From: an uncultured Clostridia bacterium
GTDB taxonomy: Bacteria; Bacillota; Clostridia; Christensenellales; Borkfalkiaceae
Assembly: GCA_944337235.1 (NCBI GenBank)
Contig: CALVLK010000012.1
Span: forward strand, 1-45,195
Length of the DNA: 45,195 bases
Reading direction: 5' to 3'
Position numbers and translations under genes: made by a program. The notes under the pieces were generated by a model. That model ran no database searches, had not been told where the DNA came from, and was given only the letters and a program-made list of their open reading frames with translations. Below are positions 1-45,195 of this stretch, in pieces (position 1 is the stretch's first letter; each line of letters starts with the position of its first letter).

Positions 1-65
1 AAAAGAAACCGACAAAGCGGTTTCTAATTCTGACATAAACGCAGAGTGTGCGTATACGTCGCGTT

Positions 66-454
66 TGGTGGACCTGCGCAGAGTCGAACTGCGGTCTTAC
101 AGGGTTCCTCCGCGGATACTACACGCTTAGTCTGTGATCAGATCTCGCCCGCGGACAGTTCACAGACAGCCTGTTCCTTGGGCACATCTCCGAAAGACCT
201 CGCATATCGGGGGAGATCAGCCGATACGCAATGTTCCCCACTCAAATGACGCCGCGTTTTCCGCCGTGGGCAACGGAAAGGCGACGGAGCTTAACGCTGT
301 TAAGCCGCAAGTGCTACGCGGCGCGTTGCGCGACGTGCAGCAACAGATCTTCTGCTTTTATTATCAGCATTTAAATTTAGCCTCGTTTTTACGGAGCCGA
401 GCCTCCGACGTGCATCCGTCAAATTCCGCCTGCAATCGAATCCAGAACAGGCCC
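66..454 (-). ncRNA. ssrA: Transfer-messenger RNA (tmRNA, SsrA)
   Basis: This RNA rescues stalled ribosomes by acting first as tRNA and then as mRNA for a degradation tag. On the minus strand the 5' end GGGCCTG (454-448) pairs over 7 bp with the 3' CAGGTCC that precedes ACCA at 66-69. The tRNA-like 3' part carries GTTCGACTC, as in known tmRNAs, and the 5' part carries TTCTGGATTCGA. The tag frame begins GCT GAT AAT AAA (ADNK) at 368 and ends RVALAA-stop at 300-302. Length is about 389 nt, normal for one-piece tmRNA. The CCA is encoded. An exact consensus promoter lies just upstream at 475-503. The odd point is the tag: 22 codons with six arginines. Confidence 0.96.
300..368 (-). other. tmRNA tag-peptide reading frame
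   Basis: Inside the tmRNA, the frame from GCT at 368-366 to TAA at 302-300 encodes a 22-residue tag. It starts ADNK, contains three RR pairs and ends in ALAA, the usual ClpXP/ClpAP recognition end. The resume codon is inferred, since no in-frame stop delimits it; GCT followed by GAT AAT fits the A-D/E-N start of many clostridial tags. Usual tags are about 8-15 residues and not arginine-rich. Confidence 0.8.
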
Positions 455-474
455 GTTTGCAGAAGGCTTCCTCT

Positions 475-503
475 ATTATATACACGGCTGCGGCATTTGT
501 CAA
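475..503 (-). promoter_or_regulatory. Consensus sigma-70 promoter of ssrA
   Basis: On the minus strand TTGACA (503-498) and TATAAT (480-475) are separated by 17 nt, an exact consensus. Transcription should start near 467, leaving a leader of about 13 nt to be removed from the tmRNA 5' end by RNase P. Confidence 0.9.
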
Positions 504-581
504 ACTCTTTTTTGGAAATTGCGGGACAGGATATGCCCCGTCTGCGTTGTAATGGTGAAAGACATTGAAGGAGAGCAGGAT

Positions 582-1085
582 ATGTATTGTGAAAGATGCG
601 GCTTTGTATTGGACGAGAACAACAGGTGCCCGCGCTGCGGTGCAGAATTTTCGCAGGGGAAGGGGGCTGCCCCCGTACGGCAGCCGCTTGCGCCGCAGGC
701 GACGGTCCCCGCCCTGCAATGCGGCGGGGGAAAACGGCAGGAGAAGGAGCACGGCCCGCTCTCCGTTCTGAGCGTGATCTCGCTCATATTCTCTGCGGTC
801 GGCGTCATTGCCCTCTCGCTCGCCTTTGCCATCTATAACTTCTATGATCTGACGGGGGAGGGCTGGATCATATGGTTCTATCTCTTCGCCTTTTTGCCCG
901 CCGCCGTCATGGCGGTCATCGCCTTTGTGCAGTGCCGCTGCAAAAACCGCTCCGGCGTCTCCCTCGCCGTTGCCGCCTTTGCGCTCGCGGCGTGCGCGCC
1001 CATTGCGGCAGGGATCGGGCAGGCGTTCTTCCTGCTGCTCATCGCCATCATCGACGCCTTCGGCGGATTTATGCCCAGCTATTGA
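582..1085 (+). CDS. Zinc-ribbon membrane protein of unknown function
   Basis: A 167-residue protein I do not recognise at family level. It starts MYCERCGF; the paired CxxC motifs (CERC, CPRC) near residues 3-22 form a short zinc ribbon, as in many small bacterial membrane proteins. A charged linker of about 40 residues follows, then three or four hydrophobic segments. No catalytic motif is visible. I chose the ATG at 582 because AAGGAG lies 8 nt upstream; an earlier in-frame ATG at 519 has no SD and would put a cysteine-rich tail before the ribbon. The stop codon TGA (1083-1085) lies within the -35 box of the next gene. Confidence 0.75.
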   Translation: MYCERCGFVLDENNRCPRCGAEFSQGKGAAPVRQPLAPQATVPALQCGGGKRQEKEHGPLSVLSVISLIFSAVGVIALSLAFAIYNFYDLTGEGWIIWFYLFAFLPAAVMAVIAFVQCRCKNRSGVSLAVAAFALAACAPIAAGIGQAFFLLLIAIIDAFGGFMPSY

Positions 1086-1110
1086 CAGAACGGCGCAGAT
1101 ATGATAGGAT
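1082..1110 (+). promoter_or_regulatory. Promoter of HAD phosphatase gene, start codon at the expected +1
   Basis: TTGACA (1082-1087), 17-nt spacer, TAGGAT (1105-1110). The ATG begins at 1117, six bases after the -10 box, where transcription itself is expected to start. The -35 box overlaps the upstream gene's TGA stop. Confidence 0.65.
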
Positions 1111-1116
1111 AGAGGC

Positions 1117-1788
1117 ATGATATCAGACGCCGAAAGCGTGCTGTTCGATCTGGACGGAACGCTCACCGACCCCTTTGAGGGGATCACCAATTCCATCGTT
1201 CATGCGCTGCGGTATTTCGGCATCGAAGTCGCCGACCGCCGCGAACTTGCCTGTTTTATCGGCCCGCCGCTGGTCGAATCCTTTCGCCTCCGCTTTGGAT
1301 TTTCCGAGGCGGAGGCTTGCCGTGCCGTGGCGCACTACCGCGAATATTACGCCGCGCGCGGGATCTTTGAAAATACCGTCTACGACGGCATCCCGCAGCT
1401 GCTCGATGCGCTCAAAGCCGCGGGAAGGCGGCTGATCCTTGCCACCTCCAAGCCGGAGGTATTTGCAGAGCGCATCCTTGCGCACTTTTCGCTGACGCAG
1501 TTCGACGTCGTCGCGGGGGCGACGCTCGACTCCTCCCGCGTGGAGAAGGCGGACGTCATCGCCTATGCGCTGGAGAAGGCGGGCATCGGTGCAGAGCATG
1601 CCGTGATGGTGGGCGACAGAAAGCACGATGTGCTGGGCGCGCGGGCAAACGAGATCCCCTGCGTGGGCGTTTTGTACGGGTACGGAAGCCGCGAGGAGCT
1701 GACGGCGGCGGGCGCTGCCGCCCTTGCCCGTTCGCCGCAGGCGCTTGCCGACGTATTGTTGGGCAGAAGTGGCGGCGCAGAAGAATAA
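1117..1788 (+). CDS. HAD-family hydrolase, phosphoglycolate phosphatase-like
   Basis: A cytoplasmic phosphatase of the haloacid dehalogenase superfamily, 223 residues, the usual size of Gph/PpaX/PGMB-type enzymes. Motif I is FDLDGTL with the nucleophile Asp11 and acid Asp13; motif II is the ATS of LATSKP; motif IV is GDRKHDVLGA, which holds Mg-binding acids. The alpha-helical cap between motif I and II (about residues 17-90) is the type found in subfamily IA. The substrate cannot be read; phosphoglycolate, pyrophosphate (PpaX) or another small phosphoester are all possible. It has its own promoter and no properly spaced SD (GAGG sits 1 nt from the ATG), so the mRNA may be leaderless. Confidence 0.85.
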   Translation: MISDAESVLFDLDGTLTDPFEGITNSIVHALRYFGIEVADRRELACFIGPPLVESFRLRFGFSEAEACRAVAHYREYYAARGIFENTVYDGIPQLLDALKAAGRRLILATSKPEVFAERILAHFSLTQFDVVAGATLDSSRVEKADVIAYALEKAGIGAEHAVMVGDRKHDVLGARANEIPCVGVLYGYGSREELTAAGAAALARSPQALADVLLGRSGGAEE

Positions 1789-1813
1789 ATTGCCGAAAAA
1801 TGGGATAAGCCGT

Positions 1814-1842
1814 TTGACAAAGACGGTATTGTTAAGTATAAT
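1814..1842 (+). promoter_or_regulatory. Consensus promoter of dut, giving a very short leader
   Basis: TTGACA (1814-1819), 17-nt spacer, TATAAT (1837-1842), an exact consensus. The dut ATG at 1854 lies only 11 nt past the -10 box, so the 5' leader should be about 4-6 nt. No SD is present. Confidence 0.85.
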
Positions 1843-1853
1843 AGTTTCGTGTT

Positions 1854-2303
1854 ATGGAAAAGCAAATGACTGTCAGGGTAAAAAGACTCAATGAACGGGC
1901 GGTGCTGCCCGTGTACGGCTCCGCCTGCGCGGCGGGGGCGGACCTCTGCGCCTGCATCGACGCGACGCTTGCGATCGGTGCGGGGCAGACGGTATTCGTG
2001 CCCACGGGCGTGGCGGTCGAGCTCCCGCCCGGCACGGTGGGGCTGGTGTATGCGCGCAGCGGAATGGCGTGCAAGCGCGATCTTGCCCCCGCCAACAAGG
2101 TGGGCGTCATCGACTGCGACTACCGCGGCGAGATCCTTGTGGCGCTGCACAATCATGGCAGCGAAACGCGCACCATAGAGCCGGGCGAGCGCATCGCACA
2201 GCTCGTCGTCGCGCCCGTCTATACCGTTCGCTTTGAGGAGGCAGAGTCGCTCTCGGACAGCGCACGCGGCGCGGGCGGGTTTGGCTCGACGGGGAGGGTA
2301 TAG
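1854..2303 (+). CDS. dut: Deoxyuridine 5'-triphosphate nucleotidohydrolase (dUTPase)
   Basis: It hydrolyses dUTP to dUMP and pyrophosphate, keeping uracil out of DNA and supplying dUMP for thymidylate synthesis; it acts as a cytoplasmic homotrimer. The 149-residue length is typical. The conserved motifs appear in order: GADLCA (motif 1, about residue 26), YARSGMA (motif 2, about 66), GVIDCDYRGEI with the catalytic Asp (motif 3, about 84), GERIAQLVV (motif 4) and the P-loop-like RGAGGFGSTG at the C-terminus (motif 5). The gene starts within about 5 nt of the predicted transcription start and lacks an SD. It is followed after 2 nt by trmB and is probably cotranscribed with it and the two genes beyond. 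Confidence 0.97.
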   Translation: MEKQMTVRVKRLNERAVLPVYGSACAAGADLCACIDATLAIGAGQTVFVPTGVAVELPPGTVGLVYARSGMACKRDLAPANKVGVIDCDYRGEILVALHNHGSETRTIEPGERIAQLVVAPVYTVRFEEAESLSDSARGAGGFGSTGRV

Positions 2304-2305
2304 GC

Positions 2306-3001
2306 ATGCGCATGCGCAAAAAGCGGCATCTCGACGAGCGGCTTGCACAGTGCGGCGCCGTCCTGCTTGCCCGCGGAAAACCCTGCCGCAACCTGAAGGA
2401 GGCGGCGGAGCATTACCGCGCGCTCATTGATTTTGAAGGGGAATTTGGCAATCGTAATTCCGTACATCTGGAGGTGGGCTGCGGCAACGGCGGGTTTGCC
2501 GCCGCGCTCGCCCTGCGTGAACCGGACATAAACCTCGTTGCGGTGGAGCTGTGTTCCAACGTCATCGTCACCGCGGCGGAGCGCGTTCTGCGCGAGGGCA
2601 TATCCAATGTGCGCTTTCTGAACATTCCCGCAGAGATCCTGCCCTGCTATATCCCCGCAGGCAGCGTCGACGTCATCTATCTGAATTTTTCTACGCCGCT
2701 GCCCGAGACGAGCCGCGCGCGTCAGCGGCTCACCTCGCCGCGCTTTCTCGCCATCTATCACGAGTTGCTGCGCGCGGGGGGACGCATCGTACAAAAGACG
2801 GACAGCGCGCCCTTCTTCGATTATTCGCTGGAACAGTACGAACAGAACGGATTCCGCGTCGTACAGACGACGCGCGACCTTGCCCGCAGCGAATGGGCGG
2901 GGGAGAATATCATCACGGAGTACGAGGAGAATTTCATGCGGCAGGGGATCCCCATCTGCCGTGCCGTGGCGGTAAAATGTGCCCGGGAGGAGAGGATATG
3001 A
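2306..3001 (+). CDS. trmB: tRNA (guanine-N7-)-methyltransferase, TrmB-like
   Basis: A SAM-dependent methyltransferase expected to form m7G46 in the variable loop of tRNAs. It has 231 residues. The SAM-binding motif is VHLEVGCGNGGFA (about residues 52-64), then NLVAVEL, and the C-terminal half follows TrmB: RLTSPRFLAIYHELLRAGG and IVQKTD. The family's NFSDPWPKxRH segment is here NFSTPLPE (Thr130, Leu132, Glu134), so the Asp, Trp and Lys are replaced. Start: GGAGGG lies 9 nt before the ATG at 2306; a second ATG at 2312 is possible. The stop overlaps the next start by 4 nt (ATGA), which indicates translational coupling. The family call is firm, the activity less so. Confidence 0.88.
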   Translation: MRMRKKRHLDERLAQCGAVLLARGKPCRNLKEAAEHYRALIDFEGEFGNRNSVHLEVGCGNGGFAAALALREPDINLVAVELCSNVIVTAAERVLREGISNVRFLNIPAEILPCYIPAGSVDVIYLNFSTPLPETSRARQRLTSPRFLAIYHELLRAGGRIVQKTDSAPFFDYSLEQYEQNGFRVVQTTRDLARSEWAGENIITEYEENFMRQGIPICRAVAVKCAREERI

Positions 3002-4092
3002 AATTTGCATATGCCATGCCGACCAAAGTGATCTTCGGGCGGGACTGCGTGAAGGAGCAGGGTGCGCTTCTGCGTACGCTCGGGGATTCGGCACTCATCG
3101 TCACAGGGAGGAGCTCGGCGCACAACGGCGCGCTGCGCGACGTAGAGGAGGCGCTTGCGGCAAACGGGCAGGACTATACGCTCTTTGACCGCGTGACGCC
3201 CAACCCCGCCGTCGCCTGCGTGCGCGAGGGGGTGCAGCTTGCGAAGGCGGCGGGCGCGGACTTTGTCATCGGCCTGGGCGGCGGATCGCCCATGGACGCG
3301 GCAAAGGCGATCGCAACGCTTGCCGTGCAGGAGCGCGCGGACGACGAAATTTTTGCAGGCGGGTATGAGGACAGGGCGCTGCCCATGGCGCATATTCCCA
3401 CAACGGCGGGAACGGGCAGCGAGGTTACGCCCTATGCCATTCTCACCAACGACGCCATGCAGACCAAGACGAGCATCACGTCCTATGCGATGTTCCCCAG
3501 GCTTGCCTTTCTCGACGGCAAGTATATGCTCTTTCTGCCGCAGGAGAGCACGGTAAACACCGCGCTCGACGCGCTTTCGCATGCGGCGGAGGGGATGCTT
3601 TCGCGCAATGCCACGCCGCTCTCCGATCTGTATGCGGAGGAGAGCCTGCGCATTCTGGCGCCCATTCTGCCGCGGCTGCGCGGGGCGCTCTCGGCGGACG
3701 ATCGCGACATGCTGCTCTATGCCTCCTGCCTTGCGGGCATGACGATCGCACAGTCCGGCACGACGGCGGTGCACGGCATGGGGTACTATCTGACCTACTT
3801 CTACGGGATCGACCACGGCAGGGCAAACGGCCTTCTCTTGGGTGAGACGCTGCGCCTGTGCTGTGAGAAGGGGCTTGCGCAGGCGGACAGGATCCTGCGT
3901 GCGCTGCATCTTGCGGACGCGGACGCGTTCTGTTCCCTGCTCTCGTCGCTTTTGGGCAGACGGGAGGATATCCCGCGCGAGCGCCTTCTGGATTTTGCCG
4001 GGAGATCTGTCAGCAATAAAAATATTAAAAAATCAATCTATGAGCCGACGGCGGAGGAGTTGGCGCGGATCTTTCTGCGCTCCTTTGCGTAA
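2998..4092 (+). CDS. Iron-containing alcohol dehydrogenase
   Basis: A 364-residue group III NAD(P)-dependent alcohol dehydrogenase, cytoplasmic. The N-terminal nucleotide-binding part carries GLGGGSPMDAAKA (about residues 96-108) and HIPTTAGTGSE, both family signatures. The metal ligands fit the pattern Asp191, His195 (DALSHAAEG), His259 (HGMGY) and His273 (DHGRAN). Substrate is not predictable; butanol, propanediol and other alcohol/aldehyde pairs are all used in this family. It overlaps trmB by 4 nt and is followed after 15 nt by a glycosyltransferase gene, so it lies in the dut-trmB transcription unit without obvious pathway link. Confidence 0.92.
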   Translation: MKFAYAMPTKVIFGRDCVKEQGALLRTLGDSALIVTGRSSAHNGALRDVEEALAANGQDYTLFDRVTPNPAVACVREGVQLAKAAGADFVIGLGGGSPMDAAKAIATLAVQERADDEIFAGGYEDRALPMAHIPTTAGTGSEVTPYAILTNDAMQTKTSITSYAMFPRLAFLDGKYMLFLPQESTVNTALDALSHAAEGMLSRNATPLSDLYAEESLRILAPILPRLRGALSADDRDMLLYASCLAGMTIAQSGTTAVHGMGYYLTYFYGIDHGRANGLLLGETLRLCCEKGLAQADRILRALHLADADAFCSLLSSLLGRREDIPRERLLDFAGRSVSNKNIKKSIYEPTAEELARIFLRSFA

Positions 4093-4107
4093 GGTTCGGA
4101 GGGGATT

Positions 4108-5451
4108 ATGGCGTGGCATCAGACGCTGTATGAAGTTTTATCCACGATCAACAATGTCATCTTATTTCTGATCGGAATTCCGTTTTCGCTGCAGCTTATC
4201 TTTATGCTGCTCTTCTGGCTGCCCAAGAAGCGGTATGCCAAAAGCGACAAGAAGAACCGCCTGTGTGTGATCATCTGCGCGCACAACGAGGAGGACGTCA
4301 TCGCCAACACCGTGCGGCGTATCTTCGAGCGGCAGAATTACCCGCGCGAGCTCTACGACGTATATGTGGTGGCGCACAACTGTACCGACCGCACGGCAGA
4401 GCTGGCAAGGGCGGCGGGGGCGATCGTGTTTGTGCACGACGATCCCGATCCAGCGCACCATATCGTGTCGTATGCGCTGCGGCACGGGTACGAAAAGATC
4501 TTAGAGACGGGCATCGACTACGCCTTCTCCATCCGGCTGGACGCGGACAATCACATCAACGACGACTTCTTCTCGCTGATGAACGACGCCTTCTGCGCGG
4601 GCGTGCAGATCGCGCGGCCGTACGAGTCTGCGCTCAACATGACGCAGAATCAGTTCACGCGCGCCTGCGGGCTGTATTATACCTTCGATTCCCGCTTTGC
4701 TTCGCGCGTGCGCGAGCGGCTGCACCTGGACGCCCACGTCAACGGCCCCGGCTCGATGACGGATATGAACATCATCCGCAAGCTGGGCGGGTACGACACG
4801 ATCAGCATCGTCGAGGACACGGAGTTCTGCTTCAAGCGCATGCTGGATGGATACCGCTGCCACTTTGTCGAGGACGCCGTGGTGTACGAGGATCTGCCTT
4901 CCTCCTTCCGCGATACGATGAACCGCAACAAGCGCATTGCATCGGGCAATGTAAGGCTGCTTGCCAAATATACGCCGCGCATGCTCTGGAATACGGTAAA
5001 ACAGCTGCGCCTCTCCTTTGTGGAGCAGTTGCTCACCTACTTCTTTATGATCATCTGCGTGCTGCTCTGTACCTGGATCCCTGCATATTATATCTATGCG
5101 TGCAGCTATCTGGGCGCAAACGGGCTGATGAGCTATGGCGACGTCGCCGCGGCGGGGCTGTCCGGCCCCGGATTTTGGGAGCTGCTCCTCATCATCGGCT
5201 GCTGCCTTGCCGTCCTGTTTGTGTTTGCGGGCATCGCACAGGGGCTTTTGCTCGTGCTGCTCGACTATCGCAAGATGGGCGCAGCGCGGCGGCGCGACCT
5301 GCTCTCGGGGGCGTTCCTCTTTCCGTTCTTTACGGTCATCTATTGCGTCACCATGGCGATCGGGGTGTTCAGCAAACCGCGTTGGGCAAAGATCAACCGC
5401 AACACGGGCGAGAAGCTTCCCGAAAGTACCGCCGAACGCGAGCGCGAATAG
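4108..5451 (+). CDS. Membrane-bound family 2 glycosyltransferase
   Basis: A 447-residue processive-type GT2 enzyme. One membrane segment near residues 16-37 precedes the cytoplasmic GT-A domain, which has CVIICAHNEE at its start, RLDADNHI (DxD-type metal/UDP-sugar site), VEDTEFCFK (catalytic acid region) and RNKRIASG in the place of the QxxRW motif. Three or four membrane segments follow from about residue 310. This arrangement resembles poly-N-acetylglucosamine, cellulose or hyaluronan synthases, so a surface polysaccharide or glycolipid product is likely; the sugar is unknown. GGAGGGG gives a strong SD. A hairpin terminator follows at 5487. Confidence 0.88.
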   Translation: MAWHQTLYEVLSTINNVILFLIGIPFSLQLIFMLLFWLPKKRYAKSDKKNRLCVIICAHNEEDVIANTVRRIFERQNYPRELYDVYVVAHNCTDRTAELARAAGAIVFVHDDPDPAHHIVSYALRHGYEKILETGIDYAFSIRLDADNHINDDFFSLMNDAFCAGVQIARPYESALNMTQNQFTRACGLYYTFDSRFASRVRERLHLDAHVNGPGSMTDMNIIRKLGGYDTISIVEDTEFCFKRMLDGYRCHFVEDAVVYEDLPSSFRDTMNRNKRIASGNVRLLAKYTPRMLWNTVKQLRLSFVEQLLTYFFMIICVLLCTWIPAYYIYACSYLGANGLMSYGDVAAAGLSGPGFWELLLIIGCCLAVLFVFAGIAQGLLLVLLDYRKMGAARRRDLLSGAFLFPFFTVIYCVTMAIGVFSKPRWAKINRNTGEKLPESTAERERE

Positions 5452-5486
5452 CCCGCCTTGCGCGCAAAAAAGAAAATTATTTTTGC

Positions 5487-5520
5487 AAAAGATCCGATTT
5501 GTACGTTCGGATCTTTTTTT
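5487..5520 (+). terminator. Intrinsic terminator after the glycosyltransferase gene
   Basis: AAAAGATCCGA (5487-5497) pairs with TCGGATCTTTT (5507-5517), with a 9-nt loop and a T-run to 5520. Confidence 0.9.
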
Positions 5521-5541
5521 GAAAAATTTTTTCGCGAATTA

Positions 5542-5569
5542 TTGACATATCAAAATTCAGTGATACAAT
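5542..5569 (+). promoter_or_regulatory. Promoter of the duplicated lipoprotein locus
   Basis: TTGACA (5542-5547), 16-nt spacer, TACAAT (5564-5569). No second promoter of this quality is seen before the repeat copy at 6333, so the whole locus may be one transcript. Confidence 0.8.
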
Positions 5570-5606
5570 ATAAGTGGAAATATTTTTGATAAGGAGGAAA
5601 GAAAGA

Positions 5607-6107
5607 ATGAAACATGGAAAGAAGGTAGCGGCATTGATCGCGGCGGTGCTGATGCTTGGCTGCATCGGCATGGCAGGGTGCAAAGAAGAGGCGCCGCCCG
5701 AGGAGCCAAAGGTACCCACGTTGGAAGATCAGTATGTGGTCTTTACCAACAACTACGGCCAAAGCTATCGGGCAAATTTGGATCACATCGGTTGGGAATG
5801 GAGTTTGCTGCAGGTGAACTATAATTACAGCGAAGATAAAGTGTATACGTTCACCTATGAGGCGTTTTATACGGCGAATGATGAGCCGACGGGCGCCAAG
5901 GGCGGCTACGGCTTTCCGCATGAGCCGATCGTAGGGTGGGATCAATTTACCGATGAGGATTACATGGTCCCCGGGAACAGACCAAATAATTATACTGTTG
6001 AAGCCGTAGTCCCGCGGGAAGAGGAAGGGAGCTATTATAGTTTTTCTTTGAGAGTGGTAATTTATCCTGAGGATACGATCATTGAAGAGGGGATACGACA
6101 ATTTTAA
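5607..6107 (+). CDS. Predicted lipoprotein, copy 1 of a tandem pair
   Basis: A 166-residue predicted lipoprotein with no family I recognise. It has a lipoprotein signal peptide (positive MKHGKK, hydrophobic core, MAGC with the modified Cys at about residue 25), an acidic-proline linker (EEAPPEEP), then a compact domain rich in Tyr, Glu and beta-prone residues ending VVIYPEDTIIEEG. It should sit on the outer face of the cytoplasmic membrane. AAGGAGG gives the SD; an upstream in-frame ATG at 5574 would add residues before the signal peptide and lacks an SD. The gene at 6333 is a near copy, with the same length and about 70% identical residues by eye. The next gene is a truncated copy of the one at 6854. 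Confidence 0.85.
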   Translation: MKHGKKVAALIAAVLMLGCIGMAGCKEEAPPEEPKVPTLEDQYVVFTNNYGQSYRANLDHIGWEWSLLQVNYNYSEDKVYTFTYEAFYTANDEPTGAKGGYGFPHEPIVGWDQFTDEDYMVPGNRPNNYTVEAVVPREEEGSYYSFSLRVVIYPEDTIIEEGIRQF

Positions 6108-6130
6108 TGGATATAAGAAAGGAGTGAAGT

Positions 6131-6298
6131 ATGAAAGTTACAAAGAAGATGAAGGCATTGTTAGCAGGGGTTTTGCTCCTGGTGCTCAGTTTTTGCCTGT
6201 TGGGTAACACCGGCGCGATCGGCGCCGCAGCCGAAGAAGAATTTACCTTGGACGCTGTTGCCGAGGAATGTGCAGAGATGACCGCAAACGCGGATTAA
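6131..6298 (+). CDS. Truncated 55-residue copy of the secreted protein encoded at 6854
   Basis: A small ORF with SD (GGAGTG) and ATG at 6131. Its first 51 residues (signal peptide ending GAAA, then EEEFTLDAVAEECAEMT) match the N-terminus of the 242-residue protein at 6854 with only a few changes; it then ends ANAD-stop. It therefore looks like the remnant of a tandem duplication of the lipoprotein/secreted-protein pair, in which nearly all of the first secreted-protein copy was lost. It could still be made as a 20-residue mature peptide. It may be classed as a pseudogene; no function can be read. Confidence 0.7.
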   Translation: MKVTKKMKALLAGVLLLVLSFCLLGNTGAIGAAAEEEFTLDAVAEECAEMTANAD

Positions 6299-6332
6299 AA
6301 TAGATCAAAAATATGTAAGGAGGAAAGAAAGA

Positions 6333-6833
6333 ATGAAGCATGGAAAGAAGGTAGCGGCATTGATGGCGGCGGTGCTGATGCTTGGCTGCATCGGCATGGC
6401 GGGGTGCAAAGAAGAGGCGCCGCCCGAGGAGCCGCAGGAGCCAACGTTGGAAGATCAGTATATTGTCTTTACCAACAACTTTGGTCAAAGCTATCGGATC
6501 AACCTGGAACGGATCGGGTGGGAGTCACATTTGGTGTCGCTGCTATACAACTACCACCCGGGGCGGGTGTATACCTTTACCTACGCAACGTATTATACAG
6601 CGAACGACGAGCCGACGGGGATCACAGGGGGATATGGGTTGCCGACTGAGCCGGTATTGGAATGGCAGCAGCTGACCGATGAGGACTTTATGGTCTACGG
6701 AGACAGACCTGGAAGGTACCCTATTGAAACCTATGTTCCGCGTGAGGAAGAAGGGGAGTACTATAATTTCTGTTTAAGGGTGGTAATTTATCCTGAGGAT
6801 ACGATCATTGAAGAAGGATTGCAGCAATATTGA
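6333..6833 (+). CDS. Predicted lipoprotein, copy 2 of a tandem pair
   Basis: The 166-residue paralogue of the gene at 5607: the same signal peptide and lipobox (MAGC), the same EEAPPEEP linker and the same C-terminal VVIYPEDTIIEEG. The SD region and first codons are nearly identical to copy 1, and the two starts are 726 bp apart. Differences are concentrated in the middle (about residues 55-130), suggesting divergence after duplication or selection on the exposed part. The secreted-protein gene at 6854 follows after 20 nt. Function unknown. Confidence 0.85.
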   Translation: MKHGKKVAALMAAVLMLGCIGMAGCKEEAPPEEPQEPTLEDQYIVFTNNFGQSYRINLERIGWESHLVSLLYNYHPGRVYTFTYATYYTANDEPTGITGGYGLPTEPVLEWQQLTDEDFMVYGDRPGRYPIETYVPREEEGEYYNFCLRVVIYPEDTIIEEGLQQY

Positions 6834-6853
6834 AAAGAGATAAGGAGTGAAAT

Positions 6854-7582
6854 ATGAAAGTTACAAAGAAGATGAAGGCATTGTTGGCAGGAGTTCTGTT
6901 TCTGGTGCTCAGTTTTTGCCTGTTGGGCAACACCGGCGTGATCGGCGCCGCAGCCGAAGAAGAATTTACCTTGGACGATGTTGCCGAGGAATGCGCGGAG
7001 ATGACCTCGAGCGACGTACTGGCGCCGCTGGAGGACGGGACGGTGTATACGTTGCAGGATTACATGGAAAACATTAGAATGCTCGGCGAACTTAGCAATG
7101 TTACGCTGCACGATGAACTCGTGCGGCATATTGTGCCGGAGGAGCTGTTCTTCCATCCTGGCGACTGGTACTACGGGGGAACGGAATACTCCTTCTATGT
7201 GGGCACTTGGGATCCCCTCGGTGCATATGCTTACATGGCGGATCTCGTCCTGATCGATAACGTCTATGAGTTTGATGAGGGTAAGGGGGAAATTCGGGTC
7301 AGAGCCGAATTATTTTCGGTGGAATGTTCGGTCATGATGATAGACGGTGTTCCCTTCGTGCGCTCAAGTGGCTCCACGCAGGACGACTATTTCCTCAACA
7401 ACGTGCAATGTTTTACCATGATCGCCAATGAACACAAGCTGAACATCGGCGATAAGGGGTATAACAAAATGACGGATGAGGGCATGTACATCCGCCAGAC
7501 GCGCATGAATTACAGCGGGATCTGCGGCGAGACGATCTCCTTTGATCCTTCCGACCTGATCGAGGTGGGACTCGTGTCGTGA
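6854..7582 (+). CDS. Secreted protein, N-terminal part of a frameshifted gene
   Basis: A 242-residue ORF with a Sec signal peptide (MKVTKKMK, hydrophobic core, cleavage probably after GAAA near residue 34) and no recognised domain. It stops at 7580-7582, and a 631-residue ORF without a signal peptide continues in the -1 frame at once. Removing one of two adjacent TCGTG copies (7572-7581) would join both ORFs into one protein of about 870 residues. I therefore read this as the 5' part of one large exported-protein gene. Its first 51 residues are repeated at 6131. Confidence 0.75.
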   Translation: MKVTKKMKALLAGVLFLVLSFCLLGNTGVIGAAAEEEFTLDDVAEECAEMTSSDVLAPLEDGTVYTLQDYMENIRMLGELSNVTLHDELVRHIVPEELFFHPGDWYYGGTEYSFYVGTWDPLGAYAYMADLVLIDNVYEFDEGKGEIRVRAELFSVECSVMMIDGVPFVRSSGSTQDDYFLNNVQCFTMIANEHKLNIGDKGYNKMTDEGMYIRQTRMNYSGICGETISFDPSDLIEVGLVS

Positions 7583-9474
7583 TCGGTGCGCTCAAGCTTC
7601 CAAAGGAAATCAATTGGATCTATAATACGATCTCAACCTTGATCAGCAGCATTGAGGCGTTGGGCAATGCTTTCACCCGCGAGGACATAGAAATTGAAAT
7701 GAACAACGAGGCAAATATTTACTCATATCCCATGATTTCTCAACAACGTCAAAACGATGAGCTTGACGGCTTGATCCGCTTTGTCACTGTCATGCCCGCC
7801 GACGATGGACTCATGGTAGACGACTATGCAGAATTTATTACCATGCTCGATGATGAGGAATCTGAAACACGGCTGACGACGGGGATCTTTTATAATCTCT
7901 ATTCCAGAGGAATTTCGTCTCATGCAGATAGGATCATTCTGGGAAATGGTGAGGTCTATACAAATCCGACCGATCTCAGGCAGTATGCCTCGCCCATGGT
8001 GACGACGTTCAGCGATCTGGTGTACGAAGAGACGACGACGGGCATTCTGTGCAAAGAGCTTGAAGAGGGCAGCACGCGCTCGGGATATCTCTTTGACGGA
8101 GAGAGCGAGGAAGAGTTCAAATTTACGCCGTCAAAATCCGGTACATACACCTTTACCTCCGGTACGGATATACGGATGAAAGTGCGCGACGGCGCAACGC
8201 TGCTGAAAAAAGGATATGGGACCGTTTCGGTCTATCTCATGGCCGGCAGAGATTACAACATTCATGTGACGAGCAGAGGCTCCTCTTTCGGCAGCTATCA
8301 GATCAGTGTTCATGGGGAAGTTGTGCAGTACTCCATTGTGGCGTCGATCAATGCAGATATCCTCTCGATAGGTTTTACAAATGAATTGGGCCAGACGGTC
8401 AGCGACCCGATCTATAAGAGTATTTCTATCTATTATACTGCCCTTGACGGGTCAAAACAATTTTTGACGCAAAATGTCATCTCGGCCGATCTTTCGTCGC
8501 TGCCCACGATCGGGGGAAGCGCGATCACGATATCGGTGACATACAACGCGCAATATGCCGGAGAGGAATACTCTCAATCGCTGACAATAGAATACGTGAC
8601 CCCCACCTTTGGCATATGGGAGACGCCGGATACTTCGGGGACGCGGCTTGCGATCGACGCACGAGGCGCTTCACAGTCAGGCAGCAATTCCATTACGATC
8701 CCTGCCAATATCGTAACGCTCAACCTCTGCGGCGATTTCAGAAAGATGTATCAGTATCTCAACTTTGAAATTTCTTCGCGCACGCAGCCTCTTACGATCA
8801 ATATGTACTATTTTCAGTTCACTTCAGATTTTGGACCCGGAATTTTTGCATCGCTTCTCTCCGGGCAAGGAGATCTGATCTTTAACGCGTCGGAATACTG
8901 CACGATCAAGACGGTCGGAAGCGGCGCTACTGCGATCATTGCCTCGACAATGACCATGAACAGCGGAGAGCTTTCGGTATTCGGCGGCGGCAGAGAAAGC
9001 GGAAATTGCGGAATGGCGATCAACCTTGGCTCTGCTCTGATCATGAACGGCGGAACCTTGTATGCGAAGGGCGGCGACGGGATTTATAATGAAAGCCTGG
9101 AAGGCACGGGCAGAAGCGGCGCATACGGCGGAACAGGCATTCAGACGTATGGATTGCAGCTGAATGGCGGCAAGCTCGATGTGGAAGGCGGAGATGGCGG
9201 TGCCGGCATGTCCGGAAATTCCGGGCAAAAGGGCGGAAACGGCGGCAGCGGCGGCGCTGCTCTGGTGCTGAGATTTGGCTCTCCGATCGGTTCGGGCACG
9301 ACGGTGGAACTGCACGGCGGCCATGGCGGCAGGGGCGGCAATGGCGGCAGCGGCGCGGTCGGTGGCAACGGCGGCAGCGGCGGCGCGGCCTATTTGCTTG
9401 GCTCTGTTGAAAGCACTTTTCCGGGTGCGATGCAGATGAACGGCGCAGACGGTTCTGACGGCGCTAACGGATAA
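7579..9474 (+). CDS. Glycine-rich beta-helix protein, C-terminal part of a frameshifted gene
   Basis: A 631-residue ORF that opens with GTG overlapping the upstream stop (GTGA) and has no signal peptide. In order: an alpha/beta region with no known domain (to about residue 165); a beta-sandwich-like segment around 170-250 that resembles bacterial pre-peptidase C-terminal domains (FKFTPSKSGTYTF); an Ig-like stretch; then a repetitive right-handed beta-helix of the kind seen in Cthe_2159-like carbohydrate-binding proteins; finally Gly/Asn/Ser repeats (GGNGGSGGAA) to the C-terminus. Carbohydrate or surface binding is a reasonable guess. Without the signal peptide at 6854 the product would remain inside the cell unless a frameshift occurs during translation. 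A terminator follows. Confidence 0.72.
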   Translation: MIGALKLPKEINWIYNTISTLISSIEALGNAFTREDIEIEMNNEANIYSYPMISQQRQNDELDGLIRFVTVMPADDGLMVDDYAEFITMLDDEESETRLTTGIFYNLYSRGISSHADRIILGNGEVYTNPTDLRQYASPMVTTFSDLVYEETTTGILCKELEEGSTRSGYLFDGESEEEFKFTPSKSGTYTFTSGTDIRMKVRDGATLLKKGYGTVSVYLMAGRDYNIHVTSRGSSFGSYQISVHGEVVQYSIVASINADILSIGFTNELGQTVSDPIYKSISIYYTALDGSKQFLTQNVISADLSSLPTIGGSAITISVTYNAQYAGEEYSQSLTIEYVTPTFGIWETPDTSGTRLAIDARGASQSGSNSITIPANIVTLNLCGDFRKMYQYLNFEISSRTQPLTINMYYFQFTSDFGPGIFASLLSGQGDLIFNASEYCTIKTVGSGATAIIASTMTMNSGELSVFGGGRESGNCGMAINLGSALIMNGGTLYAKGGDGIYNESLEGTGRSGAYGGTGIQTYGLQLNGGKLDVEGGDGGAGMSGNSGQKGGNGGSGGAALVLRFGSPIGSGTTVELHGGHGGRGGNGGSGAVGGNGGSGGAAYLLGSVESTFPGAMQMNGADGSDGANG

Positions 9475-9486
9475 AAGACATATAAC

Positions 9487-9523
9487 AAAATTCCCGAACG
9501 GGTTAGCGTTCGGGAATTTTTTT
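9487..9523 (+). terminator. Terminator between convergent genes
   Basis: TTCCCGAACG pairs with CGTTCGGGAA around loop GGTTAG, followed by T7. An A4 run on the left makes it usable, less strongly, for groEL on the minus strand. Confidence 0.88.
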
Positions 9524-9553
9524 GGAGTGTTTTGCTGCCTTGGCAGCGGGTGA

Positions 9554-11495
<1,942 letters not shown>

Positions 11496-11550
11496 GGTAA
11501 CCTCCTGAAAAATTGCAGCGCAATCTGCGCGTCCATTTTAATTCCTACTT

Positions 11551-11578
11551 ATTATACACGCCGCGTGCGCGTGTTCAA
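11551..11578 (-). promoter_or_regulatory. groESL promoter
   Basis: On the minus strand TTGAAC (11578-11573), 16-nt spacer, TATAAT (11556-11551). The leader to groES is about 50 nt. Confidence 0.8.
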
Positions 11579-11587
11579 ACGCGAACA

Positions 11588-11603
11588 GGTAAAAAATTTT
11601 ACC
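11588..11603. promoter_or_regulatory. Palindrome just upstream of the groESL -35 box
   Basis: GGTAAAA-aa-TTTTACC is an inverted repeat of 7 bp arms located 9 nt upstream of the groESL -35. It could be an operator or simply a hairpin. The rest of the 293-bp gap 11496-11788 holds the two promoters and a second inverted repeat (ATCGCCTC/GAGGCGAT, about 11630-11654) but no gene that I can support. Confidence 0.4.
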
Positions 11604-11724
11604 GGATGCGGAAATTTTTTCTGCGGGGTGATCGCCTCTCCGCGGCGGAGGCGATGCTCTGTGCCTGCACCACAATTTCGTATAATTTAATATAAAATAA
11701 CTAAGAGTTTTTTTTGTAAGTATA

Positions 11725-11753
11725 TTGATGGTTCGTGTTTTCTGTGTTATACT
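11725..11753 (+). promoter_or_regulatory. Promoter of the C39-like peptidase locus
   Basis: TTGATG (11725-11730), 17-nt spacer, TATACT (11748-11753), 36 nt before the ATG at 11789. Confidence 0.7.
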
Positions 11754-11788
11754 GAAATCAGAAGAAATATGATAAGGAGGGTGCTACT

Positions 11789-11911
11789 ATGAAAACAATG
11801 AAAAAATGGGCTGCGTTACTAATGGGTGTACTTGTGTCGGTGAATCTGATGATCTCTTTTTCGATCGGGCTCAAAAATGCAAGTGCGGAAACGGCAGGAA
11901 TTGATTTTTGA
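11789..11911 (+). CDS. Signal-peptide ORF split from the peptidase by a frameshift
   Basis: A 40-residue ORF behind a strong SD (AAGGAGG, 8 nt). It consists of a complete Sec signal peptide: MKTMKKW, a hydrophobic core, then NASAETAG with a likely AXA cleavage site, and it stops at GAT TTT TGA. The 383-residue peptidase ORF continues in the -1 frame from TTG at 11908. One extra T in the T5 run at 11905-11909 would restore a single ORF. I read it as the 5' end of the gene that follows rather than an independent peptide. Confidence 0.72.
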   Translation: MKTMKKWAALLMGVLVSVNLMISFSIGLKNASAETAGIDF

Positions 11912-13059
11912 ACGGACGAAGCAACTATTCCGTAGAAGAAACGGTTTCGCTGTCTGATTTCGCGGGGAATCAGTTCACAATGTATCGTTTGAATCCTGTG
12001 GGCTACGCAATATATGACCATAATAATAATTTTATTGAAGGGTCATATCAATGTAATTCTCCATATGATGCGTACGATGATGGCACATTTTACTATGTAG
12101 GGCCGACGTGCTACTATGTGCAGGATGAAAACGGTATCCTTGATATTAAAGAGGGTATTACATATTCATCGTCGCAGATGAAGGGTGGGACATACGCTTT
12201 ACGTCCCAATATCGAACTGGAGCAGATGGGGTCGTCCGTTTCGACAAATGCCTATCCGAGCCCTGTTTCCGGGAAATCTACGACATATAATGATTTTACT
12301 GTTATAAATGATTATAACTTCTTCCGTAAAATGTCGGCAGTACCAGAATATGGCACGAATACTTGTGCGCTTGTCGCAATATCGATTTTGATGCTTTATT
12401 GCGATACATTTTACAACGATGCATTTGTGGCGGACAATTATATTTTAGAAACTTCTCATGTATATACAGATTATAGCTATTCGGTTAGTGATATAGATAT
12501 TGATGATTTCCAAAAATCTCCATATGCGACGGATGGTTTTGTAAAATTGCTGCTGGAGGAATATGCGTCCTCGATCATTTTTACAGATGGCGCAATGGCA
12601 AATGCAGAGATCCGATCCACCATTAACAAGTACATCGAGGCAGAGGCAAGCAGCCTTGTGGGGAATTATTCCACAGATGACGGGGCAGTTTTCTTCACAC
12701 ATGCCAACACGAGAGATTTTATTGCGGACGGACTCCCTGTGTTGATTTCTATGACGAAATATACGCCCGCATCGGAGACGAAAGCGAGCAAGACGAAATA
12801 TCATACCGTAGTCGCTTATGGATACGATTCCAATGATCGCTTTTTGGTACATATGGGATATAGGGATGAACAGGAGATGATATTGTCGAGCGCAACAATA
12901 TATAGTTACTATGCATTGACCTATACGGGAAGCCATGTTCATTCATGCAATTATAAGGCGGCTAAATCGAACGGCACTAATTGGGGATCTGTAGAGCTTG
13001 GTTACGTCTGTGGCTGTGGAGCTGTGCTGGATTCAAATAAAAATGTGATTTCAGATTAA
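11908..13059 (+). CDS. C39-like (papain-fold) cysteine peptidase, mature part after a frameshift
   Basis: A 383-residue ORF starting TTG at the overlap TTGA. The central region resembles peptidase_C39_2/YvpB-like proteins: Cys153 in GTNTCALVA heads a helix, and His299 in YHTVVAYGYD with Asp307 nearby could complete a triad. About 70 residues at the C-terminus contain CNYKAAKSN and YVCGCG, possibly a metal site. A propeptide-like region precedes the catalytic part. The signal peptide lies in the ORF at 11789, in another frame, so secretion would need frameshifting. Base composition is more AT-rich than in the housekeeping genes around it. A leucine-rich lipoprotein gene follows after 36 nt. 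Confidence 0.68.
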   Translation: MNGRSNYSVEETVSLSDFAGNQFTMYRLNPVGYAIYDHNNNFIEGSYQCNSPYDAYDDGTFYYVGPTCYYVQDENGILDIKEGITYSSSQMKGGTYALRPNIELEQMGSSVSTNAYPSPVSGKSTTYNDFTVINDYNFFRKMSAVPEYGTNTCALVAISILMLYCDTFYNDAFVADNYILETSHVYTDYSYSVSDIDIDDFQKSPYATDGFVKLLLEEYASSIIFTDGAMANAEIRSTINKYIEAEASSLVGNYSTDDGAVFFTHANTRDFIADGLPVLISMTKYTPASETKASKTKYHTVVAYGYDSNDRFLVHMGYRDEQEMILSSATIYSYYALTYTGSHVHSCNYKAAKSNGTNWGSVELGYVCGCGAVLDSNKNVISD

Positions 13060-13095
13060 AAGACATAAAAAAAATAATATAGGAGGTATAACTGC

Positions 13096-13893
13096 ATGAA
13101 GAAGGGCACGAAAAGACTGGGTAAATTTGCGGCGCTGCTGTTTGCGGGGGTGATCTTGTGCTGCGCGGGGTGCTCGAACGATCCCGAGCCGGGCAGCACG
13201 GTGACGGTAGACGGCCTGACCTATGCCTTCGGCTATTTCAACTACTATCAGGAGCCGACATATCGGTTCTGTACCGAGGAGAGCAGCGAGATCGAGCGCC
13301 TTGTCATCGCCGACGAGGTGAACGGCTACCCCGTCCGCGAGTTTCAGTCAAGTCGTACGAGTCTTGGTGGAACAGAGTCCATAGGGGTACTCTATTCCTA
13401 TCAGGCGCTCAGGGAGCTCACGTTCGGGAATGAACTCTTTCATATCCCCGATACTTGCTGTTCCTCTTACAGAAAGGAGGCGGACGGGTATTATTATCAT
13501 CGCGGCATCGCCACGCTGGAGGAGGTCACGATCGGAAGGTCTGTCCGAGCCATCGGGACAGAAGCGTTTGCAGGCTGCGCCGCGCTGAAGCGGGTGAACT
13601 TTGTCGACACCTCGGCAGACGCCGCGCTCGACACCATCCCCTATATGGCGTTTTATGCGTGCGAGTCGCTGACAGAGATCACCATTCCGTTGAGCGTTAA
13701 AACGATCGAAGAGCATGCCTTTGCGTATACGCCGCTCGAAACGATCACATACCCCGGAACGATGGCGGAGTGGAATATGATCACGTTCGAGGAGGGGTGG
13801 CTGGAGCAGTTTAAGGACTGGACGGTGCAGGTTGTCTGCTCAGACGGGACGATGGACGTCACGGTCAAAAGCGCATGGAGCACAGAGGAATAA
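13096..13893 (+). CDS. BspA-type leucine-rich-repeat lipoprotein
   Basis: A 265-residue surface lipoprotein. The signal peptide ends in the lipobox CAGC (Cys about residue 27). From about residue 125 it contains LRR_5/BspA-like repeats, recognisable from LEEVTIGRSVRAIGTEAFAG, YACESLTEITIPLSVKTIE and HAFAYTPLETITYPG. Such repeats usually mediate binding to host or bacterial surface ligands. The N-terminal 100 residues are not assigned. SD GGAGG precedes the ATG. A terminator follows at 13919. It may be cotranscribed with the peptidase upstream. Confidence 0.85.
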   Translation: MKKGTKRLGKFAALLFAGVILCCAGCSNDPEPGSTVTVDGLTYAFGYFNYYQEPTYRFCTEESSEIERLVIADEVNGYPVREFQSSRTSLGGTESIGVLYSYQALRELTFGNELFHIPDTCCSSYRKEADGYYYHRGIATLEEVTIGRSVRAIGTEAFAGCAALKRVNFVDTSADAALDTIPYMAFYACESLTEITIPLSVKTIEEHAFAYTPLETITYPGTMAEWNMITFEEGWLEQFKDWTVQVVCSDGTMDVTVKSAWSTEE

Positions 13894-13918
13894 CCGATCG
13901 CTATGCAGAAGGGGCGGG

Positions 13919-13939
13919 GGCGGATGTCTCCGCCTTTTT
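13919..13939 (+). terminator. Terminator after the LRR lipoprotein gene
   Basis: GGCGGA-TGTC-TCCGCC followed by T5. Confidence 0.85.
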
Positions 13940-13980
13940 GCGCAATCTTCCTGCAAAAACTATGCGGGCAAATTTTGGGA

Positions 13981-14009
13981 TTGACAATGGGGCGCAGATC
14001 TGATATAAT
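13981..14009 (+). promoter_or_regulatory. Promoter of the dCMP deaminase-cyclophilin-purB unit
   Basis: TTGACA (13981-13986), 17-nt spacer, TATAAT (14004-14009), exact consensus; the SD AGGGAGGT and ATG follow at once. Confidence 0.9.
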
Positions 14010-14027
14010 TGAAGGGAGGTCATCGCT

Positions 14028-14477
14028 ATGGATAAATGGGACAGAAGATTTATGGAAATGACGGTGGAGGTGGGCGGCTGGTCCAGCTGCCTGCGCCGCA
14101 GGGTGGGCGCCATTATCGTAAAGGATAAGCGCGTCATGACGACGGGCTATAACGGTGCGCCGTCGGGCATTGCCTCGTGCACGGAGCGCGGGGAGTGCCT
14201 GCGTGAAAAGCTGAACATCCCCAGCGGCACGCGCGCAGAGCTGTGCTACGGGGTGCACGCCGAGCAGAACGCCATCATTCAGGCGGCGCGCTACGGCATC
14301 GACATCAGCGGCGCCACGCTGTACTGCACGCATCAGCCCTGCGTCATCTGTGCCAAAATGATCATCAACGCGGGTATTGTGCGTGTGGTGTACAAAGAGG
14401 GGTATCCTGACGAGTTTTCCATGCAGCTCTTTTCCGAGGCGAAGATCCTCGTGCAGCGATACGATGAACTGGAATAA
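14028..14477 (+). CDS. Deoxycytidylate (dCMP) deaminase, ComEB-like
   Basis: A zinc-dependent deaminase that converts dCMP to dUMP for thymidylate synthesis; 149 residues. The zinc site is visible as His77-Ala-Glu79 (HAEQNAI), with Glu79 as proton shuttle, and Cys105/Cys108 in PCVICAKMI. The insert with GECLREKLNIPSG between strands is typical of the dCMP deaminase/ComEB group. In some Firmicutes the gene is called comEB because it lies in a competence locus; no competence gene is seen here. Together with dut at 1854 this window holds two enzymes supplying dUMP. Confidence 0.93.
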   Translation: MDKWDRRFMEMTVEVGGWSSCLRRRVGAIIVKDKRVMTTGYNGAPSGIASCTERGECLREKLNIPSGTRAELCYGVHAEQNAIIQAARYGIDISGATLYCTHQPCVICAKMIINAGIVRVVYKEGYPDEFSMQLFSEAKILVQRYDELE

Positions 14478-14527
14478 ACCGCATGGGCGCGCCCCTGCGT
14501 TTTGCAATAAAAGAGAGGGAGATCGAT

Positions 14528-15055
14528 ATGACAAATCAGAATCCGATTGCGACATTTGAAATGGAGAACGGCGAACGCTTTTCGGCCGAGCTCTATCCTG
14601 AACTTGCGCCCAACACAGTGCGCAATTTTATTGCGCTCGCCAACGGCGGATTTTACGACGGGCTCATCTTTCACCGCGTGATCGCGGGCTTCGTCATTCA
14701 GGGCGGGGACCCCATGGGCACGGGCATGGGAGGGCCGGGATATCATATCCGCGGGGAGTTCCGCGCCAACGGATTTTCCAACCCCATCCGCCATGCGCGC
14801 GGCGTTCTTTCGATGGCGCGTGCGCAGAGCCCCGATTCCGCAGGCTCGCAGTTCTTCGTCATGCATGAGGACTCGTTCTATCTGGACGGGCAATATGCCG
14901 CCTTTGGCAGGGTGGTCGAGGGGATGGATGCCGTCGACGCGATCGCAACGACGCAGACGGACGCCGCCGATCGGCCCTTGCAGCCGCAGCGCATGGCAAA
15001 AGTTCGGGTGGAGACCTTTGGCGTGGACTATCCTGCGCCCGAAAAACTCAAATAA
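14528..15055 (+). CDS. Cyclophilin-type peptidyl-prolyl cis-trans isomerase
   Basis: A 175-residue cytoplasmic cyclophilin that accelerates cis-trans isomerisation of X-Pro bonds. Recognisable parts are NFIALANGGFYDGLIFHRVI (with catalytic Arg in FHR), GFVIQGGDPMGTGMGGPG, SMARAQSPDSAGSQFFV and AAFGRVVEGMDAVD. No signal peptide is present. I chose the ATG at 14528 (GGGAG SD 7 nt upstream); an in-frame start at 14483 would add 15 residues unlike the family. It lies between dCMP deaminase and purB in one apparent transcription unit. Confidence 0.95.
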   Translation: MTNQNPIATFEMENGERFSAELYPELAPNTVRNFIALANGGFYDGLIFHRVIAGFVIQGGDPMGTGMGGPGYHIRGEFRANGFSNPIRHARGVLSMARAQSPDSAGSQFFVMHEDSFYLDGQYAAFGRVVEGMDAVDAIATTQTDAADRPLQPQRMAKVRVETFGVDYPAPEKLK

Positions 15056-15085
15056 AACGCAAAAATTGATGTTTTGGAGAGTATT

Positions 15086-16522
15086 ATGTCTGACAAAATA
15101 TACTATGAGAACCCGTTGAATACCCGCTATGCCAGCAAGGAGATGCAGGAAAACTTTGGCGATCAGAAGCGCTTCCGCCTCTGGCGCAAGCTCTGGGTCG
15201 CACTTGCCGAGAGCGAAAAGGAGCTTGGGCTGCCCATCACGCAGCAGCAGGTGGACGAGCTGAAGGAACATGAGACGGACATCGACTACGCGCGCGCCGA
15301 GGCGATCGAGCGCGAAGTGCGCCACGACGTGATGGCGCATGTGCGCACCTACGGCATTGCGGCGCCCTCGGCGGAGAAGATCATCCACCTTGGCGCGACG
15401 AGCTGTTTTGTCGACTGCAATTCCGAACTCATCATCCTGCGCGACGGCATGGATATCATCTTGAAGAAGCTCGTCAATGTCATGGATAAGCTTCGCCGCT
15501 TTGCGCTGCGCCACAAAGATCTGCCCACGCTCGGGTTCACCCATCTGCAGCCCGCGCAGCTGACCACGGTGGGTAAGCGCGCCACGCTCTGGCTGCAGGA
15601 TCTTGTCATGGATTATTATAATCTGAAAAACGTGATGGCGCAGTTCAAACTGCGCGGCGTGAAGGGGACAACGGGCACGCAGGCGAGCTTTATGGAGCTG
15701 TTTGACGGCGACGAAGAGAAGGTGAAGGAGCTCGAGCGCCGCGTCGTACGCAAGATGGGCTATGACAGGGTGTACGGCGTGACGGGGCAGACATATCCGC
15801 GCAAGTACGACTACAATGTACTGTGCGTGCTCTCGCAGATCGCGCAGAGCGCATACAAATTTTCAAACGATATCCGCATCCTGCAGAGCATGAAGGAGAT
15901 CGAAGAGCCCTTTGAAAGCAAGCAGATCGGCTCCTCTGCCATGGCGTACAAGCGCAACCCCATGCGTTCGGAGCGGATGGGCTCGCTCTGCCGCTATATG
16001 CTGTCGCTGCCCATAAACTCGGCGGTCACGGCGAGTACGCAGTGGTTCGAGCGCACGCTCGACGATTCGGCAAACCGCCGCATCGTCAACGCCCAGGCCT
16101 TCCTCACGGTAGACGCCGTGCTCAATATCTATCTGAACGTCGCCGAAAACCTTGTCGTGTATGACAAGATCATTGCGCGGCACATTCAGGCGGAGCTTCC
16201 CTTCATGGCGACGGAGAACATCATCATGGAGTGCGTGAAGGCGGGCGGCAGCAGACAGGCGCTGCACGAGCGCATCCGCGAGCTCTCGATGGAGGCGGGC
16301 AGGAATGTAAAGGTGAACGGCGGGGAGAATAACCTCATTGAACTCATCGAGGCGGACGAGATGTTTGCGCCCGTTCACGGCAAGATGAACGAGATCCTCG
16401 ACGCGAAAAAGTTTATCGGCCGCGCGCCTTCGCAGACGGAGGAGTTCATCGCGGAGGAGGTCGACCCCATCTTAAAGGAGCACGAGGCGCTCCTCGGGGA
16501 ACGGGGCGAAGTGCGGATCTGA
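15086..16522 (+). CDS. purB: Adenylosuccinate lyase
   Basis: It splits SAICAR to AICAR and adenylosuccinate to AMP, both releasing fumarate, in purine synthesis; a cytoplasmic homotetramer. The protein has 478 residues, a normal length. The fumarase/aspartase superfamily signature is clear (KQIGSSAMAYKRNPMRSE, about residues 281-298); HDVMAHVRTYG and GATSCFVDCN contain other active-site segments. TTGGAG precedes the ATG at 15086. A strong hairpin terminator follows at 16543. Confidence 0.97.
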   Translation: MSDKIYYENPLNTRYASKEMQENFGDQKRFRLWRKLWVALAESEKELGLPITQQQVDELKEHETDIDYARAEAIEREVRHDVMAHVRTYGIAAPSAEKIIHLGATSCFVDCNSELIILRDGMDIILKKLVNVMDKLRRFALRHKDLPTLGFTHLQPAQLTTVGKRATLWLQDLVMDYYNLKNVMAQFKLRGVKGTTGTQASFMELFDGDEEKVKELERRVVRKMGYDRVYGVTGQTYPRKYDYNVLCVLSQIAQSAYKFSNDIRILQSMKEIEEPFESKQIGSSAMAYKRNPMRSERMGSLCRYMLSLPINSAVTASTQWFERTLDDSANRRIVNAQAFLTVDAVLNIYLNVAENLVVYDKIIARHIQAELPFMATENIIMECVKAGGSRQALHERIRELSMEAGRNVKVNGGENNLIELIEADEMFAPVHGKMNEILDAKKFIGRAPSQTEEFIAEEVDPILKEHEALLGERGEVRI

Positions 16523-16542
16523 ATCAACGCAATAAAATTTTT

Positions 16543-16572
16543 GGCATGTACTGCGCGTACATGCCTTTTTTT
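16543..16572 (+). terminator. Terminator after purB
   Basis: GGCATGTAC pairs with GTACATGCC around TGCGC, followed by T7. Confidence 0.92.
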
Positions 16573-16611
16573 GCGCTAAAATGAAGAAAAAACCATTTTG
16601 GGGAGGAGTTT

Positions 16612-17910
16612 ATGTCGCAGAGCATTGCGATTACCGTCAAGGACAAAATTGCCTCGACGCAGTTTGACGAGGTCGTTTCCTTTAACAGTGTATATGACCT
16701 CAACTTTACCTTCGACGCCGAGTGGGATGACTTTCCCACCCGCGTCGCCGTTGCCTTATGGGAGGGCGGATGCGCGCAGACGGTGTTTACGGGCAGCAAC
16801 TGCCGCATGCCGCTGATCTCCGCCCCCGCCTGCGACGGCGTCAGTCTCGGCGTGTACAGCATCAGCGGAGAGGACAGGATCGCCTCTTCTATGATCCGCC
16901 TGCGCTGCCGCCCGGGCGCACACGGCACGCCGCATGTCGTTGTGCCCTCTCTTTTAGAGCAGTTGTACGCGCTCATTGGGCAGCAGGATTGGACGATCTT
17001 TTCAGACAAGATCACACCCGGTGTCTACTCTGCGGTACAGGTGAACAAGGCGGGCTTTGTCACCGCGGGCTGGCGGCTCATCGAGGTGGGGGAGACGGGG
17101 CAGACGATGCCCGGGAGCACGCTTGCCGAGGGCGGCATCTTCTTCCGCAAGGAGACGAACGGCACCTATACGGCATGCCGCTACGAAAGCGGTACGCTTA
17201 CGCCGCTGCTCTCCTCCGCGCAGGCGTCGCTTGCGCACGGACTGACCGTGGGAAGCAAGACCTTCGACGGAACGGCAGCGGTGACGATCACGAAGAACGA
17301 CCTCGGCCTCCCCGATCTGGCGCTTTCGGGGGACTGGGAGGACATTGAGAACAACCCCATTCCCACGCCGTCATCGCTGTATGCGGGGAACGCGGTCGTC
17401 GTCAACGAGGCGGGCACGGGATTCGAGTTTGGCAGTGCGCCCGTGAGTTCGGTGAACGGGCAGAGCGGCGCGGTGACGATCACAAAGAACGATCTTGGTT
17501 TGCCCGATCTTGCCATTTCGGGGGAATGGGAGGACATTGCAAACAACCCTATTCCCACGCCGTCAACGCTCAATGCTGGCAATGCGATCGTCGTCAACGA
17601 GGCGGGTACGGGATTCGAGTTCGGCGGTGCGCCCGTGAGTTCGGTGAACGGACAGAGCGGCGCGGTGACGATCACGAAGAACGATCTCGGCCTGCCCGAT
17701 CTGGCGCTTTCGGGGGACTGGGAGGACATTGCAAACAACCCCATTCCCACGCCGTCCGTCAATGATATGGGGAAGGTGATCGCGGTGGACGGCACGGGGG
17801 CGTATGTGCTGAGCACGGCGGGGGCAAGCGCCTCCGGCATCACCTATGCAACGACGCTGCCGACGGCAAGCGACAGCTCGCCCTGTTTCGTCTTTGTGGA
17901 GGAGGACTGA
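16612..17910 (+). CDS. Phage tail-fibre or baseplate-like protein with 64-residue repeats
   Basis: A 432-residue protein. The N-terminal 125 residues (FTFDAEWDDFPTRVAVALWEGG, ending LLEQLYALIGQ) resemble the attachment domain of small Firmicutes phage structural proteins. After a linker come three 64-residue repeats starting at about 225, 289 and 353, each with TITKNDLGLPDLA, NNPIPTPS and SSVNGQSGAV, the last cut short; SVNGQSGAVTITKxDLGL is a typical phage fibre motif. It ends in a beta-rich tail. The SD is strong (GGGGAGGAG). The genes at 17910 and 18334 follow tightly and share the repeat. No other phage structural or replication gene is present nearby, so this is an orphan cassette: a prophage remnant or a domesticated fibre. 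A long quote limit prevents showing the repeat in full. Confidence 0.75.
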   Translation: MSQSIAITVKDKIASTQFDEVVSFNSVYDLNFTFDAEWDDFPTRVAVALWEGGCAQTVFTGSNCRMPLISAPACDGVSLGVYSISGEDRIASSMIRLRCRPGAHGTPHVVVPSLLEQLYALIGQQDWTIFSDKITPGVYSAVQVNKAGFVTAGWRLIEVGETGQTMPGSTLAEGGIFFRKETNGTYTACRYESGTLTPLLSSAQASLAHGLTVGSKTFDGTAAVTITKNDLGLPDLALSGDWEDIENNPIPTPSSLYAGNAVVVNEAGTGFEFGSAPVSSVNGQSGAVTITKNDLGLPDLAISGEWEDIANNPIPTPSTLNAGNAIVVNEAGTGFEFGGAPVSSVNGQSGAVTITKNDLGLPDLALSGDWEDIANNPIPTPSVNDMGKVIAVDGTGAYVLSTAGASASGITYATTLPTASDSSPCFVFVEED

Positions 17911-18314
17911 TGGCGATCATACAGGGAATTTGGAAGTTCCATGCGGCGCCTGCCGCTTCGGCGGAGGTGATCATAGAGGACGTCTCGTTTGTCACCACCG
18001 ACGGATACGATTATGACGCAATGATCTGCTATACGTCGGGAGGAACGGCGAGGATCTGCTATGGCGACATCTCGCTTGTGGTGTACAATGGTTCGTACGG
18101 ATGGGACTATGAGGAAGACCGGACGATTGATTTCGGCGAGACACCGCAGACCGTCTCCGACGCCTTTTACGCGTACATCACACAAAATGCAGACGCGCTC
18201 TCCGTGCAGGAAGAGGCAACGCCGCCCCATCTCTATGTGAGGAGCAAGGAGGGCGGAAGGCTGTATGCCAAGGTGACGGGGGCGGGGCTGCTGTACGCCA
18301 GGATCACGGTTTGA
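17910..18314 (+). CDS. Small protein of the tail-fibre-like cassette
   Basis: A 134-residue protein without signal peptide or membrane segment and with no family I recognise. It is rich in beta-prone, acidic and aromatic residues (GYDYDAMICYTSGG, YGWDYEED). Its ATG overlaps the upstream stop by one base and GGAGG lies before it, so it is probably coupled to the fibre-like protein and made in similar amounts. By position it may be a fibre chaperone, an adaptor or a structural subunit; this is inference only. Confidence 0.65.
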   Translation: MAIIQGIWKFHAAPAASAEVIIEDVSFVTTDGYDYDAMICYTSGGTARICYGDISLVVYNGSYGWDYEEDRTIDFGETPQTVSDAFYAYITQNADALSVQEEATPPHLYVRSKEGGRLYAKVTGAGLLYARITV

Positions 18315-18333
18315 ACATTTCAGGAGGTATATT

Positions 18334-18936
18334 ATGGCATGGATGAATAAGGCGCTGGGTTGGTCGGATGAGGATGTCTCGGCAATGAACTTCTCTCTCT
18401 CCGGCACGCAGCTGAACGGAGCGGTTACGCTCAAAGACGGTACGCAGAAGACGGCGTCTGTGACGCTCTCTCCCGCTGCGGTGGGGCTGCCGATGCCGAC
18501 GGCGCTGTATGCGGGCAACGCGCTCATCGTAAACAGCGCGGGCACGGGGTACGTGTTCGGGGAGTCGCCCGTCACCTCGGTGAACGGGCAGAGCGGCGCG
18601 GTGACGATCACAAAGTCCGATCTCGGCCTTGCGCGGCTGACGGCGGCGCGGCAGATGCCGCTGAGCGAGTCGGTCGACGCAGGGGCGGATCTGAATGAGC
18701 TAATCGATACGGGTTGTTATTGGACGCGCGGCATGGCGAGCGCAGCCATGTCGAACGCCCCGACCTCCGCCGACAATACGGGCGCCTCAGATTGCGACTG
18801 GTTTGTGATCGTGATGAACCGCGGGGATACGGACGAGTGTATCACGCAGATGGCGATCTCGCTGCGCGCCGACTGCGCCGTGCGCCTGCGCAACCGCACG
18901 GGGACGAGCTGGACGGCGTGGAAGACATTGATGTGA
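18334..18936 (+). CDS. Tail-fibre-like protein with pyocin-knob-like C-terminus
   Basis: A 200-residue protein. Residues about 50-98 repeat the module found three times in the gene at 16612 (YAGNALIVNSAGTGYVFG, then TSVNGQSGAVTITKSDLGL). The C-terminal half (DLNELIDTGCYW ... RNRTGTSWTAWKTL) looks like the knob domain of phage and pyocin fibres that binds sugars or peptidoglycan surfaces. It is therefore a likely receptor-binding tip. AGGAGGT precedes the ATG. No terminator follows directly; the next small gene begins 44 nt on. Confidence 0.72.
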   Translation: MAWMNKALGWSDEDVSAMNFSLSGTQLNGAVTLKDGTQKTASVTLSPAAVGLPMPTALYAGNALIVNSAGTGYVFGESPVTSVNGQSGAVTITKSDLGLARLTAARQMPLSESVDAGADLNELIDTGCYWTRGMASAAMSNAPTSADNTGASDCDWFVIVMNRGDTDECITQMAISLRADCAVRLRNRTGTSWTAWKTLM

Positions 18937-18979
18937 GCGCATTCTGCAATATCTGCGGTGTATTGCGCAAGATGAGGAT

Positions 18980-19246
18980 GTGACATATCTGAAACACAAC
19001 GTCGAGGTGATCGCACGCTTCAGGCGGGAAGGGGGACTGTATCCGCTGCGCATCGTGTGGGAGGACGGGCGCGTCTTTGCGATCGAGCGCGTCCTTTCGC
19101 AGGAGTATGCGCCCGCGCGTACGGCGGGGCGGCTGTGCATCCGCTACCTGTGTACGATCGCGGGGAAGCGGCGCGCCCTCTATTTCGAGGAGCATGCGCG
19201 GCGCTGGTTTGTCGAGATCCCCGCCGCCCCCTATGGCGGCAAATAG
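18980..19246 (+). CDS. Conserved small protein of unknown function
   Basis: An 88-residue basic protein starting GTG at 18980. It reads VEVIARFRREGGLYPLRIVW, DGRVFAIERVL, then CIRYLCTIAGKRRALYFEE and RWFVE. I recall similar short proteins in Clostridia, with a beta-barrel-like pattern, but no function. It lacks signal peptide, membrane segment and zinc motif. The SD is weak (GAGG close to the start). It ends at a bidirectional terminator shared with leuS and seems not to belong to the phage-like cassette. Confidence 0.65.
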   Translation: MTYLKHNVEVIARFRREGGLYPLRIVWEDGRVFAIERVLSQEYAPARTAGRLCIRYLCTIAGKRRALYFEEHARRWFVEIPAAPYGGK

Positions 19247-19273
19247 AAAAGAGCCCGATCATCGGGCTCTTTT
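19247..19273. terminator. Bidirectional terminator between the small gene and leuS
   Basis: AAAA-GAGCCCGA-tca-TCGGGCTC-TTTT: a perfect stem with A and T runs on both sides, serving the plus-strand gene and leuS. Confidence 0.9.
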
Positions 19274-19293
19274 GCCGTTGCAAAAAGGATAGC

Positions 19294-21720
19294 TTACACG
19301 ATGAGATTGACAAGCCGTCCGGGCACGACAATGCATTTTTTGACGGGGCTGCCGTTTACGCGTGCCTGCACCTCGGCAAGCGAGAGTGCACGCGCCTGGA
19401 TCTCTTCCCTGCTGCTGCCGTTTGCGAACATGGCGCGGCAGACGATCTTGCTGTTGACCTGTACGGCGTATTCGCTCTCGTCCAGGACGAGTGCGGCAGC
19501 ATCCTCTTTGGGGTAGGACTGCTCAAAGACAAATCCCTTGCCGCCCGTCTGCTGCCAGAGCTCCTCGCAGAAATGGGGGGCGAACGGGGCGAGCAGCAGA
19601 AGGAGATCCTTCGCCGTTGCCTTCAGAAGGGGGATATTGCGCCGATCAAGCGCGTCGTATTTGTTGATGGCATTGACAAGCTCCATCAGCCTTGCCACGG
19701 CGGTGTTGAAGGAGAAGGCCTCCAGATCGTGCGAGACGCGCTGAATGGCATAGTTGCGTGCATAGTTGAGCTGCTTTTCTTCGCTGCCGAACGCCGCTCC
19801 CTCCTCCTCGGGATACTGACAGATCTTGAGGATGAGTTTTTCCACGCGGTCGAGGAACTTGGCGATCGCCTTGATGCCGTCGTCGCTCCAGGGGCCGCCC
19901 TCGGTATAGGAGAACCCGAACATCAGGTACAGGCGGAAGGCGTCAGAGCCGTATTCCTGCACATATTCGTCGGGCGAGACGATGTTGCCGTGCGACTTGC
20001 TCATGCGGTTGCCGTCCGGGCCGAGGATGACGCCCTGGTGGACGAGACGGCGGAAGGGCTCGTCGAAGTCGAGATATCCCATGTCGCGCAGCGCCTTGGT
20101 GAAGAAGCGCGCATACAGCAGGTGCATGCAGGCGTGCTCGGCGCCGCCCACATAGGTGTCGACGGGCAGCAGCCTGTCAACCGCCTCGCGCGAGAAGGGG
20201 AGTTTGTCGTTGTGCGCGTCGGCATAGCGCAGGTAGTACCAGCTCGAGCAGACAAAGGTGTCGAGCGTGTCGGGATCGCGCTGCGCCTCGCCCCCGCACT
20301 TGGGGCAGACGGCGTGCATGAATTTTTCGTGTTTTGCGAGCGGAGATTTGCCGTCCGGGTGGAACTCCACATCGTAGGGCAGCCTGACGGGCAGATCCTT
20401 TTCGGGTACGGGCACGGCGCCGCAGACGGGGCAGTGGATGACGGGGATGGGCGCGCCCCAATAGCGTTGCCGCGAGACCAGCCAGTCGCGCAGGCGGTAG
20501 TTGACCTTCTTGCCGCCCTTGCCTAGCTTGGCAAGATAGTTTGCGATCTCGCTGCGCGCCTCTTCGCCGACGAGCCCGTCAAAGTTGAGCGAATTGACCA
20601 CGATGCCGTCCTCCGTGAAGGGGAGTTCGGTCTGCCCGCCCTGGCGCTCGATGACCTTCACAATGGGAAGGCCGTATTTTGTCGCAAAGGCGAAATCGCG
20701 CTCGTCGTGCGCGGGGACCGCCATCACGGCGCCCGTGCCGTAGGTAGCAAGGACGTAGTCTGCAATATAGATGGGCACGCGCTTTCCGTTGACGGGGTTG
20801 GTGCAGTATGCGCCCGTAAAGACGCCCGTCTTTTCGCGTGTGGTCGAGAGCCGCTCGATCTCGTTGATCTTGGACGTTTCGACGATATAATCTCCGACCG
20901 CCTGCTGCTGCCCGGGCGTGGTGATCTTGGCGACGAGCGGATGCTCGGGCGCCAGCACGACGTAGGTCACGCCGTATATCGTGTCGCAGCGGGTGGTGAA
21001 TACGCGGATCTTGTCCCCCGTTTCGCATTCGAACTCTACCTCGCAGCCAACAGACTTTCCGATCCAGTTGCGCTGCATCGCCTTGGTCTTTTCCGGCCAG
21101 TCCAGGTCGTCGAGCCCGTTGAGCAGTTCCTCGGCATATTCCGTGATCTTGAAGAACCACTGGGTGAGGTGCTTGCGCACGACCTGCGTGGAACAGCGCT
21201 CGCAGCGGCCGTCTACCACCTGTTCGTTGGCGAGCACGGTCTGGCAGGAGGGGCACCAGTTGACGGGCGCCTCCTTGCGGTAGGCGAGCCCCCTCTTGTA
21301 CAGCTGCAGGAACATCCACTGCGTCCATTTGTAGTAGCTCTCGTCGCAGGTCTTGATCTCGGCAGACCAGTCGAACATGGCGCCCATCGCCCTGAGCTGC
21401 TGCTCCATGGTGGCGATGTTTTTCTCGGTGGAGTCCTTGGGGTGGATGCCCGTCTTGATGGCGTAGTTTTCGGCGGGGAGCCCGAAGGCGTCGAAGCCGA
21501 TGGGCTGGAATACATTGTAGCCCTGCATGCGTTTGAAGCGGGCATAGGAGTCCGTCGGCCCATAGTTGTACCAGTGCCCGATGTGCAGCTTTGCGCCGGA
21601 GGGGTAGGAAAACATCTCGAGCACATAGCATTTGGGTTTGTCGCTCTTTTCGTTGAAGCGGTTGAACTTCGCCTTCTCCCAGCGCGCCTGCCACTTCTTT
21701 TCAATTTCTTTCATGTCCAT
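19294..21720 (-). CDS. leuS: Leucyl-tRNA synthetase
   Basis: It charges tRNA-Leu with leucine in the cytoplasm; a class I synthetase of 808 residues, normal for bacteria. HIGH lies at residues 46-49 ([10 protein letters not shown]) and the KMSKS loop is RMSKS near residue 573. A zinc-type knuckle CPSCQTVL...CERC and a CP1 editing domain ([38 protein letters not shown]) are present, so misloaded norvaline or isoleucine can be removed. I chose the ATG at 21720: an in-frame upstream start at 21786 would place the promoter (21758-21786) inside the coding region. Confidence 0.98.
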
Positions 21721-21757
21721 ATCGTCGTATTGCTCCGATGGTACTTTGGTTTTGAGT

Positions 21758-21786
21758 ATTTTACTATATTTGGCAATGTCTGTCAA
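21758..21786 (-). promoter_or_regulatory. leuS promoter
   Basis: On the minus strand TTGACA (21786-21781), 17-nt spacer, TAAAAT (21763-21758). The leader of about 30 nt carries no T-box, unlike thrS. Confidence 0.85.
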
Positions 21787-21874
21787 GTAAAACGGCCGCC
21801 CGTTGCCGTCTTGGCATGTTTTCCTGTCCGCCGCGACCCTTGCGCGCCCTTTTGCGCCGTGGGGCGGGTTTTGG

Positions 21875-21906
21875 GGAAAAAAGAAGCGGGATCGAGGATC
21901 CCGCTT
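21875..21906 (-). terminator. Terminator of the zinc-uptake operon
   Basis: On the minus strand AAGCGGGATC-ctc-GATCCCGCTT is followed by CTTTTTTCCCC. Confidence 0.88.
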
Positions 21907-21999
21907 CCGCCGAAGTTCGGCAGCTGTGACTGCCCGGTCGATTGATAGTCCGTTTCACATCGCGGCAGCACAGAGACAGTATGGTCCGTTTGGTGCGAT

Positions 22000-22851
22000 T
22001 CATGCCCGCCGCGCCCGCCTCGCGGCAAAACCCGCAGCGCTGAAGATCAGGAAGGCAATGAGATCGACGGCGACGATGGTCGAGCCCGTGGGGGTCATCA
22101 GCCAGATGGAGGCGAGAATGCCGATGAGTGCGCAGAGAACGGAGACGCACGCCGAGGAGATGACAACGCCCTTGAAACTCCTGAACAGGCCCATTCCGCA
22201 CAGTGCGGGGAATATGACGAGGGCAGAGATGAGCAGCGAGCCCACGAGGTTCATGGCAAGCACGATGATGACGGCGATGACGACGGCGATGAGCAGGTTG
22301 TAGATCCCCGTCTTTACCCCCGTCGCCTTGGCGAATGTTTCGTCGAATGTGATGGCAAAGATCTTGTGATAGAAGAGGATGTACAGCACGGTGACCGCGA
22401 CGGACATGACGATGCAGATCCAAAGATCGGTCTGCGTGAGCGCCAGAATGGAGGTGGAGCCGAAGAGCGTTGTGCAGACGTCGCCGGATACGTTGGGCGA
22501 GTCGGAGAGGTTGTAGATGAGATATCCCAGGGCGAGCGCCGATACGGAGATCATGGCGAGGGACGCGTCGCCGTTGAGTTTTGTCTTTCTGCTGCTCGTG
22601 CAAAGGAGCAGGACGGCGGCGGCGATGGTCACGGGGAGGATGATGATCATCTGATTGGTCAGTCCCGCAACGGCGGCGACCGCCATCGCGCCGAAGGCGA
22701 CGTGCGAGAGCCCGTCCCCGATAAAGGAGAAGCGCTTGAGCACGAGCGTGACGCCGAGCAGCGAGGAGCAGAGGGCGATCAGCGTGCCCACGACAAGCGC
22801 ATACCAGACGAAGGGGTAGTCGAAGAAGGTGAGAAATTCGGAAAAGCTCAT
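22000..22851 (-). CDS. znuB: Zinc/manganese ABC transporter permease, ZnuB-like
   Basis: The membrane subunit of a cluster 9 (ZnuABC/MntABC-type) metal importer, 283 residues with about eight or nine membrane segments. Typical segments are LVLKRFSFIGDGLSHVAFGAMAVA near residue 40, VCTTLFGSTSIL, and SLLISALVIFPAL in the C-terminal half. It overlaps the ATPase gene by 4 nt (ATGA) and has GGAGG before its ATG. Zinc rather than manganese is inferred from the His-rich binding protein in the same operon. Confidence 0.93.
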   Translation of the reverse strand: MSFSEFLTFFDYPFVWYALVVGTLIALCSSLLGVTLVLKRFSFIGDGLSHVAFGAMAVAAVAGLTNQMIIILPVTIAAAVLLLCTSSRKTKLNGDASLAMISVSALALGYLIYNLSDSPNVSGDVCTTLFGSTSILALTQTDLWICIVMSVAVTVLYILFYHKIFAITFDETFAKATGVKTGIYNLLIAVVIAVIIVLAMNLVGSLLISALVIFPALCGMGLFRSFKGVVISSACVSVLCALIGILASIWLMTPTGSTIVAVDLIAFLIFSAAGFAARRARRA

Positions 22852-23564
22852 GCCTCTGCCTCCGCAAAAAAGAGTTTCCCGGCGTCGCTCGCGGCATATT
22901 GCGCCAGTGTGCCGAAGGTGCATCCGCCGTGCATGACGTGCAGAACGTGCGTCGCGTAGCTGCGCACGGCGGGCAGATCGTGCGAGACCATGATGATCGT
23001 GATGCCCTCGTCGCGGTTGAGCGAGGCGATCAGTTCGTACAGTTCGGCGGTCACCTTGGGGTCGAGTCCTGCGGCGGGTTCGTCGAGCAGGAGCAGATCG
23101 CCCGTCGCGCACAGGGCGCGCGCGAGCAGCACGCGCTGCTGCTGTCCGCCCGAGAGCTCGCGGTAGCAGCGCTTTTTTAGATGCCCGATGCCCAGACGCG
23201 CCATCTTCTCCTGCGCCAGTCCCTTCTCCTGTTTGCGGAAGAAGGGGCGGAGTCCGCTCTTGGCAAGGAAGCCGGAGAGGACGATCTCCTCCACTGTGGC
23301 AGGGAAATCGCGCTGCACGGGGGTCTGCTGCGGCAGATAGCCCACGGTTACCCGTTCCGCCCATGCAATACTGCCCGAGAGGGATGGCTGCAGGGAGAGC
23401 AGCGTTTTGACGAGCGTGCTCTTGCCGCTTCCGTTTTCGCCGATGATGCAAAGGTAATCTCCCCGTTCGAGGGTGAAACTGACGCCATCGGCGACGGGGT
23501 GCCCCTCGTAGCCGAGTGAGAGATCCTTGCAGGCGAGCAATATGTTTTCAGATAATTCCTGCAT
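22848..23564 (-). CDS. znuC: Zinc ABC transporter ATP-binding protein, ZnuC-like
   Basis: The cytoplasmic ATPase of the metal importer, 238 residues. Walker A is GENGSGKST (about residues 42-50), the Q-loop is YLPQQ, the ABC signature is ELSGGQQQR (about 137-145), Walker B is LLLLDEPAAGLD, and the switch His is in VSHD. The motif GYLPQQTPVQRDFPATVEEIV fits metal-transport ATPases. It lies 9 nt downstream of the binding-protein gene and overlaps the permease gene. Confidence 0.95.
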   Translation of the reverse strand: MQELSENILLACKDLSLGYEGHPVADGVSFTLERGDYLCIIGENGSGKSTLVKTLLSLQPSLSGSIAWAERVTVGYLPQQTPVQRDFPATVEEIVLSGFLAKSGLRPFFRKQEKGLAQEKMARLGIGHLKKRCYRELSGGQQQRVLLARALCATGDLLLLDEPAAGLDPKVTAELYELIASLNRDEGITIIMVSHDLPAVRSYATHVLHVMHGGCTFGTLAQYAASDAGKLFFAEAEA

Positions 23565-23573
23565 GATCTCACC

Positions 23574-24416
23574 TCAGTTGAGCGCCTGTTCGAGGGCGGC
23601 GGCGTTCTCCCGCATGAGCGAAAGATAGGTCATGCCCTCGTCGATCTGCGCCTGCGTGACGGACTGCAGCGAGTTCATCTGTACGATGGAAAGCGCGCTG
23701 TTTCGGGCGTTGGCGATGATGGCGTTCGCAATGTCGCGGTTGGAGCCCTCGAGCACGATGACGCAGGGGATGTCGTTCTCCTCCACGGCGTGGACGAGGT
23801 TGAGGATGGTCGCAAAGCTCGCCTCCGATTCGGCAGAGCAGCCCGAGAAGGCGGCATAGTACGAGAGTCCGTAATCCTCGCACAGATAGCGGAAGGGGAA
23901 TCTGTCGCCGAACACGAGGGTGGTGCGCACGGCGGAGGATACGATCTCCTCCAGCTCTCCGTCAAGGGTCTGCAGCTCGCGCAGGTAGGCGGCGAGATTA
24001 TCTTCGTACGGCGCGGCGGCAACAAGGTCGCTCAGGGGGCGCGCCGCGGCGGAGGCCTCGTCGTGGTTGTGTTCCTCTGCGCCCGGGACCTCCTCCTCGG
24101 CAAGGGCGCGCTCGCCCAGCGCCTCGAGCAGATCGATGCATACCATGGCGGGGTTGGCAGAGTTTCCGCCGTCGGGCAGAACGTCGCCGATCCAGTCGTC
24201 CGACTCGCCCCCGACGTAGAGCGTCTCGCTTGTGGCGCGCGCCTCCTGTAAAACGTCGGTGAGGTGTTCGCACAGGACCTCCGCATTGCGGACGGAGAGC
24301 CAGATGTGCTCGTCCTGTTCGGCGTGGTCATGTCCGTTTTTCGTGCAGGCAGAAAAACCGGTCAGCGCGAGGACGAAGGACGCTGCTGCCAACAGGCAGG
24401 AAAACAGTTTTTTCAT
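23574..24416 (-). CDS. Zinc-binding lipoprotein, ZnuA-like, with rearranged segment order
   Basis: The substrate-binding lipoprotein of the zinc importer, 280 residues; lipobox FSAC, Cys24. The C-terminal half is as expected: TTLVFGDRFPFRYL, YYAAFSGCSAE, MTYLSLMREN. The N-terminal half is not. In related proteins, as I recall them, the order is N-domain with a His ligand, YVGGESDxW, a His/Glu-rich loop, then DEHVWLSxxNA. Here DEHIWLSVRNA comes first (residues 35-45), directly after the signal peptide; YVGGESDDW (67-75) and the loop with EEHNHDE (114-120) follow, and the N-domain (about 80 residues) is absent. The frame is open throughout. It may be a degraded or altered binder. Its start overlaps the upstream gene by 4 nt. 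Confidence 0.85.
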   Translation of the reverse strand: MKKLFSCLLAAASFVLALTGFSACTKNGHDHAEQDEHIWLSVRNAEVLCEHLTDVLQEARATSETLYVGGESDDWIGDVLPDGGNSANPAMVCIDLLEALGERALAEEEVPGAEEHNHDEASAAARPLSDLVAAAPYEDNLAAYLRELQTLDGELEEIVSSAVRTTLVFGDRFPFRYLCEDYGLSYYAAFSGCSAESEASFATILNLVHAVEENDIPCVIVLEGSNRDIANAIIANARNSALSIVQMNSLQSVTQAQIDEGMTYLSLMRENAAALEQALN

Positions 24417-25120
24417 GCGGCTGCCCTCCCTGTCTCGCCCTTGGCGGGGTGCAGAATGCGCTCCGTCCGCGCGGCACCCACGGCCGCGGCGATGCTTGCT
24501 GCCAGCGCGACGAGGGCGAGAAGGACGTTCCAGATGAGATCCGTCCGGACCGAGCAGGCGGGGTTGCCGCTGCAATAGCCGCTGATTATGGGCCCGTTCA
24601 GAAGGGATATGACGATATTTGCGGCAATGAACAGCAGGATGCAGAGCGCATGGCAGAGTACAGATACCCGGATGAGGCCGGCGTCTCTGTTGCGCAGCGT
24701 GAACAAAAAGCAGACGGCGGCGACGACGGCTGCCGCGGCGGCAACGAGAAAGGAAATGAGAATGAATACCGCGCTCAGCCGGGTCTCCGTGCCCGCCCAG
24801 TAATAGAAGTAAGAGATGTCGCCGTAGTCGACGGATTCAAACGCGCCGCTCAGCAGCGCTCCCATCGCCTGGAAGCCGGAGACGGAGATTTCCACGCCGC
24901 CTGCGACGTCTGTGTTGTGGATGTAAAAGCCCTTGGCTGCAAAGAGCAGCACCATGACGATACTGACGACGAGCGCGCCTGCGGTGAGGGCAAGGGCGAC
25001 GGGGCGCCGTTTTGCACATGCAAGGCGGTAGCGCTCCTCGCGCTCCTCCCTACGCCTGCGCGCCTCTGCCGCCGCACGGGCGGCGTTGCGTCTGTTGTTA
25101 TTCTGATTGGTCTGAGCCAT
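24413..25120 (-). CDS. Hypothetical four-helix membrane protein in the zinc operon
   Basis: A 235-residue protein with a very basic N-terminus (NNNRRNAARAAAEARRRREE) and four predicted membrane segments near residues 42-62, 118-141, 150-172 and 192-214. Between the first two lies an extracellular loop with FYIHNTDVAGGVEISVSGFQ. I do not recognise a family. It lies between a metal-associated lipoprotein gene and the binding-protein gene and overlaps the latter by 4 nt, so a role in zinc uptake or its control is suggested by context only. Confidence 0.75.
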   Translation of the reverse strand: MAQTNQNNNRRNAARAAAEARRRREEREERYRLACAKRRPVALALTAGALVVSIVMVLLFAAKGFYIHNTDVAGGVEISVSGFQAMGALLSGAFESVDYGDISYFYYWAGTETRLSAVFILISFLVAAAAAVVAAVCFLFTLRNRDAGLIRVSVLCHALCILLFIAANIVISLLNGPIISGYCSGNPACSVRTDLIWNVLLALVALAASIAAAVGAARTERILHPAKGETGRAAA

Positions 25121-25139
25121 TTTATTATTCTCCTTATGA

Positions 25140-25673
25140 TTATTGCGTCACATAGTATTGCAGTCCGCTGCCGTCGATCTCCGTCAGGGACTGTACGGCA
25201 AAGCGGTACATATAGATCTGTTCCGTATCGTCGGTGGGGTTGCCCGCCGCGTCAAACGCCCATACGTTGATGTAGCAGCGCTGTGCGTCGACAAGGGCGC
25301 CGTCGATGTGGATCCATGTCTTGTCCGATGTGTCATCGCTCTGGTTTTTTGCCGCGGGAAGGGCGCCGCCGTACTCTAAGATGAACCCGATGATGGTGTC
25401 CTGTCCGCAGGTACAGCCGTAACCCGAGGAGCACTTTCTCACGCCGCAGACGTATTCCTCGCCCGTGACCGCATCTGTGATCTCATAGACGAAACAGTCG
25501 AGCTTGATGGTGGAGCCAAGGTACTGTTCGGGAAAGAGCAGCATGTTGCTCATGACGCGGAAGTACGAAGTCTCGGTGAGGGTATAATGTTTGGGGTTCT
25601 GCCCGCATGCCGAAAAAAGGCACAGGCAGCCGAGGATAAGCGGGGCAAAAATGCGATATAGTGAATGTTTCAT
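25140..25673 (-). CDS. Lipoprotein of the zinc operon, possible OB-fold metal-associated protein
   Basis: A 177-residue predicted lipoprotein (lipobox FSAC, Cys23). The mature part starts with FRVMSNMLLFPEQYLGSTIKLDCFVYE, a pattern I recall from small OB-fold-like lipoproteins encoded beside zinc ABC transporters in Clostridia. Cysteines cluster in VCGVRKCSSGYGCTCGQD (about residues 76-93), and WIHIDGAL follows. A metal-binding or metal-delivery role is inferred. I chose the ATG at 25673 with SD CGGAG; an earlier in-frame start at 25793 would place 40 residues before the signal peptide and run through the hairpin at 25710-25789. Confidence 0.75.
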   Translation of the reverse strand: MKHSLYRIFAPLILGCLCLFSACGQNPKHYTLTETSYFRVMSNMLLFPEQYLGSTIKLDCFVYEITDAVTGEEYVCGVRKCSSGYGCTCGQDTIIGFILEYGGALPAAKNQSDDTSDKTWIHIDGALVDAQRCYINVWAFDAAGNPTDDTEQIYMYRFAVQSLTEIDGSGLQYYVTQ

Positions 25674-25709
25674 GATGTTCTCCGATAAAAATATTAAAAA
25701 AATCGCATG

Positions 25710-25789
25710 AAAAAACAAGGGTCTGCCCAAATGCGCGGCGCGCCGAAAGGCGCACATGCGGGCGCCGAAGAGCAGAATATTCCCTTGTT
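25710..25789 (-). terminator. Long structured hairpin with T-run inside the zinc operon
   Basis: On the minus strand AACAAGGG (25789-25782) pairs with CCCTTGTT (25721-25714), then TTTT. Inside, TCTGC pairs with GCAGA and GCGCC pairs with GGCGC around a 4-nt loop. It could be an intrinsic terminator after the first gene or an attenuator controlling the rest of the operon. Confidence 0.65.
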
Positions 25790-25797
25790 GCAAAAAA

Positions 25798-26099
25798 TCA
25801 GGCTGTCAGTTTTATTTTAAGCGATACGAGTGTTCCGCACCGTATGCTCCTTGTGCGGGGAAGGGGTCTTGCGTCCTCTTCGCGGCGGAACACGGGGCGG
25901 CGTTCCTCCCCGTCCTGTGCGGTCCCTGAAGAGAGGCCGCGCAGAAATTGTCTGCATTCGCTCAGCTCGGTGCAGATCGCACAGCCGTCCGTATCATAGC
26001 AGACGTGATCCGCCTGTGCCAGGAGAAGGGTGCAGACATAAGCAGCGTCATGATCATGATCGCTGCCGTGATGATGGCGAAAATTTTCTTGGTCCGCAT
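25798..26099 (-). pseudogene. Frameshifted small secreted protein, first gene of the zinc operon
   Basis: The ATG at 26099 (SD GGGAGG) opens a signal peptide, MRTKKIFAIITAAIMIMT, ending LLMSA. The frame then goes to a short stop, but the -1 frame reads LLLAQADHVCYDTDGCAICTEL and continues to LVSLKIKLTA-stop at 25798. I recall a family of small clostridial membrane proteins next to zinc transporters with HxCxGxxCPIC and a C-terminal VSLKVKL, which fits the joined product of about 100 residues. The shift lies near GCACCCTTC on the minus strand (26033-26025). Either the gene is broken, or frameshifting or a sequencing error explains it. Confidence 0.65.
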
Positions 26100-26135
26100 C
26101 CCGCTTTTCCTCCCGTTTATTTTGTTCCATGCAAT

Positions 26136-26165
26136 ATTATAGGGGCGCCTTGCGCAATTTGTCAA
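26136..26165 (-). promoter_or_regulatory. Promoter of the zinc-uptake operon
   Basis: On the minus strand TTGACA (26165-26160), 18-nt spacer, TATAAT (26141-26136). A 21-bp imperfect palindrome (26170-26190) lies directly upstream. Confidence 0.82.
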
Positions 26166-26169
26166 GCGA

Positions 26170-26190
26170 ATGGAAAGAATATTTTTCCAT
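26170..26190. promoter_or_regulatory. Palindrome upstream of the zinc-operon promoter, possible operator
   Basis: ATGGAAA (26170-26176) and TTTCCAT (26184-26190) form an inverted repeat with AATATT near the centre, 5 nt before the -35 box. It does not match the Gram-positive Zur box as I know it (core TAATNATTA), so the regulator is open. Confidence 0.45.
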
Positions 26191-26249
26191 GGGCGGCGCC
26201 CGCCCCGCCGTGCGGCAAAAACACATAAATAAAAAGGGTCAAAAGCACA

Positions 26250-26255
26250 TACAAT
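26250..26255 (+). promoter_or_regulatory. -10 box before the YtxC-like gene
   Basis: TACAAT lies 6 nt before the GTG start at 26262, so the start codon would coincide with transcription start. No good -35 box is seen 17-18 nt upstream; the call is weak. Confidence 0.4.
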
Positions 26256-26261
26256 AGGCTT

Positions 26262-26945
26262 GTGAGGGAAATCATCGTCTCGGATGGCGCAAGGAATGCG
26301 CTGTATGTCACATATCTCTATCATGCCGTCGTGCCCGCCGTGCAGCGCACGGGCGGCAGCGGCGAGATCATGCTCGCGGGGGAGCGCGCCGCAATGCGCC
26401 TGAAATTGGAGGAGGAGCTTTTGCCGCTCGCGGCAAAGCACATCTCCGAGGTCATCGCCGTGGGGTACAAATACCGCTTCTTGCAGCAAAGGTTGCGCGT
26501 CGCCCTGGGGGAACGGGAACGCCGCATCCTGTGCGCGGCGCTCATTGCCGCCGACGCGGAGGGGGACGAGGCGTATATTCGCCGCAGGATCGCCTGGCGC
26601 GACGAACTGTGCCTCGACGGACTGTTCCGCTTTCGCCTCGGTCCGCTCGCCGAAAAGTGGGAGCACGTCATCTCCTACATCCCGCCCGCATTTTCGCTGC
26701 CCGATCTGCGCAAGTTCTGCCGCTTTCTCATTGCAGAGAGCAAGCGCCGTGTGTACTTAAAGGAGGGGAAGGTGTTCGGGGAGCGGTTCGTGCCGCTGCA
26801 GCGCAGCCGCCTTCTGGGCAGAGAGGGGACGGAGGAGGAACTCGTGCTCGCCGACGCGGGCTATGTGTGCTGCCTGAGCGAGGTGCACCGCCCGCTCGAA
26901 CAATTTCTGCAAAATTATTACGGCGAACGCGCTCTATTCTCTTGA
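26262..26945 (+). CDS. YtxC-like protein
   Basis: A 227-residue protein resembling YtxC, a family named from a Bacillus subtilis gene that also lies upstream of thrS; its function is poorly known and it is often listed as sporulation-related. The matching features are the FRFRLGPLAEKWEHVI segment around residue 125 and the overall alpha-helical pattern, plus the synteny with thrS. No signal peptide or membrane segment. The GTG at 26262 was chosen from the conserved start of the protein; there is no SD. Its stop codon TGA lies inside the -35 box of the thrS promoter. Confidence 0.75.
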   Translation: MREIIVSDGARNALYVTYLYHAVVPAVQRTGGSGEIMLAGERAAMRLKLEEELLPLAAKHISEVIAVGYKYRFLQQRLRVALGERERRILCAALIAADAEGDEAYIRRRIAWRDELCLDGLFRFRLGPLAEKWEHVISYIPPAFSLPDLRKFCRFLIAESKRRVYLKEGKVFGERFVPLQRSRLLGREGTEEELVLADAGYVCCLSEVHRPLEQFLQNYYGERALFS

Positions 26946-26970
26946 CAAACGGGCATAAATCAGATATAAT
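26942..26970 (+). promoter_or_regulatory. thrS promoter
   Basis: TTGACA (26942-26947), 17-nt spacer, TATAAT (26965-26970), exact consensus; the -35 overlaps the upstream stop codon. Confidence 0.92.
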
Positions 26971-26976
26971 GCAGAA

Positions 26977-27200
26977 AATCGACGGAAGAGACAAGTAGCT
27001 TCATCTTATGTCTTCCCCAGAGAGTGCGCCCCGCGGCTGAAAGGCGCGCGAAGAGGGATGAAAGCGAAACCACTCTTGCGGCAGTTTCATAGCAGGAAAG
27101 AGTGGCCGGGGGATCCCTCGGCAATTAAGGTGGAACCGCGCATCAACGAAAAATGCGTCCTTAAATCGCCCGCAAATGGCGTTTTAAGGGCGTTTTTGTT
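26977..27200 (+). promoter_or_regulatory. T-box leader controlling thrS
   Basis: This leader senses uncharged tRNA-Thr and permits readthrough when threonine is scarce. The invariant T-box sequence AAGGTGGAACCGCG is at 27127-27140. Upstream is a stem I region with AGAGAGTG; GCGAAACCACTC around 27063-27074 offers ACC as the likely specifier codon, followed by a purine. The terminator hairpin CCTTAAATCGCC/GGCGTTTTAAGG (27159-27189) with T5 lies just after the antiterminator. Specifier placement is by eye. Confidence 0.92.
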
Positions 27201-27253
27201 ACCGAAACATAGTACTATGCCACGCATAGTATCAAAAGAAATAGAGGTGTACC

Positions 27254-29161
27254 ATGAAAATTACTTTGAAAAACGGAGACGCATTGGAGGTTGCCGAGGG
27301 CGCAGTCTGTTCCGATGCGGCAAAGGCGATCTCGGAGGGGCTTGCCCGCGCGGCGGTGGCGGCCCGCGTCAACGGGGAGCTTGTCGATCTGAGCACGCCG
27401 CTGAAAGAGGGCGACGCCCTTGAGATCGTCACGCTCAAGGACGCAGACGGGCTGCACGTCTATCGCCATACCTGCGCGCACGTTCTGGCGCAGGCGATCA
27501 AGACGATCTACCCGACCAGCAAGCTTGCGATCGGACCCGTCATCGACAACGGATTTTATTACGACATTGACTTCAAGACGCCCATCACCATGGAAGATTT
27601 TGAAAAGCTCGAGGCGGAGATGAAGAAGATCATCAAGAGCAATCTGCCCATCGAGCGCTTTACGCTGCCGCGCGACGAGGCGATCTCCTTCATGAGCAAG
27701 TATCACGAAAATTATAAGGTCGAGCTCATTCAGGATCTGCCCGAGGGGGAGGAGATTTCCTTCTATCGGCAGGGCGCGTTCGTCGACCTGTGCAAGGGGC
27801 CGCATCTTCCCTCTACGGGCAAGATCAAGGCGTTCAAACTCGTGTCCATCGCGGGCGCATACTGGCGCGGCGACGAAAAGAAGAAGATGCTCACCCGCAT
27901 CTACGGCACGGCGTTCGCCAAGAAGGAGGAGATGGACGAATATTTCGCCATGCTCGAAGAGGCAAAGAAGCGTGATCATATCAAGATCGGCAAGGAGATG
28001 AAGCTGTTCGCGCTCATGAACGAGGGGAAGGGCTTCCCCTTCTTCCTGCCCAACGGCATGATCATCAAAAATACGCTTGTCGACTATTGGCGGCAGCTGC
28101 ACACGCGCGAGGGGTATGTCGAGATCCAGACCCCCATCATTTTGAACCGCTCCCTCTGGGAGACGTCGGGGCACTGGGATCACTACCGCGACAATATGTA
28201 CACTACCAAGATCGACGGCGAGGACTGCGCCATCAAGCCCATGAACTGCCCGGGCAGCCTGCTCGTGTACAAGCTCACGCCGCACAGCTATAAAGATTTC
28301 CCCATCCGCATGGGCGAGCTGGGGATCGTGCACCGTCACGAAAAGAGCGGTCAACTGCACGGGCTCTTCCGGGTACGCTGCTTCACGCAGGACGATGCGC
28401 ACATCTTCATGCTGCCCGAACAGATCCGCGACGAGATCAAGGGCGTCGTCCGCCTCATCGACGAGGTGTATTCGCTGTTCGGCTTCAAATTCCATGTGGA
28501 GCTTTCGACGCGCCCCGAGAACAGCATGGGCAGCGACGAGGACTGGCAGGTCGCGACCGACTCCCTGCGCGCCGCGCTCGACGAGATGGGCATGCCCTAT
28601 ACCGTGAACGAGGGCGACGGCGCCTTCTACGGCCCCAAGATCGACTTCCACCTGGAGGACTCCATCAAGCGCACCTGGCAGTGCGGCACCATTCAGCTCG
28701 ACTTCCAGCTGCCGCAGCGCTTTGAGATCGAATATACGGGCGAGGACGGGCAGAAGCACCGCCCCATCATGATCCACCGCGTCGTCTTTGGCTCCATCGA
28801 GCGCTTCATCGGCATCCTCATCGAGCACTATGCGGGCAAGTTCCCCGTATGGCTTGCGCCCGAGCAGGTCAAGGTGCTGCCCGTCACCGACCGCGCGGCC
28901 GAGTACGCGCAGCAGCTCGTCGCCGAGATGAAGGCGATGGGCATCCGCGCGAGTGCAGATCTGAGAAAGGAAAAGATCGGCAAGAAGATCTTCGACGCCG
29001 AGACGGAGAAGGTGCCCTATAAACTGATCGTGGGCGACAAAGAGGTAGAGGACGGCACGGTCTCCGTCCGCCGCCGCGGCGAGGGCGACATCGGCAGCAT
29101 GAAGCGCGCCGCGTTCTGCGCCATGGTCAAGGAGGAGAACGACAGCAAGAAGACGTTCTGA
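27254..29161 (+). CDS. thrS: Threonyl-tRNA synthetase
   Basis: It charges tRNA-Thr; a class II synthetase of 635 residues, normal for the family. Domains in order: TGS (residues 1-61), the second editing domain with HTCAHVLAQAI, the catalytic core with MNCPGSLLVYK and RMGELGIVHRHEKSG (zinc ligand Cys in NCPG, His in the later segments), motif 3 in HRVVFGSIERFIGIL, and the anticodon-binding domain from about residue 540 (VKVLPVTDRAAEYAQQL). It is controlled by the T-box leader. SD GAGGTG precedes the ATG. Confidence 0.99.
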   Translation: MKITLKNGDALEVAEGAVCSDAAKAISEGLARAAVAARVNGELVDLSTPLKEGDALEIVTLKDADGLHVYRHTCAHVLAQAIKTIYPTSKLAIGPVIDNGFYYDIDFKTPITMEDFEKLEAEMKKIIKSNLPIERFTLPRDEAISFMSKYHENYKVELIQDLPEGEEISFYRQGAFVDLCKGPHLPSTGKIKAFKLVSIAGAYWRGDEKKKMLTRIYGTAFAKKEEMDEYFAMLEEAKKRDHIKIGKEMKLFALMNEGKGFPFFLPNGMIIKNTLVDYWRQLHTREGYVEIQTPIILNRSLWETSGHWDHYRDNMYTTKIDGEDCAIKPMNCPGSLLVYKLTPHSYKDFPIRMGELGIVHRHEKSGQLHGLFRVRCFTQDDAHIFMLPEQIRDEIKGVVRLIDEVYSLFGFKFHVELSTRPENSMGSDEDWQVATDSLRAALDEMGMPYTVNEGDGAFYGPKIDFHLEDSIKRTWQCGTIQLDFQLPQRFEIEYTGEDGQKHRPIMIHRVVFGSIERFIGILIEHYAGKFPVWLAPEQVKVLPVTDRAAEYAQQLVAEMKAMGIRASADLRKEKIGKKIFDAETEKVPYKLIVGDKEVEDGTVSVRRRGEGDIGSMKRAAFCAMVKEENDSKKTF

Positions 29162-29202
29162 AAAATCTGACAGTTTGTTCCCCGCGACGGCGTCTTCCGT
29201 AG

Positions 29203-29208
29203 TATAAT
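29203..29208 (+). promoter_or_regulatory. -10 box before the lipase-like gene
   Basis: TATAAT 24 nt before the TTG start; no convincing -35 box at 16-18 nt. Confidence 0.45.
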
Positions 29209-29232
29209 GGAGGTGTCAAGGGGGAAAACGCA

Positions 29233-29847
29233 TTGCAGCTTTTATCATTGTTTCAACAGATTCTCGACGCGGAGTATGCCCGGGCGGGCAACGCCGCGTC
29301 CTATTTTTTACGGCGGGAGGGCGACGCGCTCATCTTGCTCTTTGAGGAGAGCAACGGCAAGACGGATTGGCGCAACAACCTCGATTTTCCCGCCGCGCTC
29401 GCCCGCGGCAAAGGGGAGAAGTTCTTTGCACACCGCGGGTTTTTGCGCGTCTGGCAGTCGGTCTTGCCCTGCATCGCCGGGGCGATCCGCGACCGTACCG
29501 TCCGGCGTATCCTCGTGGCGGGGTATTCGCACGGGGCGGCGCTTGCGCTGCTCTGCCACGAACACTGCCTCTCTGTGCGCCCCGAACTGGAAGAGAACAT
29601 CCTCGGCGTGGGGTTCGGCTGTCCGCGCGTGGCATGGGGCATCCTGCCGCGCGCCGTCAAACGCCGGCTCAAAAGGTTTGTGCTGGTGGAAAACGGCAGA
29701 GACATCATCACCCGCCTTCCGCCCGCGCTCTTGGGGTATCGGCGCGTGGGAAAGAGAAGGCGCGTGGGACTCTTTCGCGGGTACGGGGCGGTCGGTGCGC
29801 ACCGCCCCGAGTGCTATCTTGCGGCACTCGAGGGGGAGGAGCTATGA
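29233..29847 (+). CDS. Class 3 lipase-like alpha/beta hydrolase
   Basis: A 204-residue protein with the nucleophile elbow GYSHG (Ser near residue 99), HRGFLRVW as in class 3 lipases (a His-containing segment before the nucleophile), GFGCPRVAW and later VENGRDIITRLPP, which resembles the Asp-containing segment, and a His in GAHRPECY near the end that could complete the triad. No signal peptide, so it acts in the cytoplasm or is released by lysis. The start is TTG at 29233 with SD AAGGGGG. It overlaps the next gene by 4 nt. Similar short lipases occur in Firmicutes prophages, which the neighbour supports. Confidence 0.78.
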   Translation: MQLLSLFQQILDAEYARAGNAASYFLRREGDALILLFEESNGKTDWRNNLDFPAALARGKGEKFFAHRGFLRVWQSVLPCIAGAIRDRTVRRILVAGYSHGAALALLCHEHCLSVRPELEENILGVGFGCPRVAWGILPRAVKRRLKRFVLVENGRDIITRLPPALLGYRRVGKRRRVGLFRGYGAVGAHRPECYLAALEGEEL

Positions 29848-30167
29848 TCTGGGACGGCGTCGTCCGCTTTGTCGTATGGCTTGCAACTTCGCTCGTCGGG
29901 GGCGCCGCCACAATGCTCGTCGGCCGCTGCAAGGCCTTCCGCCGCCGCGACCAGGCGCTGCGCGATGGGGTGGAGAGCCTGTTGCGCAGCCAGCTCATCT
30001 CTTTTCATGATAAATATGTCGAGCGCGGCTACTGCCCGCTGTACGCCAAAGAGGCGGCGCGCCGAAGCTACGACGCCTATCATGCGCTGGGCGGGAACGG
30101 CGTCGTGACGAAACTGTACGATGATCTGATGGCGCTGCCCGAGAACCCGCCGGGCGGCGTGCCGTGA
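29844..30167 (+). CDS. Small phage-type membrane-anchored protein
   Basis: A 107-residue protein: one N-terminal membrane segment (about 6-26), then a basic helix and the pattern ALRDGVESLLRSQLISFHDKY, ERGYCPLYAKEA, YHALGGNGVV and LPENPP. I recall this pattern from short proteins near holin genes in Firmicutes prophages and conjugative elements. Function is unknown. It is translationally coupled to the lipase-like gene (ATGA). No other phage gene lies beside it. Confidence 0.7.
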   Translation: MIWDGVVRFVVWLATSLVGGAATMLVGRCKAFRRRDQALRDGVESLLRSQLISFHDKYVERGYCPLYAKEAARRSYDAYHALGGNGVVTKLYDDLMALPENPPGGVP

Positions 30168-30189
30168 GTACTCAATCTTTGTAAATCAA

Positions 30190-30219
30190 GTGACATATTT
30201 CGGGGCGTTGTGATATAAT
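30190..30219 (+). promoter_or_regulatory. Promoter of the membrane-protein gene at 30248
   Basis: GTGACA (30190-30195), 18-nt spacer, TATAAT (30214-30219). Confidence 0.7.
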
Positions 30220-30247
30220 CGGTGCGATATCATTGCTTGGAGGGAAT

Positions 30248-31552
30248 ATGTTGATCCAATACGAACGCGCCGTGAGCGACGCGGGGGAGCGCAGGCGGCT
30301 GCGCAAGGCCTGGTGGGGCAAATTTGCCGCATGGGCACTGACCGCATTTTTTGCATTGTTGGTGCTCGTCTTTGCGCTGGTGCAGGAGGGCGGTACGCAG
30401 ATCGCCTTTGTGCTGCTGTTCGGGCTGAGCTTTCTTATCTTTCTCGTCTGCCTCTGCGTTGCCATCGTGTTTCAGGTGCGCTTTCGGCGCAATTTTGTAA
30501 GCCTTTTGCAGCGGGAGCCCCTGGGCGGCGAACTGCCCGAGGCAATTGCCTACCGCAAGATCTGTCTGGAGCTTTACGAGCGCAGGCGCCGCCGCATCGG
30601 CTGGGCAGCCATCGTCGGCTATGTGCTCATTGGGCTGGGCGTCCTGTGCCTGGCGCTCGAGATCATACTCAACCTGCAGAGCGATTCGCTCGGGGCGTTC
30701 GGCCTTGCCGCAGGCATCCTGCTCTATCTCGGCATCATCTTCTATCCCGTCCTCTATCTGGCGTATGAATTTGTTCAGGGGCTGCGGGGGGAGACGATCG
30801 GCATCAGGGCGGGCAAGGAGATCGCCGTCATCGACGCCGCGCAGGGCCGCCCCGTCAGGTACCGCCTTGATGCCGACCCCAATCTGCAGAGCTATAGCTA
30901 TATGTTCCCCGATGAGGAACTGCGCGCACGCATCATAGGCGAGGCAAGGCGCAATTCCTCTCTCATGCTGTGGGGCTGCATCCTGCCCGGTATCGTTCTG
31001 GCCGTGGCGGCATGCGTGGTGCTCAACTGGTTCTTCGGCGGCCGCTTCATGGGCTATGTGCTGCCCGGCGTCATGGTATTTGCGGCGCTTTCGGGCGGCG
31101 TGATCGGTAGCCTGGTGCGCGGCAGAACGCGCGCCATCCGCGAAGAACAGCGCAGGAAGCTGGAGGCAGATCCCGCGTTTGAAAAAAATCTTCGCATCAT
31201 GAACATGTACGATGCCTTCAACCGCAAGTACGACCGCGTGCTGCTCGCTTTCTGCGGGGCGGCTTTCGTGCTCTCGCTTGTGCTTGCCATTTTCTTTCCG
31301 CACAGCATTCTGTCGCTCGCGGGCATCCTCGTACTGCTTGCAGGGCTTCTCAATAACAATGCCAAGGTAAAGCAGCTGCGGCTTCGCGTCATCCCCATCG
31401 AACAGGAGATCGAAGCGGAGCGCAGGGCAAAGGAGACTTCTGCGCCTTCGCAAGAAGATGCGCCTGCTGCCCCGCAGGAGGTTGCCGCATCGCAGGAGCC
31501 CGTCACCCTGCAGAAGGAGGAGGGCGACGAGACGCCCGGGACAACGGAATGA
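30248..31552 (+). CDS. Polytopic membrane protein of unknown function
   Basis: A 434-residue protein with about eight membrane segments in pairs (for example near residues 22-45, 52-76, 119-142, 152-172, 244-264, 272-292, 336-357 and 361-380) and a charged, acidic C-terminal tail rich in Ala, Pro and Glu (about 395-434). A soluble cytoplasmic or external loop with YRLDADPNLQSYSYMFPDEEL lies in the middle. No catalytic motif or transporter signature is visible to me. SD GGAGGG precedes the ATG at 30248. It has its own promoter and terminator, so it is a single-gene unit. Confidence 0.75.
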   Translation: MLIQYERAVSDAGERRRLRKAWWGKFAAWALTAFFALLVLVFALVQEGGTQIAFVLLFGLSFLIFLVCLCVAIVFQVRFRRNFVSLLQREPLGGELPEAIAYRKICLELYERRRRRIGWAAIVGYVLIGLGVLCLALEIILNLQSDSLGAFGLAAGILLYLGIIFYPVLYLAYEFVQGLRGETIGIRAGKEIAVIDAAQGRPVRYRLDADPNLQSYSYMFPDEELRARIIGEARRNSSLMLWGCILPGIVLAVAACVVLNWFFGGRFMGYVLPGVMVFAALSGGVIGSLVRGRTRAIREEQRRKLEADPAFEKNLRIMNMYDAFNRKYDRVLLAFCGAAFVLSLVLAIFFPHSILSLAGILVLLAGLLNNNAKVKQLRLRVIPIEQEIEAERRAKETSAPSQEDAPAAPQEVAASQEPVTLQKEEGDETPGTTE

Positions 31553-31571
31553 AGGCATAAAAGCCTTGCCC

Positions 31572-31597
31572 ATCCCCGCCTGCCGGCGGGGATTTTT
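31572..31597 (+). terminator. Terminator after the membrane-protein gene
   Basis: ATCCCCGCC-tgcc-GGCGGGGAT followed by T-run. Confidence 0.9.
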
Positions 31598-31634
31598 GTG
31601 CGATATCCCGCCGGAAAAAAGACATGTAAAATCC

Positions 31635-31664
31635 TTGCATTCTCACCGCAAGATATGGTATAAT
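31635..31664 (+). promoter_or_regulatory. Promoter of the topoisomerase IV-like operon
   Basis: TTGCAT (31635-31640), 18-nt spacer, TATAAT (31659-31664). Confidence 0.7.
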
Positions 31665-31699
31665 GAAAAATATCATACACAAGCATTTGAGGGTAAACT

Positions 31700-33769
31700 A
31701 TGTCAAAGACGAGCTATGACGCGAACGACATCACCGTACTCGAGGGGCTGGATGCCGTGCGCCTGCGCCCCGGCATGTACATCGGTTCGACGGGCACGAA
31801 GGGGCTGCACCATATCCTGTGGGAGATCGTGGACAACGCCATCGACGAGGCGGCGAACGGCTATGCCGATACGATCAGCGTCACGCTGCACAAAGACGGC
31901 AGCGCCTCGGTAGAGGACAACGGCAGGGGCATCCCTACCGACATTCACCCCAAGATGAAGGTCTCGGGCGTGCAGGTCGTGTTCACGCAACTGCACGCGG
32001 GCGGAAAATTCGACGGGGAAAACTATGCCTATTCGGGCGGCCTGCACGGCGTGGGCGCCTCGGTCACGAACGCGCTCTCGGAGTGGCTGGACGTCACCGT
32101 CTGGCAGAACGGGAAGGAGTACGCCATGAAGTTCCACTCCTATTACGACGAGAAGAAGGGCAAGGTGGAGTCTGGCATTCCCATTGCGCCGCTTGCGCCC
32201 ACGGGGGTCAAAACGAAAAAGCACGGCACGCTCGTGCGCTTCAAGCCCGATCGGCGCGTCTTCTCCTCGACGGACTTTTCTCTTTCCCTCGTATCCAACC
32301 GCCTGCGCGAGCTTGCCTTTCTGAACAGGGGGCTTAAGATCACGCTCACCGACGAGCGCATCACGCAGAACGAATTCGAGCGCGAGGCGCGCGGTGAGAG
32401 CGCCGAAGAGGAGAACGTACAGCTCGACCTTGCGGGCGCGCTCACGCCCTATTCCGTCATCTATCAGTATGAGGGCGGGATCTCGGACTTTGTAAAGTTC
32501 ATCAACGAGGGCAAGAGCGTGCTGTACGGTAAACCGCTCTATTACAAGACAAAAAAGGACGACATCCTCATCGAGTTTGCCATTCAGCATACGGGGGAAT
32601 ATACCGAAAATCTCTTCTCCTTTGTCAACAACATCCCCACGCCCGAGGGCGGCTTTCACGAGGTCGGGTTCCGCGGCGGCGTGACGAGGATGCTCAACGA
32701 TTACGCCCGCGAAAACAAGCTGCTCAAGGAGAAGGACGCAAACTTCCTCGGCGAGGACTTCCGCGAGGGACTCACCGCCGTGCTCTCCATCAAGATGAAG
32801 AATGTGCAGTTCGAGGGGCAGACCAAGACGAAGCTCGGCAATACCGAGGCGCGCGCCCCCGTCGAGAGCGCCGTGGTCGAAGGGCTGCGCTCCCTTGTCG
32901 GGCAGAACGGCTCCAAAAAGATCTTTGAAGAGATCATAAAAAAGGCGCAGGGCGCCGCGCGGGTGCGCCTTGCGGCGCGCCAGGCCAAGGACAACGCCCG
33001 CGCCAAGAACAGCCTCGATTCGCTCATGCTCGTGGGCAAACTTGCCGCCTGCTCGGGCAAGAAGCCCGAGCGCAACGAGATCTTTATCGTCGAGGGCGAT
33101 TCCGCGGGCGGCACCGCAAAGCAGGCGCGCGTCAGGGAGTATCAGTCCATCCTGCCCCTCCGCGGTAAGCCGCTCAACGTAGAAAAAAAGCGGCTGGATC
33201 AGGTGCTCGCCAACGAGGAGCTGCGCACCCTCATCTCCGCGCTCGGCGCGGGCATGGGGAACGACTTCAACCTCGACAAACTCAACTACCATAAGGTCAT
33301 CATCCTCTCCGATGCCGATCAGGACGGCTTTCACATCCGTTGCATCCTGCTCACCTTCTTCTTCCGCTATATGCGGCCGCTCATCAACGCGGGGCACGTC
33401 TACATCGGCATGCCGCCCCTGTACAAGGTGTACAAGCAGAACAGCAGCGTCGAGGAATACGCCTATAACGACGAGGAGCTGGCGCAGAAAATCGAAAAGG
33501 TGGGCAGGGGCTATCTCATCCAGCGCTATAAGGGGCTGGGCGAGATGAGCGCGGAGCAGCTCTGGGACACGACGATGAACCCCGCCACGCGCAACCTCAC
33601 GCAGGTGACGATCGAGGACGCGATCGCCGCCGGGAACATGATCGAGACGCTGATGGGCGAGAAGGTGGAGGGGAGAAAGATCTTCCTCAACCGCTATGCA
33701 AACTTCAATAAGGTAGATTCATTTATGGACAAGGTAAAGATCAAGGAGGGCAGGCATGAAGAAGCGTGA
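31700..33769 (+). CDS. parE: Type II topoisomerase ATPase subunit, ParE/GyrB-type
   Basis: The ATPase subunit of a type II topoisomerase, 689 residues. The GHKL ATPase is clear: [32 protein letters not shown]. The Toprim domain has [22 protein letters not shown] and DADQDGFHI (Val replaced by Gln in the usual DADVDG), followed by the QRYKGLGEM segment. The choice of ParE over GyrB rests on its partner, which lacks the gyrase-specific box, and on the overlapping pair; a diverged gyrase cannot be excluded. It would act with the subunit at 33756, whose start overlaps it by 14 nt. Confidence 0.88.
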
Positions 33770-36203
33770 AAAGCAGGAGGAGGTAAAGCCCTCCGGCAAC
33801 CTGTATGTGACGCCGCTGGAAGAGGTGCTGCCCGCCGCCATGCTGCCCTATGCGGAGTTTGTCATCCTCGACCGTGCACTGCCGCGGGTGGAGGACGGCC
33901 TGAAGCCCGTGCAGCGGCGCATCCTCTATACGATGTACGAGATGGGGCTCATGCCCGATAAACCGCACAAGAAGTCGGCGCGCATCGTCGGCGACTGCAT
34001 GGGCAAGTACCATCCGCACGGCGACAGCTCGGTGTACGACGCCATGGTGCGTATGGCGCAGGACTTCAACATGGGCAGAACGCTCGTCAACGGGCACGGC
34101 AACTTCGGGAGCGTCGACGGCGACCCGGCGGCGGCCATGCGCTATACCGAGGCGCGGTTGGAGCCGCTTGCGCTGGAACTTCTGCGCGACCTCGAAAAGG
34201 ATACGGTCTCCTTCTCGCTTAACTTTGACGACTCGCTGCGCGAGCCGGATATGCTGCCCGGGCGCTTCCCCAATCTGCTCGTCAACGGTGCCTCGGGCAT
34301 TGCGGTCGGGCTTGCGACGAACATCCCGCCCCACAACCTGGGCGAGGCGATCGACGGCGTCGTCGCCTTCATCGACAATCCCAAGATCACGCTGGAGGAG
34401 ATGATGAAGGTGCTGCCCGCGCCCGATTTCCCCACGGGGGGCTACATTATCGCAAACGAACTGCATGAGGCATACCGCGGCGGCAAGGGCAGAATCGTAC
34501 TGCGCGCCCGCATCCGCGTGGAGAAAGGCGAGGGGGACAGGAAGAACATCGTCATCTACGAGCTGCCCTATCAGGTGAACAAGAGCACGCTTCTGCGCAA
34601 GATCGCCGAACTGCGCGAGGAGAAGAAGGAGGAGCTTGCCGCCATCACCCGCGTGACGGACGAGAGCGACCGCGTGGGCATGCGCGCCGTCATCGAGGTG
34701 CGCGGCGACACCGATATCCCCGCGCTCATGAAAAAGCTGTACCGCTATACCGATCTCGAGGTGTCGTTCGGCATGAACATGGTGGCGATTGCGGGCGGAA
34801 AGCCCATGCTGCTCGGGCTTTTGGAGATCATCCGCTATTATGTCAACTATCAGCGCGAGGTCATCCTGCGCCGTTCCAGATTCGATCTGGCACAGGCCAA
34901 GGAGCGCTGCCATATTCTGGAAGGATTGATCATCGCCGTTCAGAACATCGACGAGGTCATCCGCATCATCCGCGCGTCCGCCTCCACGGCGGAGGCGCGC
35001 ACCGCGCTCATGCAGCGTTTTTCCCTCTCCGAGCGCCAGGCGCAGGCCATTCTCGATCTGCGCCTTGCACGGCTCACCAAGCTCGAGATCTACAAGCTGG
35101 AAGAGGAACTGAAGGCGCTGAAGGCGCTCATCGAGCAGCTCACCGCCATCGTCGGCAGCAAAAAGCTGCAGCTCGACGTCGTGCGGAAGGAGATCCTCGA
35201 GATCAAAAAGAAGTACGCCCTGCCGCGCAGGTCCGTGCTCGTGCAGACGGAGAAAGAGGCGGTCATCGAGCGGGCGGATATCCGCGAGCCGGGCGTCGCA
35301 AGCCGCCTGTGCGTCATGGCGGACGGCACGGTCAAATGCATCACGGACAAGAACTTTGCCGCCTCCTCCAAGGAGTTTACCGAAAAGACGAAGGACGAGT
35401 CCGTCATTCTTGCCGAGGCAAAGATACTCTCGGACGAGGACGCCTTCCTCTTTACCAACCTCGGCAACTGCTGCCGCGTCAACGCGGGCGACTGTATGGC
35501 AAAACTGAACGAAAAGGGGCATGCGCTCTTCGACCTCGTCGAGGAGGCGGCGGACAACGAACGGCCCGTCGCCGTCTGTCCGGCGGGCGAAGAAGGCGGC
35601 GACCTCCTCTTTGTCATGCGGAGCGGCCAGATCAAACGCTCTGCGCGGAGCGAATATACCGCGCTCGGGAAGTCCTTTTTCCAGGCGCTCAAACTTGCGG
35701 AGGGCGACGAGGTACTGTGCGTGGAAGAGATTCGCGACGCGTCCGAGGCGACGCTCTTCTTCGTGTCGGAGGGGGGCATGTGCCTGAACTGTAAGATGGA
35801 CGGCATCCCTGCGCAGGGTCGCATCGCGGGCGGCGTAAAGGGCATGGCGCTCGGCGAGGGCGACCGCGTCATCTTTGCGACGCAGGTGGAGCGCGACGAG
35901 GGCGAGATCGTGCTCGCCGTCTCCGCAGGACGCTTCAAGCGCGTCATCGTGGGGCAGGTGAATGCCATCAACCGCGCCTGTAAGGGGGTGCGGATCGCCT
36001 CGCTCAAGGAGGGCGAACGCATCATCTTCGCCGACTATGTGCGCGAACCGTATGTGCTTGCCGTGCGCATGCAGGAGGGTGCGGCGGAGATCTCCACGGA
36101 GGACGTGCCCATCGACGCGACGTCCGGGCGGGGCAGGGCGATCAGGGCGGTCGCAGGCGCGCCGCTCGCCGTATATGCCCTGAAATATAAAAAGACGGAA
36201 TAA
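33756..36203 (+). CDS. parC: Type II topoisomerase cleavage subunit, ParC/GyrA-type
   Basis: The DNA-cleaving subunit, 815 residues. Tyr130 in AAMRYTE is the catalytic tyrosine; [18 protein letters not shown] with the quinolone-determining region lies near residues 69-86; [13 protein letters not shown] and a coiled coil follow; the C-terminal beta-pinwheel extends from about residue 495. I see no gyrase box (QRRGGKG) in the pinwheel, which favours topoisomerase IV (decatenation) over gyrase (negative supercoiling). GGAGGG before the ATG lies in the end of parE. Confidence 0.88.
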
Positions 36204-36209
36204 AAAATC

Positions 36210-36236
36210 TCCGCCTCGACATGCCGTCGGGGCGGA
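36210..36236 (-). terminator. Terminator between convergent parC and lipoprotein genes
   Basis: CCGCC-t-CGAC pairs with GTCG-g-GGCGG around ATGCC. On the minus strand the stem is followed by T6, so it mainly serves the lipoprotein gene; parC may use it too. Confidence 0.78.
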
Positions 36237-36240
36237 AAGT

Positions 36241-36564
36241 TTATAGCTCCGGTTTGGGAAGCCTGGGTGCAGGCTCGATGGGGAAGGGCTTTTTGGGCGG
36301 AAATCCGGGCTTGGGAAGCGCGTCGCCCTCCTCCTGTTCACTATTTTCCGCGGCGCCGTCGCCATTGTCCTCTTCGGGCGGGCGGCACATGGGCGGCCGC
36401 GCGTGGCGCGGCATGGGCGCAGGATGCCCGTGCGGCAGTTCCTCTGCGGCATGGGGAGGGGAGATCGGCTCCCGGGCAGACGGCGCTCTGCTGCTGCATG
36501 CGGCGCCAAAGAGCAGCACTGCCCCGAGTGCAATGGTTGCAACAATGGATATAGCTCGTTTCAT
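36241..36564 (-). CDS. Small proline-rich lipoprotein
   Basis: A 107-residue predicted lipoprotein: MKRAISIVATIALGAVLLF then GAAC with the modified Cys near residue 23. The rest is disordered and rich in Pro, His and Glu (HGHPAPMPRHARPPMCRPP, later KPGFPPKKPFPIEPAP). It could span or coat the wall; no function is known to me. The start has only a weak SD (GGGAT). It lies alone between parC and the divergent TM1266 operon. Confidence 0.68.
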   Translation of the reverse strand: MKRAISIVATIALGAVLLFGAACSSRAPSAREPISPPHAAEELPHGHPAPMPRHARPPMCRPPEEDNGDGAAENSEQEEGDALPKPGFPPKKPFPIEPAPRLPKPEL

Positions 36565-36607
36565 ATCCCTATTTTGCGGAAAAAGCCGCAATCTATCCCG
36601 CTTTTGG

Positions 36608-36636
36608 TTGTATTTCGGGCAAGATCGTGATATAAT
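36608..36636 (+). promoter_or_regulatory. Promoter of the TM1266-ABC transporter operon
   Basis: TTGTAT (36608-36613), 17-nt spacer, TATAAT (36631-36636). Transcription should start near 36643, giving a leader of about 105 nt. Confidence 0.8.
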
Positions 36637-36747
36637 ATGAGCACCTGAGCGGAAAGAGCGTTCTGACGGCGAAGGGCTGAATGAGTGATCCTGCGCATAA
36701 GCTGCGCGTTTTCTCCTTTTGCCCTCGGCGGCGAAAGGAGTTTTTTT
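36637..36747 (+). promoter_or_regulatory. Attenuator or riboswitch-like leader with SD inside a terminator hairpin
   Basis: The strong hairpin 36713-36740 has an 11-bp stem (CTCCTTTTGCC with GGCGGAAAGGAG-type 3' arm GGCGAAAGGAG) followed by T7, a standard intrinsic terminator, and then the ATG. The 3' arm contains AAGGAG, the only SD of the gene at 36748. An upstream GGCGAAGGG (36668-36676) nearly copies the 3' arm GGCGAAAGG (36730-36738) and can pair with the same 5' arm, giving a plausible antiterminator. A small hairpin GCGCA-TAAGC-TGCGC is at 36693-36707. I found no known riboswitch or T-box motif in 36637-36712. Confidence 0.75.
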
Positions 36748-36996
36748 ATGGAAGATACCAGGATCGCCGTGCTCTCGGTCATTGCCGAGCATCGGGAGGG
36801 GGCGGCGCAGCTGAATGCGCTGCTCTCGGAATATGCGCCCTGCATCGTGGGCAGAATGGGCATCCCCTATCAGAGGAAGGGGGTCTCCGTCATCTGCATC
36901 GTGCTGGACGCGCCCGTGGCGCATATCAATGCGCTGACGGGAAAGATCGGCCAGATCGACGGTCTGAACGCCAAAACGCTGTTCAGCAAATTTTAA
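36748..36996 (+). CDS. TM1266-family putative regulator of iron-only hydrogenase systems
   Basis: An 82-residue protein with a ferredoxin-like/ACT-type fold expected. It reads RIAVLSVIAEHREGAAQLNALL, IVGRMGIPYQRKGVSVICIVLDAP and ALTGKIGQIDG, close to what I recall of the TM1266 family that is encoded with [FeFe]-hydrogenase maturation genes in Clostridia and Thermotoga. The function is proposed, not proven; no DNA-binding domain is visible. It heads an operon with an ABC transporter and follows the attenuator-like leader; the SD lies inside the terminator stem. Confidence 0.87.
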   Translation: MEDTRIAVLSVIAEHREGAAQLNALLSEYAPCIVGRMGIPYQRKGVSVICIVLDAPVAHINALTGKIGQIDGLNAKTLFSKF

Positions 36997-37017
36997 TAAA
37001 AGGAAGGAACAGAACCT

Positions 37018-38031
37018 ATGAAAAAGATCGTATCTTTTGCGATGGGTGCGCTGATGCTCGGCGGCATGCTGTCGGCTGCGGCATGCAACCCCACGCCCGC
37101 CGTGACCGAATTTGACGTGTACGCCCCCGACGGCGCCCCCGCGCTTGCACTTGTCAACGCCATCGCGGCGGAGGACGACACCTTCACCTATCATGTCGTC
37201 GATTCCTCGACCATTCAGACGTATGTCACGGGCACGGCGCCCGAGGCGGCGGAATATTGCATTCTGCCCGTCAACCTCGCGAGCAGACTGCTCGGCACGG
37301 GCGAGCGCTATCAGATGCTCGGCACGGTCACGAACGGAAACCTCTATTTCCTCTCGACGGGCAGCACCGTGCTCACGGCGGAGAATATCGCAAGCGAGCT
37401 GCCCGGAAAGACCATCGGCGTCGTACAGCTTGCAAATGTGCCCGGGCTCACCCTGCAGGCGGTGCTTGCCTCCTACGACATCGAATATCAGCAGATCACC
37501 TCGCTCGAAGATGAGAACAGATCGCAGACAGCGGTCAATCTGCTTGCTATGAACGCCACCGACGTGACCCCTGCGGGCGGCTGCGACTACTACCTCTGCC
37601 CCGAACCCGCCGCGACCACCAAGATCAACGGCACGGCGAGCGCGGCGGCGCCCCTCGTGCTTGCGGGCGATCTGCAGGCGCTGTACGGCGACGGCGAGGG
37701 CTACCCGCAGGCGGTGCTCGTAGCGCGCAGCGACGTGGTCGACGAACCCGCCACAGAGGCGCTCATCGGCTATATGCAGGGCAGCGCAGAATATCTTGCA
37801 GACGCCTCGCCCGAGACCGTGCTCTCGCTGCTCGACGACAAGCGCACCGAGGGGCTTGCGCCCTCCTTCAACGCGAACAATCTGAATGCGACGGTGATCG
37901 CAAATTGTTCCGTCCGCTTTGTGCCCGCGCAGCAGGACAAGGCGCGCGTGACCTCCTTCCTTTCGGAGCTCATCGCCGTGAATGCCAATGCGGCAGCAAC
38001 CGTATCCGATGCGTTCTTCTTTGCGGGTTGA
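37018..38031 (+). CDS. ABC transporter substrate-binding lipoprotein, NitT/TauT-like
   Basis: A 337-residue lipoprotein (lipobox SAAAC, Cys about residue 23). The mature part has the type 2 periplasmic-binding fold pattern of NMT1/ThiY/SsuA-like proteins: FDVYAPDGAPALALVNAI, then EYCILPVNLASRLL, LPGKTIGVVQLANVPG and an AVLVARSDVV segment. The substrate is not evident; sulfonates, pyrimidine precursors and others are used by relatives. It lies 21 nt after the TM1266 gene with SD AAGGAAGG, and before the permease and ATPase genes. Confidence 0.85.
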   Translation: MKKIVSFAMGALMLGGMLSAAACNPTPAVTEFDVYAPDGAPALALVNAIAAEDDTFTYHVVDSSTIQTYVTGTAPEAAEYCILPVNLASRLLGTGERYQMLGTVTNGNLYFLSTGSTVLTAENIASELPGKTIGVVQLANVPGLTLQAVLASYDIEYQQITSLEDENRSQTAVNLLAMNATDVTPAGGCDYYLCPEPAATTKINGTASAAAPLVLAGDLQALYGDGEGYPQAVLVARSDVVDEPATEALIGYMQGSAEYLADASPETVLSLLDDKRTEGLAPSFNANNLNATVIANCSVRFVPAQQDKARVTSFLSELIAVNANAAATVSDAFFFAG

Positions 38032-38773
38032 TCTGAAAAATTTCATCATTTCCGTTGCGGCGCTCGTCGTTTTGTGGCTGGGCTGGCTGATCGCCTGCGC
38101 CCTCATCGGCAACGAGTACATTCTGCCCTCCTTTCCCGACACCATGCGCGCCCTCTGGCGCACGTTGGGAGAGGGGGACTTTTGGCGTGCGTTTGCAGGT
38201 ACGCTTTTGCGCACGCTGTGGGCGTTCCTGTGCTCCTTTGCGGCGGGAACGCTTCTGGCGCTGTGCGCCCGCCTGCGGGGGGAGGTTCGCGCCTTTCTGG
38301 CGCCCGTCGTCTCGATCGTGCGCACCGTGCCCACCATGGCGGTCATTCTGGCGCTCCTGCTCTGGACGACGCCCTCCGTCGCCCCCGTTATCGTCAGCGT
38401 GCTCGTGCTGCTGCCCGCCGTCTATGCCGCGGCGCTCGCCGCATTCGACGAGGCGGAGGAGGGGTACGGAAGGCTGTGCGCGGCATACCGCGTGAGTGTA
38501 TGGCGCAGGATCGGCCGCATGTATCTGCCCCTTGCCATGCCCTCGCTGCTGGCACAGGCGGGCGGCATCCTCTCGATGGGGCTGAAGATCACCATCTCCG
38601 CCGAGGTGCTCGCGAACACCTACCGCAGCTTGGGCGGCATGATGCAGGAGGCAAAGATGTTCGTGGACGCGCCCACGTTGCTCGCGCTCACGCTGCTTGC
38701 CGTTGTGCTGGGGTTTGCGCTCGAGGGGATATTCGCCTTTGCCGCGCGCCTTGTCGTGAGGTGGAGATCATGA
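37982..38773 (+). CDS. ABC transporter permease, NitT/TauT-type
   Basis: The membrane subunit of the importer, about 255-263 residues with six membrane segments. The cytoplasmic EAA loop is visible as AAYRVSVWRRIGRMYLPLAMP (about residues 163-183), which docks on the ATPase. The start is uncertain: ATG at 37982 or 37988 overlaps the binding-protein gene by about 50 nt with GGAG 13 nt away; ATG at 38009 has no SD. ATGA overlap links it with the ATPase gene. Confidence 0.9.
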   Translation: MPMRQQPYPMRSSLRVDLKNFIISVAALVVLWLGWLIACALIGNEYILPSFPDTMRALWRTLGEGDFWRAFAGTLLRTLWAFLCSFAAGTLLALCARLRGEVRAFLAPVVSIVRTVPTMAVILALLLWTTPSVAPVIVSVLVLLPAVYAAALAAFDEAEEGYGRLCAAYRVSVWRRIGRMYLPLAMPSLLAQAGGILSMGLKITISAEVLANTYRSLGGMMQEAKMFVDAPTLLALTLLAVVLGFALEGIFAFAARLVVRWRS

Positions 38774-39453
38774 AACTCATCGGGCTTTCCAAATCTTACG
38801 GCGCCGTCGAGGCGCTGAAGGGGATCTCGCTGGACATTCCCGAGGGGCAGATCACCGCCGTTCTGGGCGAGAGCGGGGCGGGCAAGACCACGCTGCTCAA
38901 TGCGATCGCCGGGCTCATCCCTTACGAGGGGAAGATCGAGGGCGGCGGCGCATGTTCCTATCTCTTTCAGGAGGAGTCGCTGCTGCCCAATCTCACGGCG
39001 GAGGAGAATCTGCGCTTTGTGTTGCCCAAGGACGCGTGGGGCGGGATCGTTCCCATGCTTGCACGCGTGGGGCTGCGCGGCAGGGAACGCGCCTATCCCC
39101 GTCAGCTCTCGGGGGGAGAGCGCCGCCGCGTCGCCATTGCGCGCGCCTTCCTCTATCCGCATCGCCTGCTCCTGATGGACGAGCCATTCTCCTCGCTCGA
39201 TCTTGCGCTCAAGCGCACCCTGATCGAGCTGGTGTGCGAGATGTGGCGGCAGGAGGGGAACACCATCCTCTTTGTCACGCACGACATCCACGAGGCGGCG
39301 CTACTTGCCTCCCGCGCCTGCGTGCTCCGTTCGGGCACATTGCGCGCGCAGCTTAAGAGCACCGCGCCCTATCCCCGCGACTTCTTTTCGCGCCTTCCCG
39401 AGGAGGACAGCCTCATGCGCCTTCTCATGCAGCCGGACAATAGCGATCAATAA
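38770..39453 (+). CDS. ABC transporter ATP-binding protein, NitT/TauT-type
   Basis: The 227-residue ATPase of the importer. Walker A is GESGAGKTT (about residues 33-41), the signature is QLSGGERRR (about 115-123), Walker B is LLLMDEPFSSLD, and the switch His is in VTHDIHEA. The last motif is typical of nitrate/sulfonate/taurine ATPases. It lacks the usual length of the N-terminal part by a few residues only. A bidirectional terminator follows. Confidence 0.93.
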   Translation: MKLIGLSKSYGAVEALKGISLDIPEGQITAVLGESGAGKTTLLNAIAGLIPYEGKIEGGGACSYLFQEESLLPNLTAEENLRFVLPKDAWGGIVPMLARVGLRGRERAYPRQLSGGERRRVAIARAFLYPHRLLLMDEPFSSLDLALKRTLIELVCEMWRQEGNTILFVTHDIHEAALLASRACVLRSGTLRAQLKSTAPYPRDFFSRLPEEDSLMRLLMQPDNSDQ

Positions 39454-39460
39454 AAAACAG

Positions 39461-39494
39461 AGCGCGCCCCGAAGCGATACGGCTTCGGGGCGCT
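39461..39494. terminator. Bidirectional terminator between the ABC operon and araC-like gene
   Basis: GCGCCCCGAAGC pairs with GCTTCGGGGCGC around GATACG; the A6 run at 39452-39457 gives a T6 run on the minus strand. Confidence 0.88.
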
Positions 39495-39512
39495 TATGAT
39501 ATCTGCCATGTT

Positions 39513-40274
39513 TCAGCGCGGCGTGCCCTCGCGCTGCCTGCGGAAGCGGAGGGGGGTCACCCCCGCCGCCCGTCTGAACTGGCGGATGAAGTGCTCCACG
39601 TTCAGGTAGCCGCAGTGCTCCGCAATGCGCTCCACGCTGTCCGGGGTGGAGAGCAGCAGCTCCTCCGCCGCCTGGATGCGCGCGGCGATCACGTCGGCGG
39701 TGAAGGTCGTGCGGAAAAATTTTTTATAGGTGACATGGAAATACCCGTCGCTCACCCCGAGCTCCTTTGCCGCCCGTTCGGCGTTCCAGGGGCGCGCGGG
39801 CGTGCGGAACACCTGTTCGCGCAGGGCAAGAAAGGGGTAAAAGAGGGGGCTCTTCACCTCGACCTCCGCGGCGATCATCTCGATAAGGGCGGAGGAGAGC
39901 ATGCCCGTGACGCTCTCTTTTGTGCGCTGTGCCGAGAAAAATTCATCCGCAAGGATGCGGAACAGCCCGTAAAAGCGCGCTGCGGCGAGCAGGGGGATGG
40001 GCCTGCCAAAGGGAAATTCGGCAAAGAGCAGCGGCCTTGCGCTCTCGATGTGCATCCAGCAGTCGGTATATTGCCCGCCGAGCGCGCGGTAGCTGTGCCG
40101 TTGCGCGGGGCGGAACAGAAATGCTGTGTGCGCGGGCGTGCGCACCCATGCCCCGTCCACTTCAAATTCTGCGGGCGTCTCTACAAGCAGGAGCAGATAA
40201 TAGGGGTATCCCTTTTCGCGCAGCACGCGAAAGTCGCTCTCGTGCGTCGTCTCCCCAAGGCGTAGAATGTTCAT
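39513..40274 (-). CDS. AraC-family transcriptional regulator
   Basis: A 253-residue regulator. The N-terminal part (residues 1-110) looks like a cupin-type sensor (PYYLLLLVETPAEFEVDG, HTAFLFRPAQRHSYRAL). The C-terminal double helix-turn-helix is clear: WNAERAAKELGVSDGYFHVTYKK and DSVERIAEHCGYLNVEHFIRQFRRAAGVTPLRFRR. It is divergent from the DMT permease and beta-glucuronidase genes, so control of glucuronide use is a reasonable guess. SD GGGAGGG precedes the ATG. Confidence 0.92.
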   Translation of the reverse strand: MNILRLGETTHESDFRVLREKGYPYYLLLLVETPAEFEVDGAWVRTPAHTAFLFRPAQRHSYRALGGQYTDCWMHIESARPLLFAEFPFGRPIPLLAAARFYGLFRILADEFFSAQRTKESVTGMLSSALIEMIAAEVEVKSPLFYPFLALREQVFRTPARPWNAERAAKELGVSDGYFHVTYKKFFRTTFTADVIAARIQAAEELLLSTPDSVERIAEHCGYLNVEHFIRQFRRAAGVTPLRFRRQREGTPR

Positions 40275-40326
40275 GCCGTTTCCCTCCCGATATAAGAATA
40301 GATCAATTTTACAGTATCATACACCA

Positions 40327-40355
40327 TTGCGCCGCGGCTGTCAAGGTGGTATGAT
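40327..40355 (+). promoter_or_regulatory. Promoter of the permease-glucuronidase pair
   Basis: TTGCGC (40327-40332), 17-nt spacer, TATGAT (40350-40355), in the 106-bp gap to the divergent AraC-type gene. Confidence 0.65.
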
Positions 40356-40380
40356 ATTTTTGTTTTGAGAGGTAAAAGAA

Positions 40381-41223
40381 TTGCTGTTCTCCCTGTTGAC
40401 CGTCGCATTCTATGCGGCGTCTTCGCTCGGCGATAAATTTATCGCCGCAAAACTTCAATGCAACGCAAAGGAATTTTCCTTTCTCGTCTCGGTCGCGACC
40501 GCCTTTTTTCTTGCGCTCGTCCTTCCCTTTGTTGGGTGGAATTTTGCGTTCACCCTTCAAAGCGGGCTTGCGCTGTGTGTGCTCGTGGCGCTTAAGATCG
40601 CCGAGTTCTATACGAGCGCGGCGCTCCTCAAGACGGCGTCCGCCTACGAACTGAAGGCATGGCTGAGCCTGAACGTCGCCGTCTCCTATCTGATCGGGCT
40701 GGCGCGCGGCACGGAGAATTTCTTCCTTGCCTTTCTGCCCTGTACCGCGCTGCTTGCGGCGGGCATCGCCATGATCGTCTTTGGCGAGCGGCGCGCACAC
40801 AAACTGCGCTATGTCCTCTTGAGCCTTGGCTATATCGCCGCGAAATTTTTGTACGGGCTGCAGATGAATGTTCTGCCCGCAGAAACTTTGCCCGTCTCCG
40901 TTCTCCTCCTCGTCATGCTGGGCGTGGCGCTGCTGCAGCTCCCGTTTGTACGCATGAAGCAGTTCTTCCGCAAGAAGGGACTCGTGTTGGGGGCGCTCAC
41001 GCGCATCCCCAATGCCGCGGGACTGTGGACGGAGGCGATCGCCGCGCAGCAGAATCTGCTGCTCTATTCGCTGGTGCAGCCCATGCAACTCGCGCTGCTG
41101 TTTGCGGCGGCGCTGATCCGCCGCGAAAAGATCGGCAGGCTGCGGCTTGTCGGCAGCATCCTTACCCTCTTTGCCGTCACGTTGTTGACAATACTCATCT
41201 ATCTTTCCCGAGGTGAACTATGA
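40381..41223 (+). CDS. EamA/DMT-superfamily transporter
   Basis: A 280-residue permease with about ten membrane segments in two halves, the usual DMT drug/metabolite layout. Typical pieces are YELKAWLSLNVAVSYLIG and LTRIPNAAGLWTEAIAAQQNLLLYSLVQPMQLALLFAAALIRREKIG. The substrate is unknown; coupling by 4-nt overlap to beta-glucuronidase suggests a sugar acid, glucuronide or a product. The start is TTG at 40381 after SD GAGAGG. Confidence 0.85.
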   Translation: MLFSLLTVAFYAASSLGDKFIAAKLQCNAKEFSFLVSVATAFFLALVLPFVGWNFAFTLQSGLALCVLVALKIAEFYTSAALLKTASAYELKAWLSLNVAVSYLIGLARGTENFFLAFLPCTALLAAGIAMIVFGERRAHKLRYVLLSLGYIAAKFLYGLQMNVLPAETLPVSVLLLVMLGVALLQLPFVRMKQFFRKKGLVLGALTRIPNAAGLWTEAIAAQQNLLLYSLVQPMQLALLFAAALIRREKIGRLRLVGSILTLFAVTLLTILIYLSRGEL

Positions 41224-42878
41224 TCCGTACCTTTCAGACGCACAAGATCCGCCCGCAGCAGGAACTGACGGGCAAACTATGGGCATTCACGCCGCTGCAG
41301 GGCGAGCGGGCAGGCGAAACGCTTTGGGTGCATACGCCAAGCTGTTGGGAGAACTACCCCGGCTTCGGGCTGTACCGTGGGCAGGGCAGATATCAGACGC
41401 AATTTGAGGGAGCGGGCAACCTGCGCATCGAATGCAAGGGGGTGAGTCATACCGCGCAGGTCTACCTCGACGGGGAGGAGATCGCCGGGCATTACAATGC
41501 CTATACGGCGTTCTCTGCCGTCGTAAAGGACGTGAAGGCGGGCACGCACACGCTTGCGATCGTGGCGGACAACCGCTTTACGCCCGAGAGCGCCCTGCAT
41601 GTTCCCAACGACTATATGTCTTACGGCGGCGTCTCCCGCCCCGTCGTTTTGGAGTCGGTCAAAGACGCCTTTCTCGAATATGTCCACGTCACGCCGTCGT
41701 ATGAGAAAGGGGGGTGGCGTGCGCACATCCGCGCCTGCGTGATCTCGCTCGGTGCCGCCCCGCCCGCTCTGCTGCGCGTGCGGGCGGCGGGGCAGGAGCT
41801 GCTGTTCGGCGCGCGTGCTCTTGCGGAGGGGGAAAATATTTTTGAGGGCGACATGGCATTTGAGGGCGTTACGGCATGGAGCCCGCAGACGCCCGCGCTC
41901 TACACGGTGACGGCGACGCTGGAGCGGGCGGGGGAGCCGTTCGACGACCTCATTGACCGCTTCGGCTTCCGCACGGTGGAGACAAGGGGCAAGGACATCT
42001 TGCTCAACGGCGCGCCCCTTCGCATCAAGGGCGTGTGCCGCCACGAGGATCATCCGCAGTACGGCTGCGCGCTGCCCTTCTCCGCCATGGCGTACGACCT
42101 TATGATCCTCCGCGACCTCGGGGCAAATTCGGTGCGGACGTCGCACTACCCCAACGACGAGTGCTTTCTCGATCTGTGCGACGAGACGGGTGTGCTCGTG
42201 TGGGAGGAAAATCACGCGCGCGGCCTGAGCCTGGAGCAGATGCGCAATCCGTTCTTTGAGGAGCAGGCGGAACAGGTCACGCGCGAGATGGTACTGCAGC
42301 ATTACAACCACCCGAGCATCTATATCTGGGGCATCCTCAACGAGTGCGCCAGCGACAGCGCGTATGGCAAGGAATGCTATGCAAAGCAGTTTGCGTGCAT
42401 CGCCGCGCTCGACAGAAGCCGCCCGCGCTCCTTTGCAAGCTGTAAATTCAAGACCGATCTCTGCTTCGGTCTTCCCGAAGTCGTGTCGTACAATATCTAT
42501 CCGAAGTGGTATCACGACATGCCGGCGGGGGAGTATCTTGCCGACCTCTATGATTGGGTGCAGACGCAGACGGAGGGCGCAGGGAAGCCATTTCTTATCA
42601 CCGAGATCGGCGCGGGAGGGCTGTACGGGTACCGCAGCCCCTATGCGACAAGGTGGAGCGAGGAGTATCAGGCAAAGGTGCTGCGCGAACAGCTTGAGGC
42701 GGTGCTCTCCTTTTCCGATTGTGCGGGCGTGTATATCTGGCAGTTCTGTGATATCCGCATCAGCGAGGAGTGGTGGGGCGGACGCCCCAGGACGATGAAC
42801 AACAAGGGGATCGTCGACGAATACCGCCGCCCCAAGCTGTGTTACGACGTGGTAAAGGAGATTTTTTCCAAATATTGA
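41220..42878 (+). CDS. uidA: Beta-glucuronidase, glycoside hydrolase family 2
   Basis: A 552-residue cytoplasmic GH2 enzyme that removes glucuronic acid from glucuronides. Domains: sugar-binding jelly roll (1-165), immunoglobulin-like (about 165-255), TIM barrel (from about 260). Glu375 in GILNE is the acid/base and Glu462 in ITEIG the nucleophile. The N-x-K motif (Asn527, Lys529 in NNKG), diagnostic for the glucuronate carboxylate, is present, so beta-galactosidase is less likely. The stretch after DETGVLVWEE is short, as in enzymes without loop 1, which usually prefer larger substrates. It overlaps the permease gene by 4 nt. Confidence 0.9.
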   Translation: MIRTFQTHKIRPQQELTGKLWAFTPLQGERAGETLWVHTPSCWENYPGFGLYRGQGRYQTQFEGAGNLRIECKGVSHTAQVYLDGEEIAGHYNAYTAFSAVVKDVKAGTHTLAIVADNRFTPESALHVPNDYMSYGGVSRPVVLESVKDAFLEYVHVTPSYEKGGWRAHIRACVISLGAAPPALLRVRAAGQELLFGARALAEGENIFEGDMAFEGVTAWSPQTPALYTVTATLERAGEPFDDLIDRFGFRTVETRGKDILLNGAPLRIKGVCRHEDHPQYGCALPFSAMAYDLMILRDLGANSVRTSHYPNDECFLDLCDETGVLVWEENHARGLSLEQMRNPFFEEQAEQVTREMVLQHYNHPSIYIWGILNECASDSAYGKECYAKQFACIAALDRSRPRSFASCKFKTDLCFGLPEVVSYNIYPKWYHDMPAGEYLADLYDWVQTQTEGAGKPFLITEIGAGGLYGYRSPYATRWSEEYQAKVLREQLEAVLSFSDCAGVYIWQFCDIRISEEWWGGRPRTMNNKGIVDEYRRPKLCYDVVKEIFSKY

Positions 42879-42912
42879 CTTTTGGGGGATCAGATCATGG
42901 CTATAAAACATA

Positions 42913-42960
42913 TTTCCACGCAAAGGGCGCTGACGAAAGTCAGCGCCCTTTGCGTGGAAA
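42913..42960. terminator. Long perfect inverted repeat between convergent genes
   Basis: Arms of 22 bp (42913-42934 and 42939-42960) pair without mismatch around a GAAA loop; the arm starts TTTCCACGC and ends GCGCTGAC. It lies between the convergent glucuronidase and Vat-like genes and probably terminates both, though the T-runs are poor. A small mobile or regulatory element is the alternative. Confidence 0.75.
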
Positions 42961-43024
42961 ATTTAGCAGGAAATTTATTTTTTGCATGTTTGGATCGCCG
43001 CAGTTCTCTTCTGAAAAGCACAGG

Positions 43025-43660
43025 CTATCTGATTTCTTTTAATTTTGTGATATCGCTGGCGCACAGTGCTTCTAAATTGTTAAATATTTTTTCGGTGGGC
43101 CAGTCCCACCACTTCAACGCGAGCAAAAAATCTATGGTTGCCTCGTCAAAACGCTTTCTGATCTGTCTTACGGGATTCCCTGCAGCCACCGTATATGGCG
43201 GCACATCTTTAGAAACGACGGTATTGGCGCCGATGATTGCGCCGTCTCCGATGTGAACGCCCGGCAGCAGGGTTACATTTTGCCCGATCCATACATCGTT
43301 GCCGACGACGGTATCGCCCTTGATGGGCAGATCTGTCAGCGCGGGAGTAACTTTCTCCCAGCCATGCCCCAGTATGTTAAACGGATAAGTGCTTGCCGAA
43401 TTGATGCGGTGGTTGGCGCCGTTCATAATGAATTCGACGCCCTTGCCGATCGCGCAAAATTTGCCTATGATGAGTTTATCGCCGATGAACTCATAATGAT
43501 GAGTAACATGCTTTTCAAAATCCTCTGCGCCCGTATCATCATCGTAATAGGTATAATCTCCCACAAAAATGTTTGGACGCGTAATGACATTTTTAATAAA
43601 GCAAAGGCTGCGAATGTTTTCATTCGGGAAAATCATATCCGGATCCGGCCCGTATTGCAT
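43025..43660 (-). CDS. Vat-like xenobiotic O-acetyltransferase
   Basis: A 211-residue left-handed beta-helix acyltransferase closely resembling virginiamycin (streptogramin A) acetyltransferases. GPDPDMIFP, FIKNVITRPNIFVGDYTYYD, FIMNGANHR with catalytic His84, YPFNILGHGWEK, GNDVWIGQNVTLLPGV and KWWDWP are the family pattern. It would acetylate a drug hydroxyl using acetyl-CoA; the real substrate cannot be read. ATG at 43660 was chosen because AAGGAGG lies 8 nt upstream; the frame extends further but without an SD. It has lower GC than the genes before it and its own promoter. Confidence 0.88.
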   Translation of the reverse strand: MQYGPDPDMIFPNENIRSLCFIKNVITRPNIFVGDYTYYDDDTGAEDFEKHVTHHYEFIGDKLIIGKFCAIGKGVEFIMNGANHRINSASTYPFNILGHGWEKVTPALTDLPIKGDTVVGNDVWIGQNVTLLPGVHIGDGAIIGANTVVSKDVPPYTVAAGNPVRQIRKRFDEATIDFLLALKWWDWPTEKIFNNLEALCASDITKLKEIR

Positions 43661-43695
43661 GGCGTTCTCCTCCTTGTTCAAAGTAGCATATCGGA

Positions 43696-43701
43696 ATTAT
43701 A
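43696..43701 (-). promoter_or_regulatory. -10 box of the Vat-like gene
   Basis: TATAAT on the minus strand, with an inverted repeat GCACA-aaac-TGTGC just upstream (43702-43716) in the spacer; no clear -35 box. Confidence 0.5.
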
Positions 43702-43774
43702 GCACAAAACTGTGCACACGCATATCAAAATCAGATTTTTTTTAGTTTTGTGATAAAAATCGAATAAAAATTGC

Positions 43775-43803
43775 TTGACAACGCAGTAACTTGTTACTAT
43801 AAT
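43775..43803 (+). promoter_or_regulatory. Promoter of the MarR-flavodoxin operon
   Basis: TTGACA (43775-43780), 17-nt spacer, TATAAT (43798-43803), exact consensus. Confidence 0.92.
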
Positions 43804-43821
43804 TGTAGTAACAAGTTACTA
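43785..43821 (+). promoter_or_regulatory. Two MarR-type operators around the -10 box
   Basis: AGTAACTTGTTACT (43785-43798) fills the promoter spacer and TAGTAACAAGTTACTA (43806-43821) covers the transcription start. Both have the arms GTAAC/GTTAC with a 2-nt centre, tt in one and aa in the other. They are well placed for autorepression by the MarR protein encoded next. Confidence 0.85.
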
Positions 43822-43837
43822 CATTGGAGGTTTTTCG

Positions 43838-44329
43838 ATGCAGGAGTTTTTAAACTACGGCAGTGATATCGTTCAGAAGAAACAGGCATTGTTTGCAAGT
43901 TTTTTTGTGATACAAAACAGATTGCAGACAGCCGGTGAAAAGGTGCAAAAACAAATATCCATGCGGCAGTGGCATTTGCTTGCGATGACGCAAATATGTG
44001 AAAAGCCAAGGACATTGACAAAGATAGGCGCACTGATGGGTTGTTCGCGGCAAAATGTTAAAAACCTTGCGGCCGCATTGGAAGCAAAGGGGTTTGTAAA
44101 GCTTGTTTGCGGCACAAATAATTCTGTACAAATTGAAATAACGGAAGCGGCCGGCGCATATCTGCTGTCAATGCGTGATCGCCAAAACGAGGTCTTGACT
44201 CGTCTGTTTTCTTTATTTTCGGAAGATGACGTAAATAAGTTTTTTGACTTGCAGAATAAACTTCTGGACGGGCTGGAAAGTGTTGAAAACTATGCCTATG
44301 AATGCAAAGGAAACTATAATTATGAATAA
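43838..44329 (+). CDS. MarR-family transcriptional regulator
   Basis: A 163-residue winged-helix regulator. The N-terminal helix is followed by SMRQWHLLAMTQICEKPRTLTKIGALMGCSRQNVKNLAAALEAKGFVKLV, which is the DNA-binding domain with recognition helix around residues 69-82. The C-terminal helix supports dimerisation. The operators in its own promoter imply autoregulation. SD GGAGG. Its end overlaps the flavodoxin gene by 8 nt. Confidence 0.9.
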   Translation: MQEFLNYGSDIVQKKQALFASFFVIQNRLQTAGEKVQKQISMRQWHLLAMTQICEKPRTLTKIGALMGCSRQNVKNLAAALEAKGFVKLVCGTNNSVQIEITEAAGAYLLSMRDRQNEVLTRLFSLFSEDDVNKFFDLQNKLLDGLESVENYAYECKGNYNYE

Positions 44330-44855
44330 GGGAATAATTGTTTATAAATCGAAATACGGCGCAACAAAAAGATATGCCGAATGGCTTGCCGAGGAAACGC
44401 ACTATGACCTGACAGAAGTTTCGAAGGCTAAAATCAAACAAGTATCGCAGTATAGGAATATAATTCTGTGCGGTGCAATTTACGCTTCCGGCATCGGCGG
44501 CGTATCTTTTCTGAAAAAGAATTTCAAAATCTTGGACAATAAAAATATAGCAATATTTTGCGTGGGGGCATCTCCGTATGATGAAAAATCATTCGGCGAA
44601 ATCAAGTCGCGCAATCTTAACGGTCTTCCGCAGAATATTCCCGTGTTTTATGGCCGCGGAGCATGGGATGAAAGCAAAATGAAATTTATTGACCGAATGC
44701 TGTGCAAGCTCCTAAAAAAAATGGTCATAAAAAAAGATCCGTCGACATACGAGCCATGGGAAGCTGCATTGGTGAATGCTTTTGGAAAAACTTGTGATTG
44801 GACGGATAAAAAAAATTTACTGCCGTTGATCGCTGCGGCGCAAACATGGCAGTAA
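44322..44855 (+). CDS. Flavodoxin-domain protein
   Basis: A 177-residue FMN-binding protein. KGIIVYKSKYGATKRYAEWLAEE is the phosphate-binding loop region of flavodoxin-like proteins; ILCGAIYASG and FCVGASPYDEK form other flavin contacts. The C-terminal WTDKKNLLPLIAAA resembles the protoporphyrinogen-oxidase-type flavodoxin_5 group. It may serve in redox defence or electron transfer under control of the MarR gene, with which it overlaps. Substrate or partner is unknown. Confidence 0.85.
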   Translation: MNKGIIVYKSKYGATKRYAEWLAEETHYDLTEVSKAKIKQVSQYRNIILCGAIYASGIGGVSFLKKNFKILDNKNIAIFCVGASPYDEKSFGEIKSRNLNGLPQNIPVFYGRGAWDESKMKFIDRMLCKLLKKMVIKKDPSTYEPWEAALVNAFGKTCDWTDKKNLLPLIAAAQTWQ

Positions 44856-44873
44856 GCAATCATTCAACCAGTG

Positions 44874-44904
44874 AAAAAAGCAACGGTCTGCCCGTTGCTT
44901 TTTT
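44874..44904. terminator. Bidirectional terminator between flavodoxin gene and tRNAs
   Basis: A6-GCAACGG-tctgc-CCGTTGC-T6, usable on both strands. Confidence 0.9.
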
Positions 44905-44935
44905 CATTTACCGAAGTTCGATTTCGGTTGCTTGT

Positions 44936-45020
44936 TGGTGGGAAGAGGTGGATTCGAACCACCGAAGTCGTAGACGTCAGATTTACAGTCTGATCCATTT
45001 GGCCGCTCTGGAATCTTCCC
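44936..45020 (-). tRNA. tRNA-Tyr (GTA)
   Basis: On the minus strand GGGAAGA at the 5' end pairs with TCTTCCC near the 3' end, CCA is encoded at 44938-44936, the anticodon loop is CTGTAAA (GTA), and the T-loop has GGTTCGAATCC. The variable arm is long, as expected for tyrosine tRNAs of bacteria; total 85 nt. Confidence 0.96.
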
Positions 45021-45040
45021 ATAATAATGTTGTAAAAAAG

Positions 45041-45116
45041 TGGAGCTGGTGACTGGAATTGAACCCGCAACCTGCTGATTACAAATCAGCTGCTCTGCCG
45101 ATTGAGCTACACCAGC
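45041..45116 (-). tRNA. tRNA-Thr (TGT)
   Basis: On the minus strand GCTGGTG pairs with CACCAGC, the anticodon loop is TTTGTAA (TGT, reading ACA), the T-loop is GTTCAATTC, and CCA is encoded; 76 nt. Confidence 0.96.
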
Positions 45117-45120
45117 AGGG

Positions 45121-45195
45121 TGGTGCCTTGGGGCGGAATCGAACCACCGACAGACGGATTTTCAGTCCGTTGCTCTACCATCTGAGCTACCAAGG
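45121..45195 (-). tRNA. tRNA-Phe (GAA), 5' end cut off by the window
   Basis: The anticodon loop CTGAAAA (GAA), T-loop GTTCGATTC and encoded CCA are visible on the minus strand. The acceptor stem CCTTGG/CCAAGGC indicates that one 5' G lies beyond the window end. Confidence 0.95.

Follow-up and report, generated by a model that had tools for sequence, protein, structure and literature searches.

What governs the operon that couples a TM1266-family gene to an ABC importer in an uncultured clostridium of the Borkfalkiaceae? The operon lies on the plus strand of the window, i.e., the whole stretch of 45,195 nucleotides that was analyzed (contig CALVLK010000012.1, assembly GCA_944337235.1). A sequence-only reading had proposed that an orphan riboswitch or attenuator precedes it, with a link to either the assembly of [FeFe]-hydrogenase or the substrate of the transporter. 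This proposal is now supported by the same RNA occurring before hydE, hydG, and hydF in distant genomes. The leader and the operon comprise the following features:

36608-36636, plus strand: promoter-like site (TTGTAT at 36608-36613, 17-bp spacer, TATAAT at 36631-36636)
36644-36675, plus strand: twin-loop hairpin, with conservation and covariation and without an Rfam match; −8.5 kcal/mol on its own
36668-36676, plus strand: antiterminator strand GGCGAAGGG, i.e., the 3′ strand of the hairpin and the mimic of the terminator 3′ arm; can pair with 36715-36723
36692-36708, plus strand: small GC hairpin in the variable linker, seen in folds
36713-36747, plus strand: intrinsic terminator (arms 36713-36723 and 36730-36740, then seven T residues at 36741-36747)
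36748-36996, plus strand: TM1266-family protein, putative [FeFe]-hydrogenase system regulator (PF21699, E value of 5.4e-27, its only Pfam match)
37018-38031, plus strand: substrate-binding lipoprotein of an NMT1/SsuA-like ABC importer (no Pfam match on its own)
37982-38773, plus strand: ABC permease (BPD_transp_1; PF00528, E value of 4.9e-12)
38770-39453, plus strand: ABC ATPase (PF00005, E value of 8.3e-29)

Transcription is predicted to start at about 36643-36644, downstream of a −35 element with three mismatches to TTGACA, and the leader is thus better bounded near 36644 than at 36637, where the sequence-only reading had placed its start. Direct inspection agreed with the two elements described in that reading, namely a terminator hairpin (36713-36740) that is followed by seven T residues and holds the SD in its 3′ arm, and an upstream copy of this arm, GGCGAAGGG. 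The terminator is built from CTCCTTTTGCC (36713-36723, 5′ arm) and GGCGAAAGGAG (36730-36740, 3′ arm) and folds with −17.4 to −17.5 kcal/mol. Its 3′ arm includes the SD AAAGGAG (36734-36740), the ATG being located at 36748, and this position makes translational control plausible besides termination. GC-rich linkers are common in the leaders of relatives. Folding of the single sequence was ordinary, with z scores of −1.23 for the whole leader (25 of 200 shuffles were as good), −0.12 for the upstream 64 nt, and −1.45 for the terminator part; the case therefore stands on comparison between genomes. Above the gathering thresholds of Rfam 15, the window contains only a tmRNA and three tRNAs. The leader yielded only six weak, implausible matches at E ≤ 10, and 11 motif loci had no Rfam match. 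These scans rule out a known riboswitch, consistently with the earlier statement that no known riboswitch motif is recognizable. The tmRNA (66-454) and the three tRNA genes (44939-45195), all on the minus strand, lie at the window ends. A proline-rich lipoprotein-like reading frame (36241-36563, minus strand), which is the end of a longer minus-strand ORF, diverges from the leader and shares the upstream region with it.

In the window, the hairpin is formed by CCU/AGG pairs, a GA/GA loop (GA/AA in the consensus), a GCGG/CGGC center, an AA/GA loop, AGA/UCU pairs, and an apical GCGU. Two CUGA/AAAG internal loops flank the four-pair center, and each strand reads YCUGA-N4-AAAGR, which renders the hairpin pseudo-symmetric. 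The genus consensus is YCUGA-RCGG-AAAGN-loop-UCUGA-CNGC-RAAGR, and downstream of it come a linker that varies, a stretch resembling a terminator, and the start codon. The hairpin, and with it the mimic whose conservation the sequence-only reading had made a test of the switch, was present in 30 of 30 same-genus leaders read (the best 30 of 93 matching genomes, the window included); 27 fit the strict consensus, and L008, L020, and L028 are slightly off. The covariation called for in the same reading was likewise found, though only across genera. In an alignment of 70 distinct sequences from many genera, which was fitted to the same model that found its sequences and hence leans towards structure, 91.4% of the cells were paired and 8 of 10 pairs exhibited two-sided changes. 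None of 500 shuffles reached any of five measures, and sliding the partners by one to three columns left pairing in only 18 to 50% of the cells. The outer position is taken by C-G or U-A pairs (A-U once) and the central one mostly by C-G, G-C, or G-U (unpaired in 10 rows); the loop-closing pair is A-U, G-C, or C-G, with a single G-U and a single U-A. Columns 10 and 43 deviate from standard pairing in 45 of 69 rows, where A usually faces C. Within the genus, covariation was weak (1 of 10 pairs) because the hairpin hardly varies there. Both loops are made of highly conserved unpaired bases. The apical stem is longer in several loci (L063, L147, and L199, the latter with CCCAA/TTGGG), a variation that suits an RNA hairpin rather than a DNA repeat. 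After prior exclusion of chance-like loci, a −10 element with at most one mismatch was found 0 to 15 nt before the hairpin in 111 of 129 distinct motif loci (7 to 9 nt in 90 of them) and at 293 of 4020 random places in the same loci. The hairpin is therefore placed at the very 5′ end of the predicted transcript.

The exact pattern occurred in 78 stretches of GTDB r220 genome contigs, 72 with TM1266 downstream. Among the rest, L106 is followed directly by the transporter, L053 and L093 lie at the end of the stored DNA, and L060, L094, and L100 lie inside other ORFs. The genome of the window has the pattern once, with one match each to models R1 (built from 20 of the 30 leaders) and R2 (71 matches in 70 hand-picked loci). 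Model R1 matched 49 genomes of the genus and at least three (G020, G036, and G068) had no match; in G037 (L159, the same locus as L106) the transporter follows without TM1266, and a second match in G028 lies at an unrelated place. Among 301 genomes of the family, 88 genomes from 9 of 18 genera matched. Outside the genus, each of the 41 places was inspected: 25 precede TM1266 and the transporter, 12 precede the transporter without intervening TM1266 (11 in one genus, 1 in another), 1 is at a contig end, and 3 are inside other ORFs. Order-wide, 35 of 396 genomes matched, and 18 matches outside the family were distributed as 15 before TM1266, 1 at a contig end, and 2 elsewhere. In the class, 11 of 391 genomes matched, 6 of them outside the order. 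The genes downstream of these six are hydG (L203), aspA-hydF (L204), TM1266-hydG-hydE-hydF (L331), TM1266 plus transporter (L330), the transporter alone (L206, with the binding protein identified by eye), and TM1266-hydE-hydG-hydF (L205). In L205, two hairpins are arranged in tandem (999-1080), and the first of them lacks the outer loop and fits the model in its inner part alone. Phylum-wide, R2 matches were sparse (12 of 398 genomes) and comprised the window, seven unrelated places, and four hyd operons: that of the L205 genome, L221 (between hydE and hydG), L225 (before TM1266-hydG-hydE-hydF), and L227 (before hydG-hydF-TM1266-hydE). Thus, nearly all examined matches of family, order, and class outside the genus precede TM1266, hydEFG genes, aspA-hydF, or the ABC transporter of this operon; aspA is itself associated with hyd operons (PMC11736057, in excerpt). 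Together with L159 and L206, the 12 family loci bring those with the transporter but no TM1266 to 14, in four genera. An unfiltered model search of 20 stretches with TM1266 outside the importer operon, or with other hyd genes, returned six matches at E ≤ 5. Only two looked credible: one in G995 (E value of 0.014, ∼470 nt upstream of TM1266-hydE-hydG) and one in G889 (E value of 0.21, ∼80 nt upstream of TM1266, with a 3-bp center CAC/GUG). The same search found no motif beside the separate TM1266, hydE, and hydF genes of G721.

The sequence-only reading had further predicted that the mimic could pair with the terminator 5′ arm, and both arm-swapping tests and folding energies agree. The 3′ strand of the hairpin (36668-36676) can pair with 36715-36723. 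In 73 leaders, pairing with own and swapped terminator arms yielded −14.70 and −13.41 kcal/mol, respectively (0 of 2000 permutations as low). The T-run rule had ended some leaders of this set too early, and a stricter repeat used 98 distinct leaders derived from 138 loci, with chance-like loci excluded. Own and swapped arms then gave −13.71 and −12.58 kcal/mol (0 of 5000 as low), and shuffled strands averaged −9.83. Own pairing was −8 kcal/mol or better in 95 of the 98, and the own arm beat the median foreign arm in 65. When only the 12 nt after AAAGG were considered, the difference was not significant (194 of 2000 as low), indicating that the pairing signal depends on the AAAGG part. Mutually exclusive pairings thus link the conserved hairpin to the terminator. 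The free fold of the window RNA from 36640 to 36729 (−29.6 kcal/mol) places the mimic region on the 5′ arm of the terminator, with the register shifted; forcing the exact register resulted in −27.3. In RNA extended to 36747, hairpin plus terminator is preferred (−38.8 versus −30.5 kcal/mol with the antiterminator forced), so that an effector holding the hairpin should turn the operon off. Equivalent pairings are available elsewhere: CCGGAAAGGTGCG with CGCTCTCTTTCCG in L204 (−14.7 kcal/mol), GCGGAAAGG with CCTTTCCGC in L331 (−14.9, the hairpin there being followed by only a weak U run), and GGCGAAGGG with CCCTTCGCC in L330 (−17.1).

The importer belongs to a sequence family (NMT1/SsuA-like) that names no substrate. 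Among 17 aligned relatives of the binding protein, 13 matched SsuA_fam and 9 matched NMT1 (E ≤ 1), and their profile retrieved 3hn0 from the PDB (E value of 7.5e-17). The window's binding protein had no taurine, sulfonate, or thiamin equivalog match. The permease scored far below the equivalog cut-offs of TauC (45.1 versus 342 bits) and SsuC (34.2 versus 347), as did the ATPase with its best NCBIfam models, of taurine, phosphonate, and sulfonate types (taurine, 135.2 versus 357; ThiQ, 113.4 versus 245).

To relate the operon to maturation, we surveyed 48 hand-picked genomes, many of them related MAGs, of which 45 carry the motif and 3 have no match (G724, the source of L330, was left out). TM1266, PF02906, HydG (E ≤ 1e-60), HydE (E ≤ 1e-40), and HydF (curated cut-off) were searched, the maturase thresholds being so strict that strongly diverged homologues could escape. 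At these thresholds, HydE, HydF, and HydG were found in none of the 41 genomes of the window's order (the window's genome included), 32 of which reach 90% completeness with no more than 5% contamination; all three were above the cut-offs in 7 of 7 genomes outside the order. Below the HydF cut-off, other GTPases matched in all 48 genomes and in the E. coli and B. subtilis controls. The [FeFe]-hydrogenase domain PF02906 was present in 48 of 48. Among the 30 hydrogenase loci listed by the search and read, 28 (23 of the 24 from maturase-less genomes) encode TSCxPxW, xPCxxKxxE, and ExxxCxGGCxxGGG, which we take to be the three H-cluster motifs; they read TSCCPGW, IPCTAKKNE, and EIMACPGGCVNGGG in the hydrogenase of the window's genome.

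The RNA precedes maturase genes in some bacteria and an importer in maturase-less ones, and therefore appears to govern H-cluster supply, by synthesis in the former and presumably by uptake here. Following the logic of vitamin riboswitches, the importer would most simply bring in a product or intermediate of the maturase pathway. G889 counts against a strict exchange of maturases for importer, since its genome encodes the full maturase set besides a motif-preceded importer (L206). Tentatively, and with doubts that outweigh our confidence, we suggest that a whole order of gut Clostridia keeps [FeFe]-hydrogenase without HydEFG and imports the diiron subcluster or an organometallic precursor from its neighbors, through a dedicated ABC importer placed under the RNA element of the prototrophs' maturase genes. 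If true, neither a salvage transporter nor a regulatory RNA would have been known before for an organometallic hydrogenase cofactor. Carriers of [FeFe]-hydrogenase that lack maturases are already known, and for one of them, Rhodospirillum rubrum, the conclusion was that the enzyme probably lacks activity or serves another role (PMC4967309, in excerpt). Uptake of the cofactor is chemically plausible, since a synthetic [2Fe]-adt complex supplied to living E. coli and Synechocystis cells with apo-hydrogenase led to H2 production (PMC6984386, in excerpt). The hairpin and the survey make it testable how [FeFe]-hydrogenase carriers without HydEFG obtain the H-cluster.

The hairpin is part of an apparently undescribed RNA family, for which structure, competing pairings, and recurring gene context have been computed. 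Probably, the leader is a cis-acting transcription attenuator of this new family that governs acquisition of the H-cluster's diiron part. Such an RNA would start with the 32-nt hairpin, twofold pseudo-symmetric and with two similar CUGA/AAAG loops. When unbound, its 3′ strand would move to the terminator 5′ arm, forming the antiterminator and allowing transcription of the operon; an effector that holds the hairpin closed would let the terminator form, stopping transcription and burying the SD, as expected for an OFF switch. Given that the same RNA precedes maturase genes or the importer, the signal would most simply be sufficiency of an H-cluster precursor or intermediate. The switch direction, the effector, and the transporter substrate are what we infer from this arrangement.

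As to the sensor, TM1266 has about an even chance of being the RNA-binding protein that acts on the hairpin. The window's protein belongs to the family by its NCBIfam TIGR03959 score (93.5 bits versus a cut-off of 60.8), a solved relative is available (2nzc), and no DNA-binding domain was recognized. Across 133 distinct sequences, many from one genus, each of seven positions holds a basic residue (K, R, or H) in ∼95% of cases or more, and TM1266 is usually the first gene 3′ of the hairpin. The gene was found in 93 of 101 same-genus genomes, in 47 of the 48 surveyed, and in 44 of 45 motif genomes, the exception being G231 (89% complete). It is likewise encoded by genomes in which no motif was detected (G106, G123, and G137, and G036 and G068 of the same genus), so its presence proves little, and the co-occurrence may be a mere consequence of hydrogenase presence. 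No viral TM1266 relatives were confirmed in IMG/VR. The hairpin provides a concrete candidate target for this putative regulator. Slightly less probable, in our estimate, is a true riboswitch, in which the hairpin would bind a small molecule directly (an H-cluster precursor or intermediate, or the transporter substrate), perhaps one per loop. The highly conserved unpaired bases in both loops, the location at the extreme 5′ end, the tandem copy in L205, and a regulon of the kind usual for riboswitches (biosynthetic genes in certain lineages, a transporter in others) all speak for direct binding. However, two 2×2 internal loops in one hairpin would make a structurally simple aptamer, the symmetry fits a dimeric protein, and a putative regulator without recognized DNA-binding domain accompanies the RNA almost throughout the survey.

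Another RNA-binding protein as the sensor, or iron, redox state, or an amino acid as the signal, seems unlikely to us: symmetric hairpins that compete with terminators are known protein targets (LicT/SacY type), and in L175 and L178 the gene after the importer resembles that of a Rex redox repressor (by eye), but the recurring context is limited to hydrogenase maturation, TM1266, and one importer, rather than comprising general iron, redox, or amino acid genes. We give very little credit to a DNA operator just 3′ of the promoter, where a transcription factor would bind YCTGA-N4-AAAGR as a direct repeat. The site does immediately follow the −10 element and its half-units can be read as a direct repeat, yet the N4 segments are complementary, not identical, and covary, the apex differs in length between loci and is sometimes drawn out into a stem (L199), and the 3′ strand fits its own terminator arm better than foreign ones. 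The ordinary single-sequence folding would agree with the absence of any regulation, as expected of a plain constitutive terminator or a fortuitous similarity; the probability of this reading is negligible in view of conservation across families and classes, covariation, maintained competing pairing, and recurring gene context, and chance similarity is ruled out by these comparative data.

Among the closest known systems are the RAT antiterminators of LicT and SacY, symmetric hairpins that compete with a terminator and have known protein targets. As here, a ∼30-nt 5′ hairpin with two internal loops competes with an intrinsic terminator; in the LicT and SacY systems it is bound by a protein dimer. 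Their sequence differs, no such regulator gene was recognized in these operons, and here the hairpin opposes the antiterminator, so that binding should terminate transcription. In PyrR and TRAP attenuation, a protein and the metabolite state choose between antiterminator and terminator, as in our proposal; RNA and protein differ, and the context here is hydrogenase cofactor supply. The HMP-PP (thiS motif) riboswitch is also a very small RNA tied to a terminator. Its aptamer lies inside the terminator stem, whereas the hairpin described here (36644-36675) is upstream of the terminator (36713-36740); moreover, no thiamin gene was recognized in the loci, and Rfam matching did not assign the leader to this family. 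Moco and Wco riboswitch RNAs are larger than the present one, which has no Rfam match. They are metal-cofactor switches that sometimes precede hydrogenase genes (PMC9481103, in excerpt). In the open-access literature, we found no account of an RNA element that acts on [FeFe]-hydrogenase maturation, and a term search found no hydE, hydF, or hydG in the main text of two large surveys of new bacterial RNAs (PMC11109978 and PMC8632094). Judged by title, open-access papers on TM1266 were irrelevant, a genome announcement apart (PMC9679718), and the protein is named only as a putative regulator in the excerpted text of PMC7325909. At the DNA level, Rex is a reported regulator of hyd genes, including hydG, in other Clostridia-type species (PMC6391272 and PMC8457756, both in excerpt).

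Some further arrangements were recorded by eye. In four loci from two genera in which TM1266 lies away from the importer (L310, L313, L317, and L318), it follows a sigma-factor-like gene and precedes a short-chain-dehydrogenase-like one; L314 is similar, with a thymidylate-synthase-like gene after TM1266. None of these five has a credible motif match at TM1266. A weak and probably fortuitous match (L224, 3047-3084; E value of 0.019) precedes a membrane protein resembling the substrate component of ECF transporters. The neighbors of the importer operon gave no clear clue to the substrate; apart from pur-like genes, they recur in few loci. Genes resembling purE, purC, and purF (clusters 7 to 9, 15 to 16 loci each, in more than one genus) are often located further downstream of the importer, e.g., in L145, L146, L152, L170, and L176, and also in L061, L063, and L101; in many loci they lie past an opposite-strand gene.
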